NCBI GenBank assembly: GCA_025458025.1
Contig: JALOTF010000023.1
Span: 1-61,381, forward strand
DNA length: 61,381 bases
Reading direction: 5' to 3'
DNA from: Beijerinckiaceae bacterium
GTDB lineage: Bacteria > Pseudomonadota > Alphaproteobacteria > Rhizobiales > Beijerinckiaceae
Part shown: positions 1 through 61,381 of the stretch, one piece after another
Layout: every line of letters begins with the position of its first letter
Position numbering within the stretch: position 1 is the first letter of the stretch
The notes under the pieces: generated by a model
Seen by the model: only the letters and a program-made list of their open reading frames with translations
What the model was told of the DNA's origin: nothing
Databases searched by the model: none
Position numbers and translations under genes: made by a program

Positions 1-1698
1 CAGGGCGCGCAGCTCGATCGCTTCCGCCTCCGGCGCGGCGAGACAGAAACCACCTTCGACTACAAGAAATATCTCGATAGCGGCGATCATGCCCTGCTGC
101 CTGCGCTGGAACCGCTCGACACGATCTTCGTGCCTGCCTCTCCGCGCACCGGCAATGTGCAGATCGATTTCGACGGCCGCACGCTCTCGGAGGCGGGGGA
201 TGGCGGCGAGGATCGTTCTTCCATCAAGGTCTTCGGCGAGGTGAACAAGCCAGGCATCTTCGCCCACAAGCCGGGCTCCACCGCGATTGACCTCATCATG
301 CGGGCCGGTGGCGTCACGCGCTATGCCTCGGTGGAGCAGATCCGCATCATCACCAAGGGGCAGCCCTCGATCTTCAACCTCCAGACTTTCCTCGATAGCG
401 GGAAGACGAGCCTGCTGCCGGAACTCACCGAGGGCGCGACCATTTTCGTGCCGAAGCAACTGGAGGAGATCCGCTCGGGCAAGAACACGGTCTATGTGAT
501 GGGCGAAGTCGCGAAACCCGGAGCCTTCGATTCGAAACCCGGTGCGGGCTTCATCGATATCCTCGCCAATTCCGGCGGCCCCACGCGCTTCGCGGATACT
601 CGACAGATCCGGCTCATCAAGGCCGATGGCAGCGTGGTGCTGGTGGATCTCCCGCTCTTCACCGAAGGCAAGGGCGGCAAGCTGCCCGAGGTCTCATCCG
701 GCGACGCGATCTTCGTGCCGGAAAAGACCGACACGAAGGAACCTTCTTGGCTGAAGGTCGCGCCGGATCGCGCGGTGAAGCTGATGGGGGCTGTCACCCG
801 CCCCGGTCGTTATGAATGGTCAGACGAAATGAGCCTGCTCGATCTTCTCGCGCAGGCCGGTGGCCCGACGCAGAAATCGGATATGGCGCGCATCCAGATC
901 CGCGCCTCCGAGACCGACAAGGGCAAGCCTGTGCTCTTCGATCTCACGGCCTATCTTAACGGGCAGGTGACGACCCTGCCGAAGCTGCGTGCCGGCGCGG
1001 TGATCATGGTGCCGGACCTGCCCTCGAGCCCCGTCGATATGAAAGGCCAGTGGGTGCAGCAGGCGCCGGAAGCCTCGATCTACATCATGGGGCAGGTGGG
1101 TTCGCCCGGGCGTTACGCCTTCAACACGCAGATGGGCTTCCTCGATATCATCGCGGCGGCGAATGGCCCCACGGGCAGTGCGGATTTGCGGAACGTGCGC
1201 GTCAGCCATCGCCACGGCAAGGGCAGCCGCGTGAGCAGGGTCAACCTCGCCCGCTATTTCGAGACAGGCGACGACAAGCTGCTGCCGCGCGTGAAGCCGG
1301 GCGATGTGATTTTCATCCCCGATCGCAACCGCGAATGGCTCGACAGCCCGAAGGAATCGACCGTCCGCGTCATCGGCGCGGTGGGCAAGCCGGGGCGCTA
1401 TCGCTTCACCGACGACATGACCCTGCTCGACCTGCTCGCCGAGGCCGGTGGCCCGACTGACAGTGCGCTGCAATCGAAGATCGTGGTCATCAATATCTCG
1501 CAGCAGGCGGAAGGCGCGCGGCTCTTTGATCTCGTGACCTTCGCCAAGACCGGCAACATCGAGAAGCTGCCCGTCGTGCGCGCGGGCGACACGGTCTACG
1601 TGCCGAATACCTCGCAGAGCGACTGGAAGATCTTCATGGATGGCTTCCGGGACGTTATCCCCATCGTCTCGATCATTGCGCTGATCGGAGCCCTGTGA
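1..1698 (+). CDS. SLBB-repeat polysaccharide export protein (5' end outside window)
   Basis: The frame is open from the first base, so the N-terminus, with any signal peptide and Poly_export domain, lies upstream. At least five SLBB-type beta-grasp repeats are visible. Each begins with a V-x-G-x-V-x-x-P-G motif (near nt 229, 490, 775, 1078 and 1363) and is followed by a (A/S)GGPT-like turn. A sixth partial repeat lies at the window edge. The protein ends in a hydrophobic stretch (IPIVSIIALIGAL), probably a terminal membrane helix. SLBB proteins of the Wza/GumB/ExoF class form the outer-membrane or periplasmic channel for capsule or exopolysaccharide. The stop overlaps the start of the next gene (TGATG), so the two are co-translated. 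The number of repeats is higher than in E. coli Wza. The exact subfamily cannot be set without the N-terminus. Confidence 0.85.
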   Translation, partial: QGAQLDRFRLRRGETETTFDYKKYLDSGDHALLPALEPLDTIFVPASPRTGNVQIDFDGRTLSEAGDGGEDRSSIKVFGEVNKPGIFAHKPGSTAIDLIMRAGGVTRYASVEQIRIITKGQPSIFNLQTFLDSGKTSLLPELTEGATIFVPKQLEEIRSGKNTVYVMGEVAKPGAFDSKPGAGFIDILANSGGPTRFADTRQIRLIKADGSVVLVDLPLFTEGKGGKLPEVSSGDAIFVPEKTDTKEPSWLKVAPDRAVKLMGAVTRPGRYEWSDEMSLLDLLAQAGGPTQKSDMARIQIRASETDKGKPVLFDLTAYLNGQVTTLPKLRAGAVIMVPDLPSSPVDMKGQWVQQAPEASIYIMGQVGSPGRYAFNTQMGFLDIIAAANGPTGSADLRNVRVSHRHGKGSRVSRVNLARYFETGDDKLLPRVKPGDVIFIPDRNREWLDSPKESTVRVIGAVGKPGRYRFTDDMTLLDLLAEAGGPTDSALQSKIVVINISQQAEGARLFDLVTFAKTGNIEKLPVVRAGDTVYVPNTSQSDWKIFMDGFRDVIPIVSIIALIGAL

Positions 1699-2402
1699 TG
1701 AGCGCCCCGAGCCGGATCGATCCGCGCCTCCACACCATGCTGGAGCGGCTGCGCAATGCAAGCTTCACACGCGGCGCGCGGGTCATCGCTTTCACCGCGC
1801 CGCACCCCGATGCGGGGACGTCGCTGGTGGCCGCGATGTTCGCGCAGCGCCTGCACGAAACAGGGCTGAAGGTTTTGCTGGTCGATGCCTCGCTGGGCCT
1901 CTCGCCCCGCGCGCCGTTCGCACAATGGGCGCCGGGCGATGGGCAGGCGAGCCAGATGGTCGCGAGCCGTGCCGGCGCTCCGGATCAACTCTGGATTTCG
2001 GTTCACCCGGAGGATGCCGGGCGCTTCAATGATCCCGCTCGCCTCAAGACCATGATGACCGAGGATCTCGCCGACTATGATGCTATCATCGTGGATTGCG
2101 CCCCGGCAGAAATCGGCTCCGGCTCGGCCATCGAGGCGATGACCATCGCGGCGATCGCTGGTGCGACGCTCATCGTTTCGAAGGCCAATCGCACCCTGCG
2201 CGCAGAATGGGAGGCCGCCCTGCGCCTCCTTTCTGAATGCGGGGCGCAACTCGCGGGCATTGTCGTAAATGATGTCGATGCCCCGCCCTTCGGCGCCGAA
2301 ATTGCACGCGAGGCGAGGCGCTTCGAGCGGTTCCTGCCGCGTGTTTCCCGCGCCATCCAGAACTGGGCGCAAAGGGTCGCGTTGTTCAATGCCCCGGTGT
2401 GA
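1698..2402 (+). CDS. BY-kinase/CpsD-like ATPase with degenerate P-loop
   Basis: A 234-residue protein with the fold signature of the cytoplasmic half of bacterial tyrosine kinases and other MinD-like ATPases. Visible motifs are a P-loop position (APHPDAGTS, about residues 33-41), a Walker A'-like strand (VLLVDASLG) and a Walker B-like strand (YDAIIVDCAP). The P-loop lacks the invariant lysine of GxxxxGK(S/T): it reads AGTS where GKS/GKT is expected. There is no C-terminal tyrosine cluster. ATG at 1698 overlaps the upstream stop. A GTG at 1695 is an alternative start. The gene lies between the exporter and a glycosyltransferase, so a role in polysaccharide assembly is likely, but kinase activity is doubtful. 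It may act as a nucleotide-independent partner of the Wzz-like protein encoded at 14402. Confidence 0.7.
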   Translation: MSAPSRIDPRLHTMLERLRNASFTRGARVIAFTAPHPDAGTSLVAAMFAQRLHETGLKVLLVDASLGLSPRAPFAQWAPGDGQASQMVASRAGAPDQLWISVHPEDAGRFNDPARLKTMMTEDLADYDAIIVDCAPAEIGSGSAIEAMTIAAIAGATLIVSKANRTLRAEWEAALRLLSECGAQLAGIVVNDVDAPPFGAEIAREARRFERFLPRVSRAIQNWAQRVALFNAPV

Positions 2403-3426
2403 GAACGGCCCGATTGTGCTGCTCCTCGATTCCTCCGGCCTCGGCGGGATCGAGACCCATGTCGCGACCCTCGCCGCCACCCTGCGCGCCGCGGGCGAAA
2501 GCGCGCAAATCCTGTTCCTGACCGACCATGGCCCGAACCCGTTTCATACGCAGCTTCAGGCGCTCGATCTGCCATTTGCGGTGCTCGACGGGCGGGTGGG
2601 AAGCCTCTGGCTTTGGCTTCGGCGTGTTCGGCCGCGCCTGCTCCACACCCATGGATACAAGGCGGGGTTGATCGGGCGTCTCGTCGCGCGGGCGCGTGGT
2701 TTGCCTGTGGTCTCGACCTTCCATGCGGGGGAGCGCGCGCCGTTTCCCGTGGGGCTCTATCAGCGGCTCGATGAATGGACGAGCCTGCTCGCCGAGCGCA
2801 TCGCGGTTTCCGCGCCGATTGCGGAAAAGCTGCCTTTTCTAACCACGTTTATCCCCAATTTCATCCGCATCCCCGCAGTGATGGAACGGCCGAAGCGCGT
2901 GCCCCGCATTGCCTTCGTGGGGCGCCTCAGCCCGGAAAAGGCGCCGGATCGATTCTGCGCGCTGGCGCGGCGTGTGCAGGCGCCGTTCCATCTCTATGGC
3001 GATGGCCCGATGCGGGCCGCGCTGGAGCGCGACTTTGCGGATTGTGTCACCTTCCATGGTTTCCGCACGGATATGCAGGCGGTTTGGCCCGAGATTGACC
3101 TGCTCATCATTCCCTCGCGCGCAGAGGGCTTGCCGATGGCCGCGCTGGAAGCGATAGCGCGTGGCATTCCGCTGATCGCGACGGATGTCGGCGCGCTCTC
3201 GACCGTGATCGGCGAAGGGGAAGCCGGCTTTCTCGTGTCCGATGGACCGGATGAGGTGGTCATCGCGTCAGCGGCCAAGGCGCTTGATCAATGGCTCGGG
3301 ATGGGCGAAGCCGCTCGCTCTGATCTCTCTTCCTGCGCCCGCGAACGGGCCATCCGGTATTTCGGCGAAGGCCCCGCGTTGGCGGCAATCCGCGCGGTTT
3401 ATGCCCGCGCGTGTCGGCAGTGCTGA
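2389..3426 (+). CDS. Glycosyltransferase family 4
   Basis: A 345-residue GT-B fold glycosyltransferase. The N-terminal Rossmann half carries the typical Gly-rich loop (SSGLGGIETHV) and a LLHTHGYKAGL segment. The C-terminal half has the donor-binding signatures IAFVGRLSPEKAPD and, further on, a SRAEGLPMAALEAIA motif containing the E-x7-E pair of GT4 enzymes. ATG at 2389 gives a 14-nt overlap with the preceding gene, and translational coupling is likely. The enzyme probably adds one sugar of the exopolysaccharide repeat unit at the cytoplasmic membrane. Donor and acceptor cannot be read from the sequence. The gene ends exactly where the convergent regulator gene ends (3426/3427), so no intergenic terminator separates them. 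Confidence 0.82.
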   Translation: MPRCENGPIVLLLDSSGLGGIETHVATLAATLRAAGESAQILFLTDHGPNPFHTQLQALDLPFAVLDGRVGSLWLWLRRVRPRLLHTHGYKAGLIGRLVARARGLPVVSTFHAGERAPFPVGLYQRLDEWTSLLAERIAVSAPIAEKLPFLTTFIPNFIRIPAVMERPKRVPRIAFVGRLSPEKAPDRFCALARRVQAPFHLYGDGPMRAALERDFADCVTFHGFRTDMQAVWPEIDLLIIPSRAEGLPMAALEAIARGIPLIATDVGALSTVIGEGEAGFLVSDGPDEVVIASAAKALDQWLGMGEAARSDLSSCARERAIRYFGEGPALAAIRAVYARACRQC

Positions 3427-4932
3427 TCACGTACACGGCTCGATCACCAGCAGGGTCCAGTCATCTACCGGGGAATGCGTCAGTACTTGGCGGATCGTCG
3501 CATCGACCAGTTCCATGCTCTCGTCGAAGGAGGCATTGGCGGCCATAGCCAGCACATCCGTCAGCCAGGCAGGTGCAGAGGTTCCGGCATTGTCGGCGCG
3601 CGGATCCACGCCATCGGTCGGGATGTAGAGCCGCTCACCGGCCGCCAGTTCGAGCGACACCGTATCGTAGGTCGCGCCTTCGATCAGGCCAGGAAGCGGA
3701 CCATCTGTCTCGACCATTCCGATGCCGAACGGGCTTGCGACAATGGCACGCGGATGGCCGGCGCCGGCGAGTTCCACGCGGCCATCATTGAGCAGATCCA
3801 CGACCATCATCGTGAGGAACGAGCCGGGCAGCACCGGCTCGCGACACAAAGCGCTGGAAGTCGCAGCGATCAGTTCGCCAGCTGACGTGTGCGGCAGCGC
3901 GCCATGGATGCCGCGAATCGCCGCCTTGAAGCGCATGCCCGCGAGCTGGGCGGAAAGCCCGTGCCCCATCACATCCGCCAGCACAATGCGCTTGCCATGA
4001 TCGAGCCGCAGCACGGAGAGGAAATCCCCGCGCCCGAAGCCGGCGCGCGCCGAAAGCGCCTGCGTTCGGAAGGGACCGAGATGCTCGGGCAGGCGATCAT
4101 CACCTTCCTGATCGATGCTGCCGCCGAAATAGCGGAAGATCCGCGCATGCTGGCGAATGCTGCGTGCGAGCATGGCCGTCACGGCACCATGCAAGGTTTC
4201 AGCGCTCACCGGCTTGAACAAAACTTGCTCCACGCCGGCTTCCGATACGCGATGCAGGATGGCCGTGTCGCGTTCGCCGGTAATCACCATGACCGGCACG
4301 GGCGGGCGATCAATATCGCCTTCGAGGATATCGACCAGCTCGCTGCCTTGCCGCCCTTCGAGATGCAGATCGGTGACGATCCCGTCGATGCGTTCGGCGC
4401 GCGAGATCTGGATCGCGCTGTCGAGCGAAGCCGCTTTCAGCACGCGATATGGCTGCGAGAGCATCGCGGCATAGGTTTCGAGCAGCAACGGGCTGTCCTC
4501 CACCACCAGCAGGGTGGGGCGGCGCTCGCCCATCTGGATTTTGCCGACAAATCGATTGGGCGGTCCCGGCTCGTAGATCACCTCATCCAGCATACTCTCG
4601 ATGATCGAGAGACCGCGCCCGGATTCTGCGAAGAGGTGGTCGCGCTTCATCCGGCTGTTGGCGAGGCTGCGCTGGAAGCCTTCGAAAGCGCCGCCATCAT
4701 CGATGATTTCGATGACGATGCTAGAACCTTCCAGTAGCAGGCGCACGCCCAGCTTTGTCGGTTCCGGATCGCCGTGGCGGATGGCATTCGCGCCCATTTC
4801 GGCGATGCTCAGCAGGATCGCGTCCCGTACGGCCTCGTTCGGGCAGAGCGTCTGGAGACGCGCCGCGACATCCTTCCGCAGAAGCGAAAGGGCCTGAAGA
4901 TCGGGCGGGATTTGCGCATCGAACAGGATCAT
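3427..4932 (-). CDS. HATPase-receiver-PP2C (SpoIIE-type) fusion regulator
   Basis: A 501-residue cytoplasmic regulator with three domains. Residues ~1-135 are an RsbW/SpoIIAB-like HATPase: N-box EMGANAIRHG, G1 box DDGGAF, G2 box GRGLSII. Residues ~138-255 are a receiver domain: acidic pocket VVED, phospho-acceptor Asp in VTDLHL, conserved Lys in LFKPV. Residues ~275-500 are a PP2C phosphatase with the metal-binding aspartates in LADVMGHGLSA, a TDGVD motif and a C-terminal DDWTLLV motif. The family is known for partner switching: the kinase domain phosphorylates, and the PP2C domain dephosphorylates, a STAS anti-anti-sigma protein. No STAS gene is visible nearby. The start lies 15 nt after the upstream glycosyltransferase stop, so the two form an operon inside the polysaccharide locus. 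Confidence 0.88.
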   Translation of the reverse strand: MILFDAQIPPDLQALSLLRKDVAARLQTLCPNEAVRDAILLSIAEMGANAIRHGDPEPTKLGVRLLLEGSSIVIEIIDDGGAFEGFQRSLANSRMKRDHLFAESGRGLSIIESMLDEVIYEPGPPNRFVGKIQMGERRPTLLVVEDSPLLLETYAAMLSQPYRVLKAASLDSAIQISRAERIDGIVTDLHLEGRQGSELVDILEGDIDRPPVPVMVITGERDTAILHRVSEAGVEQVLFKPVSAETLHGAVTAMLARSIRQHARIFRYFGGSIDQEGDDRLPEHLGPFRTQALSARAGFGRGDFLSVLRLDHGKRIVLADVMGHGLSAQLAGMRFKAAIRGIHGALPHTSAGELIAATSSALCREPVLPGSFLTMMVVDLLNDGRVELAGAGHPRAIVASPFGIGMVETDGPLPGLIEGATYDTVSLELAAGERLYIPTDGVDPRADNAGTSAPAWLTDVLAMAANASFDESMELVDATIRQVLTHSPVDDWTLLVIEPCT

Positions 4933-4947
4933 CTGGCGCTTCCCCGC

Positions 4948-5910
4948 TTACACCCGCGCCGCGCCCGCATCCCGCGGGGCATGCACGCTGCGCACGAGAT
5001 CAGCCGTTGCAGCCCTAAGCTTGTTGACTTCCGGCGCGATGAAAAACGCACGCAATTCGTCGGATGCCGCGCGCATGCGCCGTCCCTCCGCGCGGGCGAT
5101 CTCGGCCTTGGCGCGCAGGATGCGGGCGCGTCCCTGCCGCCAGGCCTTCCGCAGGGCTGGGTTCTCGTGATCCCGGTAGCGATCGAGGATGTCAGAAATC
5201 GCGAGAAGCCGCTTGTCGCGCTGGGCGGTGAGGCTGTTCGGGCGCATCAGATAGCGCATCGCCACCATGCTGGTGGCTGCCACCGGGGCCATGGCCGCGA
5301 GGCGTAGCCAGAGATCCCAATCCTCGGCGGAGGCGAGGCGGGTCGCAAATCCATTCGCATTTTGCAACAGCGTTTTGCGGGCCGCGACGGTGGAGGTGCC
5401 CACGAGATTGACCGCAAGCAGGGTCGCCTCGGCCTCTTCCACGCGGAAGAAATGCGAGGGCGGCTGCGCACGAAACTCGGATTTCCAGTATTCGAAACAG
5501 GTGCCGCGATCATCGCCCGTGGGGCCGAAATGCCGGTAATCGGTGAAGGTGAAACCGACTTCCGGGTTGCGCTCCATATAGTCCACCTGCACGCGCAGCT
5601 TGCCGCGCTCCCAGATGTCATCAGAGTCGAGAAAGGCGATGATAGGCGCTGAAGCAATTGAAATCGCTTCATTTCTGGCGCCAGAGGGCCCGACGCCGCC
5701 GGTGTGTAGCACGCGCAGGAAAGGGTTTTTCTGCGAGGCGCGATAGAGCCATTCGCGCGCGCCATCGGTCGAGCCGTCATCGACGACGATGATCTCCGTG
5801 CCCGGCACCTGCTGCGCCTCTACCGAGGCGAGGGCAGCCGGCAAAGTGTCGAAATTGTTGCGGTTGGGAATGACGACGCTCACGCGGGCATCGTGGAATT
5901 CGGCGCGCAT
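4948..5910 (-). CDS. Glycosyltransferase family 2
   Basis: A 320-residue GT-A fold enzyme. The N-terminus shows VSVVIPNRNNFDTLP and IIVVDDGSTDGA, the nucleotide-sugar binding motifs of GT2, followed by FLDSDDIW, which includes the DxD metal-binding motif. ATG at 5910 was chosen because an AGGAGG sits seven bases upstream, although the open frame continues much further as a shadow of the divergent gene. The gene is followed after 15 nt by the HATPase-receiver-PP2C regulator, so the two are likely one transcript. It diverges from the glycosyltransferase at 6016; the ~100-nt divergent region holds a sigma-54 type promoter for the other strand. Likely role: transfer of one sugar to the lipid-linked repeat unit. 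The substrate is unknown. Confidence 0.85.
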   Translation of the reverse strand: MRAEFHDARVSVVIPNRNNFDTLPAALASVEAQQVPGTEIIVVDDGSTDGAREWLYRASQKNPFLRVLHTGGVGPSGARNEAISIASAPIIAFLDSDDIWERGKLRVQVDYMERNPEVGFTFTDYRHFGPTGDDRGTCFEYWKSEFRAQPPSHFFRVEEAEATLLAVNLVGTSTVAARKTLLQNANGFATRLASAEDWDLWLRLAAMAPVAATSMVAMRYLMRPNSLTAQRDKRLLAISDILDRYRDHENPALRKAWRQGRARILRAKAEIARAEGRRMRAASDELRAFFIAPEVNKLRAATADLVRSVHAPRDAGAARV

Positions 5911-5947
5911 GGAAAAGGCCTCCTGAGAATGCCGGTCGTTCTGCCGG

Positions 5948-5964
5948 CTGGCACCTGCCTTGCT
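5948..5964 (+). promoter_or_regulatory. Sigma-54 (-24/-12) promoter upstream of the second EPS operon
   Basis: The sequence CTGGCACCTGCCTTGCT matches the sigma-54 consensus YTGGCAC(G)-N4-TTGCW with invariant GG and GC at the correct spacing (11 bases from the second G to the G of GC). Transcription would start near 5975, about 40 bases before the ATG at 6016. An NtrC-type activator of the kind that works with sigma-54 is encoded in the same locus (15858-17339). Confidence 0.6.
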
Positions 5965-6015
5965 GATTCCGTGCCGCATGCCGGCTGACCGGCCCTTTCT
6001 CCGGGACCACTCATC

Positions 6016-7179
6016 ATGAAGCGCCTTGCCTATCTCCTCGCGGATTTTCCGGTTCTCTCGGAAACCTTCATCGGCAACGAAATCCGGGCCATGCGCCAGA
6101 AAGGTCATGAGGTGCTGCCGCTGCTGATGAGCCTGCGCGAGGGCCTTGCCCAACCGGAGGATCGCCTGCTCGCGGAGACGGCTGATCAGCTTCGTGATCT
6201 GCCGTATGGCTTCGAGGCGATGTTTCGGCCGCCCGTTGCTGGGTTGTCCCGTGCGTTGAAATTCGTGATGGTGCAGAAGCGCCTGCCGCGTGCCTCGCTG
6301 TTCTACCAGTCGTTCCGTATCGCGCGCTTTTTCCGCGAGCGCGGGATCGACCATGTGCATGCGCATTTCGCTGGTGGTGCGGCAGCCCATGCGCTGGTGG
6401 CGGCGCGCCTCGCGGGGATCACATGCTCCTTCGTGTGCCATGGACATGATGTCTATGCCGAGCCGGAGGATCTGCCGCTGAAGCTCGCGAGCGCCGATCT
6501 CGTGGTTGCGGTCTGCGGTGATCTCGCGCGGGACATCGCGATGATTGCCCCCGCCGCACGGCTCGTGGAAGTGCCTTGCGGGATTGATCCGGACCGGTTT
6601 CGTTTCCGCGATCAGGCCACGCCCAATGGGCGTTTGCTTTTCATCGGCCGCCTTGTTGCACAGAAGGGCATTGATGATCTCATCACCGCGCTGGCACTGA
6701 TGCCGCCGGATGAGCGCCCGGCGCTCGATATTGTAGGCGATGGCCCTTTGCGTGAGACGCTCTCGCGACAGGCGCAGGCTGCGGGGCTGGGGGAAGTGCA
6801 GTTTCTGGGCCCGAAGCCGGCGCAATGGCTGGTGGAGAACGGTCCGCGTTATCTCGCGCTCGTCGCGCCCTTCAAGATTGCGCCGGATGGCGCGCGCGAT
6901 ACGGGACCGCTGGTCGTGAAGGAGGCGATGGCGATGGGCCTGCCGGTCATTTCCACGGCCTTCATGGGCGTGAAGGAGACGCTGGATTGCGAGACCGGTT
7001 TCCTCGTGCCGCCGGCTGATCCTCTCGGCCTTCATGCGGCCTTGCGGCTTGCAATGCAGCAGGGCCCGCTGAGCCGGACGCGCATGTTGCAGGCCGCGCG
7101 CGAGCGGGTTGCCCGGCATTTCTCGCTCTCGGCCTCGGCGGATCGCTTGTCGGCCGCCTTCGAGGGATTGCAACAGTGA
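6016..7179 (+). CDS. Glycosyltransferase family 4 (WcaL/colanic-acid type)
   Basis: A 387-residue GT-B glycosyltransferase. The N-terminus (LAYLLADFPVLSETFIGNEI) is typical of WcaL/AmsK-like exopolysaccharide glycosyltransferases. The middle has HVHAHFAGGAAAHA and a CHGHDVYA segment. The C-terminal half has LLFIGRLVAQKGIDDLI and the ETG segment near the end, with the E-x7-E region around GPLVVKEAMAMGLPV. It heads an operon with wzx-like and wzy-like genes, and its stop overlaps the next start (GTGA). A near-perfect sigma-54 promoter lies just upstream, so expression is probably under the locus's NtrC-type activator. Sugar specificity is unknown. Confidence 0.85.
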   Translation: MKRLAYLLADFPVLSETFIGNEIRAMRQKGHEVLPLLMSLREGLAQPEDRLLAETADQLRDLPYGFEAMFRPPVAGLSRALKFVMVQKRLPRASLFYQSFRIARFFRERGIDHVHAHFAGGAAAHALVAARLAGITCSFVCHGHDVYAEPEDLPLKLASADLVVAVCGDLARDIAMIAPAARLVEVPCGIDPDRFRFRDQATPNGRLLFIGRLVAQKGIDDLITALALMPPDERPALDIVGDGPLRETLSRQAQAAGLGEVQFLGPKPAQWLVENGPRYLALVAPFKIAPDGARDTGPLVVKEAMAMGLPVISTAFMGVKETLDCETGFLVPPADPLGLHAALRLAMQQGPLSRTRMLQAARERVARHFSLSASADRLSAAFEGLQQ

Positions 7180-8474
7180 CCCTCGCGACCCTGCGCCCTT
7201 TTCTGTTTTACGCGGCGAGCATCGCGCTGGGCAAAGGGTTGAGCCTCATCACCCTGCCGGTGATGGCGCGCGCGCTCGATCCTGCGCAATTCGTGCGGCT
7301 CGACATGGCGGCGAGCCTTGTGGAGCCGGTCGGGCTCTTCGCGGCCTTTGCGCTGGGTGATACGCTGTTTCGCCACGCACGCGGCACGCCGGAGGATTTA
7401 CGCGTGGCCCTCGGCCGCCTTCTTGGTCTGGGCTTGGCCGTCGCGAGCCTGCTCGTTCTCCTTACGCAATTCGCGCTTCTTCCGCTGGTCCAGGCTTGGC
7501 CCAATATGCCAGGCGAAACCGCCCTGCGGCTCGTGCTGCTCGCGGCCTGCCTCGGTGGCATGATCGAGTTGCCGCTGGCCTATATGCGGCTGGGCGGACA
7601 TGCAGGCTTGTTTCTCACGGTTGTTGCGGCGCGCTCGCTGATGCAAGCGGGCCTTATGGTGGGCTTGCTTCTGTCAGGCTGGGGAATCGATGCGGTGCTC
7701 ATCGCCAATGCGAGCGTTGATATCGCGATTGTCGCGGTGCTTCTCCTTACCTTGCCGAAGGGCACGCGCCCTGCTTTGGCGCTCGGGCATTTTCGCCCTT
7801 TGCTGCGTTATGCCGGACCGATCCTGCTCGGCGGTTTCGCGATGTTCGCGCTCGGTGCTTGTGACCGCTGGTTTCTGGCCGGCAAGGTGGCTGCGCAGGA
7901 TCTCGCGCATTATGCGCTGGCTGCGAAGCTCGCCCTCGCGCTGGCGCTGCTTACGCAGCCCTTTGCGCTCTGGTGGTATCCGCGTCGCCTTGGCGTGCTC
8001 GCCGGGCCGGATGGCATTGCGCGCACCATGCGGTTCTGGATGATCGGCCTCGCCCTCGTGGGCCTCGGGGCGGTGCTGGTGATGCTCGGCGCGCGGCTTC
8101 TCATCCTCGGCTTTATGCCCGAGGCCTATCATGGTGCGCTGCGCTATCTCCCTGCGCTTCTCGCGATTGCCGCGCTGAACGAACTCTCTTCGCTCTCCAA
8201 CGGCGTCGCCTATGCCCGCGCGGATGGCTGGCGGGTTCTCACGACCAACCTCAGCGGCGCGAGTGTTGCGCTGCTGTTCTACCTGCTGCTCATCCCGCCT
8301 TTCGGCGTGACCGGCGCGATTGTCGCGACCCTTCTCGGGCAGGTCGTGCGCCTCGGCCTGTTTCTCGCGGATCGGCATGGCGAGGCACGCCTGCCTTATC
8401 CGCTGTTGCGCGCGGGGCTGTTCGCCTCTGTCTGCATTGGCCTGGTGGGCAGCCTCGGATGGGGAGCGGCATGA
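7176..8474 (+). CDS. Wzx-like polysaccharide flippase (MATE/MOP superfamily)
   Basis: A 432-residue, strongly hydrophobic protein with about 12 predicted membrane segments, for example LLGLGLAVASLLVLLTQFALL and ILLGGFAMFALGACDRWFLA. The N-terminal pattern (ASIALGKGLSLITLPVMARAL) is that of the polysaccharide transporter family, which flips lipid-linked repeat units across the inner membrane. The start is GTG at 7176, overlapping the upstream stop as GTGA. The stop overlaps the ATG of the Wzy-like gene, so the three genes from 6016 form a tightly coupled operon. A lipid-linked oligosaccharide is the expected substrate; the sequence does not define which. Confidence 0.83.
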   Translation: MTLATLRPFLFYAASIALGKGLSLITLPVMARALDPAQFVRLDMAASLVEPVGLFAAFALGDTLFRHARGTPEDLRVALGRLLGLGLAVASLLVLLTQFALLPLVQAWPNMPGETALRLVLLAACLGGMIELPLAYMRLGGHAGLFLTVVAARSLMQAGLMVGLLLSGWGIDAVLIANASVDIAIVAVLLLTLPKGTRPALALGHFRPLLRYAGPILLGGFAMFALGACDRWFLAGKVAAQDLAHYALAAKLALALALLTQPFALWWYPRRLGVLAGPDGIARTMRFWMIGLALVGLGAVLVMLGARLLILGFMPEAYHGALRYLPALLAIAALNELSSLSNGVAYARADGWRVLTTNLSGASVALLFYLLLIPPFGVTGAIVATLLGQVVRLGLFLADRHGEARLPYPLLRAGLFASVCIGLVGSLGWGAA

Positions 8475-9883
8475 GGCGCGGGCCGCAAGCCATCAAGACG
8501 CCGGGGGAAAGCGCGCTTTATGCGATGGCCGCCTGCTTGCTCATTTTCGCGCTGGGCCTGGCCCTGCCGGTGCCCTTGGCCGTGCCGCTGATTGCGATTG
8601 CGATTGGCATCCTGCCCTTCGCGCTGCGATTCATGGTCGAGAAGCCGATCTTCCTCTGCGTGGGCTTCGTGGTGTTCTCGTTCTTCCGCATCCACGAAGT
8701 GTTCCCCGTGCTGATGCCCTTTCGCATTCCCCAATTGCTGGCGATCCCTACTCTGGGGGTGCTGTTCTGGCATATCGTCGGCACGCGTCGCGCGAAGCCG
8801 TTCATCACGGCGGAACTCAAGATCTTCCTCGTCTTCTTCATGCTGGTGACGTTGGGCGTGCCCTTCGCCACCGACAGGCCGACCGCCATCAGCTACTGGA
8901 CCGCGACCTATGTGAAGATCGGTGTGATGACCTTCGCGATTGCCTGGCTCATTCGCGAAGAGAACGATTTCATGACCTTCATGCGGCTCATCGTGCTCGC
9001 CGGCGTGAGCGTCGCGATTATCGCAATCTCGAACAAGCTGCAGGGCATCGGGCTCGTCGAGGGCACGCGCGTGACCATCGGGCGCGATATCCGCTCCGTG
9101 TTGGGCGATCCGAACGACCTCTCGCTCGTCTTGCTCTTCCCCCTCAGCTTCGCTGTGGGCATGGCCATCCGGCCGCGCGGCATGGTGGATCGCATCTGGG
9201 GTGGCATCGCGACTGGGCTGATCATCTGGGCGATTATCGCAACGCAGAGCCGTGGTGGGTTGCTGGGTATTCTCGCAGTGTTTGGCGTTATCGGCTGGCG
9301 GCTCGTAAAGAACAAAGGGATGCTTGTCGGCGCAGGTGCCGCGGCGGGTCTTTTCCTGCTGGCGGTGGCGGATATCAACGAGCGTGCTTCGGGCGGTGCG
9401 CATGAGGATGGCATCGACGAAAGCGCCATGGGTCGCCTTTATGCCTGGGAAGCCGCGATGCGGATGGCTATGGGGCGACCGCTCAATGGCGTGGGCCTCG
9501 ATAATTTCGTGGCAAACTACTTCTTCTATTCCGACCATTGGGACGGCATGAACCATGCCGTGCATTCCACCTGGTTCGGCGTTCTGGCCGAAACGGGATT
9601 CCCCGGAATCATCGCCTTCGTGACGATGATCGTGGTGACGATCCGATCATTGCTTCATGCCCTGCGCATCGTGGAAAATGATCGCGTGCCGATGGCCGTG
9701 CGGGCCTCCGCTTTGGGGCTCATTTCGGGTGTGGCGGGCTTCCTTGCCTCGGCCACGTTCCTCACGCAGGGCTTCACCTGGCCGATTTATGTGCTCGTGG
9801 CGCTCTCGGCCTCTCTTTCGCGATATGCAAAGCGCAATGCCGAGACGCAAAACGCGACGGCCCTGCGCGGCTATACGAGATAA
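8471..9883 (+). CDS. O-antigen ligase/polymerase family membrane protein (Wzy-like)
   Basis: A 470-residue polytopic membrane protein with roughly 10-12 hydrophobic segments. It has a long loop with the Wzy_C-type features RLYAWEAAMRMAMGRPLNGV...NFVANYFFYS and AVHSTWFGVLAETGFPG, the family pattern with a conserved His before the penultimate helices. Such proteins polymerise undecaprenyl-linked repeat units or ligate polysaccharide. ATG at 8471 overlaps the flippase stop (ATGA). The locus also has a Wzx and a Wzz/GumC-like protein, so a Wzx/Wzy-dependent polymerisation pathway is the simplest reading. The gene is followed by a 101-nt AT-richer spacer with a second sigma-54-like promoter. Confidence 0.8.
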   Translation: MRRGPQAIKTPGESALYAMAACLLIFALGLALPVPLAVPLIAIAIGILPFALRFMVEKPIFLCVGFVVFSFFRIHEVFPVLMPFRIPQLLAIPTLGVLFWHIVGTRRAKPFITAELKIFLVFFMLVTLGVPFATDRPTAISYWTATYVKIGVMTFAIAWLIREENDFMTFMRLIVLAGVSVAIIAISNKLQGIGLVEGTRVTIGRDIRSVLGDPNDLSLVLLFPLSFAVGMAIRPRGMVDRIWGGIATGLIIWAIIATQSRGGLLGILAVFGVIGWRLVKNKGMLVGAGAAAGLFLLAVADINERASGGAHEDGIDESAMGRLYAWEAAMRMAMGRPLNGVGLDNFVANYFFYSDHWDGMNHAVHSTWFGVLAETGFPGIIAFVTMIVVTIRSLLHALRIVENDRVPMAVRASALGLISGVAGFLASATFLTQGFTWPIYVLVALSASLSRYAKRNAETQNATALRGYTR

Positions 9884-9919
9884 AATCAAGTAATTTCAGT
9901 ATTTTATGTATTTTCAAGG

Positions 9920-9936
9920 TTGGCAAGGGAAATGCA
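9920..9936 (+). promoter_or_regulatory. Sigma-54-like promoter upstream of glmS
   Basis: TTGGCAAGGGAAATGCA keeps the GG and GC dinucleotides at sigma-54 spacing, with two departures from TGGCACG-N4-TTGCA (A for C, A for T). It lies in an AT-richer spacer 49 bases before the glmS ATG, a distance compatible with a short leader. It is the second such site in the locus, which makes chance less likely, but it is weaker than the site at 5948. Confidence 0.42.
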
Positions 9937-9984
9937 AACCCATTCCTCGTCGCGGTTGGAACCGCCCTGTCACGAGGAACAAAC

Positions 9985-11793
9985 ATGTGTGGAATCTTTG
10001 CCCGTGTGGCGACTGAGCCTGTTGCGGAAACCCTGATCGAGGGTCTGAAGCGGCTTGAATATCGAGGCTATGATTCAGCCGGCATCGCCACTCTGGAAGA
10101 TGGCGGCATCAGTCGCGTCTGCGCGGTGGGCAAGGTCGAGCGGCTCGAGGCCGCGGTGCGCAACACGGCGCCGCACGGGCATATCGGAATCGCACATACG
10201 CGGTGGGCCACGCATGGTGCGCCGAGTGAGCGCAACGCGCATCCGCACATGGCGCCGGGCGTGGCTGTTGTTCACAACGGCATCGTCGAGAACCATCGCG
10301 AATTGCGCACCAGCCTCTCCGAGCGCGGCGCACAATTCAAGAGCGAGACCGACAGCGAGGTGATCCCCTGGCTGATTTCAAGCCGCATGCAGGAAGGGCT
10401 GGCCCCGATGGAGGCCATCCGGCAGGCGGGCGACGACATGCATGGCTCCTTTGCCATCGCAGCCATCTCCGAAAAGGAACCGGACCTTCTGCGCGCTTTG
10501 CGTCGGGGTTCGCCGCTGGCTGTGGCCCATGGCGAGGCGGGAGGGCTTCTCGCTTCCGATCCCAATGCGCTCGCCGGTTTGGCCCGCGAGGCCATCATGC
10601 TGGAAGACGGCGACAGTGCCGAGATCAGCCGTGAGGGCATCCAGATTCTCGATGCGCGCGGCCAGAAGGCCATGCGCCAGAGCGTGCGGGTGGATGAACA
10701 CGCCGCTGCCTTCCAGCCCGGCCCTTACGTGCACCACATGCTGCGCGAAATTCATGAGCAGCCCGAGGTGGTGAGCCGTATTCTCGAGGCCTATCCCTCC
10801 GCGGGTTCCATCCTCGGCGCGCTGAGCTTCGATTTCCGCCGCGTCAACCGTGTCACTCTGGTGGCCTGCGGCACCTCGTATTACGCGGCCTGCCTTGCGC
10901 GGCGCTGGTTCCAGGAGATCGCAGGCATCCATGCGGAAGTCGCGATTGCCTCGGAATATCGCTACGAGCCGCTCGCCTCGTGGCAGCCGGGCGAGGTGGC
11001 GATCGTTATCTCGCAATCGGGCGAGACGGCCGACACCGTTGGCGCGATGCAGCGCCTGAAGAGCCGCAGCATTCCGGTGCTGGCGCTGGTGAACCAACCG
11101 GCGAGCACCATTGGCCGGGAGGCGGATTGCATGCTGCCCCTGCTCGCGGGCCCGGAGATCGGGGTTGCCTCTACCAAGGCCTTCACCGCGCAGCTCACGG
11201 TTCTGGCGCAGGTGGTGCTGGCGGCGGCGCAAAGGCGCGGCCAGCCGGGCATCGGCCTGCTCAGGGCCTCGCTGCACAAGGTCGTCGATTCCATCAAGGC
11301 GCTGCTCCACAACGAGCCGGCAGTGATGGATGTGGCCGAGCGCATCCAGCAGGCCCAGAGCGCGGTGTTCGTGGGGCGTGGTTCGCTCTTCCCCGTGGCG
11401 ATGGAAGGTGCGTTGAAGCTTAAGGAGATCAGCTACATCCATGCCGAAGGCTTCGCCGCCGGCGAATTGAAGCATGGCCCGATCGCGTTGATCGATTCCC
11501 AGACGCCGGTGATCGCGCTTGCCTCCTCCGGACCGCTTTACGAGAAGACCGCCTCGAATATCCGCGAGATCGCGGCGCGGGGCGGGCGCATCGTGCTGGT
11601 CGGTGACCGGACGGCCCTGCTCGGCCTCTCCGATGTCTCGATGCAGGCGCTGACCGTGCCGCATTGCGGGGAATTCGTCCAGCCGATCCTCTCTACCATC
11701 CCGCTGCAATTGCTGGCCTATCACGTCGCGGTCCTGCGTGGCCTCGATGTCGACCGGCCGCGCAATCTTGCGAAATCGGTGACGGTCGAATGA
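9985..11793 (+). CDS. glmS: Glutamine--fructose-6-phosphate aminotransferase (isomerizing)
   Basis: A 602-residue GlmS, close to the usual ~608. Residues 2-220 are the class II glutaminase domain with catalytic Cys2 (MCGIF), HTRWATHG and HNGIVENH. Two SIS sugar-isomerase domains follow (VTLVACGTSYYAA, ISQSGETADT, VASTKAFTAQ, FVGRGSLFPVAMEGALKLKE). The C-tail RPRNLAKSVTVE is the standard end that seals the sugar site. It makes glucosamine-6-phosphate, the first step to UDP-GlcNAc. Lying in the exopolysaccharide locus behind its own sigma-54-like promoter, it may supply amino-sugar precursor for the polymer. glmM, the next enzyme, is far away at 48580-49920. The stop overlaps the acyltransferase start (ATGA). 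Confidence 0.93.
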   Translation: MCGIFARVATEPVAETLIEGLKRLEYRGYDSAGIATLEDGGISRVCAVGKVERLEAAVRNTAPHGHIGIAHTRWATHGAPSERNAHPHMAPGVAVVHNGIVENHRELRTSLSERGAQFKSETDSEVIPWLISSRMQEGLAPMEAIRQAGDDMHGSFAIAAISEKEPDLLRALRRGSPLAVAHGEAGGLLASDPNALAGLAREAIMLEDGDSAEISREGIQILDARGQKAMRQSVRVDEHAAAFQPGPYVHHMLREIHEQPEVVSRILEAYPSAGSILGALSFDFRRVNRVTLVACGTSYYAACLARRWFQEIAGIHAEVAIASEYRYEPLASWQPGEVAIVISQSGETADTVGAMQRLKSRSIPVLALVNQPASTIGREADCMLPLLAGPEIGVASTKAFTAQLTVLAQVVLAAAQRRGQPGIGLLRASLHKVVDSIKALLHNEPAVMDVAERIQQAQSAVFVGRGSLFPVAMEGALKLKEISYIHAEGFAAGELKHGPIALIDSQTPVIALASSGPLYEKTASNIREIAARGGRIVLVGDRTALLGLSDVSMQALTVPHCGEFVQPILSTIPLQLLAYHVAVLRGLDVDRPRNLAKSVTVE

Positions 11794-12518
11794 GCATCGC
11801 GCTCACCTTCCGCCAATGGGTGAAGGCGCGCCAGCACCCCCTCGCGCGGGCCCTCTACCGGCTCGCGCAGGAGGCACGCACGGGCGCGATGCCGGTCATT
11901 CCGGGCGTTCATGCCGGGCTCTACCGGCTGAGTGCTACGGTTTCCGGTAGCCTCGCCCATCTGCGCCGGGTGCTGTGGGACACGCCGCTCTTCCTCTCGC
12001 AGGTCGAGCGGCGGCCTCGCCGGCTGATGCTCTATGGCGGGCGACCCCAGTTGATTGGTCCACTCGCCATCGAGATCGGAGAGGGGAGCCGCATTTCCGG
12101 CCAGACGACCTTCACCGGGCGAGCCGCAAGCGGGCGTCCCCGGCTGGTGATCGGCGCGAATTGCGATATCGGCTGGCAGACGACCATTGCCGTCGGCACG
12201 GAAGTGCGCATCGGCGATCACGTTCGTATCGCCGGCCGCGCGTTTCTCGCCGGTTATCCCGGCCATCCGCTGGATGCGCCTGATCGGGCGGCGGGCCTGC
12301 CTGATCTCGACCGGCAATGCGGGATTATCATCCTGGAAGATGATGTCTGGCTCGCCACGCAGGTCACGGTGAGCGCCGGCGTGCGCATCGGCCGGGGCAC
12401 CATCGTGGCTGCGGGCTCGGTCGTGACCAAAGATCTTCCACCCTTCGTTCTCGCCGGTGGCATCCCCGCCCGCGTTATCCGCTCTCTTGATCCGCAGGAG
12501 CCTCGCCATGAGCCATGA
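11790..12518 (+). CDS. Left-handed beta-helix acyltransferase
   Basis: A 242-residue protein. The C-terminal ~150 residues show hexapeptide-repeat character (IGEGSRISGQTTF, IGANCDIGWQTTI, VRIGDHVRIAGRAFLAG, ILEDDVWLATQVTVSAGVRIG, RGTIVAAGSVVTKDLPP, LAGGIPARVIR), the CysE/LacA/WbbJ-type left-handed beta helix. These enzymes usually acetylate sugars using acetyl-CoA. The N-terminal ~80 residues are not recognised. It is translationally coupled to glmS (ATGA) and overlaps the next gene by 11 bases. An O- or N-acetyl decoration of the polysaccharide is a reasonable inference. Confidence 0.82.
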   Translation: MSIALTFRQWVKARQHPLARALYRLAQEARTGAMPVIPGVHAGLYRLSATVSGSLAHLRRVLWDTPLFLSQVERRPRRLMLYGGRPQLIGPLAIEIGEGSRISGQTTFTGRAASGRPRLVIGANCDIGWQTTIAVGTEVRIGDHVRIAGRAFLAGYPGHPLDAPDRAAGLPDLDRQCGIIILEDDVWLATQVTVSAGVRIGRGTIVAAGSVVTKDLPPFVLAGGIPARVIRSLDPQEPRHEP

Positions 12519-13644
12519 CATGATCGTTTTCGGAGAAGATTGGGGGGCTCATCCCAGTTCGACCCAGCATCTCATCCGCCAGTTCCTGCCGCATCGGAAG
12601 GTCATCTGGGTGAATTCCCTCGGCCTGCGTGCGCCGCGCCTCGGCCTGCGCGATGGCATGCGGATGTTGCGCAAGCTCAGCGATCTCGCGAGCCGTCGTC
12701 TCGTCGCGGAACTGGTTTCCACCGAGGAGGATGCCGATCTTCCCGATGAGATCATCGCGCCAGCGGCGGTACCATTGCCCGGCAACGAGACGGCGGCGAG
12801 CCTCACGCGCACCTTCGTCGCACGGCAGGTCAACGCGGCCATGAACCGTCTGGGTGTGAAGCGCCCGCTTCTCTGGACCTCGCTGCCCACGGCCGAACCC
12901 CTGCTCGGGGCCTTCGGCGAACGCGCGGTGGTCTATTACGCTGGCGATGATTTCGGCGCGCTCGAAGGCGTGGACCATCGGGCGGTGCTGAAGCTGGAGG
13001 AGCGGTTGGCTGAACGCGCGGAACTCATCCTGGCGGCGAGCCCGGAAATCGCCGAGCGGTTCCCGGCGGAACGCACGATGGTCGCGCCGCATGGCGTGGA
13101 TGTCGATCTGTTTTCCGCGCGGCGACCCTTGCCAACCGACATGCCCCTCGGGAGCAAGATTGTCGGCTTCTATGGCAGCATTTCCGGCTGGATCGACGTG
13201 GACCTCATCGCGCAAGCCGCCCGGGCTTTCCCCGATGCGCAGTTCGTGATGATCGGCCCTGTGAGCACGGAAATCGAAGTGCTGGAAAAGCTCGGGAACA
13301 TCCATTTTCTTGGGGCGAAGAAGCATTCGGAACTGCCGGCCTACGTCCAGCATTTCGATGTGGCGATGCTACCTTTCCGGGATACGCCGCAGATCCGCGC
13401 CTGCAACCCACTAAAATTACGAGAATATCTGGCATCCGGGGCGGCGGTCGCGTCCACGGACTTCCCCGCGCTCGATCCCTATCGCGCGCTGATCCATGTC
13501 GGGGCCACGCCGGAGGCCTTCATCGAGGCTATCCGGAAAGCGCTGGATGACAAGCCGCGTGCGGCCCTGCGCCAGCGCGTGGTGCAGAACGAAACCTGGT
13601 CGCGCCGCGCGGAAGATATCGCCGCCGTGATCGACCTTCTGTGA
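12508..13644 (+). CDS. Glycosyltransferase (GT-B, family 1/4 type)
   Basis: A 378-residue protein. The N-terminus (MIVFGEDWGAHPSSTQHLI) and a VYYAGDDFGALEG segment resemble exopolysaccharide glycosyltransferases annotated as family 1. The C-terminal half has KIVGFYGSISGWIDVDLI, FVMIGPVSTEI, NIHFLGAKKHSELPAY and FDVAMLPF, matching the donor-binding domain of GT-B enzymes. ATG at 12508 gives an 11-base overlap with the acyltransferase gene. It belongs to the operon starting at glmS. Specificity is not evident. Confidence 0.8.
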   Translation: MSHDMIVFGEDWGAHPSSTQHLIRQFLPHRKVIWVNSLGLRAPRLGLRDGMRMLRKLSDLASRRLVAELVSTEEDADLPDEIIAPAAVPLPGNETAASLTRTFVARQVNAAMNRLGVKRPLLWTSLPTAEPLLGAFGERAVVYYAGDDFGALEGVDHRAVLKLEERLAERAELILAASPEIAERFPAERTMVAPHGVDVDLFSARRPLPTDMPLGSKIVGFYGSISGWIDVDLIAQAARAFPDAQFVMIGPVSTEIEVLEKLGNIHFLGAKKHSELPAYVQHFDVAMLPFRDTPQIRACNPLKLREYLASGAAVASTDFPALDPYRALIHVGATPEAFIEAIRKALDDKPRAALRQRVVQNETWSRRAEDIAAVIDLL

Positions 13645-13664
13645 GAACGCCCAAGGAGGGTCTC

Positions 13665-14402
13665 ATGCCGTTCCGATTGAATATCCGTCCGGGCCTCGCA
13701 TTCCTGCTGGTGGGCCTCACTGGCTGTGCGGCGCCGATCAAGGCGCTGATGGGCGAGCCAGTTCTGGTGGTGGACCAAGCCACGATGAAGGCGGCGGATG
13801 CTCACGATGAGGCCTTGCGTCTGGCCCTCATGGAAAAGGGTCAGGCCCTGCTGAAGGCGCGCGGCCAGCCGCCTGCAGTTGAGACCGCTGTTGCCACGGC
13901 ATCCTCTCACAAAGTTGCTCCTGGCCCCACGCCTGCTCCGCGTGGGGCCACGCCAGCGGTTTCGGCCATGCTGGCGCGGGCGCGGATGGCAGAAGCGCCG
14001 CGCCCCACTTTTTCCCCTCCTGCGTCACCGCAGCCGGATCTCACCCGCGCCATTCGGGTTAAGGACGAGACGCGTTTTCAATCCTCCCCCACGGGCTCGG
14101 CGGACCGCAAGCCCGACCAGATTGTGATCCGCTTCGCGCCGGGCGCTGCGGCTCTGGATGCCGAGGGGAATCGCACGCTGGCGGAACTCGCGCGGCGCTC
14201 CGAACTCGCGTCTTCCGCCACGCTCGTGCTGGTTGCCGGCCTTGCCGGCCAAGGCACGCCATGGGAGCGGATGCAGGCCGCCTCCGAGCGGCTGGAGGTG
14301 ATCGCGCGGCATGTGCCGCCGCCGCTGAAGGTCGAGCGGCGCTTCGAGCTGGAACTCGAAAACCGGAGCGTGCGGCTGGAACTCCATAGCGAGGCCCGGT
14401 GA
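13665..14402 (+). CDS. OmpA-like lipoprotein of the EPS locus
   Basis: A 245-residue lipoprotein. The N-terminal signal has lipobox LTGC with the lipidated Cys at residue 21, followed by AAP, which favours outer-membrane sorting. A low-complexity Ala/Pro-rich linker follows. The C-terminal ~95 residues (VIRFAPGAAALDAEGNRTL, then a helix near MQAASERLEVIA) resemble a divergent OmpA peptidoglycan-binding domain. ATG at 13665 was chosen over an upstream start because AGGAGG sits six bases before it. Its place between a glycosyltransferase and the chain-length protein suggests a periplasmic part of the secretion complex, perhaps anchoring it to the cell wall. The family match is weak. Confidence 0.62.
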   Translation: MPFRLNIRPGLAFLLVGLTGCAAPIKALMGEPVLVVDQATMKAADAHDEALRLALMEKGQALLKARGQPPAVETAVATASSHKVAPGPTPAPRGATPAVSAMLARARMAEAPRPTFSPPASPQPDLTRAIRVKDETRFQSSPTGSADRKPDQIVIRFAPGAAALDAEGNRTLAELARRSELASSATLVLVAGLAGQGTPWERMQAASERLEVIARHVPPPLKVERRFELELENRSVRLELHSEAR

Positions 14403-15853
14403 TGCGCCTACCCCTTGATGTTTTTTCGCTCTTGCTTGCGGCGGGTTGGCGACGGCGGTACCTGATCGCCACGCCGATGATGGTGATGCCTTTTCTCGCG
14501 ACCCTTTCGGGCGTGATTGCGCCGAAAACCTACGAGGGCCGCACGACCCTGCTGGTGCAGGAGCCGGCGAAGCTCAATCCATTTCTGAACGATCTCGCTG
14601 TCGGCACAAACGTGAAGGATCGCATGCCCGCGCTTTCGGCGCTGCTGCATTCGCGGCATGTGCTCGACAAGGTGCTGGTGGATACGAAGCAGGTGGATGA
14701 GAATTCTTCACCCGCGCGCCGGCAGGAGATGATCAGCCTCCTATCGGCGGCGATTTCCGTGAAGCTCACGGGGTCGGATCTCATCGAGATCAAGATCCGC
14801 GGCAAGCGTCCCGATGGGCTCTATCCGGTGCTAACGGCGGTGACGAACCGCTTCATCGAGCGGCTCGTTTCACCCGAACAGGGCGCGATTGTCGCGAGCC
14901 AGAATTTCCTTGAAACGCAGCTTGACCAGCGCCGCACGGCTTTGGCGGCTGCGGAGGCGGAGTTTTCTGCCTTCAAGGTGCGCAATGCCGACAAACTTCC
15001 CGCTCTCTATGCCGCGAATGTCACGCGCCTCGGCCAGCTTCAGCAGAAATTGCAGGAGCGCGAGATGGAACTCGCCACCGCGCAGGCCGGCTTCGATGAT
15101 ATCCGCTCGCGCATTGCGGGGGCCAATCCGGTCATCGGGCGGCTGGAGGAGGAGATTGTCCGCCTCACGAGCGAACTCACTGGTTTGCGCGCGCGCTACA
15201 CCGAGGAACATTCCGAGGTGCAGGGGGCAGAGCGCCGGCTTCGGCGCACGCAAAGCGAGCGCGCGGCCCTGCTGGAAGCAAGTTCCGCGCTGAAAACCAT
15301 GGATCTCGACCGGCTCTGGCATATCGCGGCCAACATGGCGCATGGCGATGAGGGCAAGCCGCAGGCGACCCTGCTGATGTCGCAGCTTCAGCGTCTCCAG
15401 GATGCGCAGGCGCGCCGGGTTACCATCGAGAAGGATGTCGAGGAACTGCGCCGGATGATCGCCGATCTTCAGCGCACCATCGGCGAATTTGCACCGATCG
15501 AACAGGAGCAGCAGCAGCTGGAACGCGCCATTGCCGCCGCGCGCGAGATGCACGACCAGTTGCTGAAGCGCAGCGAGATGGCCCGCGTGACCGGCGCTCT
15601 GGGCCGCTTCGAGGCGCCGGAGCGCATCAAGATCATTGATCCGCCCTCCGTGCCGGTTTCGCCGGTGGGGCCGGGGTTGGTGATCTTCCTGCTCGCGGGT
15701 ATTGTCGGCGGCATCGCGGTGGGCATTGGCCTCGCGGCGATCACCGAATTTGCCGACCAGCGTTTGCGGCTCGAGGAGGATTTCCGCACCGAGGCCGGTC
15801 TGCCCATGCTGGGCCGCGTACCGCGCCTCGCCTTGTGCGCGGAGCCGGTATGA
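14402..15853 (+). CDS. Wzz/GumC-type polysaccharide co-polymerase
   Basis: A 483-residue inner-membrane protein. A first membrane segment lies near residues 17-36 (LIATPMMVMPFLATL). It is followed by a YEGRTTLLVQEP strand typical of Wzz domains and a long periplasmic coiled-coil region rich in Glu, Arg, Gln and Leu (about 160-400). A second membrane segment lies near 425-450 (VIFLLAGIVGGIAVGIGLA), preceded by the conserved Pro-rich PPSVPVSPVGP motif. No kinase domain is fused; the ATPase partner may be the degenerate protein at 1698. It sets chain length with Wzy and connects to the SLBB exporter. ATG at 14402 overlaps the lipoprotein stop (TGATG). It is convergent with the response-regulator gene after only 4 nt. 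Confidence 0.87.
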   Translation: MRLPLDVFSLLLAAGWRRRYLIATPMMVMPFLATLSGVIAPKTYEGRTTLLVQEPAKLNPFLNDLAVGTNVKDRMPALSALLHSRHVLDKVLVDTKQVDENSSPARRQEMISLLSAAISVKLTGSDLIEIKIRGKRPDGLYPVLTAVTNRFIERLVSPEQGAIVASQNFLETQLDQRRTALAAAEAEFSAFKVRNADKLPALYAANVTRLGQLQQKLQEREMELATAQAGFDDIRSRIAGANPVIGRLEEEIVRLTSELTGLRARYTEEHSEVQGAERRLRRTQSERAALLEASSALKTMDLDRLWHIAANMAHGDEGKPQATLLMSQLQRLQDAQARRVTIEKDVEELRRMIADLQRTIGEFAPIEQEQQQLERAIAAAREMHDQLLKRSEMARVTGALGRFEAPERIKIIDPPSVPVSPVGPGLVIFLLAGIVGGIAVGIGLAAITEFADQRLRLEEDFRTEAGLPMLGRVPRLALCAEPV

Positions 15854-15857
15854 GGCC

Positions 15858-17339
15858 TCACGATACCAGGCGTTCCGCTTCGCCCATCTGCCAGGACTGG
15901 ATGCGCCGGTAGAGGGTTGAGGGCGCGACATCGAGCGCCGCTGCCGCGCGCGGAATGGAGCCGCCGCATTGGTCGATTGCCGCCTGAATGATCCGCCGGA
16001 TCGAGGTTTCCAGCGGCTCGATTGCCTGTGCCCCCCTGAAGCTGCTCTCCCGCAGGCCCGGGCTGACCGGCGCTGCGACAACCGGCATGCCCGGGCGACG
16101 GTCGAGCATCGCATGGGCCTGCACTTCGCGGGGAAGGTTCGCGAGCGTCACCTGCGGACCTTCGCCCAAAACCACGACATTGCGGATGACATTCTGCAAC
16201 TGGCGCACATTACCGGGCCAGGAATAGGCGCGCAAAGCCGCCTCCGCCTCCGGCATGAAACCGGTGAAGCTCTTGCCATCCTCCTTGGCGAAGCGGGCCA
16301 GGAATTCGCGGGCGATCAGCAGCACATCGTCGTCGCGGTCGCGCAGGGGCGGCAACTCGATCGGCACGACATGCAGGCGATAGAACAGATCCTCGCGGAA
16401 ACGCCCGGCGGTCACCTCGGCCTGTGGATCGCGGTTCGTGGCGCAGACGATGCGCACATCGACCTGCCGGAGCTGGTCTTCGCCCACGCGCTGGATGGTC
16501 ATGGTCTGGAGAAAGCGCAGCATCTTCGCCTGCAGGCCGAGATCCATCTCACAGAGTTCATCGAGGAAGAGCGTGCCGCCATTGGCCTGCAACACTGCGC
16601 CCTTGCGATCGGAAATCGCGCCGGTGAAGGCCCCCTTGGCATGGCCGAAAATCTCACTTTCGAGCATATCGCGCGGGATGGCCGCGCAATTGATGGCCAC
16701 GAACGGCCCGTTCGCGCGGCGGCTGAGGCGATGCAGCGCCTCGGCGCAAAGCTCCTTGCCGGTGCCGCTTTCACCCGTGATGAAGACCGTAGCGTTGGAC
16801 GGGGCTGCACTCTGGATGATGCGATAGGTCGCCTGCATGGGCAGGGACCGGCCAATGAAATTCGCGAAATGGTCGCGGTCGAAAGTCTCGGTGATATCCG
16901 CGAGGGTATTCGCCATGGCGCGGCGCTCGATGGCGTTGCGCATGGTGACCTTCAGGCGCTCGGCATTGAAGGGCTTCATGATGAAGTCGAACGCGCCTTC
17001 GCGCATCGCCTCCACCGCAAGTTGCACGGAGCCCTGCGCGGTCATCATGACGACCTCAACCGGCAATTGCCGTGCCTTCACGAGGCGCAGGATATCGAGG
17101 CCATTGCCATCAGGCAGGTTCACGTCGATCAGCAAAACCGAGGGCAGCGTTTTTTCGAGGGCCGCGATGGCCTCATCCGCGCGGGCGAAGAGATCGACTG
17201 CATGTCCGTCCGAGAGCAGCATGGCGCGATAAGTTTCGCCCAATGCCGTTGAATCCTCGACGATCATCGCACGCGCAGATCTTATCACCGGTTTCTCCAG
17301 TTCATGCTTCGTCCGCCCATTCAGGGCGAGGGTAGTCAT
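15858..17339 (-). CDS. NtrC/LuxO-type sigma-54-dependent response regulator
   Basis: A 493-residue activator. Residues ~24-140 are a receiver domain (MIVED, phospho-acceptor Asp72 in LLIDVNLP, Lys in FIMKPF). Residues ~165-400 are an AAA+ domain with Walker A GESGTGKE, the GAFTGA loop that contacts sigma-54, Walker B TLFLDELCEM, and the RFREDLFYRLHV and WPGNVRQL motifs. The C-terminus is a Fis-type helix-turn-helix (RAAAALDVAPSTLYRR). All motifs needed for sigma-54 activation are intact. I use ATG at 17339; the open frame runs 11 codons further to a TTG at 17372. It lies 63 nt downstream of the hybrid kinase with HPt domain, its likely phosphodonor. The two sigma-54-type promoters in this locus are plausible targets. 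Confidence 0.92.
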   Translation of the reverse strand: MTTLALNGRTKHELEKPVIRSARAMIVEDSTALGETYRAMLLSDGHAVDLFARADEAIAALEKTLPSVLLIDVNLPDGNGLDILRLVKARQLPVEVVMMTAQGSVQLAVEAMREGAFDFIMKPFNAERLKVTMRNAIERRAMANTLADITETFDRDHFANFIGRSLPMQATYRIIQSAAPSNATVFITGESGTGKELCAEALHRLSRRANGPFVAINCAAIPRDMLESEIFGHAKGAFTGAISDRKGAVLQANGGTLFLDELCEMDLGLQAKMLRFLQTMTIQRVGEDQLRQVDVRIVCATNRDPQAEVTAGRFREDLFYRLHVVPIELPPLRDRDDDVLLIAREFLARFAKEDGKSFTGFMPEAEAALRAYSWPGNVRQLQNVIRNVVVLGEGPQVTLANLPREVQAHAMLDRRPGMPVVAAPVSPGLRESSFRGAQAIEPLETSIRRIIQAAIDQCGGSIPRAAAALDVAPSTLYRRIQSWQMGEAERLVS

Positions 17340-17402
17340 GGCAGCAGAGTGTTTGAATCCCGTTGCTGCCAATCGGGTTTTCGGGCTCTGGCTTCCAAGT
17401 GG

Positions 17403-20400
17403 TTAGTTCAAAGCGATGCTTTTTTGGCGTTGGCGTAGTGTATCGAGTGTCTGGGCGATTTCGCCGAACAGGGCATCGACCTGCGTGGGCAGGATACCGT
17501 CATCCGATTTCTCCACCGAGGATGCGGCGGTTGCACCGCTCTGCGAGCCATATTGCCCGAGCACGCCCGCGAGCTTATGTGCCGCGCGGCGCACTGTGTC
17601 GAAATCGCCGCCTTTCAGCGCCTGCGACACGCGCTGGTGCTCGGCCTCGATATTCGCCACGGCGGTGCCCAGAAGATGCGCGAAGATCTCCGTGCCGCAG
17701 ACCTGCTCGAGTTCGGCAAGCATATCCGGCTCCTGCGATGCGTCCTCGAACGGCAGCGCCTCGCGTGTGAAGGCGCCATCGATCACCCGGTGGAGCAGCC
17801 GGGCGAGTTCCTCCTGCCGGATGGGCTTCGCGAGATGCTCGTCGAAGCCGGCTTCCAGTGCTTCCTGCCTGTCCGTGTGGAAGGCCTGCGCGGATAGTGC
17901 GACAATTGGAATGAGCCCCCGCCGCCCCGAGAAGCGACGAACCTCCGCCACCGCCTCGAGCCCGGATTTCCGCGGCATCTGGATATCGAGAATGCCGAGG
18001 TCAAAATCCTCGCTGCGCAGCAGGTCCAAGGCCATCTGCCCGTCATGGGCAAGGGTGACGCGGTGGCCATGCCTCTCCAGCATGGTGCAGATGACGAGCT
18101 GGCTCGCCGGAGTATCTTCCGCCACGAGAATGTTGAGCATGCGCATGGGGCGCTGCAGCAACTTCTCCGCGGGTTGAGCGGTTGACAGGTCTGGTTGCGG
18201 CGCGCGCTCGGCGGGCAGAACCACCTCGAAAGTCGTGCCGGGGCCGGCCGTTTCGAGGAGGCGTATACTGCCGCCCATCATGTGGACGAAGCGCGCGGTG
18301 ATCGCGAGGCCGAGGCCTGTTCCGGCAATCTGGTCGCGATCGCCGGAGCGTCCGCGCTCGAAGGGCTGGAAGATGCTTTTGCGCATGCCCGGCGGAATGC
18401 CGATGCCGGTATCCGAAACGAGGAAGCGCAATTCCTCGCCGCCGGAGGGGGCAGCTACCACGCTCACCTCCAGCGAGACCTCGCCCGCCTTGGTGAATTT
18501 CACGGCATTGCCCAGGAGATTGATGAGCACCTGATTGAGATGCGGACCATCGAGCAGCAGGTGACCCGGTACTGAATCCGCGATAGCCGCATGCAGTTTG
18601 AGCCCCTTCTTCTCGGCAAGCACCGACATCATGCGGGCAGCACCCTCCACCAGCGCGCGCAGGTCGGTCGCGCTTTTGCGCACATCGACCTTGTCCGCTT
18701 CGAGCCGCGAGAAATCGAGGATGTTGTTGATGAGGCTCAAAAGGTGGGTGCCGGAATCCTCTATGCCCTCCACAAAGCGCGCCTGTTCCGGTGTAAGGGC
18801 CGTGCCCGCCAGCAGGCTGGAAAGGCCCAGCACGGCATTCATCGGTGTGCGGATTTCATGGCTGATCATCGCGAGGAAGTCGGATTTCGCCCGGTTAGCA
18901 GCATCGGCGATTTCCATCAGCGATTTCATCCGCTGAGCCTGCTTTTCGATGTCGTTGCGCGCATCTATCAGCGCGAATTCGCGGTTCTTGAGTTCGGTGA
19001 TGTCGTTGAATACGGTCACCACGCCACCCGACCGCGTGAGGCGGTTGGAAACCTGCAGCCAGCGGCCATCCTCCAGCGCTTCGATGAAGCTCGCGGAAAC
19101 CCCGCTGCGGCGGCGATATTTGCGGGCGGAGACCTCCTCCTCGATCGCGAGGCAGGGCGTGATATGGCCGGTTGCAAAGGCCGCATGCAGGAAATCGTCG
19201 AAGAAGAGACCGGGTTCGATCCTGTCCGCAACCTTGCTGAAAAACGCCTTGTAGCGGGCGTTGCACATCACCAGCCGGTCATGTGCGTCATAAAGCACAA
19301 AGCCTTCGCCGATGCTTTCGATGGCGTCGTTCAACACCTCGTTGGCGCGCTGGTTATCCTCTGCCAGCGTGGCCATGTGCTCGGCCTGTGCTCGCAGGTG
19401 TTCACGCGCCGCTTCGAGATCGGCGAGGTGCCGCTTGAGTTCGGTGATGTCGGTGCGGATGCCCACGCGCCCGCCATTGCTGATGCGACGATCCGAGATC
19501 ATCAGCCAGCGGCCATCGCCCAAAGCCTGCTCGAAGGGCTCGCCCATATCGTGGCGGCGGGCTAGGCGCTGCTGTACCCAACCCTCGGGATCATCTTTCG
19601 CATCGCTGTACTGGCCTAGCGCGACGCCGTAGCGGATCAACTCCTCGAAGGGCGTGCCGGGCACCAGTTTCTCTGCCGAAAGTGCGTAGATTTCCCGGTA
19701 TTTTCGATTGCATCGGACCAGACGATCCTCGGCATCATAGAGCACAAAGCCCTCGTTGATGTTTTCGATCGCCTCGTCGAGCTGGTGCCACGCAGCATCG
19801 GCCTCCTTGCGTGCAGCCAGCGATTCCGCCAGATGCCGCCGCGCCCGTTGCTCGGAGCGCCAGAGCGAGACCACAACGCTTCCGATCAGAAGCAGCAGCG
19901 CGCCGATCAGCACCGAAAGCTCGCGCTTGATCTCGTGCTGGGTCTCGGCCACGGCCTGTCGTTCCTTGCGGTCGCTGGTCAACGCCGCAACGGTAATCAT
20001 GCGCAGGGGCTCCAGATGCTTCTGCATCCGCGAGCGCAATTGCATCAGCTGATCATGGTCGAGGTTCCCCTGCACCTCTGCTTCGATCGCCTTGAGATCA
20101 GCGAAGAGCGCCGCCATGGCCTTCTGCAGCTCCGGCTGCTCCGCAATGGAGCGCGCGAGCACACCCTGCTGATAGAGAGCTACCCGGCTCCAGAGGATGT
20201 CGAAGCGCTTTTCGAGCTGATATTGTGCATCGGGCCGTGCGCCCTCGGCCGCATCGGACAGGGCGGTGAGGAAATAGTTCAGTTCGATCTCGTTCTGCGC
20301 AGCAGCCCAGAGAACGTTCTCGGAGATCGTGTAATCCAGTCGCCGCTCGATATCGAGGTAGCGATTGATCGCCAGCGTGGTCATCACCACGAACAGCAGG

Positions 20401-20459
20401 AGGAGCGCGCCGATAAGGGCGCGCACCCGCGCTGAATTCGTCTGTGGGCTGGCGCTCAT
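17403..20459 (-). CDS. Hybrid sensor histidine kinase with two PAS domains, receiver and HPt
   Basis: A 1018-residue membrane kinase. One membrane helix lies near residues 14-33. A ~150-residue helical periplasmic sensor region follows, and a second helix lies near 178-198. Two PAS-7-like domains come next, both with a GFVLYDA core. Then come a HisKA domain (MISHEIRTPMNAVLGLSSLL), an HATPase (NLLGNAVKFT, DTGIGIPPGM, GTGLGLAI), a receiver (VAEDTPAS, Asp in LGILDIQMP) and a C-terminal HPt domain (His in AAHKLAGVLGQYG). This is the LuxQ/ArcB layout: phosphate moves His-Asp-His and then to a separate regulator, here most likely the NtrC-type protein downstream. ATG at 20459 was chosen for its GAGGGA ribosome site. 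The upstream alternative would overlap the preceding gene. The periplasmic ligand is unknown. Confidence 0.9.
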   Translation of the reverse strand: MSASPQTNSARVRALIGALLLLFVVMTTLAINRYLDIERRLDYTISENVLWAAAQNEIELNYFLTALSDAAEGARPDAQYQLEKRFDILWSRVALYQQGVLARSIAEQPELQKAMAALFADLKAIEAEVQGNLDHDQLMQLRSRMQKHLEPLRMITVAALTSDRKERQAVAETQHEIKRELSVLIGALLLLIGSVVVSLWRSEQRARRHLAESLAARKEADAAWHQLDEAIENINEGFVLYDAEDRLVRCNRKYREIYALSAEKLVPGTPFEELIRYGVALGQYSDAKDDPEGWVQQRLARRHDMGEPFEQALGDGRWLMISDRRISNGGRVGIRTDITELKRHLADLEAAREHLRAQAEHMATLAEDNQRANEVLNDAIESIGEGFVLYDAHDRLVMCNARYKAFFSKVADRIEPGLFFDDFLHAAFATGHITPCLAIEEEVSARKYRRRSGVSASFIEALEDGRWLQVSNRLTRSGGVVTVFNDITELKNREFALIDARNDIEKQAQRMKSLMEIADAANRAKSDFLAMISHEIRTPMNAVLGLSSLLAGTALTPEQARFVEGIEDSGTHLLSLINNILDFSRLEADKVDVRKSATDLRALVEGAARMMSVLAEKKGLKLHAAIADSVPGHLLLDGPHLNQVLINLLGNAVKFTKAGEVSLEVSVVAAPSGGEELRFLVSDTGIGIPPGMRKSIFQPFERGRSGDRDQIAGTGLGLAITARFVHMMGGSIRLLETAGPGTTFEVVLPAERAPQPDLSTAQPAEKLLQRPMRMLNILVAEDTPASQLVICTMLERHGHRVTLAHDGQMALDLLRSEDFDLGILDIQMPRKSGLEAVAEVRRFSGRRGLIPIVALSAQAFHTDRQEALEAGFDEHLAKPIRQEELARLLHRVIDGAFTREALPFEDASQEPDMLAELEQVCGTEIFAHLLGTAVANIEAEHQRVSQALKGGDFDTVRRAAHKLAGVLGQYGSQSGATAASSVEKSDDGILPTQVDALFGEIAQTLDTLRQRQKSIALN

Positions 20460-20479
20460 CCGTCCCTCGGTCTTGGCGC

Positions 20480-20998
20480 TTACTGGATGTCCAGCGAGCG
20501 AAGCTGCCAGATCCACTTGAAGTTATGCTTCTCGTCTTTCAGTTCCGGAAACGTGTCCCGCGGATAGACGATCCAGATCGGGCCACGGTCGCGCCGGCGC
20601 AGCTCGGTGCCGTCGGCTTTCATCGCGAGCACTACCGGATATTTCCGCAGTTCCGCCGTTTCGAGTTCGATCGCATAATTGTTGATGGCGACCGCCTTGA
20701 TACGAGCGCCGTTCGCTCCCACGGCCGCCAACAGGCGCGCAGCCGGCACGCCCTCGAACACGGTTTCCTTGTCCGCCCAGGAATGGGAGGTCTTCAGCTC
20801 GACGAGGCCGAGATTGGCCAGCATCTCGCGGTCGAAATCCGCGCGCCCCTCGGCGTTGGTGCGGGTGATCTTCCCCGTGACCGAGAGGATCACTTCGCCT
20901 TTCGGCTTGGGCAGATCCTGCGCGGTGGCGGCAGGCGCTGCGATGGCGAACAGGAACAGGGCGAGAAAGGCACGGCGAAGTGTCATCTGTCGTTTCAT
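20480..20998 (-). CDS. Secreted molybdopterin-binding-fold protein
   Basis: A 172-residue protein with a Sec signal peptide (MKRQMTLRRAFLALFLF..., cleavage predicted after ATA near residue 26). The mature part resembles the oxidoreductase molybdopterin-binding fold seen in short periplasmic proteins: VILSVTGKI, TSHSWADKETVFEGVPAARLL, VVLAMKADGTELRRRDRGPIWIVYPRD. The cysteine that ligates molybdenum in true sulfite-oxidase-type enzymes is not seen, so catalysis is unlikely. It is 20 nt upstream of the hybrid kinase on the same strand, so it may be an accessory or ligand-binding partner for its periplasmic sensor. AGGGGGA precedes the ATG at 20998. Confidence 0.68.
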   Translation of the reverse strand: MKRQMTLRRAFLALFLFAIAAPAATAQDLPKPKGEVILSVTGKITRTNAEGRADFDREMLANLGLVELKTSHSWADKETVFEGVPAARLLAAVGANGARIKAVAINNYAIELETAELRKYPVVLAMKADGTELRRRDRGPIWIVYPRDTFPELKDEKHNFKWIWQLRSLDIQ

Positions 20999-21453
20999 AC
21001 AATCCCCCTTTGCTTAAGGTGCGGCTTGCCCTGCAATCCGCGTACTGCCTTCGCGAGGGTGAATGCCATGCTGGTGATATGCGGCCGACCTAGCAGGCAA
21101 GCCTTTGAATATTCTTTATGTTTGAGTGAAATTTCGAGCTTTTCGCCCTTTTCGGCGCTCCTTGCAGATTGCAACAAAGGCTGTTTCGCGATTTGCGAAT
21201 TGCAAAGCCGAAAGGGGGGCAACGCTGTTTCCCCTGCGATTGCCGGAAGTTGCCGCGCACCGCCCTTGATCCGGGAATGCTAGGGCGACTACAACGAAGG
21301 CGCCCCGCGTTCCGGTCTCCGTTTGTCCTCGTCTCCGAGAGGGCAGGTGAGGGGACGCTCCGCATCAACCCTCATCCGCTTCTGCCGCGCCCCACGGGCC
21401 CGGTTTCCGGCGACCCTCAGTGCGTTCTCATCTACGGAAGAGCCAAGACCGGC
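20999..21453 (-). other. Intergenic region between sensor operon and EamA gene
   Basis: 455 bases between divergent genes. It is AT-richer than its surroundings, with short runs such as ATATTCTTTATG near 21108. It should contain the promoters for the minus-strand molybdopterin-fold/kinase/regulator operon and the plus-strand transporter. I looked for a minus-strand -24/-12 sigma-54 site and found none with correct spacing. No convincing small gene was found. Confidence 0.4.
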
Positions 21454-22311
21454 ATGCCCTCTCGCAATCCTCGTCTTGGCATCCTCCTGATGATGCTGAC
21501 CATGCTGGTTTTCGCCACACAGGATGCGTTGTCGCGATACCTCGCAGTGCAATCCAACGCGATCACGATCAACTGGATCCGCTTTGCCTTCTTTGCGGGC
21601 GTTGTCGTCACCTTTTTCGCGAGCCGGGCCGGGGGGCTTCGCGCAGTTCTGGCCACCAATGCGCCGGGTCTTCAATTGGCGCGCGGGCTGGCGCTCATCA
21701 CGCAGCTCAGCATTTTCGTTTATGCCTTCACCGTGCTCGGGCTGGCTGAGGCGCATGCGGTCTTTTCGGTTTATCCGCTGATCATCGTCACGATGTCGGC
21801 GCTCATCCTGCGGGAGAAGGTGCCACTTCTGCGCTGGGTGGCCGTGGGCCTCGGGTTTTGCGGCGTGCTTGTGCTGCTGCGGCCGGGCTTCGGTGTGCTG
21901 CATCCGGTGGCGCTGCTTGTACTGTGCGGGGCGACGATCTTCGCGCTCTATTCCGTGCTGACGCGCCTTGTCGCCCGCCATGACAAGCCTGAAACCAGCC
22001 TGGTCTATATCGCGTTGATCGGGTTTCTGGCGCTGAGCCTCGTGGTTCCGTTTTTCTGGAAGCCGGTGCCCTTCCGCGATTGGGGCTGGATGGCCTTGCT
22101 CTGCGTGCTTGGCTCCACAGCGCATGGCCTGCTGATCAAGATTTACGAACTGGTGGAAGCCAATGTCGTGCAACCGCTAGCCTATCTTCAGCTCGCTTTC
22201 GCCACCGCCTATGGCATTTTCCTGTTCGGCGAGCGCCCTGATCTCTGGACCTGGATCGGCATGGCCATCCTGATCCTGAGTGGCGCCTGGGCTGCGCGGA
22301 TCGGGCGCTGA
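21454..22311 (+). CDS. EamA-family DMT transporter
   Basis: A 285-residue protein with about ten hydrophobic helices arranged as two EamA repeats. The first is MLTMLVFATQDALSRYLAVQ through the helix ending LVLLRPG; the second starts near LVLCGATIFALYSVLTRL. These drug/metabolite transporters export or import small molecules across the inner membrane; the substrate cannot be predicted. ATG at 21454 places the first helix directly after a short basic N-terminus (MPSRNPRLG). The open frame extends upstream, but without transporter-like sequence. The gene appears monocistronic. Confidence 0.83.
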   Translation: MPSRNPRLGILLMMLTMLVFATQDALSRYLAVQSNAITINWIRFAFFAGVVVTFFASRAGGLRAVLATNAPGLQLARGLALITQLSIFVYAFTVLGLAEAHAVFSVYPLIIVTMSALILREKVPLLRWVAVGLGFCGVLVLLRPGFGVLHPVALLVLCGATIFALYSVLTRLVARHDKPETSLVYIALIGFLALSLVVPFFWKPVPFRDWGWMALLCVLGSTAHGLLIKIYELVEANVVQPLAYLQLAFATAYGIFLFGERPDLWTWIGMAILILSGAWAARIGR

Positions 22312-22588
22312 ACCTGCGCCAGCGATCTGATCGTCGTGGATCAACCGACCGCGCGCTCGGGATCACGCAATCGGCCTGCGATCCGCTGCTGATGGCTTAC
22401 TGAGTATTCTGAAGGAGGCAGCCGCAACGCCGACTGCCTTCGCCACTTTGTACCAAACATCAATGGCCCGGCAGGAGCTCCAGGGTCTCTATGGCTCTCT
22501 GGCTGGTCTCGTTGTGCCGCTGGTAATGCAGGCCTCAACCAATACCCCGCTCTTCTTGGCAGACACCTGCCATGCGCTGGCCCAATGC

Positions 22589-24175
22589 TCAGAAAGTGGC
22601 AATCTTCCGCTTGATCTCTGCGATCATCCGCTCGCGTGTCCGGTCATCGGCGGCATTGTCCAGCGCCTCATTCAGATCTGCGAGCAACGCGGCGCGCGCA
22701 TTGTGCCAATCGAGCCGCGAGACGGATTCCGTTTCGATGCGCGGAATCGTCGGTGCCTCCCCAGCGCTGACATGACGATGCTCGATTGAAAAGGCTTCGT
22801 CCATTTTCGGGATGACGACCCGACCCTTGGCGAACCCCTCGGATTCCAGACGCCGCCTGAGCCCCATCAGGTTCTCCGGTTCGCCATGCAACAGGAAGAT
22901 GCTTCCAGTGACAGGCTTGCGCGCCTTGGCCCATGCGACCAGACCCAGGGCATCCGCATGGCCGGAATAGACATCGATCGAGCGGATGGCCGCCTTCACG
23001 CGGATATCATCCCCCTGAATCCGCACCCATTGGCGTCCGTCCTGCAACAGCCTGCCCAATGTGCCGACAGCCTGAAAACCGACAATCAAAACGGTCGCTT
23101 CCCTGCGGGGCAGCAATCGCTTGAGATGATGCCTCACCCGCCCGGCATCGCACATGCCGCTTGCGGCGATAATGATGTGCCAGCCCCGGATGCGTTCGAT
23201 CGATCGGCTCTCATCCGCACTTTCGGTGAAGTGCAGCAGGTTTGATTCCCTGAGGCGACGAAAGCGCTCCGTGCCGTCCCTCGTCTGGCTCTCTTGCAGG
23301 AAAACCTTGCTCGCACGGATTGCGAGCGGTGAATCAAGGAAGATTGACCCGCGTGGCGCATCTCCGCTTTCCATCAGTTCGAGCAGATCGACGATCAGTT
23401 CCTGCGTCCTCTCCACCGCGAAGGCGGGAATGAGCAGCGGGCCGCCTGCATCATGGGCAGCATGGAGCGCCTCTGCGAGCACTTTTCGGCGCTGGTTCTG
23501 CGTGACGGGCTCACGCTCCACATTGCCATAGGTGCTCTCGATGATCAGGTGATCAATGCCTTGCGGTCCTTCGGGATCATCGGCGAATTCGCGCCCGCCC
23601 GGGCCGAGATCGCCAGAGAAGAGCATGGTCTCGGTCGCATCGCCTTCCACCACCTCCACCTCGATCGAGGCCGAGCCGAGGATATGCCCGGCATTCCACC
23701 ATCGGGCGCGAATGCCCGGCGCGACCTCGAGCCAGCTGTCGAGCGCCACGGCGCTGAACTGGCTGAGGCAGGCTTCTGCATCAGCCTTGGTGTAGATCGG
23801 CTCGACCGTCTCGCGGGCCCGCTGGGCATTGCGGCGGTTCAGCGTCTCGACCTCCATCTCCTGAATCGCCCCGGCATCCGGCAGCATCACGCCGCATAGG
23901 GCGATCGTGCCCGCCGTGGCATGGATCGGCCCGGTAAAGCCTTGCACAGCGAGCTTGGGGATCAGCCCGCTATGGTCGATATGGGCATGGGTGAGGAGCA
24001 CTGCGTCAATCGAGGTAGGAGAGAACGGAAAATCATTGTAATTCAGTTGCTTCAGGGTTTTTGGACCCTGAAAGAGGCCGCAATCGACCAGCACCTTGGC
24101 GCGGCCGGTCTCGATCAGCACGCAGAAGCCGGTAACCCCGCCTGCCGCTCCCAGGAAGTGCAGTTTCGTTTTCAT
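22589..24175 (-). CDS. MBL-fold beta-CASP RNA-processing nuclease homologue
   Basis: A 528-residue protein of the CPSF/YSH1-like beta-CASP group. The metallo-beta-lactamase motif HAHIDH lies at residues 63-68. Later metal ligands include the His in NAGHILGSASIEV, the Asp in FSGDLG and a C-terminal His in VYSGHADALG. The inserted beta-CASP domain includes PAFAVERTQELI and the IIAASGMCDAGRVRHHL motif. Members act as endo- or exoribonucleases. ATG overlaps the stop of the PRPP-synthetase-like gene (ATGA), making it the last gene of a three-gene operon with an AMP-phosphorylase relative. The C-terminal ~60 residues after the RMMBL region look specific to this group. Confidence 0.87.
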   Translation of the reverse strand: MKTKLHFLGAAGGVTGFCVLIETGRAKVLVDCGLFQGPKTLKQLNYNDFPFSPTSIDAVLLTHAHIDHSGLIPKLAVQGFTGPIHATAGTIALCGVMLPDAGAIQEMEVETLNRRNAQRARETVEPIYTKADAEACLSQFSAVALDSWLEVAPGIRARWWNAGHILGSASIEVEVVEGDATETMLFSGDLGPGGREFADDPEGPQGIDHLIIESTYGNVEREPVTQNQRRKVLAEALHAAHDAGGPLLIPAFAVERTQELIVDLLELMESGDAPRGSIFLDSPLAIRASKVFLQESQTRDGTERFRRLRESNLLHFTESADESRSIERIRGWHIIIAASGMCDAGRVRHHLKRLLPRREATVLIVGFQAVGTLGRLLQDGRQWVRIQGDDIRVKAAIRSIDVYSGHADALGLVAWAKARKPVTGSIFLLHGEPENLMGLRRRLESEGFAKGRVVIPKMDEAFSIEHRHVSAGEAPTIPRIETESVSRLDWHNARAALLADLNEALDNAADDRTRERMIAEIKRKIATF

Positions 24176-25080
24176 GGTGCGCCTCGTCGCGGAGGGTTGA
24201 CGACCGCCTCGGCCAGCGGCCCGGCGAGCGGAAAGGCATTGCTGGGATGGCCAATGGAATCGGTTGAGCGGATGCGGGCGATCCCCGCTTCCCGCATCCG
24301 CGCTGCCGCAGCATCGTCGAAGAGGGCATGCGTGATCACGGCTTCGATTGAACGTGCTCCGGCGGTTCGAAGCGCCTCGGCAAGGCGGGCCATCGTTCCG
24401 CCGGTCGAGCAGATGTCGTCAAGGATCAGCACCGGTCTGTCCGCAACATCGAGGCCCGTAGGCGGCACAAGATCAACCTGCCGGTCACCCGCGCGCTCCT
24501 TGGCAAAGGTCGCGAACGAGCAGCCAAGGCGCGTCGCAAGCCGATTCACCAGCGGCGTGGATTCGATATCCGGCCCGATGATGACAAGACCGGGCGGCGT
24601 GCCGTCGGCAGCAATCGCATCGGCGAGGAAATCCTGCGTCGGGAGCACCTGCCACACCGTGCCCGGATAGGCCGCACCCAGATCGGCGGTGCGGTGGAGA
24701 TGCGGATCGACGGTGATGATCCGCCCGAAGCGTTCCGCCAGCAACCGGCACAAGACCGCCTGGCTGACCGGTTCGCCCACATGGAACGCGATGTCCTGCC
24801 GGAGATAGGGCAAGTAAGGCGCGATCAGTTCCATGCACTGCACGTTTGGGTCGCGCGTCAGCGCATCATGGGCGAGGAGCAGAGCCAGCAGTTTCTCGTT
24901 GGGCTGGTTGAAGCTGCGATAGATCAGCACGGTGGCTGCGCTGGCCGGAACACGTGGGCAGATCTCGCCATCGGGAAAGCGATGCAGTGCGATTTCGGCG
25001 CAGGGAAGACCCAATTGGCTCGCCAGAGCCGAGGCCGGACGCTGGTCTTCCGAAAAGGCGAGGAGAATGGCGTCACGCAT
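24172..25080 (-). CDS. prs: Ribose-phosphate pyrophosphokinase family protein (PRPP synthetase-like)
   Basis: A 302-residue protein, shorter than housekeeping Prs (~315). It keeps PFPDGE-like HRFPDGEI, a YLPYLRQDIAFHVGEPVSQ segment (regular Prs: Y-x-R-Q-D-x-x), TVDPHLHR and the PRPP-binding loop ILDDICSTGGT. It should interconvert ribose-5-phosphate and PRPP with ATP. Its divergence and the neighbouring genes suggest a second, pathway-specific copy rather than the essential one. ATG at 25080 lies one base after the upstream phosphorylase stop, although the frame stays open further upstream. The stop overlaps the nuclease start. Confidence 0.82.
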   Translation of the reverse strand: MRDAILLAFSEDQRPASALASQLGLPCAEIALHRFPDGEICPRVPASAATVLIYRSFNQPNEKLLALLLAHDALTRDPNVQCMELIAPYLPYLRQDIAFHVGEPVSQAVLCRLLAERFGRIITVDPHLHRTADLGAAYPGTVWQVLPTQDFLADAIAADGTPPGLVIIGPDIESTPLVNRLATRLGCSFATFAKERAGDRQVDLVPPTGLDVADRPVLILDDICSTGGTMARLAEALRTAGARSIEAVITHALFDDAAAARMREAGIARIRSTDSIGHPSNAFPLAGPLAEAVVNPPRRGAP

Positions 25081-25081
25081 G

Positions 25082-26587
25082 TCAGCACGGACCGATCTGA
25101 AAGCCCGAATCCTGCCGCGCGGCTGCGCAGGCCGTGGCAAATTCTGCGGCGTCCTCGGCATGGATGCGGTAGAGCGCCTCGCCCTTTCGCACCCGTGCGC
25201 CAATCCGGTGGAAGAGATCGAGTCCCGCTCCGGGATCGGTCGGCGCGCCGGCGAGCCGAGCAATCCGCGCGATGCGAAAACAGTCGATGGCGGTGATCAC
25301 CCCATCGCGATCAGCCATGATTTCCTCGGTCAGTGAGCCGAGAACCGACCGCACAGGTGGTGGTCCCTGCGTGGCGACAATTGTTTCCATCGCCCGGAGC
25401 GCCGCACCGGAATCGAGCAGTTCACGCGCCCGGACCAGCCCTTGGCCGCCCCGGAGACCAGGGTCGAATTCGAGGATGCGCGCCGCGAGCATCAGCGATT
25501 TCTCGCGCAAATCGACCGGCGCATCCGGATCGCCCCGCAGCACCGCCATCACATCGCGCGCTTCGAGGAAGGGGCCCACGCCACGGCCGATGGGCTGGGA
25601 GCCATCCGTGATCACCACATCGATCACGAGGCCGCAACGGTCAGCCACGAACTCGAACAGCTTGCGCACGCGTTGGGCATAGGCAGAGGAGCGGATCTTC
25701 GCCGTTGGCCCGACGGGCAGATCCAAGACGAGATGGGTCGTACCGGCCGCGATTTTCTTCGACAGGATCGAAGCGACCATCTGCTCAGGTGTATCGAGCG
25801 CCAGCGGTCGCTCGACGGATATCAGGATGTCATCGACCGGAGACAGCTTGATGTGGCCGCCCCAGGCAATGCAGGCATGAGCGGTTTCGACGACCTGCCG
25901 GATCTTGGTTGCATCCAGATCAACAGAGGCCAGAACCTCCATCGTATCGGCGGTTCCCGCCGGCGAGGTGATGGCACGCGACGACGTTTTCGGCATGGTC
26001 AGGCCATGCGCCGCCACGATGGGCGTGACAATCATGGTGGTGCGGTTGCCGGGAATGCCACCGATACAATGTTTGTCGACCACCATCGGGGCAGCCCATT
26101 CGAGGCGCTCGCCAGCCCCGACCATCGCATTGGTGAGCGCAAGCACTTCGTCTGCGGTCATGAAACTTGCACAGGCGATGAGAAAGGCAGCGATTTCGAT
26201 ATCGGAGAGCCGATGGGCGGCAAGATCGCGAATGACCGCGGCAATCTCGTCGGGCGAAAGGGTCTCACCACGGATCTTTGCCTGAATGACCTCCACGCTC
26301 GGCGCGGGCGGCGCCAGCGAGATCCGTACCGGTGAGCCGGCCGCCAGCCCAAACCGGCGGAAGGCTGGCTCTGTGAGGCCCACCTCGTCATCTGCCAGCA
26401 AGGCTGGATCATCGACGATCAGGATGCTGGCTGTCAGTTCAGCTGAGCCGGACTCCAATTGCACCTTGCGGAAGCCCTTCAGGCGTTCCGGGCGCAGCGC
26501 CCGGCATCGCCGCGATAACAGGACTACGCTTTCCCGCAGGGTGTCGACCGCAATAGGGCGAATGCGCAAGGTCGCAGGCTCATCCAT
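25082..26587 (-). CDS. AMP/thymidine phosphorylase family protein (archaeal AMPpase type)
   Basis: A 501-residue nucleoside phosphorylase-II protein. It is longer than E. coli DeoA (~440) because of an extra N-terminal domain of about 80-90 residues, as in archaeal AMP phosphorylase. The phosphate-site motif reads [18 protein letters not shown], matching the archaeal GGxPGN(K/R)TT form rather than the DeoA GGVGD form. [18 protein letters not shown] and a glycine-rich C-terminal domain ([20 protein letters not shown]) complete the family pattern. Archaeal enzymes split NMPs with phosphate to ribose-1,5-bisphosphate plus base. First gene of a three-gene operon. No strong ribosome site precedes the ATG. 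Often annotated as deoA; the AMPpase reading is an inference from motifs. Confidence 0.85.
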
Positions 26588-26621
26588 GTTTCATATATAG
26601 AGGAAAACCGGCGACTTTGCG

Positions 26622-26635
26622 CGGAAATAGATCAA
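26622..26635 (-). promoter_or_regulatory. Possible FNR/FixK-like box upstream of the phosphorylase operon
   Basis: CGGAAATAGATCAA, 35 bases before the phosphorylase start, matches 11 of 14 positions of an alphaproteobacterial FNR/FixK-type sequence (TTGACATAGATCAA). One half-site (ATCAA) is perfect and the other is poor. Related gene sets are often oxygen-controlled, but one good half-site is weak evidence. Confidence 0.25.
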
Positions 26636-26786
26636 GGTGCTCTGCCAACGCGCGTGGAACACTTCATCAAGACGGTCCCGCCCCGAGCCGGCGCTTTCGG
26701 GTGGATGCCCGGTAGCAGGGTGTTATGCTGGATCGCGAACGTGCCGTTTCAGCGAGACGCCCCAGAATGAGCGCAGGTGCCGCCAG

Positions 26787-27535
<749 letters not shown>

Positions 27536-27542
<7 letters not shown>

Positions 27543-29905
27543 TCCCCGGCAGAATTCTCAATCGCAAGGCGCTGCGCGATCTCTGGGCTTTGCGCGCGCA
27601 AGTCATCAGCATCGCATTGCTGATTGCGAGCGGCATCGCTGTTTTTGTCATGTCGGCCTCCAATTATGCCTCCCTGCTTCGAGCCCGGAACACGCATTAT
27701 GCGGCCGAGCGTTTTGCGGATGTGTTCGTCTCCCTGAAACATGCGCCGTTGGCCGTCGCCGAACGGCTGAAGCTCATCGATGGCGTAGGGGTCCTCGAGG
27801 CGCGCATTGCGGCTACCGTCCGGATCGATGATCCCACGAGCGAATTGCCGGTTTTGGGCCGCATGCTGTCTCTGCCCCGGCATGGCCAGCCTGCGCTGAA
27901 CCGGCTGGTGCTGCGAAGTGGCATCTGGCCCGATGCCGCGCGCACAGATCAGGTTCTGGTCAACGAGGCTTTTGCCGAGCGCCGTGGCTTGCGTCCCGGA
28001 GACAGTCTCCGGGCCATCCTGAACGGGCGGTTTCAGAGCTTTGTCGTTGCCGGCGTTGCTCTGTCGCCGGAATTCGTATTCGCCGCGCGCCCCGGCGATC
28101 CGCTCCCCGATGACCGTCACTTCGCCGTGCTCTGGGCACCGGAGAGAACTCTCGCCAATGCCTTCGACATGCTCGGCGCGTTCAATGATCTGGTTCTCAC
28201 GCTGGCGCCGGGCGCGAATGCGTTGCGTGTCATGGCCGAACTCGATGAGGCCCTGTCGCGTTTTGGCAGCACCGGCGCCATCATGCGGCGAGATCATCCC
28301 TCCGAACGCTTTCTTTCCGATGAGCTTGTGGAGCAGCGCACACTGGCGGTGATTGCGCCCGCTCTCTTCTTTGGCGTCGCGGCCTTCCTGCTGGCCGTGG
28401 TGGTTGGCCGGCTGGTCGAGGCGCAACGCGATCAGATCGCCTCGCTCAAGGCTTTGGGTTATCCCACCGGGCCGATCCTGCAACATTACTTCCTGCTGGT
28501 GGGCGTGATTGCTGTTGCCGGGGCCGGGATTGGAATCGCGGCCGGGCACGGCCTCGCCATCTGGGTCGTGGAGGCCTATCGCGAATTTTTCCGGTTTCCG
28601 GTCATGGAGCATCGCCTGGAAATCTGGGCAGTGCTCGCCTCGTTCGGCGTCAGCCTTGCCGTCGCGCTGGGTGCTGTCCTGCGGTCCGTTACGCGGATCG
28701 TGCTGTTGCCCGCGATGGTCGCCATGCGTCCCACCCCGCCGCAATTTCGCGCGATGGCCCTTCCCGGTTGGCTGGGCCTCGTCTCATCAACTCGCCCGCG
28801 GATGGCCTTGCGCGGCATTGTTGGCCGACCCTTGCGATCGGCGTTGTCGATGATCGGCGTCGGGTTGGCGATGCCGCTCGTCGTGCTGGGGCTCTTCTGG
28901 TTCGATGCGCTGGATTACATGATCGACATGACATTCGATCGCATCCAGCGCGGCGATGTTTATGTTGGTCTCACGGAGGCGCGACCTGCCTCTGCGCTCG
29001 AGGGATTCCGCAGGCTCGAAGGTGTCATGATCGCCGAGGGGCAGCGTATCGTCCCCGTGATCCTGCGCTCCGAACACCGGACTTATCGCGCCTCGCTGTC
29101 CGGCCTTATGCCGGGGAGTGAGCTGAATGTCGCGCGGAAGAGCGATTACACCCGTCTGCCCATCCCCGAGGAAGGGCTTCTGCTGAGCCGTCGCCTGGCG
29201 GAACGGCTGGCCCTGCGGATCGGCGACAACGTGACGGTTGAAGTGCTGGAAGGCAGGCGGCTGGTGCGCGAAATCCCGCTGACGGCCATTTCAGACGATG
29301 TGCTCGGCATGAGCGCGACTCTGTCGATCACCGCGCTGAACACCCTGCTGCGCGAAGGGCCGCTGATCAATGTCGTCGCATTGCGGATCGATCCCGCGCA
29401 TCGCACGGCGCTGTTGCGCAAGCTTGCGGATAGGCCTGCTATCGCGACGATTTCATCGAAACAGGCCTGGCTCGCTCTCTTCCGCGATCGTCTGGTTGGG
29501 TTGATCGTCGTCAGCGCCGGGGTGCTGACATTGTTCGGCGTGCTGATTGTCGTTGGCGTCGTTTACAACGTGGCGCGTGTGACCTTTCACGAGCGCGCGA
29601 CCGAGTTGGCGAGCCTCAGGGTCCTGGGTTTCACCCGAGGAGAGGCAGCCGGCATCCTCCTCACGGAACTCGCCGTGATTGTCGCGGTGGGAACCGGGAT
29701 TGGTGTGGCCCTGTCCGGTTGGATCGTCAGGGTCCTGCTTTCGGCTCGTAGTACGGAGAGCTTCGAGATACCGCCGGTCATCGCAACATCGACTTATGTC
29801 ATTGCCGTGCTGGCGGTTATCGTGACATCCACATGGAGTGCCTGGCTCATCCGAAGACGGGTTGATCGCCTTGATCTTGTGGCTGTGCTGAAGGCGAGGG
29901 AATGA
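27536..29905 (+). CDS. FtsX-family ABC transporter permease
   Basis: A 789-residue inner-membrane protein. An N-terminal membrane helix ([17 protein letters not shown]) is followed by a MacB-like periplasmic domain and two FtsX core domains. The first has membrane segments near residues 280-390 ([19 protein letters not shown], and a [11 protein letters not shown] coupling helix). The second comes near residues 660-780 ([39 protein letters not shown]). The start is GTG at 27536 or 27539, both overlapping the ATPase stop. Two FtsX domains with long periplasmic parts suggest lipoprotein or hydrophobic-substrate export. Its stop overlaps the adaptor start (ATGA). Confidence 0.85.
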
Positions 29906-31091
29906 AGATGCGTCCCGGTCGGATCCTCTTCTGGCTCATTCTGGCATCCATTGTTGCCATCGCGACATACTGGCTCCTTCGTCCGGCGGCGATCATGGTT
30001 GAAACCGCGACGGTCACGTCCGGGCGGTTTGTGGCGAGCGTCACAGCCGATGGCCGGACCCGTGTGCGTGAGCGCTATGTGATTTCTGCACCCGCTTCGG
30101 GGCGCATCGAACGGGTGAGGCTGAAGCCCGGCGACCGCATCGAGAAGGATGCGCTCGTGGAGGTTCTGCGTGCTGCGCAGCCGGCCTTGGTCGATGCACG
30201 CGCCCGTGCCGAGCTGGAGGAATGGCTCGGTGCTGCAGAAGCGCAGGTCGAGGAGGCGGAAGCCTTGCTCGCAAGGGCACGCATAGCGCAGGAAAAGGCA
30301 ACGCCGACCTCGAGCGCACGCGCCGCTTGCTGGGCAGTGGCGTGGTGTCCAGCACGGCGCTGGAACGCGATCTCGCTGCTGCGCAACTCGCCGGTCGCGA
30401 CATGGCTGCTGCCGAGCGGCGTGTCCATGCCGCAACCCATCAAAGAGCGCAGGCGGCCGCTACCTTGCGTCGGAGCGTGGAGCCGGGCGCTTCTGACATG
30501 CTCGAAATCACCGCTCCGGTTGCCGGTGTTGTCCTGCGCGTGACCGTCGAGAACGAGACGGTTGTGCAGGCAGGCACGGCGATCCTTGAAATCGCGAACC
30601 TGGCCGATCTCGAAATCTTGGCCGATGCCCTGACAATCGATGCCGTTCAGATGCGCCCCGGCGCGCCGGTCCTCATTCAGGGATGGGGTGGGCCCGAAGA
30701 CCTGCGCGGAACTGTCGAGCGCGTGGAGCCCGGTGGCTTCACGAAGATCTCTGCGCTCGGGGTCGAGGAGCAGCGGACGAATGTCATCATCAACCTGCTT
30801 TCGCCGGTCGAGATGCGTGAGGTTCTCGGTGACAGTTATCGCGTGGAGGTGAAAATCCAGATCGCCGAACAGGATCAGGCTATTCTTGTGCCGGTTGGTG
30901 CGTTGTTCCGGCGCGCTGCCGGCTGGCATGTCTTCACCATCATCGATGGCCGTGCACGCTTGCGCCCGGTGGAGATTTCGCGCCGCTCGGGCGAAGTCGC
31001 TGCCGTATCCCGTGGGCTCGAAGCCGGGGTGCCGGTGATCGTCTTTCCACCGAGCCAGCTTGATGACGGGATGCAGATCCGGCTCAGGTAG
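29902..31091 (+). pseudogene. HlyD-family periplasmic adaptor, frameshifted
   Basis: The first part (29902 to about 30300) has an N-terminal membrane anchor (ILFWLILASIVAIATYWLL) and the first biotinyl-lipoyl half (ISAPASGRIERVRLKPGDRI), then enters a coiled coil (EAQVEEAEALLARARIAQEKA). From about 30300 the homologous sequence continues in another frame (ADLERTRRLLGSGVVSSTALE, then APVAGVVLRV, LEIANLADLEILADAL and the C-terminal barrel to 31091). One missing base near GAAAAGGCAACGCC restores a continuous ~396-residue adaptor. It belongs to the ATPase/FtsX operon. Either the exporter is inactive or the base is a sequencing indel; nothing else in the gene is damaged. Confidence 0.78.
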
Positions 31092-31316
31092 GCGTGGCTC
31101 CTTGCGCTGTCTTCGTGAGGGGACAGTTCGCGCGAGTTGTCCGAGTTCCCGCACGTACCGAGCCTTGCCGGCGACGGGCTGGTGATCGGCTTCATTTTTG
31201 GCCACCTCGTAGGGCGCCCGCTTGTCGATGCCGCAAGCGCATTGACCGCTTTAGCCGGGGCGACAACGCTCGACTGACCAGGCACGAGAAGAGCAAAACG
31301 GAAATCGGCGATATAG

Positions 31317-31807
31317 CGCGCCTTCGCCGATCTGCGTTCCGAGGTGCTCAATTCCTTCAAGCTCAGGCAAGCCCTTGCTGACATGCCGATTGGCGTGATG
31401 ATGATCGATCGCGAGAATGATTGGTGCATCGATGACATCAATCCCACGCTGCACCATCTTCGGGGCAATTGCGGCAAGGCTTCCGACGCGCTCGCGGCGG
31501 CGCAGACTGATCATCACACGCTCGAAAACCTTCCGGATAGCGGCAAGCGGATACGGATGATCTTCAACGACCGCGTCTTTGCGCTCACCATCTGCGGCAT
31601 TCATGCGCCTGCGGGCGGACAGATCGGAGCCATGGTTGCGTGGGAGGATGTGGTGACCCAGGTGGCCAGCCTTCAGGCCCAAGACCGGCGATGCTTGCAA
31701 ACGAGAATGCGTCTCAGGCCATGCTGAAATAGGCGGATGATCTCCGCCACATGATCGATGAGCTGGATCGGGATGTCGACGCTTTCCTGGCGACACTTGC
31801 TGCCTGA
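31317..31807 (+). pseudogene. Chemoreceptor (MCP) PAS-domain remnant
   Basis: A PAS-like segment typical of alphaproteobacterial chemoreceptors can be read (LRQALADMPIGVMMIDREN, then IRMIFNDRVFALTICGIHA and IGAMVAWEDV). After about 31690 a different frame gives MLANENASQAMLK, a TAG stop, then ADDLRHMIDELDRDVDAFLA before TGA at 31807. That is the usual C-terminal tail of such receptors. The whole methyl-accepting signalling domain is missing between the two, so this is a remnant with internal deletion, frameshift and stop. A TAG at 31314 closes the frame upstream. The 225 bases before it (31092-31316) and the stretch 31808-31952 show no other coding signal. Confidence 0.5.
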
Positions 31808-31952
31808 GTTTTGAGCCCACGTTGCATAGTCGGTGCAGTTTGTGGAGTACGTGTTAGCCGACGGGCCCAATAAACAGACCGTCGACGAGGAAGAAATACC
31901 GAACGCGCCTCGGCTGTCATGAGACCGTCAAGCCTGCGCGCGATAGGGGCGC

Positions 31953-32840
31953 ATGTTCGGGGTCATTGCCATCAAGGCTGCCCGCGCTCTGGCCACTTTG
32001 CTGATTTGCGTGACGGCAGTGTTTGTCGTGTTTCGGCTTGCCGGCGATCCGGCTGACATGCTGCTGCCGGATGACACGCCTGCCGAGATCAAGGCAGAGT
32101 ATCGCGTCCGCTGGGGGCTTGAGGGCTCCATTTCCGAACAATACTGGCGCTGCATGGCTGCCCTCAGCCGAGGGGATCTCGGTATCTCATTTGCCGATGG
32201 GCGATCGGCCTTCGATGTCGTTATGGAGGCAGTGCCCAACACCTTCCTCCTTGGCATCTCTGCTATCATTCTCGCCTTGGTGGTTGGCTTTCCGGCGGGA
32301 ATTCTCGCGGCCCTGCGCCATAACCGGATGGCGGATCGCCTGCTCATGGCTTTCGCTGTGGTGGGCTTCTCGGTGCCGAGTTTTTTCTTCGCGATCCTGC
32401 TGATCCTCACCTTTTCACTGACTCTCAGATGGCTTCCAGCCGCTGGTACCGAGACTGTGCGGCACATGATCCTGCTGACCCTCGCGCTTTCGGCAGGGCT
32501 CATCGGCAAGCTTGCCCGCTACACACGCACGGCGATGCTCGATGTGCTGGGCCAGCCCTATATGCGCACGGCGAAGGCCAAGGGAGTCGGGCACCTCATG
32601 GCCATGCTCCGCCATGCCCTGCCGAACGCAGCCGCCCCGATCCTGATGTTTCTGGGGATCGAGATTGGCCTGATCCTGACCGGGGCTGCCGTGGTGGAGA
32701 CGATCTTCGGCTGGCCGGGTTTGGGGCGTTTGCTGGTCTCATCGGCGGCCGCGCGCGATCTGCCGGTTGTGCAGGGTGTCATCCTGCTCGTGGCGCTTGT
32801 CATTGTGATTCCGATCTCGCGGTTGATATCCTGCATGCCT
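31953..32840 (+). pseudogene. DppB-type ABC permease, frameshifted and cut by IS
   Basis: About 296 codons of a peptide/nickel ABC transporter inner-membrane permease. Visible: an N-terminal helix (ALATLLICVTAVFVVFRLAGD), a RWGLEGSISEQYW segment, FSVPSFFFAILLILTF, the EAA-type coupling region (YMRTAKAKGVGHLMAMLRHA) and IFGWPGLGRLLVSSAAARDLP. Near 32810 the family sequence (DLAVDILHAL) continues in another frame, meaning one base is missing, and the last ~15-20 residues are replaced by an IS3-family element. No binding protein, second permease or ATPase lies nearby. The gene is an isolated remnant in a degraded mobile region. Confidence 0.75.
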
Positions 32841-32954
32841 TGCTTGAACCGCCCCCTGTTTTTCGGAGGCTCCAACTTCCAAGTAGGATGGAGCCATGAC
32901 GAGCAAAACGACGAACAAGTTTTCCCCCGAGGTGCGCGAACGCGCTGTCAGATT

Positions 32955-32986
32955 GATCCCGTAGGGATTGCGCGTAGCGTGGGATC
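32955..32986 (-). repeat. 32-bp palindromic element, copy 1 (inside transposase)
   Basis: Bounded by GATCCC and GGGATC, with core GGGATTGCGCGTAGCG on the plus strand. Its reverse complement matches the element at 33489-33520 at 28 of 32 positions. It replaces about two codons of OrfA by nine, keeps the frame length but introduces TAG. Read on its minus strand it encodes (I)PRYAQSLRDQ, almost the peptide (PRFAQSLRDQ) encoded by the other copy. Confidence 0.7.
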
Positions 32987-33210
32987 ACGAAGGGGATTAC
33001 CCCTCGCGCCGGACGGCGTGCCAGTCGATTGCCGGCAAGATCGGCTGCTCGACACACACGCTGCTTGACTGGGTCAAGAAGACCGAAGTCGACAGCGGCA
33101 AGCGGGCTGGCATTTCCACCGATGTCGCCGAGAAGATGAAGGCGCTGGAGCGCGAGAACCGTGAGCTCCGGCAGACCAACGAGATCCTGCGCAAGGCGCG
33201 CTTATTTTGC

Positions 33211-33250
33211 GCCTCCTCTCGGGGAATGAAGGCATTCCCCTGTCGGGCAA
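33211..33250 (+). repeat. Second type of palindromic insert in the transposase
   Basis: A perfect inverted repeat GGGGAATG (33221-33228) and CATTCCCC (33233-33240) with a 4-base loop. It interrupts the sequence of related transposases between the end of the zipper region and the ELDRP-like segment. Together with a two-base loss just upstream, it fuses the OrfA and OrfB frames. The flanks (CTCTC, TGTCGGGC) probably also belong to the insert. Confidence 0.45.
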
Positions 33251-33488
33251 AGGGCGGAGCTCGACCGCCCGTTAAAGCGATGATCGCGTTCATTGACGAT
33301 CACCGTGGAGCCTATGGGGTCGAGCCGATCTGCAAGGTGTTGCCGATTGCCCTCTCCACATACTTCGATCATCGGGCGAAGCAGGCCGATCCCGGCAGGC
33401 GATCGGCAAGAGCGCGCCGGGAAGCGGTGTCGCGGCCAACGATCAGCCGCGTCGTCAAGGACAATCTCAAGGTCTACGGCGCCCGTAA

Positions 33489-33520
33489 GGTCCCGCGCTT
33501 CGCGCAATCCCTTCGGGATC
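33489..33520 (+). repeat. 32-bp palindromic element, copy 2 (inside transposase)
   Basis: Bounded by GGTCCC and GGGATC with core CGCGCAATCCC. 28 of 32 bases are identical to the reverse complement of the element at 32955-32986. It adds the nine-residue block PRFAQSLRD where related transposases have about two residues (GARKV-WR-QMNREG), so the net gain is 21 bases and the reading frame is kept. Confidence 0.7.
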
Positions 33521-33676
33521 AGATGAACCGGGAGGGTGTCTCTGTCGCGCGATACACAGTCGAGCGGCTCATGCGCGTCATGGGGCTGCACGGGGTCATT
33601 CGCGGGAAGGCGATCCGAACCACGACGCTGGACAAGGCTGCCCCTTGCCCGCTGGATCATGTGAACCGCCAGTTCC

Positions 33677-33712
33677 CCAGGATTGCAGGACGCAATCCGT
33701 TCCGGATGACTA
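33677..33712 (+). repeat. Possible diverged third copy of the palindromic element
   Basis: It contains GATTGC/GCAATC (33681-33697) and a CGCAATCC-TTC-GGAT core like that of the two 32-bp copies. It adds about 12 residues (PRIAGRNPFRMT) in frame before the WVSDF strand of the integrase core. The similarity is weaker and could be coincidental. Confidence 0.4.
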
Positions 33713-34285
33713 TGGCGCCGTCACCGAACCGGCTCTGGGTCTCCGACTTCACCTATGTCAGCACCTGGTCGGGCTTCGTCCATGTGGCCTTCGTCATCGA
33801 CGCCTATGCCAGACGGATCGTTGGCTGGCGCGTATCGCGAACGCCACATGCGAGCTTCGTGCTCGATGCCCTCAAGCAGGCTTTGCACGAGCGCAGACCC
33901 GTCAATCGCGGCGGACTGGTGCATCACATCGATCGTGGCAGCCAATACGTCTCGATCAAGTACTCGGAGCGGCTTGCTGAAGCCGGGATCGAGCCGTCAG
34001 TCGGCAGCGTTGGCGACAGTTATGACAATGCCCTCGCAGAGACCATAAACGGGCTTTACAAGGCCGAGGTCATCCATCGGCGCGGGCCTTGGCGATCCTT
34101 CGAGGCTGTCGAGTTCGCGACGCTGGAATGGGTCGATTGGTTCAATCACCGCCGCCTGATGAGGCCTATCGGCGATATCCCACCTGCCGAAGCCGAGGAG
34201 CGCTACTACGCCATGCTGGACCAGCCAGCCATCGCCGCATAACTTAACCCAAATGGCCTCCAGCAAACCCGGGGCGGTTCAAGCA

Positions 34286-35167
34286 TCCCGGAAAGCTCGC
34301 GCCTGTTCCTTGGTGATATCCGCGATGAATGGGGCACCGGGAAACATTTCATTGAAGCGCCGCACCACATACCCGGCTTCAATGATGCTATTCGGCGCGG
34401 CCTTCTTGCCTCCGCGTCCCGGGCTTCCTGCCTTCCAGCTCTCAAAGGCCTCTGACAGTCTAGGACCTTTCGCAATGGGCTTGGGAGGGGCTGGGGTCTC
34501 GATAACGTCCCCATCAAGCCGCGCTTGCATATCGGCATACGCGCGAACGGTTCCGCGAAGAGCTGCCATACCGGATTCGTAATGCTGTGAGCTTTCCGGG
34601 TCGAAAGCGATGCCTCGTTCGCGGAATTACGCTCGAAGCTCCGGCTCCAAGATCGAGATGTCGCCCTGGCCTAGAGCCTATTTGTAGTCCCCTAGATGCA
34701 GCGCAAGCTCCTCGCGGTAAGCTATCTCCTGCGTCTCATCCCTGCTGCATTTGCCGAGCGGAACAGACGTGAGGTCAGGCCACTGCAAGCGCTCCTCTGG
34801 CGTCTGATGGATGCGCCTCGCATCGCCTTCAGCTCGGAATGCGTCATCGCCTTTCAATGCAGCCCGATAGAAGTCGGCATCGATGTCCTTAGCGTTGGGT
34901 GAAGAGAAGCTGGAAAGGAGAGGGGTAGTTGCAGCAGGCTTGCCATGCATCGCTCGTTCCGCAGCCTCGAAATCGGTATCGCATTCGGAGAGAGTGCGGG
35001 CTGCAAGCTTCTTGGCCGCCTTCGCATCTTTCGTCCTCAGGGTTCGTTTCCAAACCGCTTTCCCTTTTCCGCTCCCCTGGCATGAACGGACGAAGCGCGT
35101 GCGGTATCGCCTTGCGGAAGTAGTATGTCCCGTGCCGATCCTTGCTGAGATAGGTCATGAGCCCCAT
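34286..35167 (-). pseudogene. Phage-type tyrosine integrase, decayed and truncated by IS
   Basis: ATG at 35167 starts an integrase N-terminus (MGLMTYLSKDRHGTYYFRKA, RPFMPGE). Within about 100 bases the homologous sequence shifts to another frame (MHGKPAATTPLL near 34950). It reads to a TAG at 34678 and resumes in the same frame through the SAM-like core-binding region (RLSEAFESWK, IIEAGYVVRRFNEMFPGAPF, ITKEQARAFRDA), where the IS right end cuts it. The catalytic C-terminal domain with the R-H-R-Y residues is absent. It lies just beyond the 3' end of tRNA-Glu in the same orientation, the classic place for an integrated element's integrase. It is non-functional. Confidence 0.72.
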
Positions 35168-35256
35168 AGAATTAGTACCACCTGTTTGTACCACAGGCAG
35201 CTCGCAACCATCTGACTTTACGGATTTTTCAGCGCTTCCCAAGCGTTGGCTTGAAG

Positions 35257-35332
35257 TGGCGCTCCCAAGGGGATTCGAACCCCTGTTACCCACGTGAGAG
35301 GCGGGTGTCCTAGGCCTCTAGACGATGGGAGC
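35257..35332 (-). tRNA. tRNA-Glu (anticodon CTC)
   Basis: The minus strand folds into a cloverleaf. The acceptor stem GCTCCCA/TGGGAGC is followed by discriminator G and an encoded CCA. The D-arm is GTCTAGAGGCCTAGGAC. The anticodon stem-loop CCCGC-CTCTCAC-GTGGG has anticodon CTC. The variable region is TAACA and the T-arm AGGGGTTCGAATCCCCT. The body is very close to E. coli tRNA-Glu. Its 3' end faces the integrase pseudogene, so it is the probable attachment gene. Confidence 0.96.
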
Positions 35333-35416
35333 GCAAGAAGCGTTGCTATAGGGGCTTGCGGGGGATATCGCAAGGACTTCGGTGCGGGCGGTCTGGCCCG
35401 CTGCAAAGAGAGCGCG

Positions 35417-36409
35417 ATGTCCCGTCTGGAATTCCGTTTCGAGCCCTGCGATGCCGGAAAGCGCCTCGACAAGGCGCTGGCCGAGCGGCTCGACGGGTTT
35501 TCGCGTGGGCGCATCCAGCAGATGATCGCGGATTCCCGCGTGCAACTGAATGGCACAATCGAGATCAACGCCGCGAAGAAGCTTGCGGGCAACGAGGCGG
35601 TGATCCTCGATGAGCCACCGCCCGTGGCCGCGACGCCGGTTCCGCAAGCCATTCCGCTGAATATCCTGCATGAGGATGCGCATCTGATCGTTATCGACAA
35701 GCCGGCGGGCCTCGTGGTGCATCCCTCCGCCGGGCACGAGACCGGCACGCTCGTGAACGCACTGCTGGCCCATTGCGGCGACAGTCTTTCCGGCATCAAC
35801 GGCGTGCTGCGGCCCGGCATCGTGCATCGGCTCGACAAGGATACATCCGGCGTGATGGTCGTCGCGAAATCGGATCGGGCGCATAAGGGCCTTGCCGAGC
35901 AATTCGCGGATCATGGCCGCACGGGACCGCTGGATCGCGCTTATCGCGCGATTTCCTGGGGCGCGTTCGAGCGGAAATCCGGCACGGTGGATGCGGCCAT
36001 CACCCGCTCACGCCAGAACCGCGAGAAGATGGTGGTGAGCCGCGCAGAGGAAGCGCGTTTCGCCATCACGCATTATCAGGTGCTGGATGAAAGCGAGGGC
36101 GAGGCGAAGGCGGTCGCGAGCCTCGTCTCCTGCCGGCTGGAAACGGGGCGTACGCACCAGATCCGCGTGCATCTCGCCCATATCGGCCACCCATTGCTGG
36201 GTGATCCGCTTTATGGTTCGGGCTTTCGCACGCGCGAGCCGCATCTGCCACCGGAAGCGCGATCTGCGTTGGCGAGCCTCGCGCGGCAGGCGCTCCATGC
36301 CGAGTTACTGGCCTTCGAGCACCCGGTGACTGGTGAGGAAATGCTCTTTGAAACGGCGCCGCCCGCCGATTTTGTGGCACTGGAAACGGCCCTTTTCGTC
36401 CGGAATTGA
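35417..36409 (+). CDS. rluD: 23S rRNA pseudouridine synthase, RluD-type
   Basis: A 330-residue RluA-family enzyme. The N-terminal S4 RNA-binding domain (GKRLDKALAERLDGFSRGRIQQMI) is followed by the catalytic domain with PAGLVVHPSAGHETGT and HRLDKDTSGVMVVAKS, which holds the catalytic Asp, and by a GRTHQIRVHLAHIGHPLLGD motif. It isomerises uridines in helix 69 of 23S rRNA. ATG at 35417 was chosen because the S4 domain begins directly after it; the longer frame runs through the tRNA gene. The gene is separate from rpoH by 185 bases. Confidence 0.9.
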   Translation: MSRLEFRFEPCDAGKRLDKALAERLDGFSRGRIQQMIADSRVQLNGTIEINAAKKLAGNEAVILDEPPPVAATPVPQAIPLNILHEDAHLIVIDKPAGLVVHPSAGHETGTLVNALLAHCGDSLSGINGVLRPGIVHRLDKDTSGVMVVAKSDRAHKGLAEQFADHGRTGPLDRAYRAISWGAFERKSGTVDAAITRSRQNREKMVVSRAEEARFAITHYQVLDESEGEAKAVASLVSCRLETGRTHQIRVHLAHIGHPLLGDPLYGSGFRTREPHLPPEARSALASLARQALHAELLAFEHPVTGEEMLFETAPPADFVALETALFVRN

Positions 36410-36594
36410 CGCCGAAACGTATGAAAATGCGGGTTTCAAACCTGCACACGCCGTCGCTGCATCGCGCCCCAGTCGCGCGCTCGTGATTTCTGCCTTGCTT
36501 TTGCCATCAGCGCGATGTGCTATAACCACCGTGCCATCGTGGGTGTTGCACCGCGATGATCTGGGTTGCCATCATGGGGCCCGAAGGAGGAAAA

Positions 36595-37473
36595 ATGTCC
36601 AACGTCGCTTTGCCCGTGCTGTCGGGTGAGGGTGGTCTTTCCCGCTACATCACTGAAGTGCGCCGCTTTCCGGTTCTCAAGCCGGATGAAGAGTTCATGC
36701 TGGCCAAGCGCTATCAGGAGCATGAAGACCCCCGCGCCGCCCATCGGCTCGTCACGTCTCACCTGCGTCTGGTCGTCAAGGTAGCGATGAGTTATCGCGG
36801 CTATGGTCTGCCCATGGGCGATGTGGTCTCCGAAGGCAATATCGGCCTGATGCAGGCCGTGAAGCGCTTCGATCCGGACAAGGGCTTCCGCCTCTCGACC
36901 TACGCGATCTGGTGGATCAAGGCGTCGATCCAGGAATATATCCTGCGTTCGTGGTCGCTCGTGAAGATGGGCACCACCGCGAACCAGAAGAAGCTGTTCT
37001 TCAACCTGCGCAAGGCCAAGAGCAAGCTCTCCGCGCTTGGCGAGGGCGATCTGCGCCCCGATCAGGTGAAACTCATCGCCACCCGCCTCGGCGTGGAAGA
37101 GCACGAAGTGGTGGAGATGAACCGCCGTCTCGGCGGCGATTCCTCGCTCAATGTCTCCATGAAGGAGGATTCCACTTCCGAATGGCAGGACATGCTGGTG
37201 GATGACAGCGATAATCAGGAGACGATCGTCGCTCGCTCGGAAGAGCAGGAGAACCGCCACCACGCCCTGGGGCAGGCGCTCTCCACGCTCAACGCGCGCG
37301 AACGCCGCATCTTCGAGGCGCGGCGCCTGTTCGATGAGCCGATGACGCTGGAGACTCTCTCCGAGGAATTCGGCATCTCCCGCGAGCGCGTGCGCCAGAT
37401 CGAGGCGCGTGCCTTCGAGAAGGTGCAGCAAGCGGTGGTGAAGAATATCCGCGAGATTGAAGCCGTGCATTGA
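36595..37473 (+). CDS. rpoH: RNA polymerase sigma-32 (heat-shock) factor
   Basis: A 292-residue sigma-70 family protein of RpoH length. Region 2 contains HRLVTSHLRLVVKVAMSYRG and VKRFDPDKGFRLSTYAIWWI. The RpoH box region includes KKLFFNLRKAKSKL. Region 4.2 is EFGISRERVRQIEARAFEK. AAGGAGG precedes ATG 36595 by five bases; the open frame extends to 36556 but lacks a site. Many alphaproteobacteria have two rpoH copies; which one this is cannot be said. A TATAAC (36521) may be its -10, but the -35 spacing is unclear. Strong hairpins follow the gene. Confidence 0.93.
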   Translation: MSNVALPVLSGEGGLSRYITEVRRFPVLKPDEEFMLAKRYQEHEDPRAAHRLVTSHLRLVVKVAMSYRGYGLPMGDVVSEGNIGLMQAVKRFDPDKGFRLSTYAIWWIKASIQEYILRSWSLVKMGTTANQKKLFFNLRKAKSKLSALGEGDLRPDQVKLIATRLGVEEHEVVEMNRRLGGDSSLNVSMKEDSTSEWQDMLVDDSDNQETIVARSEEQENRHHALGQALSTLNARERRIFEARRLFDEPMTLETLSEEFGISRERVRQIEARAFEKVQQAVVKNIREIEAVH

Positions 37474-37532
37474 ACGGCCCGCCGGTTTTCGCCAGAAGGG
37501 AAGCGTCGGACGGCGCTTCCCGATCATCCACC

Positions 37533-37561
37533 AAGAGCGCCCGCGAGGCGCTCTTTTCGTT
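37533..37561 (+). terminator. Rho-independent terminator after rpoH
   Basis: The stem AAGAGCGC/GCGCTCTT (37533-37540 with 37548-37555) is followed by TTCGTTT. A second hairpin, GGGAAGCG/CGCTTCCC, lies just upstream around 37499-37522. It sits between rpoH and the next gene's ATG at 37575. Confidence 0.65.
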
Positions 37562-37574
37562 TCAGGAGACCGGC

Positions 37575-38132
37575 ATGGCCAAGCAGTTCAATGAGATCGA
37601 TGAACGCCTCAAGGCCTTCATCGAGGCCCAGCCGATCTTTTTCGTCGCCTCGGCCACGGCGGAGAGCCGGGTGAATGTCTCGCCGAAAGGGCTGGATTGC
37701 CTGCGGGTGCTGGGCCCCAATCGCCTGATCTATCTCGATCTCACGGGCTCAGGCAACGAAACCGCCGCGCATCTCAAGGCGGATGGGAGGCTCACCCTGA
37801 TGTTCTGCGCCATGCAAGGCGCGCCGATGATCCTCCGCCTCTATGGTCGGGGGCGCTCGATTTTCCGCGATGAACCCGAATTCGATGCCTTGCTCGCTGC
37901 GCATTTCGGCGGCGAGGAACCGCGCGGCGCGCGCCAGATCGTGATGCAGGAGATCGATCTCGTGCAGACGTCCTGCGGGTTCGGCGTGCCGCTCATGGAT
38001 TTCGCAGGCCATCGCCCGGTGCTCGGCAAATGGGCAGATGCCAAGAGCGATGACGAACTCGTCGCCTATCGCGCGCTGAAGAACACAACGAGCATGGATG
38101 GCCTGCCGACCGGCTTTCGCGAGAAGGCCTGA
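37575..38132 (+). CDS. Pyridoxamine 5'-phosphate oxidase-family protein
   Basis: A 185-residue split-barrel flavin-binding protein. Visible family patterns are PIFFVASATAESRVNVSPKG near the N-terminus, LIYLDLTGSGNETAAHL, and a central RLYGRGRSIFRDEPEF strand pair. These proteins bind FMN, F420 or haem; the specific activity is unknown. AGGAG precedes ATG 37575. It is not PdxH itself, as it lacks the length and C-terminal signature. It is convergent with the hypothetical gene at 38136, with only 3 bases between them. Confidence 0.78.
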   Translation: MAKQFNEIDERLKAFIEAQPIFFVASATAESRVNVSPKGLDCLRVLGPNRLIYLDLTGSGNETAAHLKADGRLTLMFCAMQGAPMILRLYGRGRSIFRDEPEFDALLAAHFGGEEPRGARQIVMQEIDLVQTSCGFGVPLMDFAGHRPVLGKWADAKSDDELVAYRALKNTTSMDGLPTGFREKA

Positions 38133-38135
38133 GAG

Positions 38136-39356
38136 TTACTTCCAGGCGGCCAGAGCTTCGTTGACAGCGCGCTCGCCCGCCGAGCCCTTCTCCACCAGGA
38201 AGGCCGCGCGGCGATTGTTCGCGAGCCGCACATCGAATACCATCCAGCGCTGGAAGCGCAGAAGGTCCATGTTGCGCTGCTGCGCCCCTTCGCTGCGGTC
38301 GAGGCCCATCAGGAACACATTGTCCTGAATGGGCACCAGCGGCCCGGCCAGAGCCGGCCCGGCCTGGCTCTCACGCTCGCGCCATTCGATCGGGCTCATC
38401 TCGCGCACGGCGGGCAGCGCGTTGCGCGGATTGAATGTCACGAAGAAGGTGTGCGAGGCTGGAATGCCCACGTCGGTGTTCCGCGAGAGCACCATATCGA
38501 TGGACAGGCTCGCCCCGGCATAGTCCACTTGCACGCGCAGCACCTTCTCGCCGGTGCGTGATGCGGGATCGACCGCGAAACTCCAGTTGGCGATGCCCTC
38601 GAACTGGTTCGGTGCGGCACCCTGAGTCTCCAGCACCATGAAGGCGCGGCTCACCACCGGCAAGGCAGGGCGGTTTTCGGCTGGCGCCTGCGGTGGGTTG
38701 CTCGCCGGGGGCGTGCTGGCGACAGGTGCCTCTGGCCGCGCCGGCGGTTCGGCCTGGGCGGATGAGAGCCGGCCCTCGCGCTTCGCGGCGTCGTTTTCGG
38801 CGGCAGGCGGCGCCTCGATCACCGGAATGCCCGCCTGCCGGTAGCGTTCGGGATCTTCCTTCTTGAGATAGGCAAAGGTGCCCATGACGGCGATGGCGAT
38901 GCCGCCGGCCACGGCCCAGAGGCCCAGCTTGCGGCGGCCCTTCTCTGTTTCCTCACGGCTCGCGATGCGCGGACGCTCCGGCCCGCGCGAGCGAGGCGGC
39001 TGTACGACAACCGGCGCTTCGCTGCTCTCGGCCGCCGTTGCGGGCGCCTCGACCGGGGAAGCCTGTGGCTCCTCCGGCATGGGGGCTGGTTCTGCCGCGG
39101 CGACCGGTTCTGCCAGCGGCTCGGCAGGAGCCGGGTCCGGCGGCAATTCGGCGAAATCGGCCTCGATCCGTAGGATGACATCATCCAGCGCGAGGGTTTC
39201 GTTGAGGATATCCTCGTCCGTCAGCGGCGGATCAATGCTGCGCAACTGCCGTTCCAGCGCTTCCCGCGCGCGCCGATAGATCGCCTGGCGCTTGGCCGGA
39301 TCGCGATCCGGCAGCGTGGCAATGGCGCGCGTGAGAAGGGGGTAATAATCGGCCAT
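38136..39356 (-). CDS. Conserved hypothetical single-pass membrane protein downstream of purA
   Basis: A 406-residue protein. The N-terminal ~60 residues are helical and conserved-looking (MADYYPLLTRAIATLPDRDP, RRAREALERQLRS). An Ala/Pro/Glu-rich linker follows, with one membrane helix near residues 148-168 (GLWAVAGGIAIAVMGTFAYL). A second Pro/Ala-rich linker leads to a C-terminal ~170-residue periplasmic domain (SRAFMVLETQGAAPN through DNVFLMGL to NRRAAFLVEKGSAG). I do not recognise a named function. It starts 12 bases after the purA stop on the same strand, so the two are likely co-transcribed. Confidence 0.72.
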   Translation of the reverse strand: MADYYPLLTRAIATLPDRDPAKRQAIYRRAREALERQLRSIDPPLTDEDILNETLALDDVILRIEADFAELPPDPAPAEPLAEPVAAAEPAPMPEEPQASPVEAPATAAESSEAPVVVQPPRSRGPERPRIASREETEKGRRKLGLWAVAGGIAIAVMGTFAYLKKEDPERYRQAGIPVIEAPPAAENDAAKREGRLSSAQAEPPARPEAPVASTPPASNPPQAPAENRPALPVVSRAFMVLETQGAAPNQFEGIANWSFAVDPASRTGEKVLRVQVDYAGASLSIDMVLSRNTDVGIPASHTFFVTFNPRNALPAVREMSPIEWRERESQAGPALAGPLVPIQDNVFLMGLDRSEGAQQRNMDLLRFQRWMVFDVRLANNRRAAFLVEKGSAGERAVNEALAAWK

Positions 39357-39368
39357 GGGCGTTTCGAA

Positions 39369-40661
39369 TCAGCCCTCGAACGGGTTTTTCATCAGGATGG
39401 TATCGTCCCGCTCCGGGCTCGTGGAGAGCAGGGTGACGGGCGCACCGATCAGTTCCTCGATGCGGCGCACATATTTCACGGCCTCGGCCGGAAGATCCGC
39501 CCAGGAGCGCGCGCCGGCGGTGGAGCCCGGCCAGCCTGGAATGGTCTCGTAGACTGGTTCCACGCGCTTTTGCGCCGATTCGCTCGCCGGGAGATGTTCG
39601 ATCACCTGGCCATCGAGGCGATAGCCCGTGCAGACCTTCAGTTCCGGCAGGCCATCGAGCACGTCGAGCTTGGTCAGCGCGATGCCATTGATGCCGTTGA
39701 TCTTGATCATCTGCCGCGCGATCACCGCATCGAACCAGCCGCAGCGGCGCGGGCGGCCCGTCACCGTGCCGAATTCGCGGCCGCGCGTGCCGATCTGCTT
39801 CCCGGTTTCGTCGAAGAGTTCGGTGGGGAAGGGGCCTTCACCCACGCGGGTGGTGTAGGCCTTGAGAATGCCGAGGACGTAGCCAATCGACGACGGGCCC
39901 ATGCCCGAACCGGCCGAGGCCTGCCCCGCCACGGTGTTCGACGAGGTGACGTAAGGGTAGGTGCCGTGGTCGATATCGAGCAAAGCGCCCTGCGCGCCCT
40001 CGAACAGGATGCGCTTGCCATCGCGGCGGGCGTGGTCGAGCACATCCCAGACGCGATCCATGTAGGGAAGGATCTTCGGCGCGATTTCCAGCAGCATCGT
40101 GCGCAGGCCTTCCGCCGAGATTTCCTCAAGGCCGAGGCCGCGACGCAAGGCGTTGTGGTGCGCGAGCAGGCGCTCGATCTTCGGCATCAGCGCGTCGGGC
40201 TCGGCGAGATCCTGCACGCGGATGGCGCGACGGCCGACCTTGTCCTCATAAGCCGGGCCGATACCCCGCTTCGTGGTGCCGATCTTGGTGCCGGTGGTCG
40301 CGCTTTCGCGGAAGCCATCGAGTTCGCGATGCAGCGGCAGGATGAGCACGGCATTATCCGCGAGCTTCAAGTTTGCCGGCGTCACCGCCACGCCCTGCGC
40401 GCGCAGGCGCTCAATCTCGTCGATCAGCGCGGTCGGGTCCACCACCACGCCATTGCCGATGACCGAGAGCTTGCCGCCCCGCACGATGCCCGAGGGCAGG
40501 AGGCTCAGCTTGTAGACCACGCCATCGATGACGAGCGTGTGGCCCGCATTATGGCCGCCCTGATAGCGCACCACGATATCGGCCTGTTCGGACAGCCAAT
40601 CGACGATCTTGCCCTTGCCTTCGTCGCCCCACTGGGCGCCGACCACGACCACATTGGCCAT
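39369..40661 (-). CDS. purA: Adenylosuccinate synthetase
   Basis: A 430-residue enzyme of normal length. The N-terminal P-loop is [16 protein letters not shown], with the catalytic His in GGHNAGHT. Further motifs are [34 protein letters not shown] and RPRRCGWFD near the IMP site. It makes adenylosuccinate from IMP, aspartate and GTP in purine synthesis. A GAGGT ribosome site precedes ATG 40661. A 9-bp inverted repeat lies ~70 bases upstream (40733-40763). It leads a two-gene unit with the hypothetical membrane protein. Confidence 0.96.
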
Positions 40662-40732
40662 GCTGACCTCAAATTCTCATGGGCCAGCTGATGCCGACCC
40701 TTCCTTTTTCATGAGAGGCGATAAAGGAAGGC

Positions 40733-40763
40733 GAAGCCGGGGTAAAGGCGAAAGCCCGGCTTC
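40733..40763 (-). terminator. Hairpin between MuiA-like gene and purA
   Basis: The perfect 9-bp stem GAAGCCGGG/CCCGGCTTC with a 13-base loop lies downstream of the MuiA-like gene and upstream of purA on the minus strand. It is followed by CCTTCCTTTATC rather than a clean U tract, so it may be a weak terminator or a leader structure of purA. Confidence 0.4.
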
Positions 40764-40792
40764 TACTCAGAGGTTTGAGAGGCACTGCCAAT

Positions 40793-42469
40793 TCAGCGCG
40801 GAAGCGGCTGCGGCCTCAGCGTCTTTCCTTGCGGCCAGCGGACGCGCCATGCAGTGACGACTGCCTTCGATTCCTGCGGTGCCAGCGTGAGGTTCCACGC
40901 CATCACGCCGCGACGGTCCTCGACATTCTCGATATCGGGCTTGGTCATTTCCGACAGTCGCTCGATCGTGATCGCCTGATCCTCGCTGATCGGCAGGCGA
41001 TCCAGCAATTGCAGGGTCACCGGGAAGGCGTGGAGATTGCGGATATCTGTGCGGAAGCGGTTGTCTTCCGTGCGGTTCGAGCCGAAAATCCCGGCATCAC
41101 GCGCTTCTTTCTGCAGGGGAATCCGGGTGATCTTCACGCGTTCATCCGCGCCGAAGCCGAGTTCCACCTTGTCGCCGCCGGCAATCGCGCCGAGACGGGC
41201 GCGACCGATGAAGGCGCCATCCCGCGTCAGCAGCACTTCGCCGGGCAGGAGAGGGGCTTCGCCTTTCAGGTTGAAACTTGCTTCGAGATAAGCCGTGGGG
41301 TCGAGCACCGGGGCTGCCTTGTGCTGCAATTTCGGCTCGATGGCCTCGCTCGCGAGCCTCAGGCTGCGCTCCTCGTTGCCCGAGGGCAACGTGACAGTGC
41401 CGGGCAGGGTGAATTCCGCGTGGAAGGGGTTCGCCGCAAGTTGCGCTTGTTGCTCCTCGGCGGGTTCGGAACGTTCGGCGGCCATTTTCTGGCGGCGATC
41501 CTGCTCCGCCATCCGCGCCACGGCTTCCGGAGCGGGTGCCGCCGCCATGGGCATAGGCAAAGAGCGCGGCGGAGGTGGCTCATAGAAGCCGAGGCGTTCC
41601 GATCCCAGCACAGGCGCTGCCGTCCCGCGCTGCACGCGCAGGGTGGAGAGCACCACCTTGGCCTCGCGCCAATCCTCGCCGGTGCGCTGGCGGATGAGCG
41701 CGCGTCGCGTGAGTTCAAGCGATGGTTTCGCGCCGCGCGTATCAAGCCGCGCATCATAGACCGGCCGCCAAGAGGCACCGGCCACGCGATAGGAGACCGT
41801 GAGCGTGGCCTTGATCGCCTCCGGCGCTTCCACCGCGATGGCCGCGACGCGACGCGGGTTCTGCGTGCCGGGTTGCCCCACGGCGGCTTCCAGGGCGGTG
41901 ATTTCCTCGTTGATCTTCGTTTCTTCGATGCGCAGGCCGCGAAGCTCATCGTTCAGTGTTTGCAGGGTCTTGCCGACGGCATCGACCGCCTTGAGCCAGC
42001 TTTCCAGATCGAGCGGCTTGCCATCCTTCGGGGCGGGGTCACCCTGCGCAAGCCGCTGCACCATGGCCTTGCGGGTTTCAGTCGTATCGATGCGATCGGC
42101 GAGGCGATCGCGGGCCTCGCGTCTGGCTTTCAGGCGCGCTTCGAGTTCGGCATCCGCCTTGGCCTCTGCGACACCCATCCGCAGATCGATGCCGCCCAGC
42201 AGCAGGCGACCGCTGCCGCTCGCTTCCACTCGCAAGGAGGCGGGGTCGGCGGTCATCGGCAGATCGGGCAGGAGGATATCATGGCTGCCGGCGGGGATCT
42301 CGACGGCAAGACGGCGCGTGACAACCGCTGCATCGGGGTAGAGCGTGACCTGCTCGATGCGGGAATTCGCCTGAAGCGTTGCGGCTCCAGCGGGCATGGC
42401 GACGAGGCCGAGCGGTGCGATGAGCCCAAGGGCGCGCGGAAGGCTGGAAGCCGGACGAGGCGTGGACAT
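40793..42469 (-). CDS. MuiA-like mucoidy inhibitor family protein (DUF4139/DUF4140)
   Basis: A 558-residue secreted protein. The signal peptide ends near PAGAA (residue ~29). The N-terminal domain starts RIEQVTLYPDAAVVTRRL. A central coiled-coil (RLKARREARDRLADRI, ELRGLRIEETKINEEITALEAAV) is followed by the DUF4139 domain (VSYRVAGASWRPVYDARLDT, LTRRALIRQRTGEDWREAKVVLST). MuiA-like proteins were named for suppressing mucoidy when overexpressed; the mechanism is unknown. In a strain with a large exopolysaccharide locus the link is suggestive only. No operon partner is apparent. Confidence 0.85.
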   Translation of the reverse strand: MSTPRPASSLPRALGLIAPLGLVAMPAGAATLQANSRIEQVTLYPDAAVVTRRLAVEIPAGSHDILLPDLPMTADPASLRVEASGSGRLLLGGIDLRMGVAEAKADAELEARLKARREARDRLADRIDTTETRKAMVQRLAQGDPAPKDGKPLDLESWLKAVDAVGKTLQTLNDELRGLRIEETKINEEITALEAAVGQPGTQNPRRVAAIAVEAPEAIKATLTVSYRVAGASWRPVYDARLDTRGAKPSLELTRRALIRQRTGEDWREAKVVLSTLRVQRGTAAPVLGSERLGFYEPPPPRSLPMPMAAAPAPEAVARMAEQDRRQKMAAERSEPAEEQQAQLAANPFHAEFTLPGTVTLPSGNEERSLRLASEAIEPKLQHKAAPVLDPTAYLEASFNLKGEAPLLPGEVLLTRDGAFIGRARLGAIAGGDKVELGFGADERVKITRIPLQKEARDAGIFGSNRTEDNRFRTDIRNLHAFPVTLQLLDRLPISEDQAITIERLSEMTKPDIENVEDRRGVMAWNLTLAPQESKAVVTAWRVRWPQGKTLRPQPLPR

Positions 42470-42562
42470 GGATGAAAAACCCCCGAGAAAGTGACCGCCG
42501 GTTGCGGTGCCTTATTCTCGAAGGCTCAATCCCGGCGAAGCTGTGGCCTCACGCAGGCGCTT

Positions 42563-43420
42563 TCACGCCGCGTTGCGCTGTCCGGCCTTGGCCTTGCACC
42601 ACGCGATGAAATTCGCGATCTCCGTGCGGCGCTGGCCGGAATCCACCACATCGGCGTTGAGGCCGAGGCGCCAGCAGATGTCGTGGCGCGCTTCGGCATC
42701 CAGCGCCACGAGATCGGCTGAATAGGCCTTGCTTTGCGCGTGATTGGTGAAAAAGCCTTCCGAAACGAGATCCTCCGCGCGCTGGTCGAGGATATAGGCC
42801 AGCACGGAATGCACATATTCCGGATGATATTGCACCCCCCAGAACGTGCCGCCGGCATGGCGGATTTCCGCCGCCTGCACGCGGCTCACCGCGTTGGAAG
42901 CTAGAAGCGTCGCATCCGGCGGCAGGGCCGAGACTTCATCGAGATGCGAGCAGGGCGCATCATAGAGCGCCGGCCTTCCCGAGAGCAGCGCATGGCGCGC
43001 GCCCTCTGCCGTGGGCGCGATGCGCCGGGCATAGCCAAATTCACGGCCGCGCGGGTTTTTCTGTACGTCACCGCCCGCCGCAACAGCTGCAACCTGCAGG
43101 CCCCAGCAGGAACCGAAGAACGGCACGCCGCTCTTGAAGATTTCGCGGGCGAGTTCGATCTGCCGCAGCGATTCCGGCTCGCGCTTCCAGATATGCAGCG
43201 GCGATCCGGTGATCGCCACGCCATCATAATCACCGAGCGAAGCACCTTCCGGCATCGCGCCATCTGGGTCAGCCGAGCATACGACATCGAACGTGCCGCC
43301 GCCGGCGACCTCAACCAGCACCTCGCCGTAATGCTGTGCCGGCGTGCGCCCGAGGGCTACGCGATAGCGCTCGCGAGCAGCGGCGGGGCTGCCCTCCATC
43401 ACAAGGAAGCGAAGGGACAT
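42563..43420 (-). CDS. Class I glutamine amidotransferase
   Basis: A 285-residue GMP-synthase-like amidotransferase. The nucleophile Cys is in PFFGSCWGLQVAAVAAGG, and the His-Glu pair is in FWGVQYHPEYVHS. An N-terminal strand with DGVAITGSPLHIW is typical of the family. No synthetase domain is attached, so it is a stand-alone glutaminase or a C26-type gamma-glutamyl hydrolase. ATG at 43420 starts the fold; the frame is open 31 codons further. It is divergent from the EamA gene with an 85-base spacer. Confidence 0.85.
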   Translation of the reverse strand: MSLRFLVMEGSPAAARERYRVALGRTPAQHYGEVLVEVAGGGTFDVVCSADPDGAMPEGASLGDYDGVAITGSPLHIWKREPESLRQIELAREIFKSGVPFFGSCWGLQVAAVAAGGDVQKNPRGREFGYARRIAPTAEGARHALLSGRPALYDAPCSHLDEVSALPPDATLLASNAVSRVQAAEIRHAGGTFWGVQYHPEYVHSVLAYILDQRAEDLVSEGFFTNHAQSKAYSADLVALDAEARHDICWRLGLNADVVDSGQRRTEIANFIAWCKAKAGQRNAA

Positions 43421-43505
43421 GAAAGAGCCTTTCGTAACGCGCGGGAAACCGATACCGCTCCTATCTTCCCGCTTTGACGATGCTTCGCAATCCCCGATTG
43501 ATGAC

Positions 43506-44408
43506 ATGCCCAACGCTTTCCGCGCTCTCTATGCCAATGCCTATGTGATGCTCGGCCTCACCATGTTCTTCTGGGGGGCGCATGCGGTGGTGGCGCGCTT
43601 TTCCGTGGGGCAGATCTCGCCGATGGTGCTCACCGCGGGGCGCTGGCTGGGCGTCGCCATCCTGCTCTTCACCTTCTACCGGTCGGATGTGCGCGAGGGG
43701 ATCGTCGCGCTGAAGCGGCATCCGCGTTTCATGATTCTCATGGGCACGCTGGGCTACACGGTTTTCAATGTGATGATGTACCAGGCGGCGCAATATACCA
43801 CCGCGGTGAACATCTCGCTGTTGCAGGGCGCTATCCCCATCTTCGTGCTGCTCGGCGCGTTTCTGCTCTATGGCACGCCGGTGCGCGGTCTGCAGATCAT
43901 CGGTGTGGCGATCACCTTTGTCGGCGTGGTTTTTGTCGCCACCAACGGGCATCCCGAGCGTCTGCGTGACCTCGAATTCAATCTCGGCGATATCCTGATG
44001 ATCGTCGCCTGCGCCTTTTATGCCGGATACACCGTGAAGCTGAAGGAACGCCCGGCCATGCGTGGCCCGGTGTTCTTCGCGGCTCTCGCGATAGTAGCCG
44101 GTTTGGCCTCCATTCCGTTTCTGATGGCCGAGATCATCGCGGGCAAGGCGCAACTGCCCACGGTTCAGGGCTGGGCGGTGCTGGCTTTCGTGGCTGTTTT
44201 CCCGAGCTTCCTGTCGCAGATCTTCTTCATGCGCGGGGTGGAATTGATCGGGCCTGGCCGTGCGGGCATTTTCGCCAATCTCGTGCCGGTGATCGGTGCG
44301 GGTCTCGCGGTGCTCTTCCTGAGCGAGCCTTTCGGCTGGCACCATGCGGCGGCGCTCATGCTGGTGCTCGGCGGCATCGCCATTGCCGAGCGTGCCAAAC
44401 GGGTGTGA
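43506..44408 (+). CDS. EamA-family DMT transporter
   Basis: A 300-residue protein with ten hydrophobic helices in two EamA repeats (first helix VMLGLTMFFWGAHAVVARF; second repeat from DILMIVACAFYAGYTVKL). Inner-membrane transporter of unknown substrate. ATG at 43506 gives a short N-terminus before the first helix. Its 3' end lies 64 bases from the convergent serA stop. Confidence 0.83.
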   Translation: MPNAFRALYANAYVMLGLTMFFWGAHAVVARFSVGQISPMVLTAGRWLGVAILLFTFYRSDVREGIVALKRHPRFMILMGTLGYTVFNVMMYQAAQYTTAVNISLLQGAIPIFVLLGAFLLYGTPVRGLQIIGVAITFVGVVFVATNGHPERLRDLEFNLGDILMIVACAFYAGYTVKLKERPAMRGPVFFAALAIVAGLASIPFLMAEIIAGKAQLPTVQGWAVLAFVAVFPSFLSQIFFMRGVELIGPGRAGIFANLVPVIGAGLAVLFLSEPFGWHHAAALMLVLGGIAIAERAKRV

Positions 44409-44419
44409 AAAAGCAGGCA

Positions 44420-44448
44420 TGAAAAAAGGCGGCCTTGCGGGCCGCCCT
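44420..44448 (-). terminator. Rho-independent terminator of serA
   Basis: On the minus strand GGGCGGCC-CGCAA-GGCCGCC is followed by TTTTTTC, just after the serA stop at 44472. A GC-rich stem plus a U tract makes a strong intrinsic terminator. It may also stop the convergent EamA transcript. Confidence 0.85.
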
Positions 44449-44471
44449 GATCTTCCGGCGAAAGCCTTGCC

Positions 44472-46061
44472 TCAGAAGGTGAGGCGGCGCGCGCGCTTCA
44501 CATGCGGAATGGCATTGATGGCGGCGAGCACCTCATCCGAGATCGCCTCGTCCACTGCCACGAAGCAGATGGCATCGCCACCCTGCGCATTCCGCCCGAG
44601 GTTGAAGGTCGCGATGTTGATCCCCTTCTCGCCCAGCAGCGAACCGAAGCGGCCAATGAAGCCCGGCTTGTCATCGTTGCGCACATAGAGCATGTGCGGG
44701 CCAAATTCCGCGTCCATCTTGATGTCGCGGATCTCGACGATGCGCGGCAGGCCATCGGAGAGCACCGTGCCGGCGGCATGGCGCGTCATGTCCTCGGCAT
44801 CGACATAGATCTTCACGCGGCTCTCGAGGTTTTCCGGCGCATCACGGGTGATGGCTTCCACCGCGATGCCCTTGTCCTTCGCGATGGCCTGCGCATTGAC
44901 CATGTTGATGCCCGGCATGAAGGGGCGCAGCACGCCCGCCACGGCAGCCGCCGTGATGGGGCGGGTATTGAGCTCGCCCACCTTGCCCTCATAGGCAATG
45001 CGGATGCCCTTGATATGCGCTTCGGTGAGCTGGCCGAGGAAGGCGCCGAGCTTCTCGCCCAGCGAAACCAGCGGCTTGAGCTTCGGGGCATCTTCCGCCG
45101 AGATCGAGGGGAAGTTCACCGCATTGGTGATGGCACCAGTCAGCAGGTAATCCGACATCTGCTCGGCCACCTGAAGCGCCACGTTCTCCTGCGCTTCGGA
45201 AGTCGAGGCGCCGAGATGCGGCGTGCAGATCACGTTGTCGAGGCCGAAAAGCGGGTTCGTCTCCGCCGGTTCTTCTGAGAAGACATCGAAGGCCGCGCCG
45301 GCGACATGGCCAGCCTTGATGGCATCGGCCAGAGCCTGCTCATCCACGAGGCCGCCGCGTGCGCAGTTGATGATGCGTACGCCCTTCTTCGTCTTGGCCA
45401 GCGCCTCGCGCGAGAGCAGGTTCCTGGTCTGCTCGGTCATCGGCACATGGAGCGTGATGAAATCCGCACGCGCGAGAAGTGTATCGAGTTCCACCTTTTC
45501 CACGCCAATGGAAACGGCGCGCTCCGGCGTGAGATACGGATCATATGCGATGACCTTCATCCCGATGCCGATCGCCTTGCGCGCGACGATCGAGCCGATA
45601 TTGCCGGCGCCGATCAGGCCGAGGGTCTTGGCTTCCAGCTCCACGCCCATGAAGCGGTTCTTTTCCCACTTGCCGGCCTGCGTGGAGACATCCGCCGCGG
45701 GGATCTGGCGGGCCAGCGCGAACATCAGCGCGATGGCGTGTTCGGCGGTGGTGATGGAATTGCCGAAAGGCGTGTTCATCACGATGATGCCGCGCGCCGT
45801 GGCGGCGGGGATGTCGACATTGTCCACGCCGATGCCGGCGCGGCCGATCACCTTCAGGTTCTTGGCGCTTTCCAGCAGCTTCGCCGTGGCCTTCGAGGCG
45901 GAGCGGATGGCGAGGCCATCATAATCGCCGATCACCGCGGCGAGCTTGTCCTTGTCCTTGCCGAGGGAGGCATCGAAGGTCACGTCGATGCCGCGATCCT
46001 TGAAGATCTGAACGGCGGCGGGGGAAAGGGCGTCGGAAATCAGAACGCGGGGTTTGGTCAT
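44472..46061 (-). CDS. serA: D-3-phosphoglycerate dehydrogenase
   Basis: A 529-residue long-form SerA. The substrate domain is MTKPRVLISDALSPAA. The NAD domain has GAGNIGSIVARKA with GRAGIGVDNVD before it, NCARGGLVDE and the catalytic His in CTPHLGAST. The allosteric substrate-binding domain and a C-terminal ACT domain (MLYVRNDDKPGFIGRFGSLL) follow; this layout often gives serine feedback control. It catalyses the first step of serine synthesis. ATG at 46061 has GAGGA upstream; the frame is open beyond it. serC lies 129 bases upstream on the same strand, so the two are probably co-transcribed. Confidence 0.95.
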   Translation of the reverse strand: MTKPRVLISDALSPAAVQIFKDRGIDVTFDASLGKDKDKLAAVIGDYDGLAIRSASKATAKLLESAKNLKVIGRAGIGVDNVDIPAATARGIIVMNTPFGNSITTAEHAIALMFALARQIPAADVSTQAGKWEKNRFMGVELEAKTLGLIGAGNIGSIVARKAIGIGMKVIAYDPYLTPERAVSIGVEKVELDTLLARADFITLHVPMTEQTRNLLSREALAKTKKGVRIINCARGGLVDEQALADAIKAGHVAGAAFDVFSEEPAETNPLFGLDNVICTPHLGASTSEAQENVALQVAEQMSDYLLTGAITNAVNFPSISAEDAPKLKPLVSLGEKLGAFLGQLTEAHIKGIRIAYEGKVGELNTRPITAAAVAGVLRPFMPGINMVNAQAIAKDKGIAVEAITRDAPENLESRVKIYVDAEDMTRHAAGTVLSDGLPRIVEIRDIKMDAEFGPHMLYVRNDDKPGFIGRFGSLLGEKGINIATFNLGRNAQGGDAICFVAVDEAISDEVLAAINAIPHVKRARRLTF

Positions 46062-46190
46062 GGGTTTGTCCTCGGGCGTCATGGCCGGGCTTGGCCCGGT
46101 CATCCACGTCTTGCGGGATACCGGGCTGAAGAAGGGAAAAGCATGGATGCCCGGGCTTTGCCCGAGCATGAAGGCGCGCAGAGAAGCGCC

Positions 46191-47354
46191 TCAGAGCTTC
46201 GCGAGTTCGGTCGCGAAGGCGTATTCGATCCAGGGCATCAGTGCCTTCACGTCACGCGACTGCACGGTCGCGCCGCACCAGATGCGCAGGCCCGGAGGGG
46301 CATCGCGATAGGCGCCGAGATCGAGGCCAGCACCGGCCTTGTCGAGAATACCCACGATCGCCTTGGCGAAAGCCGCCTGCTGGTCGCCCGAGAGCGCGGT
46401 GACCTTGGGATGCGTGAACTTGAGGCAGACGGAGGTGTTGGAACGGGTCTTCGGCTTCACGGCTAGGAAGTCGATCCAGTCATTCGCCTTCACGAAATTC
46501 GCGATCACGCGGGCATTCGCGTTGGCGCGCTTCATCAGGCCGTCGAGACCGCCCACCTTCTTCGCCCACTGGAGCGCATCGATGTAGTCTTCCACGCAGA
46601 GCATGGACGGGGTGTTGATCGTCTCGCCCTCGAAGATGCCCTCGATCAGCTTGCCGCCCTTGGTGAGGCGGAAAATCTTCGGCAGCGGCCAGGCCGGCTT
46701 GTAGCTCTCGAGGCGCTGAACCGCGCGCGGGGAGAGGATGAGCATGCCGTGCGCGGCTTCGCCGCCCAGCACCTTCTGCCAGGAGAAGGTGGTGACATCG
46801 AGCTTCGCCCAATCGAGATCCTGCGCGAAAGCCGCCGAGGTGGCGTCACAGATGGTGATGCCTTCGCGGTCGGCGGCGATCCATTCCGCATCCGGCACGC
46901 GCACGCCCGAGGTCGTGCCGTTCCAGGTGAAGACGACGTCGCGCTTTTTCGTATCGACCTTCTTGAGGTTCGGCAGTTCGCCGTAGCCAGCGGTGACGAC
47001 TTCGGCATCGGCCAGCTTCAGCTGCTTCACCGCATCGGTCACCCAGCCTTCACCGAAGCTTTCCCAGGCGAGCATGGTGACCGGGCGAGCGCCCAGCATC
47101 GACCACATCGCCATTTCCACCGCACCGGTGTCCGAGGCAGGCACGATGCCGATCTTGTAATCGGCCGGAACCTTCAGGACGTCGCGGGTGAGGTCGATGG
47201 CGAGCTTCAGCTTCGCCTTGCCGATCTTCGCACGGTGCGAGCGGCCAAGCGGCGCGTCATTCAGGGCTTTGAGGGACCAGCCCGGCCTTTTGGCACATGG
47301 ACCGGAAGAAAAATTAGCAACGCGCGGAAGCGCGGCAGGCGCGGTCTTCGTCAT
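46191..47354 (-). CDS. serC: Phosphoserine aminotransferase
   Basis: A 387-residue class V aminotransferase of the alphaproteobacterial SerC subtype ([12 protein letters not shown]-like [14 protein letters not shown] near the start, [14 protein letters not shown]). The PLP lysine is in [15 protein letters not shown]. It converts 3-phosphohydroxypyruvate and glutamate to phosphoserine. I use the ATG at 47354 because GGAG lies at proper spacing and inside the final stem of the leader RNA. An ATG at 47369 would add five residues. serA follows. Confidence 0.93.
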
Positions 47355-47359
47355 CAGCA

Positions 47360-47420
47360 ATGTCTCCATCCTTGCAGATGGGTGTCTTCCGTTGGGGGAA
47401 GATGACCCGGGTCGTCGCTA
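47360..47420 (-). ncRNA. Candidate serC leader RNA element
   Basis: Three consecutive hairpins are readable on the minus strand just before serC: GACGAC-CCGG-GTCATC, TCTTCC-CCCAAC-GGAAGA and CCATC-TGCAAG-GATGG. The last stem covers the ribosome-binding region of serC. This agrees with the description of the Rfam serC leader family of alphaproteobacteria, whose final stem overlaps the serC ribosome site. The ligand or mechanism is not known to me; I could not align it to a covariance model. Confidence 0.6.
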
Positions 47421-47497
47421 CGCCTCTTCGGGCAGAAAAGCAACGGCCGCACTTCAAAAGAGCAAAATATTTCCCGCACTCTTGTTCTTGCTCAAAC

Positions 47498-47524
47498 GAA
47501 AAAGGCGCGGATTTCTCCGCGCCT
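47498..47524 (-). terminator. Rho-independent terminator of the outer-membrane protein gene
   Basis: On the minus strand GGCGCGGA-GAAA-TCCGCGCC is followed by TTTTT, 27 bases after the stop at 47551. A long GC stem with a GAAA tetraloop and U tract is a strong terminator and insulates serC from the gene upstream. Confidence 0.85.
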
Positions 47525-47550
47525 TCAAAGGGAAAGCCGATCAAGGCTGA

Positions 47551-48369
47551 TCAGTATTTGCGAACCAGCGGGCCCGGCACATAGGCTGCCGGTGCATCCG
47601 CGAAGACGTAGCGCAGGCCGACCTTCAGGTCGTGGCTGTCGAGGCTCTTGATACGGCCGTTGAAGGCAGCGCAGGGCACGGTGCAGACGATGCGGGCCGT
47701 GTTGACATCGCCGATATGCAGGTAGCGATAAGCTGCTTCGGCCTTCAGGTTCGCCGTCAGGTCATAGCCAAGGCCGGCATGAATGGCCCAGGCGAAGCGC
47801 GTTTCGGTCTTGCTCGGCGCGGTGCCGGAGCCGCCGGCAAAGCCGCCGAAGCCGGTATCGCGGACCGAGGAGGTCATCATCGTCGCGAAGCCGATACCGC
47901 CGCCGACGAACGGCGTGATGCGATGCCAGGTGCCGAGATCGACATAGACGTTGGCGAGGCCGACGATGCCGGAGAGGTTGCCGCGCACCACATTCTGGCC
48001 CGCCGGCGGGCCAACCGTGTTCTCGACGATCTGGAAGCGCGAGGGGAAGCGATAATCGAGCGTCGCATCCGTGCGCAGGAACGAGTTGAACTGGTAGCCG
48101 GCACCGACCGAGATAAAGCCGGTGGCATCCACCGCGCTCGCCACCGTCCCGGAGCCCGCGAGCGCTGGCACGAGTGCCGCATTCGAATAGGCATGGATGC
48201 CGGTGCCGAGATCACCGCGGAGGTAGAAGCCGCTGCCGACATCAATCGCGGCGGGCGGCGGAGCCAGCATGGGCGGAGGCGGCGGGGCAATCATATCGGC
48301 CGCGAAGGCCGTGCCGACCGAAAGCGCGGCGGCCAAGCCAGCCAGGCGGAGCGTCGTGAGGCGCAGCAT
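47551..48369 (-). CDS. Outer-membrane beta-barrel protein (Omp25/Omp31-like)
   Basis: A 272-residue protein with a Sec signal (LRLAGLAAALSVGTAFAAD, cleavage near residue 24) and a Pro-rich stretch. Alternating beta strands follow (GFYLRGDLGTGIHAYSN, ISVGAGYQFNSFLRTDATLD, ITPFVGGGIGFATMM, AWAIHAGLGYDLTANLKAEA, AYRYLHIGDV, DLKVGLRYVF), ending in an aromatic residue near the C-terminus. This is the eight-stranded outer-membrane barrel type common in Hyphomicrobiales. AAGGAAAG precedes ATG 48369. It is flanked by its own terminator and appears monocistronic. Confidence 0.85.
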   Translation of the reverse strand: MLRLTTLRLAGLAAALSVGTAFAADMIAPPPPPMLAPPPAAIDVGSGFYLRGDLGTGIHAYSNAALVPALAGSGTVASAVDATGFISVGAGYQFNSFLRTDATLDYRFPSRFQIVENTVGPPAGQNVVRGNLSGIVGLANVYVDLGTWHRITPFVGGGIGFATMMTSSVRDTGFGGFAGGSGTAPSKTETRFAWAIHAGLGYDLTANLKAEAAYRYLHIGDVNTARIVCTVPCAAFNGRIKSLDSHDLKVGLRYVFADAPAAYVPGPLVRKY

Positions 48370-48579
48370 GGTTCTTTCCTTCGTTTGCGTTCCGCCACGC
48401 AACGCGCACAGGCGTGGCCTTTGGAATCAGACGAGGAAAATGTGCCGGAAACTGGTTAAGGGCCCATTAAGCCTAAGAATTAACGCTAACAAAGTGCGAA
48501 TGGCCGCCGCTCATGCGTGATGAGCGCTGCGGTCGGGCTGCTCCTGGTGGATCGGAAAAGACGGTGCGCGCGAGGCGGA

Positions 48580-49920
48580 TCAGGCCGCTTTGGCGATCAC
48601 CGCGCAGACATCATCCACGACACGCGCCACGAGATCACGATCATCGCCTTCGGCCATCACACGGATCACCGGTTCTGTGCCCGACGGACGGATGACGAGG
48701 CGGCCACCCTTGCCGAGGCTCGCGCGGATTTTCTCGATGGCGGCAGAGACACCTGCATCCTTGAGCGGCTGGCCACCGGTGGTCTTCACGTTCTTCAGAA
48801 TCTGCGGCAGGGGGTCGAAACGCCGGCAGATCTCGCTCACCGGGCGGCCCTCCTTCTGGACCACGGCCAGCACCTGTAGCGCCGCGATCAGGCCATCACC
48901 CGTGGTGGAGTAATCGGAGAGGATGATGTGGCCGGATTGTTCGCCGCCCACATTGAAGCCCTGCTCGCGCATGTGCTCCAGCACATAACGATCACCCACG
49001 GATGTGCGCGCGAGGCTGAGGCCGAGGCCTTCGAGATGCCGTTCGAGGCCGAGATTCGACATGATCGTCGCCACAAGGCCCGGCTTCGTGAGGCGGCCAT
49101 CCTGGTGCCAGCTCTCGGTGATCACGGCCATGAGCTGGTCGCCATCGACCACCTGGCCTTTCTCGTCCACGAGGATTACGCGGTCGGCGTCGCCATCGAG
49201 CGCAATGCCGATATCGGCGCGCATCTCGCGCACTTTCTGTTGCAGGGCATGCGGGGCGGTGGAGCCCAGATCGCGGTTGATGTTGAAGCCATCGGGCTCG
49301 ATACCCATGGGAATGACCTCGGCGCCGAGTTCCCACAAGGCCTGCGGTGCCACCTTGTAGCCCGCGCCGTTCGCGCAATCGATCACGATGCGCAGGCCAT
49401 CGAGTTCGAGGTTGCGGGGGAGTGTACGCTTGGCGAATTCGATGTAGCGCGCCTGTGCGTCATCAATGCGGCGCGCGCGGCCGATCTGGCCCGACGCTGC
49501 GAGGCGCGAGGAGAGATCCTTCTCCAGCAATTCCTCGATGGCGAGTTCCACCGCGTCGGAGAGCTTGTAGCCATCCGGCCCGAACAGCTTGATCCCGTTA
49601 TCCTCATAGGCGTTGTGCGAGGCCGAGATCATCACGCCGATGTCGCAGCGCATCGAGCGCGTGAGCATCGCCATGCCGGGCGTGGGGATCGGGCCGGTGA
49701 GCATCACATCCATGCCGATGGAGGTGAAGCCCGCGACCAGCGCGTATTCGATCATGTAGCCGGAGAGGCGCGTATCCTTGCCGATGAGCACGCGATGGCG
49801 ATGCTCGCCCCGTTTGAAGACGAGGCCGGCTGCCTGCCCCACCTTGAGAGCCAGTTCGGGCGTGATCTTGGCATTCGCGCGGCCACGAATACCATCGGTT
49901 CCAAAATATTTGCGCGCCAT
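48580..49920 (-). CDS. glmM: Phosphoglucosamine mutase
   Basis: A 446-residue alpha-D-phosphohexomutase. The N-terminus [13 protein letters not shown] is family-typical. The phosphoserine loop is [19 protein letters not shown], the metal-binding loop DGDADRV, the sugar-binding loop GGEQSGHI and the phosphate-binding loop [15 protein letters not shown]. It converts glucosamine-6-phosphate to glucosamine-1-phosphate, the step after GlmS, for peptidoglycan and LPS. ATG at 49920; a longer frame exists upstream. It follows ftsH by ~130 bases on the same strand, the usual ftsH-glmM order. Confidence 0.95.
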
Positions 49921-50049
49921 GTGCGTCCCCGTCGCCGAAATTCGCCCCGGCCTGAGTTTTCCAGTTTCAGGCGTGCCTGAAGCGCGACGGAGTTTCAAGT
50001 CCGCCGCGCTGGCTTGCCAAAGTCAATGTTAATCCCGGGCCGGACGGCT

Positions 50050-51972
<1,923 letters not shown>

Positions 51973-52054
51973 CGGGTTCCGGCTTTCGCTCTATCCGCAT
52001 TTGTGAAGGTCGCCCGCTTCCACCTTGCGGCAAAAGCGCGACCTTCGTCTTCCT

Positions 52055-53176
52055 CTATTTAGAAACGGCAGGCCCGCTTGCCAAGGCACCGCGCGGATGA
52101 GCCGCGTTTCTCTGGCGAGATTCTCGCCGTGGCGGGGCCAACCGCACCTCGATCAGGTTGTTGGAATGCGCGATCACCGCCCATGCCAGCGTGGCGCGGA
52201 AGGGCCGCTGGTCGCGGATGGCCATGCGCAGGTTGCGCATCAACACCTCCAGCTTGCCCAGCGGAATCTGCGCTTCCTTGTGGGTGCTGTCGGCAATCGC
52301 GAACATCGCACGCCGCACCATGCGCATGGCGATCTCGAAGGGCTCGGTGAAGAAAGGCTCCGCCTTGAGCCGCACCGCGCCGCCATCCGGCGCATGGCGA
52401 ATGAGGCTGTCATCCAGCGTGCGCTTCGCCACATGCTCGATGGCATCTTCCGTGCGGCGTGCGCGGGCCGCGAGCGTGCTCAGGCGTTCGGGCGTCAGCC
52501 CTTCCTGCGCCAGAATGGGCATTAGCGCGCGCAGGCGGACGCGCTTGTAGCGCCCGTCGCCATTCGAGGCATCGCGCGCGAAATGCCAGTCATGCACATC
52601 GCAGGTCGCGATGATGCGCGATTTCGGCACTTCGAGGAACGGGCGCAGATGCCCCACATGCCCACGTTTCACATTGGGCCGCATGGCCCCGAGCCCACCG
52701 AGACCGGTGCCGCTGGCCATACGCAGCAGCACGGTTTCGGCCTGGTCATCCAGCGTGTGGGCTGTCACGAGATGGCTCGCTTCGATGGCGCGGGCGTGGC
52801 CGAGTAACAGGGCATAGCGGCCCTTGCGCGCGGCTTCCTGGCTCACCTGCCCGGCCGGGCCATCATGCCACACAAGCGTGCAATGCGGGATGCCGAGTTC
52901 CTTGCAGAGGCCCGCGACCATGCGTGCTTCCTCTGCCGCTTCCGGCCTCAGGCCGTGATCGACGGTCGCGACCGCCAGCGGCGGCAAATAGGCCCGGACG
53001 GCCGCCGAAAGCCCGAGCATCGCGATGGAATCAGGCCCGCCGGAGACCGCGAGCAGCAGGCCATGGGCCTCGTCATTGCCAAGAGCACCGCGGAAGAGGG
53101 CGAGCGCTTCTTCCGGAGTCAGCGGAAGGCTGTCGGAAGGGTGCTCGTGATCCTCGTCCAGCGACGTTTTTAGCAT
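52055..53176 (-). CDS. tilS: tRNA(Ile)-lysidine synthetase
   Basis: A 373-residue N-type ATP pyrophosphatase. PP-loop LLAVSGGPDSIAML (about 40-53), then VDHGLRPEA and HTLDDQAETVLLRMASGTG, the family-typical tRNA/ATP-binding segments. It attaches lysine to C34 of tRNA-Ile(CAU) so that it reads AUA. The C-terminal regions are shorter than E. coli TilS (432 residues), as in many alphaproteobacteria. It overlaps the cpoB stop by seven bases; the order tol-pal-cpoB-tilS-ftsH is standard. Confidence 0.92.
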   Translation of the reverse strand: MLKTSLDEDHEHPSDSLPLTPEEALALFRGALGNDEAHGLLLAVSGGPDSIAMLGLSAAVRAYLPPLAVATVDHGLRPEAAEEARMVAGLCKELGIPHCTLVWHDGPAGQVSQEAARKGRYALLLGHARAIEASHLVTAHTLDDQAETVLLRMASGTGLGGLGAMRPNVKRGHVGHLRPFLEVPKSRIIATCDVHDWHFARDASNGDGRYKRVRLRALMPILAQEGLTPERLSTLAARARRTEDAIEHVAKRTLDDSLIRHAPDGGAVRLKAEPFFTEPFEIAMRMVRRAMFAIADSTHKEAQIPLGKLEVLMRNLRMAIRDQRPFRATLAWAVIAHSNNLIEVRLAPPRRESRQRNAAHPRGALASGPAVSK

Positions 53177-54021
53177 TGGGCGCGCACCTTTTCCCGTTCG
53201 ACCGCCGCGCGGATGGCGGCAGACGCATTCGGATATTTCACGGGCAGCTGGCTGAAGGTGCCGCAGGCTTCGGATTTTGCACCGAGACCGCGCAAAGAGA
53301 TGCCGAGCTTCAGCATGGCTTCCGGTGCCCGGCCGGATGACGAGAATTTCGTCGTCACGTTGAGATATTGCTCCGCCGCCTCGCGGTAGCGCGTGCGGCC
53401 GAGATAGCTCTCGCCCAGAAAGAAGGTCGCATCCGCCACGCGACGATCCCTCGGATGTGCGCGCAGGAATTCGCGGAAAGCGCCTTCCGCCTCGGCATGG
53501 CTGCCCTGTTCCAGAAGCGCGCGGGCGGCTTCAAAATCGGTGCGCGGATTGCCGGAAGGTCCGGTTTGCGGCAGCGGAGCCACCGCTGCGCGCGGGTTGC
53601 GCGTCACATCGAGCGGCGCGCTGATGTCGCCCGAACCGGGAAGACCCGGCGTGAGCGGGCGCGGACCGCCAGGCGAGGCAGGGCTGGTCGCGGGGTCGAA
53701 GGCATCCTGCCGGCGGCCACCGGGCGGCGGCGTGGCCGGCCCGGGTGCGGCAGGAGTTGCCGTGCGCGGCGCGTTGCCCCGGCCCGCTTCAAGATCGCGG
53801 AAGCGCAGGTCGCTATCGGCCTGCGCGCGCTTGAGTTGGTCTTCCAGACGCCGGATCTGGAAGGACATCTCCTCGACCTGCCCAGTGAGGCGGCGGTTCT
53901 CGCTCTCCAGCCGGTCAAGGCGCAACAGCATCTCGGCGGCATCCTGCGCCGAGGCTGAAACGCCAAGGGCCCCCAGAAGGAGGCCAAGGCTGAATGCGAC
54001 TTTTCGAAACCACCGCGTCAT
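53170..54021 (-). CDS. cpoB: Cell division coordinator CpoB (YbgF), Tol-Pal associated
   Basis: A 283-residue periplasmic protein. Signal peptide (VAFSLGLLLGALGVSASAQ). A trimerising coiled coil follows (LLRLDRLESENRRLTGQVEE, IRRLEDQLKRAQ). A long Pro/Gly-rich linker leads to C-terminal TPR repeats (DFEAARALLEQGSHAEAEGA, FLGESYLGRTRYREAAEQYL). CpoB binds TolA and coordinates cell-wall synthesis with outer-membrane constriction. The linker is longer than in E. coli. It ends the tol-pal block and overlaps tilS. Confidence 0.9.
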   Translation of the reverse strand: MTRWFRKVAFSLGLLLGALGVSASAQDAAEMLLRLDRLESENRRLTGQVEEMSFQIRRLEDQLKRAQADSDLRFRDLEAGRGNAPRTATPAAPGPATPPPGGRRQDAFDPATSPASPGGPRPLTPGLPGSGDISAPLDVTRNPRAAVAPLPQTGPSGNPRTDFEAARALLEQGSHAEAEGAFREFLRAHPRDRRVADATFFLGESYLGRTRYREAAEQYLNVTTKFSSSGRAPEAMLKLGISLRGLGAKSEACGTFSQLPVKYPNASAAIRAAVEREKVRAQC

Positions 54022-54083
54022 GATCGCCTGATCCTATCCGATTCCCGTCCGGTTTTCACGCCGGAGATGGGTGTTCCGGCGCA

Positions 54084-54602
54084 TCAACCGCCGGACAGAA
54101 CGGTTTGAACGCGGCGATTCTGCGACCAGCAGGAAATATCGTCGCAGGTCGCGACCGGGCGTTCCTTGCCATAGGACATGGTGCGGATGCGCGCCGAGGA
54201 TATGCCCCGCGCCACGAGATAGTTCTTCACGGCCTCCGCGCGACGGGCGCCCAGCGCGAAGTTGTATTCGCGGGTGCCGCGCTCATCGGCATGGCCCTCG
54301 AGTGTGAATGAATAGCGCGTGTAGCGGTTCAGCCACGAGGCCTGACGCTCCAGAATGGCCTGACCCTGCGCGTTGATCTCGGAGGAATCGGTGTCGAAGA
54401 ATACCCGGTCACCCACGGAGGCCGACTGGAATTCCGCAACCGAACCGGGCGTGTTCGCGCCACCGAGGCCCGCAGCATTCGGATCGGTCGTCGAGTTCGA
54501 GGCGCAGGCGGCCACCAGAGCCGTCATCGCCACCATCACGCCGATGCGCGCAAGGCGCGCCGGGGCCGAAAAACGCGCGAGATGCGCAACACTGATCATC
54601 AT
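54084..54602 (-). CDS. pal: Peptidoglycan-associated lipoprotein Pal
   Basis: A 172-residue lipoprotein. The signal ends in lipobox LVAAC with Cys33. A short linker leads to an OmpA-like domain: RVFFDTDSSEINAQGQAIL and the peptidoglycan-binding FTLEGHADERGTREYN, then LGARRAEAVKNYLVARGI. It anchors the outer membrane to peptidoglycan and interacts with TolB. ATG at 54602 has GGAG at good spacing; an ATG at 54626 would add eight residues. About 200 bases separate it from tolB, so it may have its own promoter. Confidence 0.93.
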   Translation of the reverse strand: MMISVAHLARFSAPARLARIGVMVAMTALVAACASNSTTDPNAAGLGGANTPGSVAEFQSASVGDRVFFDTDSSEINAQGQAILERQASWLNRYTRYSFTLEGHADERGTREYNFALGARRAEAVKNYLVARGISSARIRTMSYGKERPVATCDDISCWSQNRRVQTVLSGG

Positions 54603-54804
54603 TTCTATCACTCCATGGAGCGGCATCGCCGCGCGACTGGCTCGCCCGAACCCTTGTGTCCCTCGCCGATTACGTAAAAGGCGAGCGGATTAACGAAAGC
54701 TTCTGTTTAGGCTAACAAGTCGCTTCCAGACCGGCTGAACCCGGCGACTTTGCGGCGGAAGGTGAACGAAGTGTTGAATTCGTCATCCCGCCGCATTTTG
54801 CGGC

Positions 54805-56154
54805 TCATCGCGCCGAACGCAACGGCGACCAGGCGGGGTCGGAGGCGAAATTCGGTGTGGGGATCGGCACATCCACCCGGCCGGTGATATCGACCATATG
54901 AAGCTTCGCGCCCGCGCCACTCTCGCGGAAGAACACGATATAGCGGCCGTTCGGCGCCCAGCTCGGCCCCTCATTGTGGAAGCCCTCGGTGAGGATGCGC
55001 TCGCCCGAGCCATCCGGCTTCATGATGCCGATGGCGAAGTTGCCACCGCGCTGCTTGGTGAAAGCGATGAAATCACCCTTCGGCGACCAGACCGGCGTGG
55101 AATAGCGCCCTTCGCCAAAGGAAATGCGCCGCGCCCCGCCGCCATCCGCGCCCATCACGTAGAGCTGCTGGCCGCCGCCGCGATCGCTTTCGAACACGAT
55201 CTGGCTGCCATCCGGCGAGTAGGAGGGCGAGGTATCGATCGCACCGCCGGAGGTCAGCGGGCGCACCGCGCGCGAGCCGAGATCCACCGCCACAATGTTG
55301 GCCTGCCCGTTATTCTCGATCGACATGGCGAGCGTGCCGGCATTCGGCGCGAAACGCGGTGCGAAGCTCATCACGCCGTCCTGCCCGATCACGTTGCGCT
55401 GGCCGGTCCCGAGATCGAGCACCTGCACGCGCGGGCGGCCATTGCCGAAGGCCATGAACGCCACGCGATCACCGCGTGGGGAATAACGCGGGGTCACCAG
55501 CAATTCATCGCCAGACGAGAGGGCGAGGAAATTCGCTCCATCCTGATCCATGATGGCCAGACGCTTGCGGCGCTTGTCCTTGGGGCCGGTTTCATCAACG
55601 AAAACGATGCGGGTGTCGAAAAAGCCGGTTTCGCCCGTCAGACGCTCAAACACGGCATCCGAAGCAAGATGCGCCAACCGTCGCCACGCCGCGGCATCCA
55701 CCCCATGGCGCTGGCCAAGAATGGCCTTGCCGGTGGAGACTTCCCAGAGGCGATATTCCACCGCGAGGCGTCCGCCTTCGCGCACAACGCGACCATTCAG
55801 CACGGCCTGTGCGCCGATGCCCTGCCAGGCGGCGAAATTCGGTGTGGCATCAAAGGCGACGTTCTGCTCGGGGAATCGCGCGCGATCCAGCGGCTCGAAC
55901 ACGCCAGAGCGCTTGAGATTGTTCGTGATGACGCTCGCAACCTGCGCACCCTGTCCCGCCTCACCCGTGAAATCCACGATGGCGATGGGCATCGGTTTGA
56001 AGTTGCGCGGGCTCAGATCAATGCAAAGCGTGCCGGCATTGCAGCCCGCACCTTGCGCGAGCGCAGGGCTACCCGAGACCATCGGCATGGTGAGGGCGGT
56101 GGCGATGCCCACCAGAAAGCTCAGCGGGCGGAGAAGGCGAAGCGGGTTCAGCAT
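54805..56154 (-). CDS. tolB: Tol-Pal system protein TolB
   Basis: A 449-residue periplasmic protein. Signal peptide ends near SPALAQG. The N-terminal alpha/beta domain has PIAIVDFTGEAGQGAQVASV. Six WD40-like PD40 blades follow with DG-x-x-(I/V)-x-F-x-S(D/N)-type repeats (SPDGSQIVFESDRGGGQQLY, VWSPKGDFIAFTKQRGG, WAPNGRYIVFF). It links Pal with TolA and the inner-membrane complex. It lies between tolA and pal, as in most proteobacteria. Confidence 0.95.
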   Translation of the reverse strand: MLNPLRLLRPLSFLVGIATALTMPMVSGSPALAQGAGCNAGTLCIDLSPRNFKPMPIAIVDFTGEAGQGAQVASVITNNLKRSGVFEPLDRARFPEQNVAFDATPNFAAWQGIGAQAVLNGRVVREGGRLAVEYRLWEVSTGKAILGQRHGVDAAAWRRLAHLASDAVFERLTGETGFFDTRIVFVDETGPKDKRRKRLAIMDQDGANFLALSSGDELLVTPRYSPRGDRVAFMAFGNGRPRVQVLDLGTGQRNVIGQDGVMSFAPRFAPNAGTLAMSIENNGQANIVAVDLGSRAVRPLTSGGAIDTSPSYSPDGSQIVFESDRGGGQQLYVMGADGGGARRISFGEGRYSTPVWSPKGDFIAFTKQRGGNFAIGIMKPDGSGERILTEGFHNEGPSWAPNGRYIVFFRESGAGAKLHMVDITGRVDVPIPTPNFASDPAWSPLRSAR

Positions 56155-56166
56155 GGTGATACTCGT

Positions 56167-57408
56167 TCACTGCATCTCGCTCGGGTCGAACCCGATGCGG
56201 AGCGATTTCCAATCGTCGTACATAGCCGCGAAGCGCTCGGGAATGCGGAAGGGCGCGCAATTGCGCAGGGCGCGCATATTGGCTTCCGCATAGGGCATGT
56301 AGCCCGGCTCGTTCATCGGGTTGGTGAGCGTGGGGCCGGAGGTAATCGAGCCGTCGCGTGCCAGTGTCAGCGCCACGATGGGCTTCGAACGCGGGATCGC
56401 GCCCGGCGGGATCGAGAGGCAGCGGTTCATCTGCTCGGTGAGCAGGCCGATCAACTGCGAGCGTTCGGACGGCGATAGACGGCGACCCGTTGCGGTTTCG
56501 GCGCCGAGGCTGGCCTGCCGGCTGACCTGCGCGCCCGTGGCACCCGTGGAGGAGGGCGCCTCACGCGAGGTGAGAAGACGCTGGCGGATGGAATCTTCCA
56601 GCTTTTTGGCTTCGGCGGCCTGTTTCTCGCGCTTTTCGCGCTCTTCGCGCGCCTTCTTCTCGGCAGCAGCCTTTTCTGCTGCGGCCTTTTCATCGGCGCG
56701 CTTCTTGTCCTCGGTCTTCTTGCGTTCTTCAGCCTTACGCGCCTCCTCGGCGGCCTTTGCTTCCTCGCGGCGTTTTTCTTCGTCGCGACGCTTTTCCTCC
56801 AGCTGCTTCTGCTCGAGGAGCTTCGCGAGGTCTTCCCGCTTCTGTTCAGGCTTGGGTTCGGGCTTCGGTTCCGGGCGCTTTGGCGGCGTAGGAAGCTCGG
56901 CCTTCTCGTCCTCAGGCTCATCCTGCGGCTGTGGTTTCGGCTCCGGCGGGCGCACCACGGGCTTCAGTTCGGGTGGGCGAACGGGTGGAGGCGGCAGGGC
57001 CGCGACCTGGCGCGGCGGCTCCGGCAGCGGCTTGGGCTCCGGCCGGGGTTCTGGCCTCGGCTCGGGCTTCACTTCGGCCTTGGGCGGCTCGACCTTGGCG
57101 GGTTCGGCCACGACATCCTTCTTCGCCTCGCCCGGCTCGTTCTCCTTGCGGATTTCGGCGACACGATCAGCACGCAGGGCCGGCTCGGGCTTCTTTTCGC
57201 CCTTCTTGTCGCCCTTCATCATCTCGTTGAACTCGCGCTCCGAGATGACATCCACCGCCGCACTTTCCTGCGCGGGCGTGAAGGGCTTGGCGGAGGAGAA
57301 CGCAGCCAGCCCCACGATCAGCAGGGTGGCGTGCCCCGCGACCGAGACAAGCCCGCCCGGCTGACGCCAGTCGAGAAGGCTCTTGAGGGTGGTGAGCGAC
57401 CGCGCCAT
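56167..57408 (-). CDS. tolA: TolA, Tol-Pal envelope-spanning protein
   Basis: A 413-residue protein with one N-terminal membrane helix (residues ~20-37, LVSVAGHATLLIVGLAAFSS). A Pro/Glu/Lys-rich stretch follows. A long Ala/Glu/Lys/Arg-rich helix (about 185-290, EEKRREEAKAAEEARKAEER) spans the periplasm. The C-terminal domain has QMNRCLSIPPGA and the LTLARDGSITSGPTL strand of TolA-C. It transmits proton-motive force from TolQR to TolB-Pal. It starts 6 bases after the tolR stop. Confidence 0.92.
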   Translation of the reverse strand: MARSLTTLKSLLDWRQPGGLVSVAGHATLLIVGLAAFSSAKPFTPAQESAAVDVISEREFNEMMKGDKKGEKKPEPALRADRVAEIRKENEPGEAKKDVVAEPAKVEPPKAEVKPEPRPEPRPEPKPLPEPPRQVAALPPPPVRPPELKPVVRPPEPKPQPQDEPEDEKAELPTPPKRPEPKPEPKPEQKREDLAKLLEQKQLEEKRRDEEKRREEAKAAEEARKAEERKKTEDKKRADEKAAAEKAAAEKKAREEREKREKQAAEAKKLEDSIRQRLLTSREAPSSTGATGAQVSRQASLGAETATGRRLSPSERSQLIGLLTEQMNRCLSIPPGAIPRSKPIVALTLARDGSITSGPTLTNPMNEPGYMPYAEANMRALRNCAPFRIPERFAAMYDDWKSLRIGFDPSEMQ

Positions 57409-57414
57409 GCGGAG

Positions 57415-57852
57415 TTACCTGCGTTCCTGCGGCTGGTTGATGAGAGCGGTCTTGGCGTAGCCGCCTGCCTTCAGCGCCGCGAGCACCTCGGCCACGCGAC
57501 CATAATTCACCTGTGCCGCGCCGCGAATATAGATGCGCTCGTCAAAGCCGTCCTTGGCGATGGCCTGGATCTCCGGAACGAGGCGCTCAAGCGTCGTCTC
57601 CTTTTCCTGAAGGAACAGCTTGCCGCGCTCGTCAATCGTCACGGAAATCGGTTTCTGCTCGATATTGAGCTGCGCCGCGCCTGTTTTCGGCAGATCCACC
57701 GGCACGCCCACTGTGAGCAGCGGTGCCGCGACCATGAAGATCACCAGCAGCACCAGCATCACATCGATGAAGGGGATCATATTGAGTTCGGCCATAGGGG
57801 CCGATTTGCGCCCCTTGCGCCTTTTGCCCCCCGGCATGGAAACGGAAGCCAT
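57415..57852 (-). CDS. tolR: TolR, proton-channel component of Tol-Pal
   Basis: A 145-residue ExbD/TolR protein. The single membrane helix (NMIPFIDVMLVLLVIFMVAA) holds the conserved Asp needed for proton flow. The C-terminal periplasmic domain has ISVTIDERGKLFL and IYIRGAAQVNYGRVAEVLA. It works with TolQ to energise TolA. It starts 15 bases after tolQ. Confidence 0.94.
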   Translation of the reverse strand: MASVSMPGGKRRKGRKSAPMAELNMIPFIDVMLVLLVIFMVAAPLLTVGVPVDLPKTGAAQLNIEQKPISVTIDERGKLFLQEKETTLERLVPEIQAIAKDGFDERIYIRGAAQVNYGRVAEVLAALKAGGYAKTALINQPQERR

Positions 57853-57867
57853 CTCGAACGCCCTCCG

Positions 57868-58584
57868 TCAGGCCGCGCCGCGGTTCTGCACCGCGCCGGC
57901 ACGCTCGTCGATCTGGCGCGAGAGGATGGCGGAGAACTCATCCGCGAAGCTTTCGAGCCGGCCCTGGATCTTGCCGGCATCGCGCACAAACTTGTTGTAG
58001 AAGATATTCGCGGGAATGGCCGCAGCCAGCGCAATCGCAGTGGCGAAAAGCGCTTCTGCAATGCCCGGTGCCACAACCGCCAGCGAGGTGTTCTTCGACG
58101 CTGCGATCGAGCGGAACGTCGTCATGATGCCGAACACTGTGCCGAACAGGCCGATATAGGGCCCGACGGAAGCGATGGTCGCGAGCACCAGCAGCTTCGA
58201 TTCCAGCCGCTCCACCTCGCGGCTGATCGAGACATCAAGCACCTTGTCGATGCGCGTCTGCAGGCTGGCGAAGCCGCGGCCCGAGCCCTCGAAAGCACGC
58301 CGCCATTCGGTCATGGCCGCGATGAACAGGGCGGCAAAGCCGTCATTCGTCTTGTTCACGAGGCCGCGATAGAGTTCGTCAAGGCTCTGGCCGGACCAGA
58401 AGCGATCCTCGAACTCGTCCATGCTCTTGGCGATAGCGCGCAGGGCCATCGTCTTGTTGATGATGATCGCCCAGGACCAGACGGAGGCCGCCGCAAGGCC
58501 CAGCATCACCAGCTTCACGATGAAGTGGGCATGCATGAACAGGGCGATGAGCGAGAGATCCACTTGGGCTTCTGCGCCGGGCAT
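57868..58584 (-). CDS. tolQ: TolQ, proton-channel component of Tol-Pal
   Basis: A 238-residue MotA/TolQ/ExbB protein. Three membrane helices: HFIVKLVMLGLAAASVWSWA near the N-terminus, and two after residue ~130 (VGPYIGLFGTVFGIMTTF; PGIAEALFATAIALAAAIPA). The conserved Gly-Thr/Thr-containing pore residues are present. ATG at 58584 was chosen for AAGGA upstream and because the longer frame has no similarity. It heads the tolQRAB set; ybgC lies 158 bases upstream. Confidence 0.94.
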   Translation of the reverse strand: MPGAEAQVDLSLIALFMHAHFIVKLVMLGLAAASVWSWAIIINKTMALRAIAKSMDEFEDRFWSGQSLDELYRGLVNKTNDGFAALFIAAMTEWRRAFEGSGRGFASLQTRIDKVLDVSISREVERLESKLLVLATIASVGPYIGLFGTVFGIMTTFRSIAASKNTSLAVVAPGIAEALFATAIALAAAIPANIFYNKFVRDAGKIQGRLESFADEFSAILSRQIDERAGAVQNRGAA

Positions 58585-58742
58585 TCCGATATCCTTCCTT
58601 CGGAACCGGCTGAGGCGCGGTTCCCTATGGGGCCGTTCAGGGGTCCATGCGCGCGGTTTGGGACCAAACTGGGGCAGGCGCATGGCTACACCCACGCGGA
58701 GCGCTTTCCGGCGCGGCTTGCCTATTCCATCGGTGCTTATGG

Positions 58743-59147
58743 TTAAGGATTGGCTAGCAAATCAAGTCTTGAACGGAGATCTGCGGGAAATCTCCGGGGC
58801 TTGCCGCCGGCAAGATGTGCAATGTCCACCCGCGCGGTGCAGAGCACGGCTTCCCCGCGCATGAGCTTCTGGAGCATCACGAGGCTTGCAGCGCCCACTT
58901 CCGCGACACGGGTTTCCACCGTCACGACATCGTCCATCCGCGCCGGGGATTTGAAGTCGATGGTCATGTTGCGGACCACGAAGAAGAACGGCCCGCCCTC
59001 GCTTTCGAACAAGGCGCGGTGATCCACGCCGAGTTCGCGCAAGGCCTCCGTGCGCCCGCGCTCGAAGAAGTGGAGGTAACGTGCGTGATAGACGAAGCCG
59101 GAGAAATCCGTGTCCTCGTAGTAGATGCGGAGGGTGAGGGTGTTCAC
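58743..59147 (-). CDS. ybgC: Tol-Pal-associated acyl-CoA thioesterase YbgC
   Basis: A 134-residue hot-dog thioesterase. The catalytic motif [21 protein letters not shown] holds the Asp and His expected for 4-hydroxybenzoyl-CoA-type enzymes; [19 protein letters not shown] follows. It hydrolyses acyl-CoA or acyl-ACP thioesters and is linked to phospholipid metabolism near Tol-Pal. It overlaps the ruvB stop by four bases. Confidence 0.93.
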
Positions 59148-60193
59148 TCCTCCTCCCCCTCGAATAGACCGAACTGCGCAGGCTGGCGCGCGGGGGCGGC
59201 CATGCCGAGATGCCGGAAGGCGGCATCGGTGAGAAGCCGCCCGCGCGGGGTGCGCTGAAGGAAGCCCTGCTGGAGCAGATAGGGCTCGATGATGTCCTCG
59301 ATGGCATCGCGCGGCTCGGAGAGGGCGGCCGCCATGGTCTCGATGCCCACGGGCCCGCCCGAAAATTTCTCGGCAATGGTCGTGAGGTAGCGCCGGTCCA
59401 TCAGGTCGAGGCCGATGGAATCGACGTCGAGCATGGTCAAGGCCTTGTCGGCGATGGCGCGGGTGACCTTGTCGGCGCCCTCGACGATGGCGACATCGCG
59501 CACGCGGCGCAGCAATCGGCCGGCGATGCGCGGGGTGCCGCGCGCGCGGCGGGCGATCTCGTTCGCGCCGTCCGCGCTCATGCCGATGCCAAGCACACGA
59601 GCGCCGCGCGTGACGATGAGTTCGAGTTCCTCCACCGTGTAGAAATTGAGCCGGATGGGAATGCCGAAGCGGTCGCGCAAGGGTGTCGTCAGCAGGCCGG
59701 CGCGGGTGGTGGCGCCCACGAGCGTGAATTTCGGCAGGTCGATCTTCACGGAGCGTGCGGCCGGGCCTTCGCCGATGATGAGATCGAGCTGGTAATCCTC
59801 CATCGCGGGGTAGAGGATTTCCTCCACCGCCGGGTTGAGGCGATGGATTTCGTCGATGAAGAGCACGTCGCGCTCTTCGAGATTGGTGAGTTGCGCCGCG
59901 AGATCGCCCGCCTTCGCGATTACCGGGCCGGAGGTCGAGCGGAAATTCACGCCGAGTTCGCGGGCCACGATCTGCGCCAGCGTGGTCTTGCCGAGTCCGG
60001 GCGGGCCTACGAACAGCACATGGTCCAAGGCCTCGCCGCGCGTCTTCGCGGCCTGAATGAAGACCTTCAGGTTCTCCTGCGCCTGTTGCTGGCCGATGAA
60101 TTCGCCCAGTTGAAGCGGGCGGATCGACTGATCGACATCATCGCCACGCTTTTCGGGATTGAGGAGGCCGGGGCGGGTCGAGGGCGTGCTCAC
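59144..60193 (-). CDS. ruvB: Holliday junction branch-migration helicase RuvB
   Basis: A 349-residue AAA+ motor. It starts at GTG 60193, overlapping the upstream GNAT stop as GTGA. Visible motifs: [18 protein letters not shown], Walker [14 protein letters not shown], Walker [16 protein letters not shown], sensor segment [20 protein letters not shown], and the winged-helix C-terminus ([17 protein letters not shown]). It drives branch migration with RuvA. Normally ruvA lies directly before ruvB; here two GNAT genes lie between them. Confidence 0.96.
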
Positions 60194-60669
60194 AGCGGAA
60201 GTTCCAGTTCGATCGCGTCGTGGATCGGGATGCCATGCTCGCCCACCTTCCGCGCACCGGGCACCTTTGGACGATAGGCATCGATCGCGCCGACATAAAG
60301 CATCGACAGGCGAAAGCCATAGCGCTGGTAGAAGATCAGCGCCGACATGTTGTCGTTCGTCGTCACAGCACGGATGCGGGTGGCACCGGTCTCCCGATAA
60401 AGTGGCAGAAGGCCATCCAGCAGTTCGCGGGCATAGGCACGGCCTGGCACCAGCGCATGCACCGCGCATAGGATGATGTTGCTGCCGCGCTTGGTCCAGC
60501 TTGCGAAGGCCAGCAAATGTCCCTCGGTGGAATAGAGGCCATGCGCCTCGATCTGCGCCGTATCATAGAGCTGCATGCCCACGGTCATATGAGAGGAGCC
60601 CCAGGCGGCCACCATGAGATCGGCGATCACCTGCTTGTCCGGAACCGTCAGGATGCGCGCGGCGCTCAC
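60190..60669 (-). CDS. GNAT-family N-acetyltransferase
   Basis: A 159-residue GNAT protein. The C-terminal half has [24 protein letters not shown] and the [23 protein letters not shown] region typical of motif B. The acetyl-CoA loop (Q/R-x-x-G-x-G/A) is only loosely kept (GRAYA), so catalytic strength is uncertain. The substrate is unknown. It overlaps the GNAT gene fragment before it (ATGA at 60666-60669) and ruvB after it, so it is part of the ruvA-ruvB transcript. It shares many positions with the broken upstream GNAT (TTNDN, FYPGAI/YVGAI), so the pair arose by tandem duplication. Confidence 0.78.
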
Positions 60670-61096
60670 AGCGCCTTCTCAAGTTCCAGCACATCACGCA
60701 CGGGAATGCCGTCCACCCCCCTTTCCGGAAGGCTGGGCACGAAGACGCGGTAATTGGTGATGGCACCGGGATAGAAGGCCACGAGCTGGAATCCGAGCAG
60801 CTGATAATAGCGCAGGGTGGGCGTGTTGTCGTTCGTGGTCATCACGCGGATCAGGGTCGCGCCCTCTGCCCGGCCGCGTTCCGAGACGGCCTCGAGCAGC
60901 CGGCTGCCGATGCCCTTTAGGTAACCATGCCGAGCAGCGTGCCGCCGCGCTTGGCCGCAATCGCCTTGTATTCGCCGAGCATCCACACACGACCATGCAT
61001 CAGCAGGGATTCGCCCCAGCGCTTGCGCAGTTGCGTGCCCACTTCCGCCAGATCTTCCAGAGGGCCGACCACGATTTCCGGCTGATGCATGTTCAT
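60666..61096 (-). pseudogene. GNAT-family acetyltransferase with internal deletion/frameshift
   Basis: ATG 61096 (overlapping the ruvA stop) starts [20 protein letters not shown] and reads through WMLGEYKAIAAKRGGTLLG to a TAA at 60917, after 59 codons. The rest of the GNAT fold follows in another frame (GIGSRLLEAVSERGR, MTTNDNTPTLRYYQLLGFQL). Strand beta-4 of the fold is missing between the halves, so a deletion of roughly 40-55 bases, not just one base, is likely. The acetyl-CoA loop GIGSRL is intact in the second half. The gene looks inactive unless the sequence has an error. Confidence 0.72.
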
Positions 61097-61381
61097 TTCG
61101 CAAGCTCCTTCAGTCCCTGCCGGATGAGAGCGCTGACCGCCGCGTCCTCGCCGAGGGCTTTCGAGGCGGCAGCGACGGCGGCAGCGGCCTGCGGTTGCCC
61201 ATAGCCGAGATTGACGAGGGCCGAGATCGCATCCTTCAGCGGGCCCTTCACGCGGCCTTCATCGGCCTCGCCCGCGAGTTTAGCGACAGCCGGGTCGATG
61301 GAGCCGAAAGCGGGTGCCTTGTCCTTCAGTTCCACGCAGATGCGTTCGGCGAGCTTCGGGCCCACGCCGGAGGTGCGGGCG
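61093..61381 (-). CDS. ruvA: Holliday junction DNA-binding protein RuvA (3' part)
   Basis: The last ~95 codons are present; the start is beyond the window. The helix-hairpin-helix motif [12 protein letters not shown] is followed by a flexible linker. The C-terminal domain that contacts RuvB is [20 protein letters not shown] and [12 protein letters not shown]. RuvA tetramers bind the Holliday junction and load RuvB. The stop overlaps the GNAT fragment's ATG (ATGA). Confidence 0.9.

Follow-up and report, generated by a model that had tools for sequence, protein, structure and literature searches.

Rickettsia palindromic elements (RPEs), as first described, are about 150 bp long and carry conserved peptides (PMC10969869, section consulted), and RPE-4 and RPE-6 are counted as short CGTC REPs in the sections of PMC3733652 on which we draw. 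Those sections describe CGTC REPs as mostly intergenic sequences with a single stem of 8–9 bp, a loop of 4–5 nt and a CGTC, TGTC or CCTC head, report REPs and other palindromes inside the repair and tRNA-synthetase genes of other bacteria, and treat the spread of short, transposase-less palindromes through bacterial genomes as an open question. Elements made of two adjacent hairpins lie within genes, without being spliced, in the mitochondria of fungi and sponges; yeast GC clusters make a small demand on their target, with AG beside GC42, and palindromes merge (PMC2800124 and PMC4478555, sections consulted). The titles and abstracts of the open-licence literature on palindromes and hairpin elements in genes and transposases that we searched contain no description of the double-hairpin family reported here.

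The stretch of DNA analysed here (the window) is the whole of contig C10 (61,381 bp) of the 3.29-Mb draft genome of a Beijerinckiaceae bacterium (G000). A preliminary description had likened two short elements in an IS3-family insertion sequence (IS) of the window to RPEs. The likeness holds as a way of working: the double hairpin that we describe is palindromic, lies in protein genes of an alphaproteobacterial host and is often read through in frame, as in mutL of two genomes (G007 and G006). It does not extend to the unit, which at about 26 nt, with two short hairpins, is far shorter than the ~150 bp of the first RPEs, replaces a few bases, is read in frames that differ from site to site where RPEs have a conserved peptide, and sits mostly in ISs (16 of 19 copies), with size changes of +20 or +22 at two of nine measured IS sites. 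The CGTC REPs of alphaproteobacteria, which have no dedicated transposase, are likewise short palindromes whose stems start with A-T, and some lie inside DNA-repair and tRNA-synthetase genes (PMC3733652, same sections); in the genomes with the double hairpin the enzyme class searched for, Y1 transposases, is absent. The head, stem and loop that define them are not those of the double hairpin, which has stems of 5 and 4 bp, 3-nt loops and the left neighbour NYG and is found mostly in ISs. Mitochondrial double-hairpin elements and yeast GC clusters (same sections of PMC2800124 and PMC4478555) resemble it in form, with neighbouring hairpin pairs scattered over genes and spacers, and also in the small target demand, the merging of palindromes and the unspliced presence in genes, although they are mitochondrial. 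By analogy, the double hairpin appears to work like RPEs or mitochondrial double-hairpin elements, yet it lacks the defining features of the described bacterial families. We consider it likely that each of the two segments is a copy of a mobile micro-element about 26 nt long, non-autonomous and confined to this genus, and that the mobile-repeat reading is right as a whole.

Four insertions in an IS3-family element

The preliminary observation is confirmed. The segment at 32955–32986 equals the reverse complement of 33489–33520 at 28 of 32 positions, and the 28-base core pattern, allowed 3 mismatches at most, matches the window twice (0.00 matches expected from 100 shuffles). We aligned the IS with five full-length relatives, namely a copy from the same genus (G008) and plasmid copies from Bradyrhizobium, Ancylobacter, Aminobacter (with an early stop in OrfB) and Roseomonas; a reversed row (G074) and a partial row (G029) were left out of the five. 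The window IS measures 1,437 bp against about 1,320 bp in these relatives, and its 115-bp surplus over the uninserted, 1,322-bp G008 copy is the sum of four insertions (+21, +37, +21 and +36), all of which are missing from all five relatives (Table 1). Insertion 4 is missing from the copies in G029 and G014 as well.

These alignments bear on whether the segments simply belong to the conserved make-up of these transposases or reflect natural variation in their length. That the site of copy 2 is filled in three species would suit such variation, but the five relatives, one of them of the same genus, lack every insertion, and the 28-mer also occurs in sequence of IS3, IS481, IS630 and IS5 type and in mutL. 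The alignments and the presence of the 28-mer in several IS types and mutL refute this explanation, to which we give next to no weight. Intact relatives had been proposed as the check on which the mobile-repeat idea might fail; both +21 segments are missing from all five, and the idea stands.

Some details of the preliminary description need amending. Copy 1 keeps the phase of length, as had been said, but it brings an in-frame TAG (32962–32964) into OrfA, so that translation from the usual ATG ends after 22 codons. OrfA and OrfB lie in different frames in all five relatives; in the window, insertion 2 brings them into a single frame, and the remaining 424-aa frame reads through insertions 2, 3 and 4. 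The GATCCC/GGGATC-like ends ascribed to the elements belong in part to the host: on the right side of copy 1, GGATCAC is native. The peptides PRYAQSLRDQ and PRFAQSLRDQ are both readable, but for the first copy solely on the strand antisense to the transposase. The different palindrome seen at 33211 is indeed a separate insertion, of net +37, for which we found a single relative within the genus, in an IS copy of G007 at the corresponding place (G007:C14:884046). The site at 33677, described as related, is a fourth insertion, of +36; by eye it has a GCAATCC-TTC-GGAT-like hairpin in common with the double-hairpin family and nothing else.

We note that a putative ABC-transporter permease frame, named from its appearance, extends into the IS at its left end (31953–32844), and that the sequence 3′ of the IS looks unrelated to this frame and contains a possible integrase on the minus strand.

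Table 1 Features of the IS3-family element in the window, and locations of the 19 strong copies of the double hairpin
Feature	Position or location	Strand	Basis
IS3-family IS with four insertions	32845..34281	+	inverted ends; relatives aligned; NCBIfam NF033516 IS3, 6.2e-89
Left inverted repeat of IS	32845..32870	+	inverted-repeat pair; ends aligned to relatives
Right inverted repeat of IS	34256..34281	-	inverted-repeat pair; ends aligned to relatives
OrfA start, closed after 22 codons by TAG in first double hairpin	32896..32964	+	translation
Double-hairpin copy 1, for 5 bases after native ATG, net +21	32956..32981	+	relatives aligned
Insertion 2, different palindrome, net +37, outer borders approximate	33210..33250	+	relatives aligned
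Palindrome of insertion 2, GGGGAATG..CATTCCCC	33221-33240		
Double-hairpin copy 2, for 5 bases after native CTG, net +21	33494..33519	-	relatives aligned
Insertion 4, net +36, outer borders approximate	33676..33713	+	relatives aligned
Hairpin of insertion 4, GGATTGC-AGGAC-GCAATCC	33680-33698		
Remaining open frame, 424 aa; HTH_Tnp_1, HTH_21 and rve domains	32968..34242	+	translation; domain search
Hosts of IS3 type	window (twice), C120, G007:C6 (twice), G007:C14, G002, G006:C5, G014, G006:C10 (weakly)		
Hosts of IS481 type	G007:C1 (twice), G007:C2, G004		
Host of IS630 type	G010		
Host of IS5 type	G007:C1:110192		
mutL hosts, in frame in both	G007, G006		
Copy just past the stop codon of a gene	G008		

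A unit of two adjacent hairpins

The unit reads ATCCCGNAGGGAT-T-GCGCGAAGCGY-G, its hairpins being ATCCC-GNA-GGGAT and GCGC-GAA-GCGY, and its two window copies have opposite orientations. In an alignment of 15 copies, 96.3% of the pair cells are paired and two-sided changes affect 3 pairs of the first hairpin (4 cells); for each of these measures, and for the covariation score, 0 of 500 shuffles were as high, with the caveat that related sequences can beat shuffles without any structure. Further pair types show no excess in this alignment, 161 of 500 shuffles having reached the same number. Folding by itself is weak: among eight stretches, z falls below −2 in the G008 stretch alone, the window copies giving −1.8 and −1.6 and the G007 mutL stretch +0.96, and the best fold of window copy 1 does not form the first hairpin. 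With A, C or G as the variable base, the consensus contains no stop in any of the six frames.

Replacement of a few bases beside a YG dinucleotide

Nine distinct IS sites could be aligned with an empty relative (12 filled copies and 29 copy–relative pairs, of which two, copy 2 with L010 and with L042, were dropped because the ungapped matcher had misplaced them); the IS5 copy and G006:C10 lie outside this set. At these sites the element stands for 4–6 bases and adds a net +21 at seven sites, +22 at one (the IS481 ERM-NRTIK site, with three copies) and +20 at one (G014). A native YG dinucleotide lies just left of the element at all nine (background 0.174, p about 1.5e-7), a rule that was noticed on the same sites that test it. 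The G002 copy, which counted alone gives +22 with a start not at YG, was counted with the site that it has in common with G007:C6a (+21). Because the 28-mer tends to end in bases that match the native ones, we take the unit to be about 26 nt and to replace about five; the borders are read from diverged relatives (16–28 of 30 flank bases identical), so that 1–2 bases at each end are uncertain. No target-site duplication was seen at the nine sites.

At the level of aligned DNA, these comparisons show repeated, site-similar, replacement-type insertion of one small unit. Nine empty and filled pairs with the same unit, a near-equal small replacement and the same dinucleotide in different IS families form a signature that any mechanism must explain, and this signature tells a frame kept by selection apart from one kept by a nearly fixed size change. 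Since two of the nine sites shift the frame and copy 1 brings a TAG, the keeping of frame looks like a near-fixed size change and not like selection; the RPE-like frame-keeping proposed at the outset stems from the near-constant +21.

A miniature inverted-repeat element (MITE) moved by a resident DDE transposase would be geneless, as this repeat is, and several IS types are present in these genomes. However, DDE-type MITE insertion leaves a target duplication, whereas here no duplication is seen and 4–6 bases are missing, and the unit consists of two separate hairpins and not of one pair of terminal inverted repeats; we regard a MITE as extremely improbable.

The anatomy of the sites leads us to suggest a different route, as something possible rather than probable. 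The double hairpin would be copied through a hairpin-folded single-stranded intermediate, either ssDNA or the cDNA of a transcript, and the single strand would be patched in beside YG, taking out about five bases, by an enzyme given in trans that would be neither a RAYT nor an IS200-type transposase. A folded strand of this kind would fit because a few bases are lost at the sites. 

With a net gain of mostly 21 and a consensus free of stops for the three variable bases named above, the unit often puts nine codons in place of two, so that tolerant sites such as the MutL loop can keep it; dispensable IS DNA would accumulate and retain it, and IS copies would then transport it.

Distribution among genomes

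A pattern search of 299 genomes gave matches in four, every one of the same genus. A looser pattern extended the alignment to the 15 copies mentioned above, from which we built a covariance model (R1). Across the 17 genomes of the genus, R1 gave 19 hits at E<0.002 (strong copies) in eight genomes, with eight in G007, three each in G000 and G006 and one each in G002, G004, G008, G010 and G014; the other nine genomes lack strong copies. Of the 19, 15 were among the sequences used to build the model and four are new, and genomic context played no part in detection. R1 hits above E 0.002 were left uncounted, and among them the G014 IS3 copy and a G005 mutL copy look real. G007 and G010 are metagenome assemblies. 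With stricter filters and 150 relatives, R1 gave hits in eight of the 17 genus genomes and in one of the 133 others, the lone outside hit (G128) being dropped as probably due to chance, as it lies within long open frames and has no visible insertion signature.

Other copies had been named as a further check, and they exist. In the whole window genome the 32-base pattern, with up to 3 mismatches, has three matches. The third belongs to a truncated IS copy on contig C120, which has the same insertion 1 and an identity of 88% over 168 bases; sixteen further strong copies lie in sister species. A donor outside the genus was considered and rejected: among 84,980 genomes a degenerate pattern matched six contigs, three from two "Methylobacterium sp." assemblies and three scattered over a Betaproteobacteria assembly, a Gammaproteobacteria assembly and a Blautia; viral contigs gave no match.

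Like the GTAG REPs and REPINs that accompany RAYTs, the unit is short, palindromic and non-autonomous. A RAYT-mobilised REP/REPIN family, whose single-stranded palindromes are mobilised by a Y1 HUH transposase in the manner of IS200/IS605, would also suit the short left-hand target preference and the lack of a target duplication, and REPs inside repair and tRNA-synthetase genes (PMC3733652, sections consulted) compare with mutL and valS here. Yet a search for Y1 transposases (RAYT, IS200; PF01797) found none in the 17 genus genomes, with 5 of 14 controls positive, the 15-copy alignment has no GTAG head, and positive genomes hold just 1–8 strong copies. Target bases are missing here, and IS200-type insertion is not known to remove any. 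We therefore judge this explanation very improbable. We also considered, and rejected, an abundant REP family: in 395 kb of four genomes plus the window, inverted repeats were in no clear excess over Markov shuffles, one per stretch (observed/shuffled, G007 83/71, G006 30/28, G005 16/16, G002 28/31, window 17/24).

Host sites and history of the copies

The strong copies comprise 16 in IS sequence (one placed weakly), two in mutL and one just after a gene, and represent 13 distinct sites, 11 of them in IS sequence; several sites are common by descent, so insertion events are fewer than copies. Host types were assigned as follows: L051, with no match among plasmids, by similarity to the window IS; G006:C10:1142 by a 106-base match to IS3 genes directly adjoining; and L044, L049 and L043, for which hmmscan gave no family (L043, Pfam only), through DNA similarity to IS630 and IS481 records. 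The profile hits of L167 (IS5), L146 and L051 are under the curated cut-offs. The rve domain, a proxy for IS3 and IS481 genes, has 37 matches in the 17 genomes (31 above cut-off), which makes IS3/IS481-type elements a small share of the DNA. For an assumed IS share of 5% of DNA, 11 of 13 sites gives p about 3e-13, and against intergenic DNA alone, with an assumed share of one third, 11 of 12 gives p about 4e-5. The idea of a small, geneless palindromic family that enters coding DNA is upheld, but its spread "through coding DNA" was put too broadly, since 16 of the 19 strong copies are in IS sequence.

The unit could be a replacement-type mobile micro-element with putative machinery of its own, a 26-nt double hairpin written over about five bases beside YG and aimed at transposase genes or newly arrived DNA, which would spread and also disable or tag resident ISs; we think this unlikely.

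The history of the window copy points to descent as well as insertion. A diverged G007 IS (L185) has insertions 2 and 3 in common with the window but not insertion 1; at the site of copy 2, G007 likewise has an element (L051/L185) and G014 a partly deleted one (L174), the G014 copy having a shortened insertion 3 and no insertion 4; insertion 1 is common to the C120 copy, and insertion 4 is found in the window alone. About 1 kb of flank on the G007, G014 and C120 copies does not match the window flanks. The partial sharing of insertions and the unmatched flanks suggest that insertions were gained stepwise, with the IS lineage carrying them along; alternatively, repeated insertion at the same site may account for insertions that look shared by descent.

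Taken further, descent and IS movement could explain the whole pattern, IS lineages having been seeded long ago with a 26-mer that is barely or not at all mobile today. Shared sites favour this (IS481 site b and the copy-2 site, each filled in three copies), as does the copying of an IS with another palindrome inside it within G029, where two copies, 98.2% identical over 1,337 bases, have that palindrome at the same site, which indicates that an IS can be copied with a palindrome inside. One insertion, however, cannot explain eleven IS sites in several transposase types together with mutL and a palindrome after a gene. With so many distinct sites the unit did move at some time, and we hold old seeding to be decidedly improbable.

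Nesting, mutL and other palindromes

The G008 copy is nested in a 53-nt palindrome, GATCCCCTCCGGACG...CGTCCGGGGATC, and a palindrome of the same type in mutL of G001 is 32 nt long, a difference that, by eye, is again 21. The G008 stretch folds into a three-way junction with z −3.3 (1 of 200 shuffles as stable). In G007 mutL, the 28-mer takes, by eye, the position that a 7-base apex has in the palindrome of G003 and G016.

MutL has an open frame in all 17 genus genomes. Its loop is 8 residues long in five species (G002, G011, G012, G013 and G015) and longer in twelve, and in 11 of these twelve (11 of 17 species) we see by eye palindromic DNA of various kinds, none being seen in G014. The palindromes are in tandem in G009 and G006 (loci L095–L111; the window genome's own locus is G000:C26:2617-3306). 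Folded as RNA and compared with mononucleotide shuffles, the MutL loops reach z −2.8 at best, most lying between −1.4 and +1.5; these scores are unimpressive, so that the palindromes there rest on a reading of the letters.

In G005, the valyl-tRNA synthetase gene (valS) has an in-frame insert with a type-B palindrome (L114, G005:C13:31158). A search pattern for type B was rejected: it gave 11 matches in 5 of 17 genomes, but its reversed control gave 7 hits in 4 genomes. mutL, and valS in one species, join the genes that host in-frame palindromes.

Further palindromes occur in related ISs. In G029, which belongs to another genus, a related IS3 (L013, L188, L189) has another kind of palindrome, CCTTCGACGAGCTCAGGATGAGG, some 20 bases away from where the window carries insertion 4; it amounts to +21 in one IS copy, and the other copy has one G more. 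The G007 IS L185 (G007:C14:884 kb) has an additional palindrome of a further type, CCCGCCTTCGCGGGAACAAG, at a place where the window copy has no palindrome.
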